Shown: positions 1-20,709 of the stretch, one piece after another
Layout of the letters: each line of letters opens with the position of its first letter
How positions within the stretch are numbered: position 1 is the stretch's first letter
Assembly (NCBI GenBank): GCA_023249255.1
Contig: JAHFCY010000027.1
Location: forward strand, 1-20,709
DNA length: 20,709 nucleotides
Direction: 5' to 3'
Source: Candidatus Lindowiibacteriota bacterium
GTDB taxonomy: Bacteria; Lindowbacteria; 2-12-FULL-62-27
Made by a program: the position numbers and the translations under genes
Notes under the pieces: model-generated
The model's input: the letters and a program-made list of their open reading frames with translations, nothing else
Database searches by the model: none
Told to the model about the DNA's origin: nothing

Positions 1-1424
1 AGCGCCGCGCCCGGGCTTGCGCCCTGAAGAAGCAGGGCGGCGGCCATCGGGGTCGTTGCCGACGCGCAGATGTAAAGCGGAATGGACAGAACCAGAACCA
101 GGAGCATCCCTTTGATCCCTCCGCCAAACGCGCTCTCAATGGCCTGCGGCGGAATCACGGTCAGAATCAGGCCGGCCGCAAGAAATCCGATGACCAGCCA
201 CGGCGAAATGTCCTGCAGAAAATCTCCAAGACCGTAGGAAACTGCCTGCTTCAATTTTGTGGATAACGGCATATTGACTCTCAGCTCCGCCGGGGATTCC
301 GCAGAATGACAGGCCGGACAATGCTCCTCGTCCGCCGCCCGCGTCGACGGAACCTTCACGCCGAACACCGCTTCGATTATGCCGGCGGTCACGCCCGTCA
401 CAAAAGCGGCCACTGGACGGAAGATCGTATAGATCGGATCAAGGAGCGCGTAGGTGACGGCCATCGAATCGAGGCCGGTTTCGGGCGTGGTGATGAGAAA
501 GGCTGTCGTGGCGCCGCGGGTCGCGCCAAGCCGCCGGATTGTCAGCGCGGCCGGAATGACGCCGCAGGAGCAAAGAGGCAATGGGATGCCGATCAGCGCC
601 GCCGTCACGACCGGCTTGAATCGTCCCCGGCCGAGGAATTTCGCGACGCGCTCCGGACGGATAAACGCGTAGACGAGGCCGCCCATGAAACATCCGAACA
701 GGATGTAGGCCGCGGCATCGGCAAAAATTTTCCAGGAACTTCGGAGTGTGTTGACGCCAAAGACGGTCAGGGTTTGAACACCGGGCAGCAGGCCGTCATG
801 CGCCCAGGCCGCCCACGCGCCGAGACCGACCAGCAGGAATCCCGCGAGGAGTCCCTCATTTTCCTCGATGAAACTCGTTCGGATTTCCGACAGGCGATTG
901 CGGACTGCCAGGACGGTCAGAGTCATGCCGACCGTTGTCGCGATCACGACCACGGCGGACAATGTCACCACCAGCCGCCAGCTGTTGGCCGCGGCGAGAA
1001 TATAGAGCGGCAAAATCTCCGCGCAGGGCGAAACGGCCAGCATGCCGATGAGCGTGAAGACGAGAAGCGCGTCCGTCTTCCCGGACCACCGATCCGGCTC
1101 AAAATGTTTGTGCAGATGACGGCCGAACAGCCGCCCTAAAATCAGCGCCGACCCGGCCACGATCAGAATCAGAGCGGCCACTGAATCGAGGGAATGAAAC
1201 CGCTCCAAGGCTGCCGCGCAGCCCATGGAGTAGGCCACGCCAAGACCGATGGCCATGGTCACGCCGGAATGTAAAAATCCGGCGACCAGCGTCACGACTG
1301 CCAGTCTGACCGGCGTCCAGCGCCGGAGTCTTCCGACCAGCACGAACGGCCCCCAGTGATTCGGAATGAGCGAATGGAGGAGTGAAAGAAGAAGCGCCCC
1401 GACCAGAACGCCGGCGTGGGTCAT
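1..1424 (-). CDS. Two-domain membrane permease (SO_0444/ArsP-like C-terminal half), 3' end outside window
   Basis: This reading frame is open from an ATG at 1424 to the left edge (474 codons), so the C-terminus is missing. It is a polytopic inner-membrane protein. The N-terminal ~200 residues carry an HSLIPNHW motif (about residues 17-24), a second His in FLHSG (~52), a His-rich HLHKH (103-107) and SPCAEILPLY (132-140). This resembles the UreH/HupE-like metal transporter fold. The second half has the permease signature PLPLCSCGVIP (CSCG at 285-288), a soluble HCPACH motif (368-373) that could bind metal, and SIPLYICASATTP near the edge. Those motifs match the DUF318/ArsP-type permeases, specifically the SO_0444 Cu/Zn efflux group. 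I infer heavy-metal export. The start lies 7 nt after the stop of the sensor gene, with AGG a few bases upstream, so the two are probably co-transcribed. The fusion of an N-terminal transporter-like domain to the permease is unusual. The exact metal is unknown. Confidence 0.8.
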   Translation of the reverse strand, partial: MTHAGVLVGALLLSLLHSLIPNHWGPFVLVGRLRRWTPVRLAVVTLVAGFLHSGVTMAIGLGVAYSMGCAAALERFHSLDSVAALILIVAGSALILGRLFGRHLHKHFEPDRWSGKTDALLVFTLIGMLAVSPCAEILPLYILAAANSWRLVVTLSAVVVIATTVGMTLTVLAVRNRLSEIRTSFIEENEGLLAGFLLVGLGAWAAWAHDGLLPGVQTLTVFGVNTLRSSWKIFADAAAYILFGCFMGGLVYAFIRPERVAKFLGRGRFKPVVTAALIGIPLPLCSCGVIPAALTIRRLGATRGATTAFLITTPETGLDSMAVTYALLDPIYTIFRPVAAFVTGVTAGIIEAVFGVKVPSTRAADEEHCPACHSAESPAELRVNMPLSTKLKQAVSYGLGDFLQDISPWLVIGFLAAGLILTVIPPQAIESAFGGGIKGMLLVLVLSIPLYICASATTPMAAALLLQGASPGAA

Positions 1425-1431
1425 GACAAAC

Positions 1432-2637
1432 CTATTTGGTGTGCCAGGAAAACAGATTCGGGAGAAATCCCGCAAATGCCCGAGCGGCCACCATGTCCTT
1501 CGAGTCGAACAAGCCGACTTTGTTCGAGAGAATCAGAGCGGCGATTGGCTTGGGCGCGGAAATGCCGACCAGGAGCGCCTGTTGCTTCATGCCCGGATAG
1601 TCTTCAATCAATTCCGTCGCGCCGGTGCCGATCGCGTTGTTCAACTGCCGGTGTACCGAGGGGTCAAGCGCCTCCTGAATGTCATGCGTGTAGCTTTTGC
1701 CGTCGTATCGACCGGAGAGTTTCCACAGGGGAGATTTGATGTTGGAGGAATCCAGAATGTAAAACGATACCATCCGGCAGCGAAATAACCGGACGCCGGC
1801 CAGCACCGCCCGGCGAATGAATGACGCACTGTCCGCCGCGCCTGCCACGTCACGGACCGATTCCATGATGTTGAAGAAGTGCCCGCCATCCAGGTCCTTG
1901 CTCTCCATCTCGCGCTTCTGGGCGTTGAATTTCACGTTGAATTCCGAGGTCAAGTGGTCCACCCGGGTCTGAAAAAATTTCGCGATGACCGCAGTCTTCG
2001 ATTTTTCAAGCCGGCGGATGGATGTGAGAACGATCAACGTCACCAGACCCACACAGGCGAATGAGACGGCGGCGGGAATTTGCAGGCTCTCAAGAGTCCG
2101 ATGAACGAGCTCGGATTTGAAAAAGCCCATTTCAAAATCGCCGATTTTCATCGCGCCTTTTCGCACCGGCGTGTAGGCGCGCAGGACGACTTTGCCGGAC
2201 GGCAGTTTCATCCGGATCAGATCGGACCCGCTCGTGGCCATGACGAGTTTTGATTTGAATTTGATCTTGCCAAGCTCCACGGCGTCGCGGTTGGACGTGT
2301 CGGTTTCGTCTCCGTGGGAGTCGTTCAACTCCCAGACGATGACGTCGCCCTTGGCGTCGTAGACCACGAAGTGAGACACCAGCCTGCCCCGCAGAAGATT
2401 TCCGGCCGCCCTTTTGAGCGCCTTCTCATTATGCGTTTCGAAATTGTCCGTGTTGGACAGAACGAAAAGCCGCATCTGATTGTTGGCGTCGGTCAGCTGG
2501 GAATCGTAGGTGACCATGTACACCGCGCCCAGCACCAGCATAAAGAGCCCCAGGCTGGCCACGATCGACACGACCACGACTTTTCCGGACACACCCAGCC
2601 GCTGGCGGATTTGCGCTTCCAGTTCCTCCTGCTCCAT
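1432..2637 (-). CDS. Membrane sensor with extracytoplasmic domain and GAF-like domain, no output module
   Basis: A 401-residue protein. A short cytoplasmic N-terminus (Glu/Gln/Arg rich) precedes TM1 (~19-44). An extracytoplasmic segment of ~140 residues (45-185) follows, with the alpha/beta pattern of a small Cache- or PAS-like ligand sensor, then TM2 (~188-211). A helical, probably coiled linker (~212-262) leads to a GAF-like domain (~265-400), which includes RMVSFYILDSS and a final PIAALILSN strand. I see no HAMP consensus, histidine kinase, GGDEF, EAL, phosphatase or methyl-accepting region, so the output must come from a partner protein. The ATG at 2637 has no clear Shine-Dalgarno sequence. 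It lies 72 nt after the secretin stop and 7 nt before the permease start. It may read the envelope state or metals for the permease, or belong to pilus control; I cannot decide which. The gene assignment is firm, the function is inferred. Confidence 0.7.
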   Translation of the reverse strand: MEQEELEAQIRQRLGVSGKVVVVSIVASLGLFMLVLGAVYMVTYDSQLTDANNQMRLFVLSNTDNFETHNEKALKRAAGNLLRGRLVSHFVVYDAKGDVIVWELNDSHGDETDTSNRDAVELGKIKFKSKLVMATSGSDLIRMKLPSGKVVLRAYTPVRKGAMKIGDFEMGFFKSELVHRTLESLQIPAAVSFACVGLVTLIVLTSIRRLEKSKTAVIAKFFQTRVDHLTSEFNVKFNAQKREMESKDLDGGHFFNIMESVRDVAGAADSASFIRRAVLAGVRLFRCRMVSFYILDSSNIKSPLWKLSGRYDGKSYTHDIQEALDPSVHRQLNNAIGTGATELIEDYPGMKQQALLVGISAPKPIAALILSNKVGLFDSKDMVAARAFAGFLPNLFSWHTK

Positions 2638-2640
2638 GAC

Positions 2641-2675
2641 GCCGTAGTCTATAACGCCGGCGAGTAGAAAGACAA
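2641..2675 (-). promoter_or_regulatory. Possible promoter for the sensor-permease pair
   Basis: On the minus strand a TTGTCT hexamer (2670-2675) is followed after 16 nt by TATAGA (2648-2653). That predicts a start of transcription about 4 nt before the ATG at 2637, giving a nearly leaderless mRNA. This would fit the absence of a Shine-Dalgarno sequence. Both hexamers match the sigma-70 consensus at 4 of 6 positions. The gap between the secretin and the sensor (2638-2709) holds no convincing terminator, so read-through from the pilus operon is equally possible. Confidence 0.3.
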
Positions 2676-2709
2676 GCCGAAAACCGGAGAGGAGGAGAAA
2701 CGGAAAAAA

Positions 2710-5700
2710 TTACGGCGCGGCGATGATTTTGTCTTTGATCTGGTCGTAGATTTCGTCGGTGATGTCGGGGACCTGTTTGATGTCGGAGACGGTTTTGAAT
2801 TTGCCGTAGGTGTAGCGGTAGGCGTCGATCATCTTGGCGCGGTACTCGTCGATACCTGGAAGTTTCATGAGGTCTTCGGTCGACGCGGTGTTGATGTCAA
2901 CTTTACCCTTTTGTTCCTGCTCCGATTTGCCGGGCGTCACCGAGGACTTGATTTCGGGCATGGGCAGGCTGGCGTCGTAAGGTTGTTCCTCCTTGGCCGC
3001 CGGAGATTTTTGTTGGGCCGGCGCCGTCGCGGGCGTTGGTTGCGGAGCGGGAGCGGGTGAAACGGCCGGCTGTTCCGCCGTTGCGGATTTTTTTTGCGTG
3101 GGCGCAGGCGGCGGCGCAACGGCCGGTTGAACCGATTTCTGAGCGCTCGGCGTGCTGACGGGCGCCTGTTTTTGCGTCGGCTCCGGCGCGGGAGTCACGG
3201 CCGGCGTCTTTCGCGGTTCCGGCGCCGGCACAACGATCGGCGCAGTCTGCGTCGAACGTTTGGGCCTGGGCAGATCGTATGGCGACGGCTCTTCGCTTCG
3301 CGTTGCCGGCGTCACGCGTACAGGCGCCGTCGCGGGCTCCGGCGTCGGCGCTTTGCGCTCGGGCGTGGGTGTGGGAGTGGGCGCGGGGGCCGGCGCCATC
3401 TCACGCCGCGGAGCGGGCGCAATCGCTTCAGGCGCGGGTGTGGGTTCGGTGAATCGGCTCTCGGGCGCCACGGGCAGTCTCTGGGATTGTTCCGGCGCAA
3501 GAGCCATGTTTCCGACGGTACCGGCCTGAACGACGATAATGGGCCGCAGGAACCGGTCATAGAATCCCTTGTTCATTCCGTTGGCCAGAAGAAGAGACTC
3601 AAACTCGTCTTCGCTCCGGAAAATTCCGCGCGCCCTGCGTTCCTCCACGATCTTTTGCGCCATCCCGAGCGTGATGCCTTTGATCCGGACCAGTTCCTGA
3701 AGGCTCACGACGTTGACATCGGCCTTGTATTCGATCCGGTAGACGACGTCGTCAAAAATCACGCGCGTGAGGCCCGGCACGGTCAGGAGCTGTTCGAGCG
3801 ATTGATAGGGGCCGAATTGCTCTCGACGCGCCACGATGCGCTGGGCCAGACGCAAATGCTGTTCAGGATCAACATCGCTCCGAAGACCTGTCAGGTCCGA
3901 TATTTCGGCGACGGACGACGTGTTGATGTTGACGGGGAACGGCGTGATCTGCTGGAGTGACTTGGCGATGTCTTTGGTGACCTGCGTCGCTTCCGGCAGA
4001 TTGGTGATGACGCGCGGCGTGATGAAAATCATGAGTTCCGTTTTTTCCGTCTGTTCGCGTTTCGATTTGAACAAATTGCCGATCACGGGAATGTCTTTGA
4101 GGACCGGCACGGCCGAGGTCGCGGTCGTCCGCCGGTCCTTGATGACGCCGCCCAGAACAAGGGTCTGATTGTCTCCGAGGAGGACCGACGAGCTGGCGGA
4201 TCGTTTGGTGACGTCGATGCTTGAGCCGCCGCCACCGCCGGTGCCGGGGGCGAATTCGTCGATGTTGAGGGCGATGGTCAAATTGACGCTGCGGTCGTTG
4301 GAAATCGTCGGCACGACCGTCAACTTGAGCAGGGCGTCGATGTCCTTGTACTGGACCGCCGGAACGCCGGACGCGTTGAAAACAGTCTGGGGGACGGATT
4401 TGGTCGTGCCGGCGGATATGACGGCAGGCTTGTTGTTGAGGGCCGTGATTTTCGGCGTGGCCAGGACCTCGACTTTGCCGGTCTTCATCAGCGCCTCCAT
4501 GAGGAGCCTCATCTGTCCGGAATTGAGGATCACGCGGTAGGCGCCCGCGCCGAGCGTTCCGGGATTGAATTCGGTCCCTATCGCGCCGAGATTCTTGCTC
4601 AACGCGTTCTGGTCCATGATATCGAGAATTTTTCCATCGTTGTCGCGCAGCATCTCGGGCTGAGTGATGAAGTTGATGCCGCGGGAGTTGTCGTCGGCCA
4701 GAGTATATTCGAGGATCGAAGCGTCGATGAGGACCTGCGGCGCGCGTTGATCCAGTTTACGGATCAGTTCGGCGACGATCTTCATGATCGCCGGCGGCGC
4801 GACCACGGTGAGAGCGTTCAGGCGGTCGTCGGGGGAGAACCGGAGGAAGAGGCCGACACCGGTCGGACTGGCCGGGGATTTGTCGGACAGGCCTCCGCCT
4901 CCTCCCGCGCTGCTGCCCCTGGTGGTGAACTCGCCGGTCTTGGGGTCGACGGCGTAGATGTCCTGGCTGAGCGTTCCCTGTAAAATTCCGGCGATGTCGC
5001 TCGGCTTGGCGTTGTTCAGATAAAATACTTCCGTCATCATGTCCGGCGGAGGCGGCGACGCGACATCGATGTTATCGACCATGTCGTCGATCTGGGGAAA
5101 GAGCGATTCGCCCGCCGTCACGGCGATGAGGTTCGACCGCCCGATGGATCCGACCCTGGTGGAAACGCCGCCCAGACTGCCCAGCATGTTCGTGATCAGA
5201 GGGGAAGCCACTTCGGCCGAGACGTTTTTGAGCTGATAGACTTTGACTTTCGTCGCCGGCGCGGCGGCCGCCGGCACGTCCATCTTCTGGATCATGTCTT
5301 CAAGAGTTTTGGAACCGTCGGATGTTGAGAGGAAGACGATCGAATTGGATGCGGGATCGGCGTTGACTATCCCGAAAATCCGGTCCCGGTCGCTTCTATC
5401 CTGCGTGAGAAAAATTCTCAGTCCCGCCGCGATGTTCGCCGCGCTTCCGGCTTTCAGGAAAATCGTGCGCGTGACGAGGTCGGGGTTCGAAGGATTCATG
5501 ATGTCGAGCCGCTCTACGAGCCGGTCCAGTTTTTCGATGGCGGTCTTGCTGACAACGGCCAGCAGAGTGTTCGTCTTGGCCATGAGGGTGATGATGGCGG
5601 GAATCCGTCCCGGCAAATCGGCATCTGTCCATGCGCGCGTCGGACTTCTGGCGACATCGCCGGGATTGATCAGAAAATCCTTGAGGGCACTGTAGACGTC

Positions 5701-8700
5701 AAGCGCCTGGGCGTACTTGAGCGTGTATGTTTTGTATTCGACTTCAACAAGGTTTGCCTCGTCCAGCCGTTTGATGAAACCGATCACCTTTTCAACGTTG
5801 CGAGGCGAATCGAAGATAATCAGCGTCTTGCTGGCCGCGTCAATCATCCACCAGCTTTCGCCGGGACCTACTTTGACCGGTTCTGTCACCGATTGGGCTG
5901 TCACCTGCACCTGGTTGCGCCGGTCCAGGACGCTCGTCGTCGTCGTCGTGCCTCCGCCCGGATCAGCTTCCAACAGGCGATTGATCAGTTCCTGATCGGA
6001 CGATTGCTGGATGGTTTGCGGATCAAGATATTTGAATTTATAAATCGCAAGTTTTTTGACGCCGCGGTCGAGGAAGGAAAGGGCGGATTCGATGTTCTGA
6101 ATGGCGTCGCGGCTGTCATTGACGAGGATCGTACTGATATCGGCGAATTCCTTGTAGGTGCCTTTTGGCGTCATGTATCGCTTCACGAGGGCCATGCCCT
6201 CTTCCATATTCAAGTAGCGCAGTTTGAACTCTTGAATGGCCACATCGGAAAATTCGCTTTTGACGTCGAGCGACTCAATGACCTGGCCCACGAGGCTCAG
6301 AATTTCGCGGGTGCTGAGGACGGTGATGACGTTGGTGACCGGATTGATGGTCAGGACGTTCAGGGTGAGAGTCTGCTTGAGAAAATCCTCCGTGACGGCG
6401 TCGCCGCCCTTGCCGCCGGTCTTCGTCGACTTGTGGAGCGTCGAAGTCTTGAAATCGACCGTGCCTTTTTTCTTGATGGTGAGATCGCTCCCGATGAGGG
6501 TGAATTCGAATCCGGGGCCGCTCAAAATGGTGGCCAGACGGTCGGCCATGTCCAGTACGCTGACGTTGGCGACCTGAAACCGGCGTATCTCCAGATTGGT
6601 TTCCTTGGCTCGGGCGTACGGCACGTCAAGCAGATCGAGGATCTCGCCGACGCGTTTGACGTTGTCGGCCGTCTGAACGACCATGATCTGGTTGGTCAGG
6701 GGGTCGGCGATGATGTCTCCTCCCTCGCGCTCGACAAATTGCGTGAGGAGTTTCTGAATGTTTTCGGCGTCGGTGTACTGAAGTTTGAAAACGTGGGTGA
6801 CGAATTTGCCGCCGCCGCCCATGGTCGTATCAGTCTGGACGGGAAGCGGCCGGCCGAGGGCGCGCTGTTTGGCGATGATGCGGATGGTGTTGCCCTCCAG
6901 CACGCGCGTGAGGCCCGCGCTCTCCAACACCATGTCCATCGCCTCGAGGACCGTCACGTCGACCACGTGGATCGTCAGCGGGGGGATCTCGACTTTGGTG
7001 ATTTTGCCTTTCGGATCGAGCGGGTCGAGGAAGGGCACGATGTATTTTTGTTTGTTGTCGTCATACTCAAGGTCGAAAATGACGTTCATGTTTCCCAGCT
7101 GGGACAACGTACGGATGATGTCGATCACGACGGCGTCTTTGAAATCGAGCGATACGATTCGCTGATTGGCCTGCGCCGAAAACAACACGTGCTCGCCCGT
7201 TGCGGTGGTTCCGATGAGCCGCGCTTCCATGAGCTGTTCGCCCGGCTCCACGCCCAACACCCAGACCTCGCATCGGGCCAGGCCCTGCGAGTCGGTCACG
7301 GCCTCGTTGTCCCTCGGATCGTTCAGCCGGATGGCGTCCAGCCGTCCGTTGCCTTTCAAAATCGTGAACTGAACTTTTGCGAGCGGCACGGGATTGCCGT
7401 CGGCGTCGGTCACCCGGACGGTCAGCGGCTGGGGAAGCTCGTCACCGGAAACGGCCTCCTGAAGATCACCTGAAATTTTTTCGATGTGAATGCCCGCGCC
7501 GGCCGTGACGGTCACCGGCAGGGTCATTTCGAGAAGATTGAATTTGGCTGGGTCGCCCGCGGAAATTTTGATCGACATGGGCGAAACTTTTTTTCCGATT
7601 GCCAGCGGCGCTTCGATGATTCCGCCGGATGTGGTCTGAAGAACGAGTTTTTTGACGCCGTCGGAAGCCGCTCCGGACAGACTGCCATCGCCTGCGGCAA
7701 CCTCGAAGGTCACCGGCAGGTTGGCCACGGGCTGGGCGCTGGCCGCGTCGATGACTTTCAGGGAGAGCGGCCGGGCTTTCTGGTTCACCGCGACCGACTG
7801 GCCGAATCCGTTCATATCCGTGAATACGTACTGCGGGCCGATCTCGACAGCGGGAGCGGCGGCGCTGGGTTCGGCCGGCGCCTCATTTGCGGCCGGCACG
7901 GGCGCGCCGAGCATGGCGGCCAGAGCGTCCGGAACCTGCGCGCCTCCGAATCTCACCCAGTATCCACCCGTCTTGCTCTGCTCCACCACCGGCTGTTCGG
8001 ATCCTTTCCGAAGTTCGATCGACACGCGCGCGGTCTCGATGGGAAACGTCCGGTACTGGCTGTGCTTGATGCGGACGATCGGGCCATGCTTGACGTCAAA
8101 CGATTTTTTGGCCGGCAGGCGATCGACGGCCCCGGGCAGATCGACCGCCATGGTGGGCGGTGACGCAATGGGATTCGGCAGAAAATCGACGCCGTCCGTC
8201 GTGTGAATAAACACGATCGGCGATTCGGGGTCGCCGTAGACGTCGATGCCGTACACGCTCGGCTCATCCGGATTCGGCGGCTGCATTGATCCGAATCGGA
8301 GCGCGGGATACGCGGGCGCCTCCGGAATTTCTTTCACGGCCGGCTGGGGCGCAGGCACGGGTTCCTCTTTCGGATTTTCTTTCGTCACTGTGATCAATTC
8401 CGCGTGTCCCGTCGCCGCCGGAGCAGGGGTTGGAGCCGGCGCAACGACCCGCTCCGCCGCTTTGTTTTCCGCGCCGACGGTTTCGACCGCCTGTTGCGTT
8501 TCAGCGGCCGCCGGTACCGTGACCGTGACTTCTTCAATCGCAATGGCGGGCGGCTTGGCCTTTTCCGGTTTGGTTGACGGTTTGGCTGCCGGAGCCGCCG
8601 GAGTTTTTTTCTTCTCGGTTTTCTCGGCCTTTTTCGCCTTCTCCGGTTTGGCCGGAGGTTTCGCCGCTGGTTTTGCCTGTTTTTCCGCCGGCGTCTCCTC

Positions 8701-9090
8701 CGAGACCGTGACCTCCTCCATCATGATGTCGTCCGGTGCCGCAGGTTTGGCTTGAGGTTCTTTTTCGGCGTGGGGCGCTGCCACGGCCGGTTTCTCGTCC
8801 GGCTTTGGCGGCTCCCAGTCTTCGACCGGCTTGCCCGCCTCCTTCAGATCATTTTTGACTTCCTCGAGAAGTTTTCTGGCTCGTTCGTGCGATGGATTCT
8901 GCGTCAGCACCTGCTTGAGATACATCATCGATTCTTCCAGCCGTCCGGCCACGTAGGACTGCACGGCTGTGTTGAATGTCTCGTCCATGGAAGACGCGGC
9001 CCGTGTCTGCGGCAAAAACGCAAAGATCAGGACGCACAGCAGGAACGCGCCGGCGCTGACTCGCAGAAACCGATTGAGAAGCGTCATCAT
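2710..9090 (-). CDS. pilQ: Giant PilQ-type secretin with C-terminal ComEA-like HhH DNA-binding domains
   Basis: A 2126-residue outer-membrane secretin, about three times the size of ordinary PilQ. In order it shows a signal peptide (1-31, TRA cleavage site), a TPR-like helical hairpin (~34-85), a Lys/Ala/Pro-rich linker (~90-260) and an AMIN-like domain (~270-380). Two Ig-like domains follow (~421-640), then an STN/N0 domain (~641-745). Next come eight N1-type repeats (~762-1449), each closing with a helix and an LDVP-like end (LDVP, LDVK, FLDRG, RLDEA, RLDIM, KMDVP, NIDVA, KLDQR). The secretin barrel spans ~1450-1695 and ends in LKDIPVIGNLFKSK and ELMIFITPRVI. Two adjacent helix-hairpin-helix units lie at ~1731-1851 and a Pro-rich linker at ~1870-2055. 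A ComEA-like HhH unit forms the C-terminus (2063-2126, KVDINTASTEDLMKLPGI). The start overlaps the upstream stop (ATGA); Met2 is an alternative start. The HhH modules should lie in the periplasm, which suggests DNA uptake through the pore. Confidence 0.93.
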   Translation of the reverse strand: MMTLLNRFLRVSAGAFLLCVLIFAFLPQTRAASSMDETFNTAVQSYVAGRLEESMMYLKQVLTQNPSHERARKLLEEVKNDLKEAGKPVEDWEPPKPDEKPAVAAPHAEKEPQAKPAAPDDIMMEEVTVSEETPAEKQAKPAAKPPAKPEKAKKAEKTEKKKTPAAPAAKPSTKPEKAKPPAIAIEEVTVTVPAAAETQQAVETVGAENKAAERVVAPAPTPAPAATGHAELITVTKENPKEEPVPAPQPAVKEIPEAPAYPALRFGSMQPPNPDEPSVYGIDVYGDPESPIVFIHTTDGVDFLPNPIASPPTMAVDLPGAVDRLPAKKSFDVKHGPIVRIKHSQYRTFPIETARVSIELRKGSEQPVVEQSKTGGYWVRFGGAQVPDALAAMLGAPVPAANEAPAEPSAAAPAVEIGPQYVFTDMNGFGQSVAVNQKARPLSLKVIDAASAQPVANLPVTFEVAAGDGSLSGAASDGVKKLVLQTTSGGIIEAPLAIGKKVSPMSIKISAGDPAKFNLLEMTLPVTVTAGAGIHIEKISGDLQEAVSGDELPQPLTVRVTDADGNPVPLAKVQFTILKGNGRLDAIRLNDPRDNEAVTDSQGLARCEVWVLGVEPGEQLMEARLIGTTATGEHVLFSAQANQRIVSLDFKDAVVIDIIRTLSQLGNMNVIFDLEYDDNKQKYIVPFLDPLDPKGKITKVEIPPLTIHVVDVTVLEAMDMVLESAGLTRVLEGNTIRIIAKQRALGRPLPVQTDTTMGGGGKFVTHVFKLQYTDAENIQKLLTQFVEREGGDIIADPLTNQIMVVQTADNVKRVGEILDLLDVPYARAKETNLEIRRFQVANVSVLDMADRLATILSGPGFEFTLIGSDLTIKKKGTVDFKTSTLHKSTKTGGKGGDAVTEDFLKQTLTLNVLTINPVTNVITVLSTREILSLVGQVIESLDVKSEFSDVAIQEFKLRYLNMEEGMALVKRYMTPKGTYKEFADISTILVNDSRDAIQNIESALSFLDRGVKKLAIYKFKYLDPQTIQQSSDQELINRLLEADPGGGTTTTTSVLDRRNQVQVTAQSVTEPVKVGPGESWWMIDAASKTLIIFDSPRNVEKVIGFIKRLDEANLVEVEYKTYTLKYAQALDVYSALKDFLINPGDVARSPTRAWTDADLPGRIPAIITLMAKTNTLLAVVSKTAIEKLDRLVERLDIMNPSNPDLVTRTIFLKAGSAANIAAGLRIFLTQDRSDRDRIFGIVNADPASNSIVFLSTSDGSKTLEDMIQKMDVPAAAAPATKVKVYQLKNVSAEVASPLITNMLGSLGGVSTRVGSIGRSNLIAVTAGESLFPQIDDMVDNIDVASPPPPDMMTEVFYLNNAKPSDIAGILQGTLSQDIYAVDPKTGEFTTRGSSAGGGGGLSDKSPASPTGVGLFLRFSPDDRLNALTVVAPPAIMKIVAELIRKLDQRAPQVLIDASILEYTLADDNSRGINFITQPEMLRDNDGKILDIMDQNALSKNLGAIGTEFNPGTLGAGAYRVILNSGQMRLLMEALMKTGKVEVLATPKITALNNKPAVISAGTTKSVPQTVFNASGVPAVQYKDIDALLKLTVVPTISNDRSVNLTIALNIDEFAPGTGGGGGSSIDVTKRSASSSVLLGDNQTLVLGGVIKDRRTTATSAVPVLKDIPVIGNLFKSKREQTEKTELMIFITPRVITNLPEATQVTKDIAKSLQQITPFPVNINTSSVAEISDLTGLRSDVDPEQHLRLAQRIVARREQFGPYQSLEQLLTVPGLTRVIFDDVVYRIEYKADVNVVSLQELVRIKGITLGMAQKIVEERRARGIFRSEDEFESLLLANGMNKGFYDRFLRPIIVVQAGTVGNMALAPEQSQRLPVAPESRFTEPTPAPEAIAPAPRREMAPAPAPTPTPTPERKAPTPEPATAPVRVTPATRSEEPSPYDLPRPKRSTQTAPIVVPAPEPRKTPAVTPAPEPTQKQAPVSTPSAQKSVQPAVAPPPAPTQKKSATAEQPAVSPAPAPQPTPATAPAQQKSPAAKEEQPYDASLPMPEIKSSVTPGKSEQEQKGKVDINTASTEDLMKLPGIDEYRAKMIDAYRYTYGKFKTVSDIKQVPDITDEIYDQIKDKIIAAP

Positions 9091-12000
9091 TCCCCGAGAA
9101 CTCTCAAAACTTTTTCAAGCCGCGAGCGCATGGCTGCGGCCTCCGGATGGCCCGGATGGGCCGACAGGTACAACTCGATCGCTTTTCGCGCGGCCCGGTA
9201 TTCTCCGCGATCAATCATGGCCTGCACGTCGTCCAGAGACGGAATGCCGGAGGTGGCCTCGGACGGCCCCGGCAGGTACATCGCGGCGCCCGCGGTTCCG
9301 GCGGGCCTCAGCGTCACGTGAATCATGTTCGCCTTCGCCTCGATCGCCGGCTGCCAAGCCGCGTCGAATTTCAAAATCAGCCGCGGCGGCATTCCGACGT
9401 CCTCGGCCACCCGCGCGCCGCGCAGGCCGGGCAGGGTGAGGGCGTCGTAATCGAAGGATCGCAGGACGGATGAATTGGGGAGATGAACGACGAGCGTCTG
9501 AACGCCGGTGACGTAATTGACCGGCTCGGCCGCGCGGTATTCAAGGGGGCCGGAGGCCAGAAGATAAATGTCCGTCTGGGCGGCGGCGGCCTTGAAAAAC
9601 AGTCCGTCGACCTGCGGTTTCCAGTCAGCGGCCGATTCGGCCGCGGCTCCGGAGGATTTGACCTGAATGGTGATCCGCCCGGCCTGCGGGAAGACGACAA
9701 ACGCTTCGGCGATGCCGCGCGAAAAAAGCGCCGGCGACAGCGTGGCGGGAGAGATGGAATTGGCCGGAATCGCCGCGGCCGTCACGTCGAGCCGGAGCGG
9801 CCCGCCGATGCTTTTCGGATCGTCCGCGACGTTTCCGTAGGCGTCCTGGGCCGTCACGCGAATGCGGAACGGCTCGCCGGCGCGCACGGCGTCGAGGACG
9901 TCGACGCGATACGTGGACGCCGTGGATGCGACGACTTGAAATGGATTGGACCGCCCCGACGCGCGTTTGTCATCCGTGGTGGCGGACAGTTCCGTGGCGC
10001 CGGATCCGGTGACGTAGGCCTGCACCACGGCGATGCCCTCGCCAAAATCGGCCGCCCCGATTTCATTCGGGACGATTGTGCTCTGTCCCGTCGCGCTGAG
10101 ACGGACCCGGCCGGGATATGAAAAATCTTTGAGAACGTTGTAGTACATGTCCTGGGCTTCAATCCGGATCGGGAATAATTCTCCGGCCCGGATTTTCGGC
10201 GACACCGACACGAGAAAATGCGCCAGGGGCCCCGGCGCGACCCGGACCGGCGCCGACCGGCCGGTGGCTGAGCCGAACCGTTCGAATACGGTGAGAACGA
10301 TCCGTTCGGCAACGAAGGATCGAATGTCGGCCTGGGCGACGCCGTTTCGAAATGCGGATGTCGATACCGAGCCGGGCTGGATTTCACCCACACCGGTCGA
10401 TTGAATCTGCGCGCCGCTTCCGGTCCGGTTATAGTCGGTCACGGTGTTGCCGTAGGCGTCCCTGGCCGTCACCGTCAGCGAGAATGGCTCACCCGCCCGC
10501 GATTGAACCGGCGTGGCGACGTCGAAGTGGTGCAGCGGCCCCGGGACGATTTCGACCGCGCCCGACGTCACCCGCTTGCCTCGCACCTCGGCCACGACGC
10601 GGACGGCTGCCGCTCGAAAATGCGGGACCGTCACGGCCGCTTTGCCCTGCGAAAACGCCGCGGGCTGAACTTCCGTCGGCGCGACGGCGTCCGGGCCGTC
10701 CACAAACAGGCGGATGGGTCCGATCGCGGCGTCGACGTCGGTCACGACGTTGTGGAATTCATCCATCGCGGTCACGGTGACGGCAATGCCCGCGCCGGCC
10801 GCGGCCGCCGGCGGAGTCGCGAGATCCACAGTTGAGATCGGGCCGGGTTTGACGCGGACCCGAACCGGATCGGCCCGAAGCTCCCCTGCGGCGTCCTTGG
10901 CGGTCAACACGATTTCTTCAGCGATGTTGTACGTCAGTTTCCTTTCGGCGGCGCCGTTTTTGAACATCGCGCCTGTCAGGTCGATCGGCGTGGTTCCGAT
11001 CGATCCGAGGACGCTCAGGGATATTTTGGCCACGGGCGCTGTCGTGACGTTGCCGCGCGAATCGAGGGTGCGGAGGGTCACTGTGAATGGCGAGCCGGCG
11101 TCGGCCGCGGCCGGCGCGGCGATTTCAATCTGTTTCGGCCGGCCGGGTTTGACGTCGATGCGGCCGGACGCGCCGAGGCGCTGGGTGCCGGGTTCGGACG
11201 CGGCGAGGGATATGTTTTCGGGGCGGCCGTATGAAATTTTGACGAACGCGACGCCCTGCGAGAATTTCCGGGCGGAAACTTCGGATGGCGACGGGGCGAG
11301 CGTTCCGTCGGCGCCGAGGTAGACGACGGTGCCGACCGCATCGTAGTCGAGGACGACGTTTCCGAAGCGGTCCAGGGCGGTGACGGCGATATCGAACGGC
11401 TCGTCGACGAATACGCTCTCCGGCGCCGTGAGTTTGAACGACGCCGGATCCCCGGCGCCGATTTTGATCTTCGACGGAGATTTCCCGGTGACGTTCGATT
11501 TCGGATCGCGAGCACGAAGGTCGGCCTCGCCGGTTCCGGTGTATGTCACGGACGCTTCGGTTGTCCCCTCGGCAAATGACGAAGACGGCACTCTCGCCGG
11601 CGTGAGAGCGCCCGGCCCGTCAATCGACAGGACCACGCCGTCCGTCCTCTGCTGGAAATCCTTGATGACGTTTCCGTAGGCGTCGAGGGCCATGAGCGTG
11701 ACACGAAACGGCGAGCCCGCTCGCGCGCTCATGGGCGTGATGACGCGAAGGTCCGAGAGTTTTCCGGCGGCGACGTTGAATGGCGCGCTTCGCCCCTCAA
11801 GTTTTTCGGTTCCGCTCTTGAGCGACTTGACGGTAATCTCGATGCGCTCGGCGACCCGGTAGACAATCTGCACGTCGGCCACGCCTTTGTCGAACAGCTT
11901 CGGCTGGACGGTCTTCGGCCAGATTTCTCCCCGGCCCACCACCGACAACTCGAATCCCGCGCCCCGACGGTCGTAATCGGTCACCACGTTGCCGAACCGG

Positions 12001-12257
12001 TCGCGCACTTCGACCTTCGCCGTGAACGGCTCGCCCGCAGACGCGTTCGCCGGCACCGAAATCCCGACTGTCGCCGGCTCTCCGGCGGACACGTCAAGCT
12101 CCGCCGCCCCGCTCTGCGCGGCAAACATCGCCGCCAGTCCCGCCGCAAACAGAACTGCGAGCACGACGAATCGTCCCTCCGTCACCCTTGCCATAATCCT
12201 CTTCCCATACCCTGTATCACATGCTTCATCAAGTATGTGTATGCGTTCAGCCATCAT
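9087..12257 (-). CDS. Exported protein of eight tandem Ig-like domains with C-terminal AMIN-like and TPR-like parts
   Basis: A 1056-residue protein. From ~53 to ~883 it holds eight Ig-like repeats of ~104 residues, beginning near 55, 167, 271, 375, 475, 575, 680 and 780. Each carries an AG-EPF opening and a motif like DAYGNVVTDY. An AMIN-like beta region follows (~886-985, with LVVHLPNSS and RLILKF), then a short TPR-like hairpin (~1010-1056). The signal peptide is clear from Met22 (MARVTEGR then a hydrophobic stretch, cleavage near GAA). The start is ambiguous. ATG 12257 overlaps the pilP stop as ATGA and has GGAGG upstream. ATG 12194 has GGAAGAGG upstream and would give a normal-length signal peptide. 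Lying between pilP and pilQ, it is probably periplasmic and may bind the secretin or peptidoglycan through its AMIN-like part. This gene is not part of the classical pilMNOPQ set, and I do not recognise a named family for the whole protein. Confidence 0.85.
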   Translation of the reverse strand: MMAERIHILDEACDTGYGKRIMARVTEGRFVVLAVLFAAGLAAMFAAQSGAAELDVSAGEPATVGISVPANASAGEPFTAKVEVRDRFGNVVTDYDRRGAGFELSVVGRGEIWPKTVQPKLFDKGVADVQIVYRVAERIEITVKSLKSGTEKLEGRSAPFNVAAGKLSDLRVITPMSARAGSPFRVTLMALDAYGNVIKDFQQRTDGVVLSIDGPGALTPARVPSSSFAEGTTEASVTYTGTGEADLRARDPKSNVTGKSPSKIKIGAGDPASFKLTAPESVFVDEPFDIAVTALDRFGNVVLDYDAVGTVVYLGADGTLAPSPSEVSARKFSQGVAFVKISYGRPENISLAASEPGTQRLGASGRIDVKPGRPKQIEIAAPAAADAGSPFTVTLRTLDSRGNVTTAPVAKISLSVLGSIGTTPIDLTGAMFKNGAAERKLTYNIAEEIVLTAKDAAGELRADPVRVRVKPGPISTVDLATPPAAAAGAGIAVTVTAMDEFHNVVTDVDAAIGPIRLFVDGPDAVAPTEVQPAAFSQGKAAVTVPHFRAAAVRVVAEVRGKRVTSGAVEIVPGPLHHFDVATPVQSRAGEPFSLTVTARDAYGNTVTDYNRTGSGAQIQSTGVGEIQPGSVSTSAFRNGVAQADIRSFVAERIVLTVFERFGSATGRSAPVRVAPGPLAHFLVSVSPKIRAGELFPIRIEAQDMYYNVLKDFSYPGRVRLSATGQSTIVPNEIGAADFGEGIAVVQAYVTGSGATELSATTDDKRASGRSNPFQVVASTASTYRVDVLDAVRAGEPFRIRVTAQDAYGNVADDPKSIGGPLRLDVTAAAIPANSISPATLSPALFSRGIAEAFVVFPQAGRITIQVKSSGAAAESAADWKPQVDGLFFKAAAAQTDIYLLASGPLEYRAAEPVNYVTGVQTLVVHLPNSSVLRSFDYDALTLPGLRGARVAEDVGMPPRLILKFDAAWQPAIEAKANMIHVTLRPAGTAGAAMYLPGPSEATSGIPSLDDVQAMIDRGEYRAARKAIELYLSAHPGHPEAAAMRSRLEKVLRVLGE

Positions 12258-13150
12258 TCCCCTCCACCCACGTCAACTCCGCCCGCCGGAGCCTTTTCAT
12301 CGCCGGATGAAGAGGAAGACGACTGATCTTCGTCCGTTGTCTCCTCATCCCCATCCCCGCTGTTTTCGTCCGCCGATTCCTCGTCCGCCGCGGCTTTCTT
12401 TTTTACTTCCGTTTTCTTTTCGCCGCCCGCCTTCCCGCCGCCCTCATCGCCTTCCCCGGCGGCTGCCGCCTCCTCCTCCGCCCCGGACTCTTTCTTGTCC
12501 TTCTTGCGCCCCTTGCCGTACCGGCCGGAATAATCCCAATTCGACTGGGATTTGTACTGGTTCGTCGAAAGCGCGCTCGTCAGATTGTCCAGCCCGTATT
12601 CGTGCGGAAGATAGATCGGAGAAGGCATGAGTCCCTCCTCCTGAACCACGATCCGGGCCCGGCCGATTTCGACCACCCTCTTTTGCGTGCCCCGGATGGT
12701 TCGTCCCTCCATCGCGACAATCGCCACCCCGTTCATTTCAATCAGAGCGCTGCGGCGGCTTGGCGTATACGAATAGACCGTGCCGATGAGGTCGATCCCC
12801 GTCACGTCCGTAAATTTGTTTTCAACGTCCGTCGCGGTCTGCTCGACCATGCCCGGCGGCAAAAACGGATTGTGCTGCCGGAGAATCCGGACGTCGTACG
12901 ACATCTGCGCCGGCGGCGCCGGCGGCGGCGGCGGCTTGGGTTTGAGCCGCCGGAGCTGTTCCTCCACACGCTGGCGAACCACGCTGGCATCCTCCACGCC
13001 ATAGAGACGAAGCAGATCCGGCTGAACCCCGAACTGCTCGTAGACGCTGATGCCGACCCAGCCGATGCCCAGAAGCGACATCCAGAACAGCATCTTCAGA
13101 ACGGGCGCCTTCGCGTTGATCTTGAAAAAAAGTTCTTTTAACTTGCCCAT
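12254..13150 (-). CDS. pilP: PilP/GspC-like inner-membrane coupling protein with charged low-complexity tail
   Basis: A 298-residue bitopic protein. A short cytoplasmic start precedes one TM segment (~17-37), a linker with a polyproline run (~70-80) and a compact beta domain (~113-175, with LIGTVYSYTPSRRSALIEMNG and a final RARIVVQEEG). That is the homology-region fold shared by PilP and GspC, which contacts the secretin N0 domain. PilP is usually a lipoprotein; here there is no lipobox, and the TM anchor is GspC-like. From ~218 to the end the protein is almost entirely Lys, Glu, Asp, Ala, Gly and Ser, including a run of six Ser, and is surely disordered. It starts 1 nt after pilO stops, and its stop overlaps the next ATG in an ATGA. 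Position and fold support the PilP role; sequence identity to known PilP is low by eye. Confidence 0.8.
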   Translation of the reverse strand: MGKLKELFFKINAKAPVLKMLFWMSLLGIGWVGISVYEQFGVQPDLLRLYGVEDASVVRQRVEEQLRRLKPKPPPPPAPPAQMSYDVRILRQHNPFLPPGMVEQTATDVENKFTDVTGIDLIGTVYSYTPSRRSALIEMNGVAIVAMEGRTIRGTQKRVVEIGRARIVVQEEGLMPSPIYLPHEYGLDNLTSALSTNQYKSQSNWDYSGRYGKGRKKDKKESGAEEEAAAAGEGDEGGGKAGGEKKTEVKKKAAADEESADENSGDGDEETTDEDQSSSSSSGDEKAPAGGVDVGGGE

Positions 13151-13151
13151 C

Positions 13152-13709
13152 TCAAATGTCCGTCAGCGTCGATGAATAAACGTTGGCGTAGACGTCGAAC
13201 GTGAATGACTGGAGCTTGCTGCCGGGCTGGGCGGGCGAGGAAGCGATGTTGACCGTCGTGATGTCGATCAACCGCTTGTAGGATTCAATCCGCCACAGAA
13301 ATTCGATGAACTGATACCAGTACCCCGTGAACTGGATTTTCAGTCCCTCCGATTTCCATCCCTGTCCCTTTTCCTTGCCCTCCTCCAGTTGAATGCCTTT
13401 GATCTGCACGCCCGACGCCGCCGCCAGACCCTGAATTTTTTCGATCAACTCGAATGAACTGGCTTCGTTTGGCAGAATGTTTTTCAGCTCCGTCAGCCGG
13501 TATTTAAGCTGGTCGACTTCACCGGACAGCGCACTCATATTTTCGGCTTTTTGGTGCGCAATCCTTAGCTCCTTCACAAGTTTATCAATTTCCAGCAGGC
13601 GCTTTTCATGCGCTTCGTACATCGGCTTGATTCCGAAAAAGCTGCCGGCTCCGACGACAATAAAGAAAAGCCCGCCGATTAGTTTTTTCTCGCTGTCTTT
13701 GAGCTGCAT
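13152..13709 (-). CDS. pilO: PilO, type IV pilus inner-membrane alignment protein
   Basis: A 185-residue protein of normal PilO size. A short cytoplasmic tail and one TM segment (~11-28, GGLFFIVVGAGSFFGI) are followed by a coiled coil (~32-80, rich in Glu, Lys and Leu) and a ferredoxin-like periplasmic domain (~85-185). The late motif GYWYQFIEFLWRIESYKRL is typical of PilO/GspM-type proteins. In the family, PilO pairs with PilN through the coiled coils and TM regions and links the cytoplasmic ring to PilP. The ATG sits 1 nt after the pilMN stop with AGGGAG six nucleotides upstream, so translation is probably coupled. Unlike its neighbours this gene is not enlarged. Confidence 0.9.
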   Translation of the reverse strand: MQLKDSEKKLIGGLFFIVVGAGSFFGIKPMYEAHEKRLLEIDKLVKELRIAHQKAENMSALSGEVDQLKYRLTELKNILPNEASSFELIEKIQGLAAASGVQIKGIQLEEGKEKGQGWKSEGLKIQFTGYWYQFIEFLWRIESYKRLIDITTVNIASSPAQPGSKLQSFTFDVYANVYSSTLTDI

Positions 13710-13710
13710 G

Positions 13711-16593
13711 TCAGCTCCCTGTGCCGGCCGGCGCGGCCGCTAATTTCAACGCCGCGGAGTGGTCAACCTTCAACTGGAAATCCACCTGAAATGTTTTCGC
13801 ACCTCCGGCTTCCTGGCCCTCCCGGGGGTTCGGCCGGTTGGTGAGCGTGAAGAGGCCTTTTGTGTATTCCGGCGACTGAAAGCGCCGGCCGATTTCCGGA
13901 ATGTCGGACAGACTCGACGTCACGACTTGAATCTCCAGCCGGTCTTTCGCCGGCATCGCCATTCTCGAAATGGAGGCGTTGTCAGGCACGGTTTTGTCCA
14001 GCGCCGTCAGGATTGCCAGCCAGCTCGACCGGCTACCGATCAGCGTCGCAATGGATTTTTCCATGTCATTGACCGTCTTCTGGTCCTTCTCAAGCTGGCG
14101 GGTCCGGCTGACCACCGGTTCCAGTTCCTGAATGTCGGTCTGAATTTTTTTGTGCAGTACCTCGGTGTTGTGAACCGTCATGTACATGTCCCACAGAAAC
14201 ATGGCCGCCAGAATTCCGGCCGCCGCCCCGAGCAGTTTCATTTCTTTGCCGAGCGAGCGCATCCGCCGCATCGCCATGATGTTCTCCGGCAGCATGTCGA
14301 CATCCAGCGGCGTGCCGTCGATCATCCGCATGCCCATGCCGAGCGTCGTTGTGTAAATTTGGGGATTTTCGGTCTGGGATGCGCCGTCCACAATCTCCAC
14401 TTTGGCCATTGGATCAAACACCGTGATCGGAATGTTGAGCTGGGTCGACAAATATTCGGCTAATCCTTTGAGCGTCGCGCCGCCTCCGGAAAGATGGACG
14501 CGCTTGATCTCCCCGCTGTTGAGCTGCGTCACAAAATAGTCGAAGGAGCGTCGAAGCTCGGTTGCGAGACGGTCGGCGATCGGTTTGACTGCGGCGGACA
14601 ATTTTTCTTTGTCGACTTTTTCATCGCTGTCGAACAGATCAAAAACGGCGCTGTCGTCCGCCTTCGCCGCGCCCAACGATTTGCCGTCCGGGGCTTTTGG
14701 AGGTCCCGGAGGTTTGGGACCCGGAAGACCGCCCGGTGGAGCCGGAGGTTTGGGCAATGAGAGCGCCGCACCGGATGTGTCCGGTGTCGGCATTTTCGGG
14801 GCGCCGGGAGCGGCCGGAGGTTTGGACATCGTGGACACGGTCGGAGAGCCTGGCGTTGTCGCCGGCGCAGAAGGAGCAACCGGAGCCGTCGGCGGACTTG
14901 GCGGCTTCGGCAATGAAAGAGTCGGCGGCTTTGGCGCCGCGTGCGCAGCCGGCGTCGCGGGTGGAGTCGATGGAGCAGAAGGAGCAACCGGAGCCGTCGG
15001 CGGACTTGGCGGCTTCGGCAATGAAAGAGTCGGCGGCTTTGGCGCCGCGGGCACTGCAGGCGTGGCAGGTGGAGTCGATGGAGCGGAAGGAACAACCGGA
15101 GCTGTCGGCGGACTTGGCGGTTTGGGTAACGAGAGAGCCGGAGGTTTCGGAGCTGTCGGCGCTGTTGGCGCGCTTGCGGCGCCCGGCGTGGATGGAGGTT
15201 TCATGACGGGTGGCGCCGGCAGATGCATTTCCGTTGATTTCTTGGGAATTTCCTGTTGAGCATCCGCTCTCGTTCCCGGCAGAGCGGCGCTGGCCGGGAG
15301 TTTGACCGCAACAGGTGGCGTTAATCCTTCAACCGGCGGTGGAGTTCCGGGCGGAGCAATGGCGGGCGGCTTTGGCGCGATGGTTGCTGCGGCCGCCGGT
15401 GCGGGTAAATTCCCCGGTGGTAGTGGAGCAGGTGGAGACGGTTTGTCTGCCGCCTGAATATTCGGCGCTGATGATGGCGGACCCGGCAAACGAGCCGGTT
15501 TCATGAGGTCCGGCGCTTTCGGCGCCGCCAATCCTCCCGGCGCCGGCGGCGCAAGTCCCGGTGTTTTCGGCGGCGCAAGTCCTCCGGCGATTGGCGGCGC
15601 AAGTCCCGGCGATTTGGGCGGAGCAAGTCCTCCGGCGCTTGGTGGTGCCAGTCCCGGCGATTTGGGCGCAGCTAAACCTCCCGCAGAAGGAGGTGGGAGT
15701 CCGCCCGCCGCGCTTGGCGTTTTCGGCGCGCCAAGGCCGGCGATCCCCGGAGCTTTTGGCGCGCCAAGGCCGCCCGCAGCAGGAGATTTCGCAGCCGTCT
15801 CCGACGCGCCTAGATCCACCGTGATCGCTTTCACTTCCGCAAATTTAATCTTCCACGCCTCCGCCTTTTCCTCCGGAACGCCCATTCGCTTGGCAATGGT
15901 TTCCGTGAAACTGCGGCCGGCAATCGGAACGCTTCTTGTGAAATTCACACGGCCGTTTCTGATCAACGCGATGTCGGTTGTTCCGGCGCCGATGTCAACA
16001 AAAACTTCGGCGATTTCCTGGTCTCCTTCGTCTTTCAGCGTCGAGTGGTGGTACAACGAAAACAGCGCCAGCGTCGTCACGTCGACCAGTTGGACTTCCA
16101 ACCCCGCTTCCTCGATGATCGAAACCATGCTGTCCAGTTTGTCGCGCTTGATTGCCACCAGAAGCACTTCGAATCCGTTGTCCGTTTTCTTCGCTTCACA
16201 CCAGTCCAGGGACACCTCGTCCAGCGGAAACGGGATGTGTCCCTCGGCCTCGTGCCGCACAACGCCCTCCAATTTTTCCCGGGGAATTCCCTGGAACGAC
16301 AGATACCGGATCACCACCGACTGGGCGGGCAGGGCGAAGATCGCAGGCTGTTGTCTGAATTTGTATTTGGCGACGAGAGTTTTCAGAAGTTCCGCGGCTT
16401 TGGCTTCAAAATCTTTTCCGGACAGACCGGGAGGGACGGGCAGACTATCCCATAGGTCCACCCGGTACTTGTCCCCTCCGCCCGACAGTCTGCAGATTTT
16501 CACCGCAGACGTGCCGACATCGACCGCCAGACAGGACTTTTTGCCGAAAAGAGAAAGTTTCGGCAGGGTCAAACTTGGTAATTGAAACCCCAT
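13711..16593 (-). CDS. pilM: PilM-PilN fusion with large Pro/Ala-rich insertion in the PilM fold
   Basis: A 960-residue protein joining two normally separate pilus proteins. PilM is an actin/FtsA-like cytoplasmic ATPase. Its first half is at ~18-255, with phosphate-1 motif LAVDVGTSAVKI (~21-32) and phosphate-2 motif VDIGAGTTDIALI (~196-208). About 385 residues of Pro/Ala/Gly-rich repeats (~262-645) interrupt it, and the fold resumes at ~665-765 with IADRLATELRRSFDYF and the nucleotide-binding LSGGGATLKGL. Directly after VDMLPEN begins PilN: TM ~785-807, coiled coil ~810-850 and a ferredoxin-like periplasmic part to the end. In the family, PilM binds the PilN N-terminal peptide (consensus INLLP), and here that peptide is the junction itself, VDMLPENIM. 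GGGGGA lies six nucleotides before the ATG. It is the first gene of the operon. The insert is in frame with no stop, and I see no sign of frameshift. Confidence 0.9.
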   Translation of the reverse strand: MGFQLPSLTLPKLSLFGKKSCLAVDVGTSAVKICRLSGGGDKYRVDLWDSLPVPPGLSGKDFEAKAAELLKTLVAKYKFRQQPAIFALPAQSVVIRYLSFQGIPREKLEGVVRHEAEGHIPFPLDEVSLDWCEAKKTDNGFEVLLVAIKRDKLDSMVSIIEEAGLEVQLVDVTTLALFSLYHHSTLKDEGDQEIAEVFVDIGAGTTDIALIRNGRVNFTRSVPIAGRSFTETIAKRMGVPEEKAEAWKIKFAEVKAITVDLGASETAAKSPAAGGLGAPKAPGIAGLGAPKTPSAAGGLPPPSAGGLAAPKSPGLAPPSAGGLAPPKSPGLAPPIAGGLAPPKTPGLAPPAPGGLAAPKAPDLMKPARLPGPPSSAPNIQAADKPSPPAPLPPGNLPAPAAAATIAPKPPAIAPPGTPPPVEGLTPPVAVKLPASAALPGTRADAQQEIPKKSTEMHLPAPPVMKPPSTPGAASAPTAPTAPKPPALSLPKPPSPPTAPVVPSAPSTPPATPAVPAAPKPPTLSLPKPPSPPTAPVAPSAPSTPPATPAAHAAPKPPTLSLPKPPSPPTAPVAPSAPATTPGSPTVSTMSKPPAAPGAPKMPTPDTSGAALSLPKPPAPPGGLPGPKPPGPPKAPDGKSLGAAKADDSAVFDLFDSDEKVDKEKLSAAVKPIADRLATELRRSFDYFVTQLNSGEIKRVHLSGGGATLKGLAEYLSTQLNIPITVFDPMAKVEIVDGASQTENPQIYTTTLGMGMRMIDGTPLDVDMLPENIMAMRRMRSLGKEMKLLGAAAGILAAMFLWDMYMTVHNTEVLHKKIQTDIQELEPVVSRTRQLEKDQKTVNDMEKSIATLIGSRSSWLAILTALDKTVPDNASISRMAMPAKDRLEIQVVTSSLSDIPEIGRRFQSPEYTKGLFTLTNRPNPREGQEAGGAKTFQVDFQLKVDHSAALKLAAAPAGTGS
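14867..15157 (-). repeat. In-frame 108-bp tandem repeats in the PilM insert
   Basis: Three copies with a 108-bp period, encoding 36-residue Pro-rich units. The 75-bp segments at 14867-14941 and 14975-15049 are identical base for base. A third copy at 15083-15157 is clearly related but diverged at many third positions. Each unit codes for PKPP-TLSLPKPPSPPTAPV followed by a SAPSTPPATPA spacer. Because the period is a multiple of three, copy-number change would keep the reading frame. The near identity of two copies points to a recent duplication or gene conversion. Confidence 0.85.
15511..15690 (-). repeat. In-frame 48-bp repeats in the PilM insert
   Basis: A second repeat family in the same insert. 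It has a 16-residue unit of the type GGLAPPKSPGLAPPSA, about three and a half copies with small substitutions. At DNA level the copies are similar but not identical. It is separate from the 36-residue repeats nearer the C-terminal side of the insert. Confidence 0.75.
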
Positions 16594-16877
16594 GGCGTCC
16601 CCCGCGCCTTAGTCGAAACGGTAATTCCGCGCCCCCTGTGGGCCCGGCCGCCCCATATCCCCCGCTCCGTCTAACCGCGTCGCCCTGTGAACTTGTTCAC
16701 TATTTACTTATCGGCATGCACAGCCTCCAACTCATGTCCGAAGGAGGACAAGAAACATCCGGTATCTGACTGAATGTGCAAGACCGGCCGACACTACTTG
16801 AGGCGTTTGGTGGAGTCAATCTTCCGTCCGGATTTTAGCGGAATTTTAAACTTGACATCCCTCCATGTGAATATAGG
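16594..16877. other. Divergent intergenic region between the pilus operon and the HIT gene
   Basis: This 284-bp region separates genes transcribed away from each other, so it should carry promoters for both. I see an AT-rich patch near 16690-16715 with an inverted repeat, a small hairpin TGTCC-GAAGGA-GGACA (16735-16750) and a good rightward promoter near its right end. I could not find a convincing leftward -10/-35 pair or a sigma-54 GG-N10-GC element for the pilus operon. No gene of its own is supported. The only short plus-strand frame (start at 16772, 42 codons) has no properly spaced ribosome site. Confidence 0.6.
16687..16700. promoter_or_regulatory. Inverted repeat, possible operator
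   Basis: GTGAAC-TT-GTTCAC: perfect 6-bp arms around a 2-bp centre. It lies in the AT-rich patch about 90 bp upstream of the pilMN start. Size and symmetry suit a dimeric helix-turn-helix repressor or activator. The arms are too close together to make a terminator. The regulator is unknown. Confidence 0.35.
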
Positions 16878-16879
16878 AT
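16852..16879 (+). promoter_or_regulatory. Sigma-70-like promoter for the HIT gene
   Basis: A perfect TTGACA -35 (16852-16857), a 16-nt spacer and TAGGAT (16874-16879) as -10, which matches the consensus at 4 of 6 positions. Transcription would start near 16886, right at the ATG at 16887, making a leaderless message. An alternative -10, TATAGG, would leave a spacer of only 14 nt. The AGGA inside the -10 could serve as a ribosome site only if transcription starts further upstream. Confidence 0.5.
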
Positions 16880-16886
16880 GCGGGCA

Positions 16887-17249
16887 ATGGAGGCTCGGAT
16901 AGCTCAACCCGATTGTCTTTTTTGCAAAATGGTCCGCGGGGAGATTTCGCCGAAAAAAGCCTACGAGGACGAACACGTTCTCGCGTTTCATGACATCCAG
17001 CCGCAGGCTCCGGTCCATTTTCTGGTCATCCCCAGGGCGCACATCGCGACAACCAACGATATCACCCCCGAAAACGCCGCCGTCCTCGCGCGTCTCTTCG
17101 CCGTCCTCCCCAACCTCGCCAAAAAACACGGTATCGCCGAATCGGGTTATCGGCTCGTCATCAACTGCAACCGCGACGCGCTCCAGACCGTATTTCACAT
17201 CCACGTCCACGTCCTCGGCGGCCGCACGTTTTTGTGGCCCCCGGGCTGA
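16887..17249 (+). CDS. HIT-family (HinT-like) nucleotide-binding hydrolase
   Basis: A complete HIT-domain protein of 120 residues from the chosen start. It has DCLFCKMVRGEIS near the N-terminus, the strand segment HFLVIPRAHI, the catalytic HIHVHV triad followed by LGGR, and the WPPG ending typical of HinT enzymes. Members hydrolyse AMP-linked phosphoramidates and act in the cytoplasm. I prefer the ATG at 16887 over 16878. The upstream ATG overlaps the predicted -10 box, and the later start gives the usual short lead to the CxxC. One oddity is in the loop before the triad, usually N-x-G-x-x-G/A-G-Q. Here it reads NCNRDALQ, so two conserved Gly are replaced, by Asn and Leu. The stop codon directly abuts the stop of the convergent pabB. 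Confidence 0.9.
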   Translation: MEARIAQPDCLFCKMVRGEISPKKAYEDEHVLAFHDIQPQAPVHFLVIPRAHIATTNDITPENAAVLARLFAVLPNLAKKHGIAESGYRLVINCNRDALQTVFHIHVHVLGGRTFLWPPG

Positions 17250-18383
17250 TCAGCGATTCTTCACCGGTAGACTTTTCATAAACGTCCGCGCCTTCATCAG
17301 CGATTCCTCGTATTCCTTCGCCGGATTTGAATACACCGTGATGCCGCCGCCGGCCGTGTAGCGAAGATCGCGGCCGCGAAGAAGCGCGGTGCGAATCAGG
17401 ACGGTGAAGGCCATTTGTGACCGGCCGATCCAGCCGGCCGCGCCGAACGCCTCCTCCCGCGCGAAAGGCTCCAATCGGTCGATGATCCGGCACGCGGCGA
17501 TTTTCGGCGCGCCTGTGATCGACCCGGACGGAAAACAGGCTTCGAGAATCCCGCCGAGCGCGGCGCCGCGTCGAAGATTTCCAAAAATCCGCGCGTACAG
17601 GTGGCGCACGTAGGGCAACCGCATGTCGTGAGGCCCACTTGCCTGCACGCTTCCCGGTTCGCAAACTTTTCCAAGATCGTTTCGAAAGAGGTCGGTGATC
17701 ATCAAAAGTTCCGCGCGGTCTTTTTTGCTCGCGAGAAGTTTTGCGTCCGGCGCGGCCGTGCCTTTGATCGGCTCGGCGATGATCTTTCGGCCGTCAATCG
17801 AAAAAAACAACTCGGGCGAACAGCTGATGATGGATTCATGGCCGCAGGATTCGAAAAATCCGAATCTCGGCCGCATGGCGCGGCTTGCGGCTTCGAATAG
17901 TTCGAACGCGTCCGGCTCCCGCGTGAACCGCCACGCCCACCGTTGGGACAAATTAATCTCAAACGCGTTGCCTGCCCGAAGTTCTTCCTGCGCGTCGAGA
18001 ATTTTCCGGACGTAGGTCGCCCGCGTGTCGGTTCGAGATAAAAGCCGGCAGGTTGGCCGCCGGTCGGATGGAGATCGGCCGACCGGCCGGGATGCGGGTA
18101 CGACGCGATGAAACCGCGCCAGCGGCAGAAGACGCCGTTTTCGCCTGTCGCGCGCGCCGAGATGTTCCAGGCCGAAATCGTAGGATATCCATCCGACCCA
18201 GCCCGATTGCCATGGCAAGTCTCCGCCTGAAATGGTGCGGCGGTCCCGTTCAATCCGCGCGAAGAGGGCCAGCGCCTCCGCGACCGTCCGCGCCTCGACG
18301 GTCTCCAATACGCGGGCCGAAAGTTTTTTGACGCGCGGCCCGGACCAGAGATGGGCGGCGATGATTTTTTGGTTTGCCGGCAT
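17250..18383 (-). CDS. pabB: Aminodeoxychorismate synthase component I (PabB), short form
   Basis: A 377-residue chorismate-binding enzyme. It converts chorismate to 4-amino-4-deoxychorismate for folate, using ammonia from a PabA-type glutaminase partner that is not in this window. Visible motifs are GWVGWISYDFG (N-terminal half), FEINLSQRW, SPELFF, EPIKGT, DRAELLMITDLFRNDLGKVC, PSGSITGAPK and GGGITVYSNPAKEYEE. The lysine of PIKGT (residue 207) favours PabB over anthranilate synthase TrpE, which normally has PIAGT. At 377 residues it is shorter than PabB proteins of ~450, mostly in the N-terminal domain. It could still serve a related reaction such as that of a PabB-like isochorismate or anthranilate enzyme, but the lysine argues against this. 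It is divergent from pilT (55-nt gap) and convergent with the HIT gene (no gap). The ribosome site is weak. Confidence 0.88.
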   Translation of the reverse strand: MPANQKIIAAHLWSGPRVKKLSARVLETVEARTVAEALALFARIERDRRTISGGDLPWQSGWVGWISYDFGLEHLGARDRRKRRLLPLARFHRVVPASRPVGRSPSDRRPTCRLLSRTDTRATYVRKILDAQEELRAGNAFEINLSQRWAWRFTREPDAFELFEAASRAMRPRFGFFESCGHESIISCSPELFFSIDGRKIIAEPIKGTAAPDAKLLASKKDRAELLMITDLFRNDLGKVCEPGSVQASGPHDMRLPYVRHLYARIFGNLRRGAALGGILEACFPSGSITGAPKIAACRIIDRLEPFAREEAFGAAGWIGRSQMAFTVLIRTALLRGRDLRYTAGGGITVYSNPAKEYEESLMKARTFMKSLPVKNR

Positions 18384-18402
18384 GGTGATCCGCAGTCCTT
18401 TC

Positions 18403-18432
18403 TTGACGCTGTGTTCGCCCCGATAATACGAT
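18403..18432 (+). promoter_or_regulatory. Possible promoter for pilT
   Basis: TTGACG (18403-18408), an 18-nt spacer and TACGAT (18427-18432), followed after 6 nt by the pilT ATG. The layout copies that of the HIT gene promoter and again predicts a leaderless message; no Shine-Dalgarno sequence precedes the ATG. GATAAT (18422-18427) is a better hexamer but sits only 13 nt from the -35. Read on the other strand the same spot gives TATTAT, which could be a -10 for pabB, although no -35 accompanies it. Confidence 0.35.
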
Positions 18433-18438
18433 CCGTGA

Positions 18439-19539
18439 ATGGCAACCAGCTATCACATCAACGACTTTTTGAAAATCATGGTCGACAACGGCGCGTCCGA
18501 CCTCATCCTCAAAACGGGATCGCCGCCGGCCATGCGGATCAACCGATCGCTCGTCAAGGTCGAGATGGAACCGTTGACGCCCGAGACGGTCGAAAAACTC
18601 TGTCTCAACATAACCGATTGGGAAAAAGTATCCAAGGTCAAACAGGGCGAGGAGCAGGACCTCGCCTACGGCGTGCCGGGCGTCGGCCGGTTTCGCGTCA
18701 ACATGTTCCGCCAGCGCGGGACGCTCGGAATGGTCATGCGACACATCAAGGCGAATATTCCGAATTTCGAGGAATTGCTTCTGCCGCAGGTCATGTTCAA
18801 TCTCTGCGGGTTTCAGTACGGAATTTTTCTCGTGACCGGCACCACGGGCAGCGGCAAATCCACGACCCTGGCCGCCATGATCGATTACATCAATACCACC
18901 ACGCCCAAACACATCGTCACCATCGAAGACCCGGTCGAATTTCTCCATCAGGACAAAATGAGCGTCGTGACCCAGCGCGAAATCGGAATCGATACCCTGA
19001 CGTACGGCACGGCCCTCAAATATGTCCTGCGCCAGAATCCCGACATCATCCTCGTCGGCGAAATGCGCGACAAGGAAACCGTCGACACCGCCATCACCGC
19101 CGCCGAAACCGGCCATCTCGTCCTCTCGACCCTTCACACCGCCAACGCGCCGCAGACGGTCGAGCGCATTCTCGAATTTTATCAGCAGGAGGAGAAGGAT
19201 CGTATGCGGGTCATGCTGTCCGAGTTTCTCGTGGCGGTCGTGTCCCAGCGGCTCATCCCGCGCGTGGACGGCAAAGGCGTGGCGCCGAACGTCGAGATCA
19301 TGATTCGGTCGCCCATCGTAAAAAAACTGATCATGGACAACCGAATCCCCAAACTGAAATCGGCCATCCATCAGGCCCGGCAGGAAGGCATGCAGACGTT
19401 TGACCAGTCGCTCGTCGATTTGTTCAATGCGGGTCTCATCTCGGCCGAAGACGCCCAACGGCATGCATCCAAACCCGCCGCGTGGGAGCTTTACCTCAAA
19501 GGTCATTTCCCGGATATCGACACAGGCATTCTCGGATAA
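18439..19539 (+). CDS. pilT: PilT/PilU-type pilus retraction ATPase
   Basis: A 366-residue secretion ATPase acting as a cytoplasmic hexamer at the pilus base. The N-terminal PAS-like domain (~1-110, GASDLILKTGSPPAMRIN) is followed by the RecA-like domain: Walker A GTTGSGKST (Lys140), Asp box VTIEDPVEF (~159-167), Walker B ILVGEMRD with catalytic Glu208, and His box LVLSTLHTAN (~226-235). Length and motifs match the retraction ATPases rather than PilB, which is longer and has a zinc tetracysteine motif absent here. The C-terminal motif needed for retraction, AIRNLIRE in PilT, is replaced by PIVKKLIMDN (~291-300). Downstream EGMQTFDQSLVDLF is kept. This may mean a PilU-like or divergent PilT. 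It is separated from the pilMN-Q operon by two housekeeping genes. The radical SAM gene starts 11 nt after its stop. Confidence 0.92.
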   Translation: MATSYHINDFLKIMVDNGASDLILKTGSPPAMRINRSLVKVEMEPLTPETVEKLCLNITDWEKVSKVKQGEEQDLAYGVPGVGRFRVNMFRQRGTLGMVMRHIKANIPNFEELLLPQVMFNLCGFQYGIFLVTGTTGSGKSTTLAAMIDYINTTTPKHIVTIEDPVEFLHQDKMSVVTQREIGIDTLTYGTALKYVLRQNPDIILVGEMRDKETVDTAITAAETGHLVLSTLHTANAPQTVERILEFYQQEEKDRMRVMLSEFLVAVVSQRLIPRVDGKGVAPNVEIMIRSPIVKKLIMDNRIPKLKSAIHQARQEGMQTFDQSLVDLFNAGLISAEDAQRHASKPAAWELYLKGHFPDIDTGILG

Positions 19540-19550
19540 AAACCAGGACG

Positions 19551-20709
19551 ATGCGCTGGTCTTCGGATTTTGCCGATGGGCGTGTCCCCGCCGCCCTGCC
19601 GGCCCGCGAAAAACGGATTCGACTCCTGTCGGACGAGATTTATCTTCCGCCCGCGCCCTACGACGCGCATCGCGGCGCCGTCCGGGTCCTTCTGGTCTAT
19701 CCGAACACGTATCACGTCGGCATGTCCAACCTCGGATTTCTGTATCTCTATCGCCTCCTGAACGAACATCCCGACATCGTCTGCGAACGCGCGTTTTACG
19801 AGGAGGGATTGACCCGGCAAAGTCTCGAGACCGGCGGGGACGCCGGAAAATTCGACGCGATCCTGTTCACGATTTCGTTCGAAATGGACGCCTTCAATAT
19901 TCTGAAATTTATGACCGAAAACGGCATTCCGCCGCTTGCGGCAAATCGCAGCGGCCGCGCCTGGCCTTTTGTCCTGATCGGCGGCGCCGCGCCAAGTCTC
20001 AATCCGAGGTTTCTTCTCCCGTTTGCCGATGCGATATTTGCCGGAGACGTCGAACCGGTGATGGACAAACTCTGCGAATCGATCGCGCATCTGCGCTCCG
20101 GGTCCCAGGACGCGGTCGCCCGCCTCGAATCTCTGCCCGGCGTGGTGACGGCCGACCGCCTGCGCATGGGCGTGCCCATCCGCCGCCCGGAGATCATCGC
20201 GCCGCGCGGCTGTTTCAATACCGTCGCGACGCCGAACACGGAATTCGCCCGAAGCCTGCTTGTCGAGATCGAGCGCGGATGCCCGTTCAAGTGCCGGTTC
20301 TGCACGGTGGGCTATGAACGGAAAAAAATCGTCGAAATGACGCCGGAAAAAATTTCCGAGCTGGTCAAGCTGGCCGAACAGTACCGGCTCCGGTTCGGCA
20401 TGGTCGGATCGGCGCTGCTTTCCTCCAAAATCTGGAAAACCCGCCGGGACGTCTGGGACGAATCGGCCGTTGATTTTTCCTTCGCGTCGCTTCGTGCGGA
20501 CAAACTTCATACGGAAAACCTCCGCGCCCTCGTCCGGCATCAGCGGTCGATCACGCTCGCGCCCGAAGTCGGCACGATGCGCATGATGAAACTCATCAAC
20601 AAACGGATGGACCTCGCCGCCGCGCGCGAACGCCTCTCGGCCGCCCGGGCCGAAGGCGTGGAACAGGTCAAACTCTATTTTATTTACGGCTTTCCGTTTG
20701 AAACGGACG
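19551..20709 (+). CDS. B12-binding-type radical SAM protein, 5' part only
   Basis: The frame is open from ATG 19551 to the right edge (386 codons), so the C-terminus is missing. The N-terminal part looks like the Rossmann cobalamin-binding domain of B12 radical SAM proteins (VRVLLVYPNTYHVGMSNLG near residues 48-66, then FDAILFTISFEMD and FVLIGGAAPS). It lacks the DxHxxG cobalamin-ligand motif, so any B12 binding would be base-off or absent. The radical SAM core opens with EIERGCPFKCRFCTVGY (CxxxCxxC at about residues 244-251), which binds the 4Fe-4S cluster, and continues with LAPEVGTMRMMKLINK and YFIYGFPFETD at the edge. Substrate is unknown; distant relatives methylthiolate RNA or modify cofactors. 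AGG lies 3 nt before the ATG. It is close enough to pilT to share a transcript, but a link in function is not evident. Confidence 0.85.
   Translation, partial: MRWSSDFADGRVPAALPAREKRIRLLSDEIYLPPAPYDAHRGAVRVLLVYPNTYHVGMSNLGFLYLYRLLNEHPDIVCERAFYEEGLTRQSLETGGDAGKFDAILFTISFEMDAFNILKFMTENGIPPLAANRSGRAWPFVLIGGAAPSLNPRFLLPFADAIFAGDVEPVMDKLCESIAHLRSGSQDAVARLESLPGVVTADRLRMGVPIRRPEIIAPRGCFNTVATPNTEFARSLLVEIERGCPFKCRFCTVGYERKKIVEMTPEKISELVKLAEQYRLRFGMVGSALLSSKIWKTRRDVWDESAVDFSFASLRADKLHTENLRALVRHQRSITLAPEVGTMRMMKLINKRMDLAAARERLSAARAEGVEQVKLYFIYGFPFETD

Follow-up and report, generated by a model that had tools for sequence, protein, structure and literature searches.

The window analysed here, 20,709 nucleotides of contig JAHFCY010000027.1 from a Candidatus Lindowiibacteriota bacterium, encodes a secretin whose reading frame runs on beyond the barrel into helix-hairpin-helix (HhH) modules of the ComEA family. 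This raises the question of whether pore and DNA receptor have been joined in a single protein, as a sequence-only reading of the locus had proposed. In natural transformation, the step in which DNA is handed from secretin to ComEA is still open. A secretin with built-in ComEA-family domains offers a natural connection of pore and HhH proteins that can be tested, whether these domains bind DNA or serve for docking.

The 2126-residue frame comprises, in order, an AMIN domain, an Ig-like domain, seven Secretin_N stretches, the secretin barrel, two HhH units (HhH1 and HhH2), a Pro-rich linker and a third HhH unit (HhH3) at the C-terminus (Table 1). Pfam and NCBIfam place it in the secretin family (PF00263), with N-domains preceding the barrel. 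It passes the GspD model TIGR02517 (399.8 bits, cut-off 351.35) but does not reach the cut-off of the PilQ model TIGR02515 (224.8 bits, cut-off 284.35), and is more GspD-like than PilQ-like by these profiles although its operon is of the pilM/O/P type and a pilT-type gene lies nearby. The protein resembles PilQ and GspD secretins in its barrel, its many N-domains and the pilM-O-P operon; it differs from both in the C-terminal HhH tail, the Ig-like domain and a conserved Ig-repeat neighbour gene, and from PilQ in its GspD-like barrel. The seven Secretin_N stretches suggest that the periplasmic stack of rings is very long and may exceed the six rings (N0–N5) of Thermus PilQ (PMC8578077, PMC5745081).

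Table 1. Features of the secretin frame and neighbouring genes in the window (res, residues).
Feature	Position	Strand	Basis and remarks
2126-aa secretin with C-terminal HhH tail	2710..9090	-	single open frame, no internal stop; Pfam/NCBIfam secretin and HHH_3
HhH3, C-terminal ComEA-type domain, res 2061-2122, hairpins GIDEYRA / DITDEIY	2725..2913	-	HHH_3 67.4 bits; TIGR00426; AF2 model
Pro/Ala-rich linker, res about 1857-2055, 26% P, 18% A	2926..3522	-	45-56% identity, poorly conserved
HhH2, about res 1791-1852, hairpin GITLGMA	3535..3723	-	HHH_3 33.5 bits alone; AlphaFold model
HhH1, res 1720-1780, hairpin insertion of ~8-10 residues, S-domain position	3751..3933	-	HHH_3 47.5 bits alone; in 5 genomes, two lineages
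Secretin barrel domain, res 1533-1695	4006..4494	-	PF00263 6e-42; TIGR02517 GspD 2e-119
Repeated Secretin_N region, 7 stretches, extended periplasmic stack	4735..6825 (limits approximate)	-	PF03958 2.8e-58
AMIN domain, res 282-370	7981..8247	-	PF11741 3.3e-5, above cut-off
Secreted Ig-like-repeat protein, 1056 aa, short C-terminal TPR	9087..12257	-	directly upstream of secretin, 5/5 genomes, 27-54% identity
Probable PilP/GspC-like protein	12254..13150	-	weak T2SSC / GspC_delta match and position
PilO	13152..13709	-	PF04350 3.4e-14
PilM with Pro-rich insert and putative PilN-like C-terminal part	13711..16593	-	PilM_2 1.2e-50; TM and coiled-coil C-terminus, PilN by position
Probable PilT-type retraction ATPase	18439..19539	+	T2SSE 1.3e-46; type by length and neighbourhood

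When scored singly against Pfam HHH_3 (PF12836; cut-off 27 bits), each of the three HhH units exceeds the cut-off (Table 1), and the whole protein gives three HHH_3 matches (2.2e-37). The NCBIfam model TIGR00426, 'ComEA helix-hairpin-helix repeat region', matches residues 2060–2123, with a score of 86.2 for the protein against a cut-off of 53.1. These matches confirm the arrangement described in the sequence-only reading, namely barrel and HhH modules in one uninterrupted frame, with two adjacent units, a Pro-rich linker and a ComEA-like unit at the C-terminus. The interval it had assigned to the modules, 2713–3903, covers HhH2, the linker and HhH3, but HhH1 starts just outside it, at 3933. 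HhH3 as modelled by AlphaFold (mean pLDDT 75, core 85–88) superposes onto Geobacillus ComEA (PDB: 8dss) with a TM score of 0.73, an rmsd of 1.2 Å and 36% identity, the next structural matches being Tex and PsbU. HhH2 is modelled with a pLDDT of about 80–90 over most of the unit and its nearest folds include ComEA and GspK (XcpX), with weak scores, while the HhH1 model is of low confidence. A ComEA fold is therefore predicted for HhH3, less strongly for HhH2, and HhH1 is poorly modelled. The GspK SAM-like domain (T2SSK, PF03934) and PsbU (PF06514) share a related HhH-type fold and match the window units weakly; they occur in other host proteins and score below HHH_3 (for HhH1 and HhH2, in the case of T2SSK). 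A derivation of HhH1 and HhH2 from GspK is conceivable, although HHH_3 is the better match. HhH3 is most like ComEA itself (B. subtilis, 8dfk; Geobacillus, 8dss; V. cholerae; TIGR00426, PF12836), with which it shares family, fold, a NINTA-type start and an expected periplasmic location. The window units are unlike ComEA in being fused to a secretin, in having lost the hairpin glycines and mostly the key lysine, and in coexisting with canonical ComEA-type proteins.

The window lineage is rare, with only two further genomes of its family among those searched, one of them named Candidatus Lindowbacteria. The complete order of HhH1, HhH2, Pro-rich linker and HhH3 after the barrel is found in three Lindowbacteria-type genomes, that of the window and two relatives (G001, Candidatus Lindowbacteria RIFCSPLOWO2_12_FULL_62_27, and G002, NC_groundwater_1274) whose proteins are 2201 and 2026 residues long. 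A second lineage carries the barrel with HhH1 and HhH2 in two genomes, G020 (T1Sed10_126; 1614 residues) and G060 (at least 1527 residues); HhH3 is absent in G020, and the G060 contig ends inside HhH2. A profile spanning the barrel and HhH1–2 gave five spanning matches in 386 genomes, 293 of which match the profile at all, and three more genome samples, largely overlapping the 386, added no further fusion. This profile may miss fusions with a long spacer, which would be caught, where the fetched stretch is long enough, by a check of 72 other secretin ORFs (some cut at the ends of the stretches); none of these has HhH units after the barrel. Scanning 84,980 species with a sequence pattern likewise returned only three secretin cases, the remaining matches lacking a secretin barrel. 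Within the samples covered, the HhH-tailed secretin is thus confined to two lineages, both uncultured and little known, and a wide occurrence of the fusion was rejected, with only 5 genomes among about 390. The sequence-only reading knew of no described example, and none was found in the open-access literature. Some genomes of a soda-lake survey were suspected to lie near WS1 and Lindowbacteria (PMC6146748), and the HhH1–2 pair could therefore descend from a common ancestor of both lineages. An origin of the fusion in a chimeric assembly, a frameshift or a chance match has next to no probability: the window assembly is 88.7% complete and in 366 contigs, but the same fusion is present in separately assembled genomes of different projects (G001, G002, G020 and G060), which rules out a chimera or frameshift, and the domains score well above their cut-offs.

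The HhH tail is retained in 5/5 genomes across the two lineages and, together with the N0-type domain, forms the best conserved part of the secretin among close relatives. Identities between the window and the two close relatives are 88/85% for HhH1, 78/80% for HhH2 and 83/80% for HhH3, against 54/57% for the barrel, 39/50% for the N-domains and 46/45% for the linker; among all three close genomes HhH1–2 are 78–88% and HhH3 80–88% identical. Since the HhH units are better conserved than the barrel, the tail is functional and under strong selection, and the linker is a tether only.

HhH domains grip the phosphate backbone of DNA through backbone nitrogens of their hairpins. In V. cholerae ComEA, G60E or G60V renders the protein non-functional while G60A is tolerated, and substitutions of K63 abolish or strongly lower DNA uptake and transformation (PMC3879209); the equivalent K164 of B. 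subtilis ComEA is central (PMC9747964). We aligned 74 HHH_3 units from the five genomes, adding two ComEA sequences as references. The second glycine of hairpin 1 (the G60 site) occurs in 0/13 secretin units, against 30/34 for the small HhH proteins that these genomes encode (Fisher 1.7e-8, which ignores relatedness, the secretin units being effectively three domain types); for the hairpin 2 GxG the figures are 0/13 and 25/34. All three secretin HhH types have lost the canonical DNA-binding hairpin glycines, and the GxG hairpin of a ComEA receptor is seen in none of the 13 units. The HhH3 hairpin (GIDEYRA) has Asp at the G60 site and Arg at the K63 site, the latter in all sequences; HhH1 and HhH2 of the window lack a Lys before the conserved Ala (K63 in V. 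cholerae, K164 in B. subtilis), and HhH2 of the second lineage (NIDPDAA) has no hairpin 1 glycine at all. Tex and EEPD1 have variant hairpins too, and the glycine loss is therefore an argument rather than proof; nor is the lysine decisive, because Lys or Arg stands at this site in only 6/34 of the lineage's small HhH proteins. Of the HhH units that this lineage carries in other fusions, 12/27 retain GxG, and with hairpin loss frequent in fused units and lysine loss frequent in stand-alone ones, sequence alone does not decide the matter. HHH_3 matches that lack the hairpin glycines should not be taken as DNA receptors. Charge was rejected as a test of DNA binding, since the ComEA references, too, have values near -1 to -2, and in the second lineage all HhH proteins are acidic.

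The genomes with the tailed secretin also code for separate ComEA-type proteins whose hairpins are intact, some beside ComEC; one with canonical GxG shares contig G000:C112 with a ComEC gene, and in G020 another lies a few genes past the secretin. All three close genomes contain DprA and several ComEC-family proteins, the latter at three or more places each (G000, G001, G002), some sharing a contig with ComEA-type genes. Downstream of the secretin gene in T1Sed10_126 come a 399-aa gene, ComEC, a ComEA-type protein of three units, a metallo-beta-lactamase-type protein and a further HhH protein; from this gene order, the pilus of that lineage probably serves DNA uptake. Given the separate canonical ComEA-type proteins, the pore has not simply taken over the function of the receptor, and the receptor role seems to be filled already.

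HHH_3 modules are common in these bacteria: each genome has 11–32 matches, and many of them fall in long ORFs that are unrelated. Such modules are joined, among others, to Ser/Thr kinases, to PLD-like proteins and to a 4028-aa frame, many without GxG (L080 on G000:C204; L083, L084, L050, L051 and L052 on G001:C33). The HhH3 type (GIDEYRAKMIDAYRYTYG) also occurs in G001, in a TPR protein of 480 residues, and in G002, in a protein of 637 residues, both of secreted type. A near-invariant module in three unrelated proteins suggests that HhH3-type modules may have a common binding partner. The copies in the TPR protein (L043:1657-3096, + strand) and the 637-aa protein (L044:1450-3360, - strand) are nearly identical to the HhH3 type of the secretin (LPGIDEYRAKMIDAYRYTYG).

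In the established topology of secretins, the C-terminal side after the barrel is periplasmic. The HhH tail begins about 20 residues past the barrel, the place of the S-domain, which in known secretins binds pilotin on the periplasmic side (PMC3542185). The likeness to S-domain–pilotin systems (PulD/PulS, GspD/AspS) is one of position only, a C-terminal segment directly after the barrel, the S-domain being about 60 residues long and natively disordered (PMC3542185) and the tails here 150–420 residues with HhH domains; the HhH domains that fill the place of the S-domain are conserved over the two candidate lineages. We consider it about an even chance that the window protein is a type IV pilus secretin in which this position holds a conserved HhH docking or assembly arm. 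The tail would replace the S-domain of a pilus secretin with a GspD-like barrel (in a pilM-O-P-Q operon) and would hang in the periplasm around the barrel, with HhH1 and HhH2 packed nearby and HhH3 on its long flexible Pro-rich tether. PsbU and the GspK SAM-like domain use an HhH-type fold for protein–protein contact, and the tail may dock in the same way, holding the secretin to putative partner proteins of the pilus or DNA-uptake machine. The S-domain position, the strong conservation, the glycine loss, the coexisting canonical ComEA and the recurring HhH3 type all count for docking. Against it count the short S-domains of known secretins, unrelated in sequence, the Arg of HhH3 at the critical Lys site of ComEA, the ComEC and ComEA neighbours in T1Sed10_126, where direct contact between tail and DNA would make sense, and the frequent loss of the hairpin among HhH units in other fusions of this lineage.

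The proposal of pore and receptor in one protein would have up to three HhH units per subunit bind DNA where it enters the periplasm from the pore and pull it in as a ratchet, with or instead of free ComEA. Its structural part holds, in that the modules are C-terminal and expected in the periplasm; the HHH_3/ComEA membership and ComEA fold, the pilM-O-P operon near a pilT-type gene, ComEC and DprA in the close genomes, the T1Sed10_126 gene order and the HhH3 Arg agree with it, as does the DNA binding of meningococcal PilQ, which occurs through another, N-terminal region (PMC2884949). DNA capture by the tail is possible on these grounds, yet the receptor proposal as a whole appears doubtful to us in view of the glycine-less hairpins, the Asp of HhH3 resembling the inactivating G60E (PMC3879209), HhH1–2 without the key Lys and with an insertion in the HhH1 hairpin, and the canonical ComEA-type proteins that these genomes encode. 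Because the key residues of the DNA-gripping loop are lost and ordinary ComEA receptors are kept in the same bacteria, a role as docking arm is more likely for the tail than one as the actual DNA receptor. Known secretins have 12–15 subunits per ring, and three HhH units per subunit would give some 36–45 units; that such a ring grips DNA through a non-canonical surface (the Arg/Lys/Tyr-rich RAKMIDAYRYTYGKFK) and hands it to canonical ComEA and ComEC we regard as unlikely. The abundance of HHH_3 modules in many secreted proteins of the lineage, among them kinases, PLD-like and TPR proteins and the 4028-aa frame, would suit a mobile module acquired without a specific pilus or DNA-uptake role, for example as a stabilising or spacer domain, but the conservation of the tail, matched only by that of the N0-type domain, and its retention in 5/5 genomes of two lineages make this improbable.

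The 401-aa downstream gene was rejected as a conserved partner, its similarity to the 399-aa gene of G020 being marginal and the gene being absent downstream in G001 and G002. An Ig-repeat gene of 1000–1056 residues precedes the secretin gene in both lineages; in the window its neighbours are the pilP-like gene on one side and the secretin gene on the other, and its product is possibly a secretin partner. The window PilM contains a long Pro/Ala-rich repeat insert within its actin-like domain, with tandem repeats of 108 and 48 bp; PilM_2 matches it in two stretches, and it is apparently fused to the PilN-like part.
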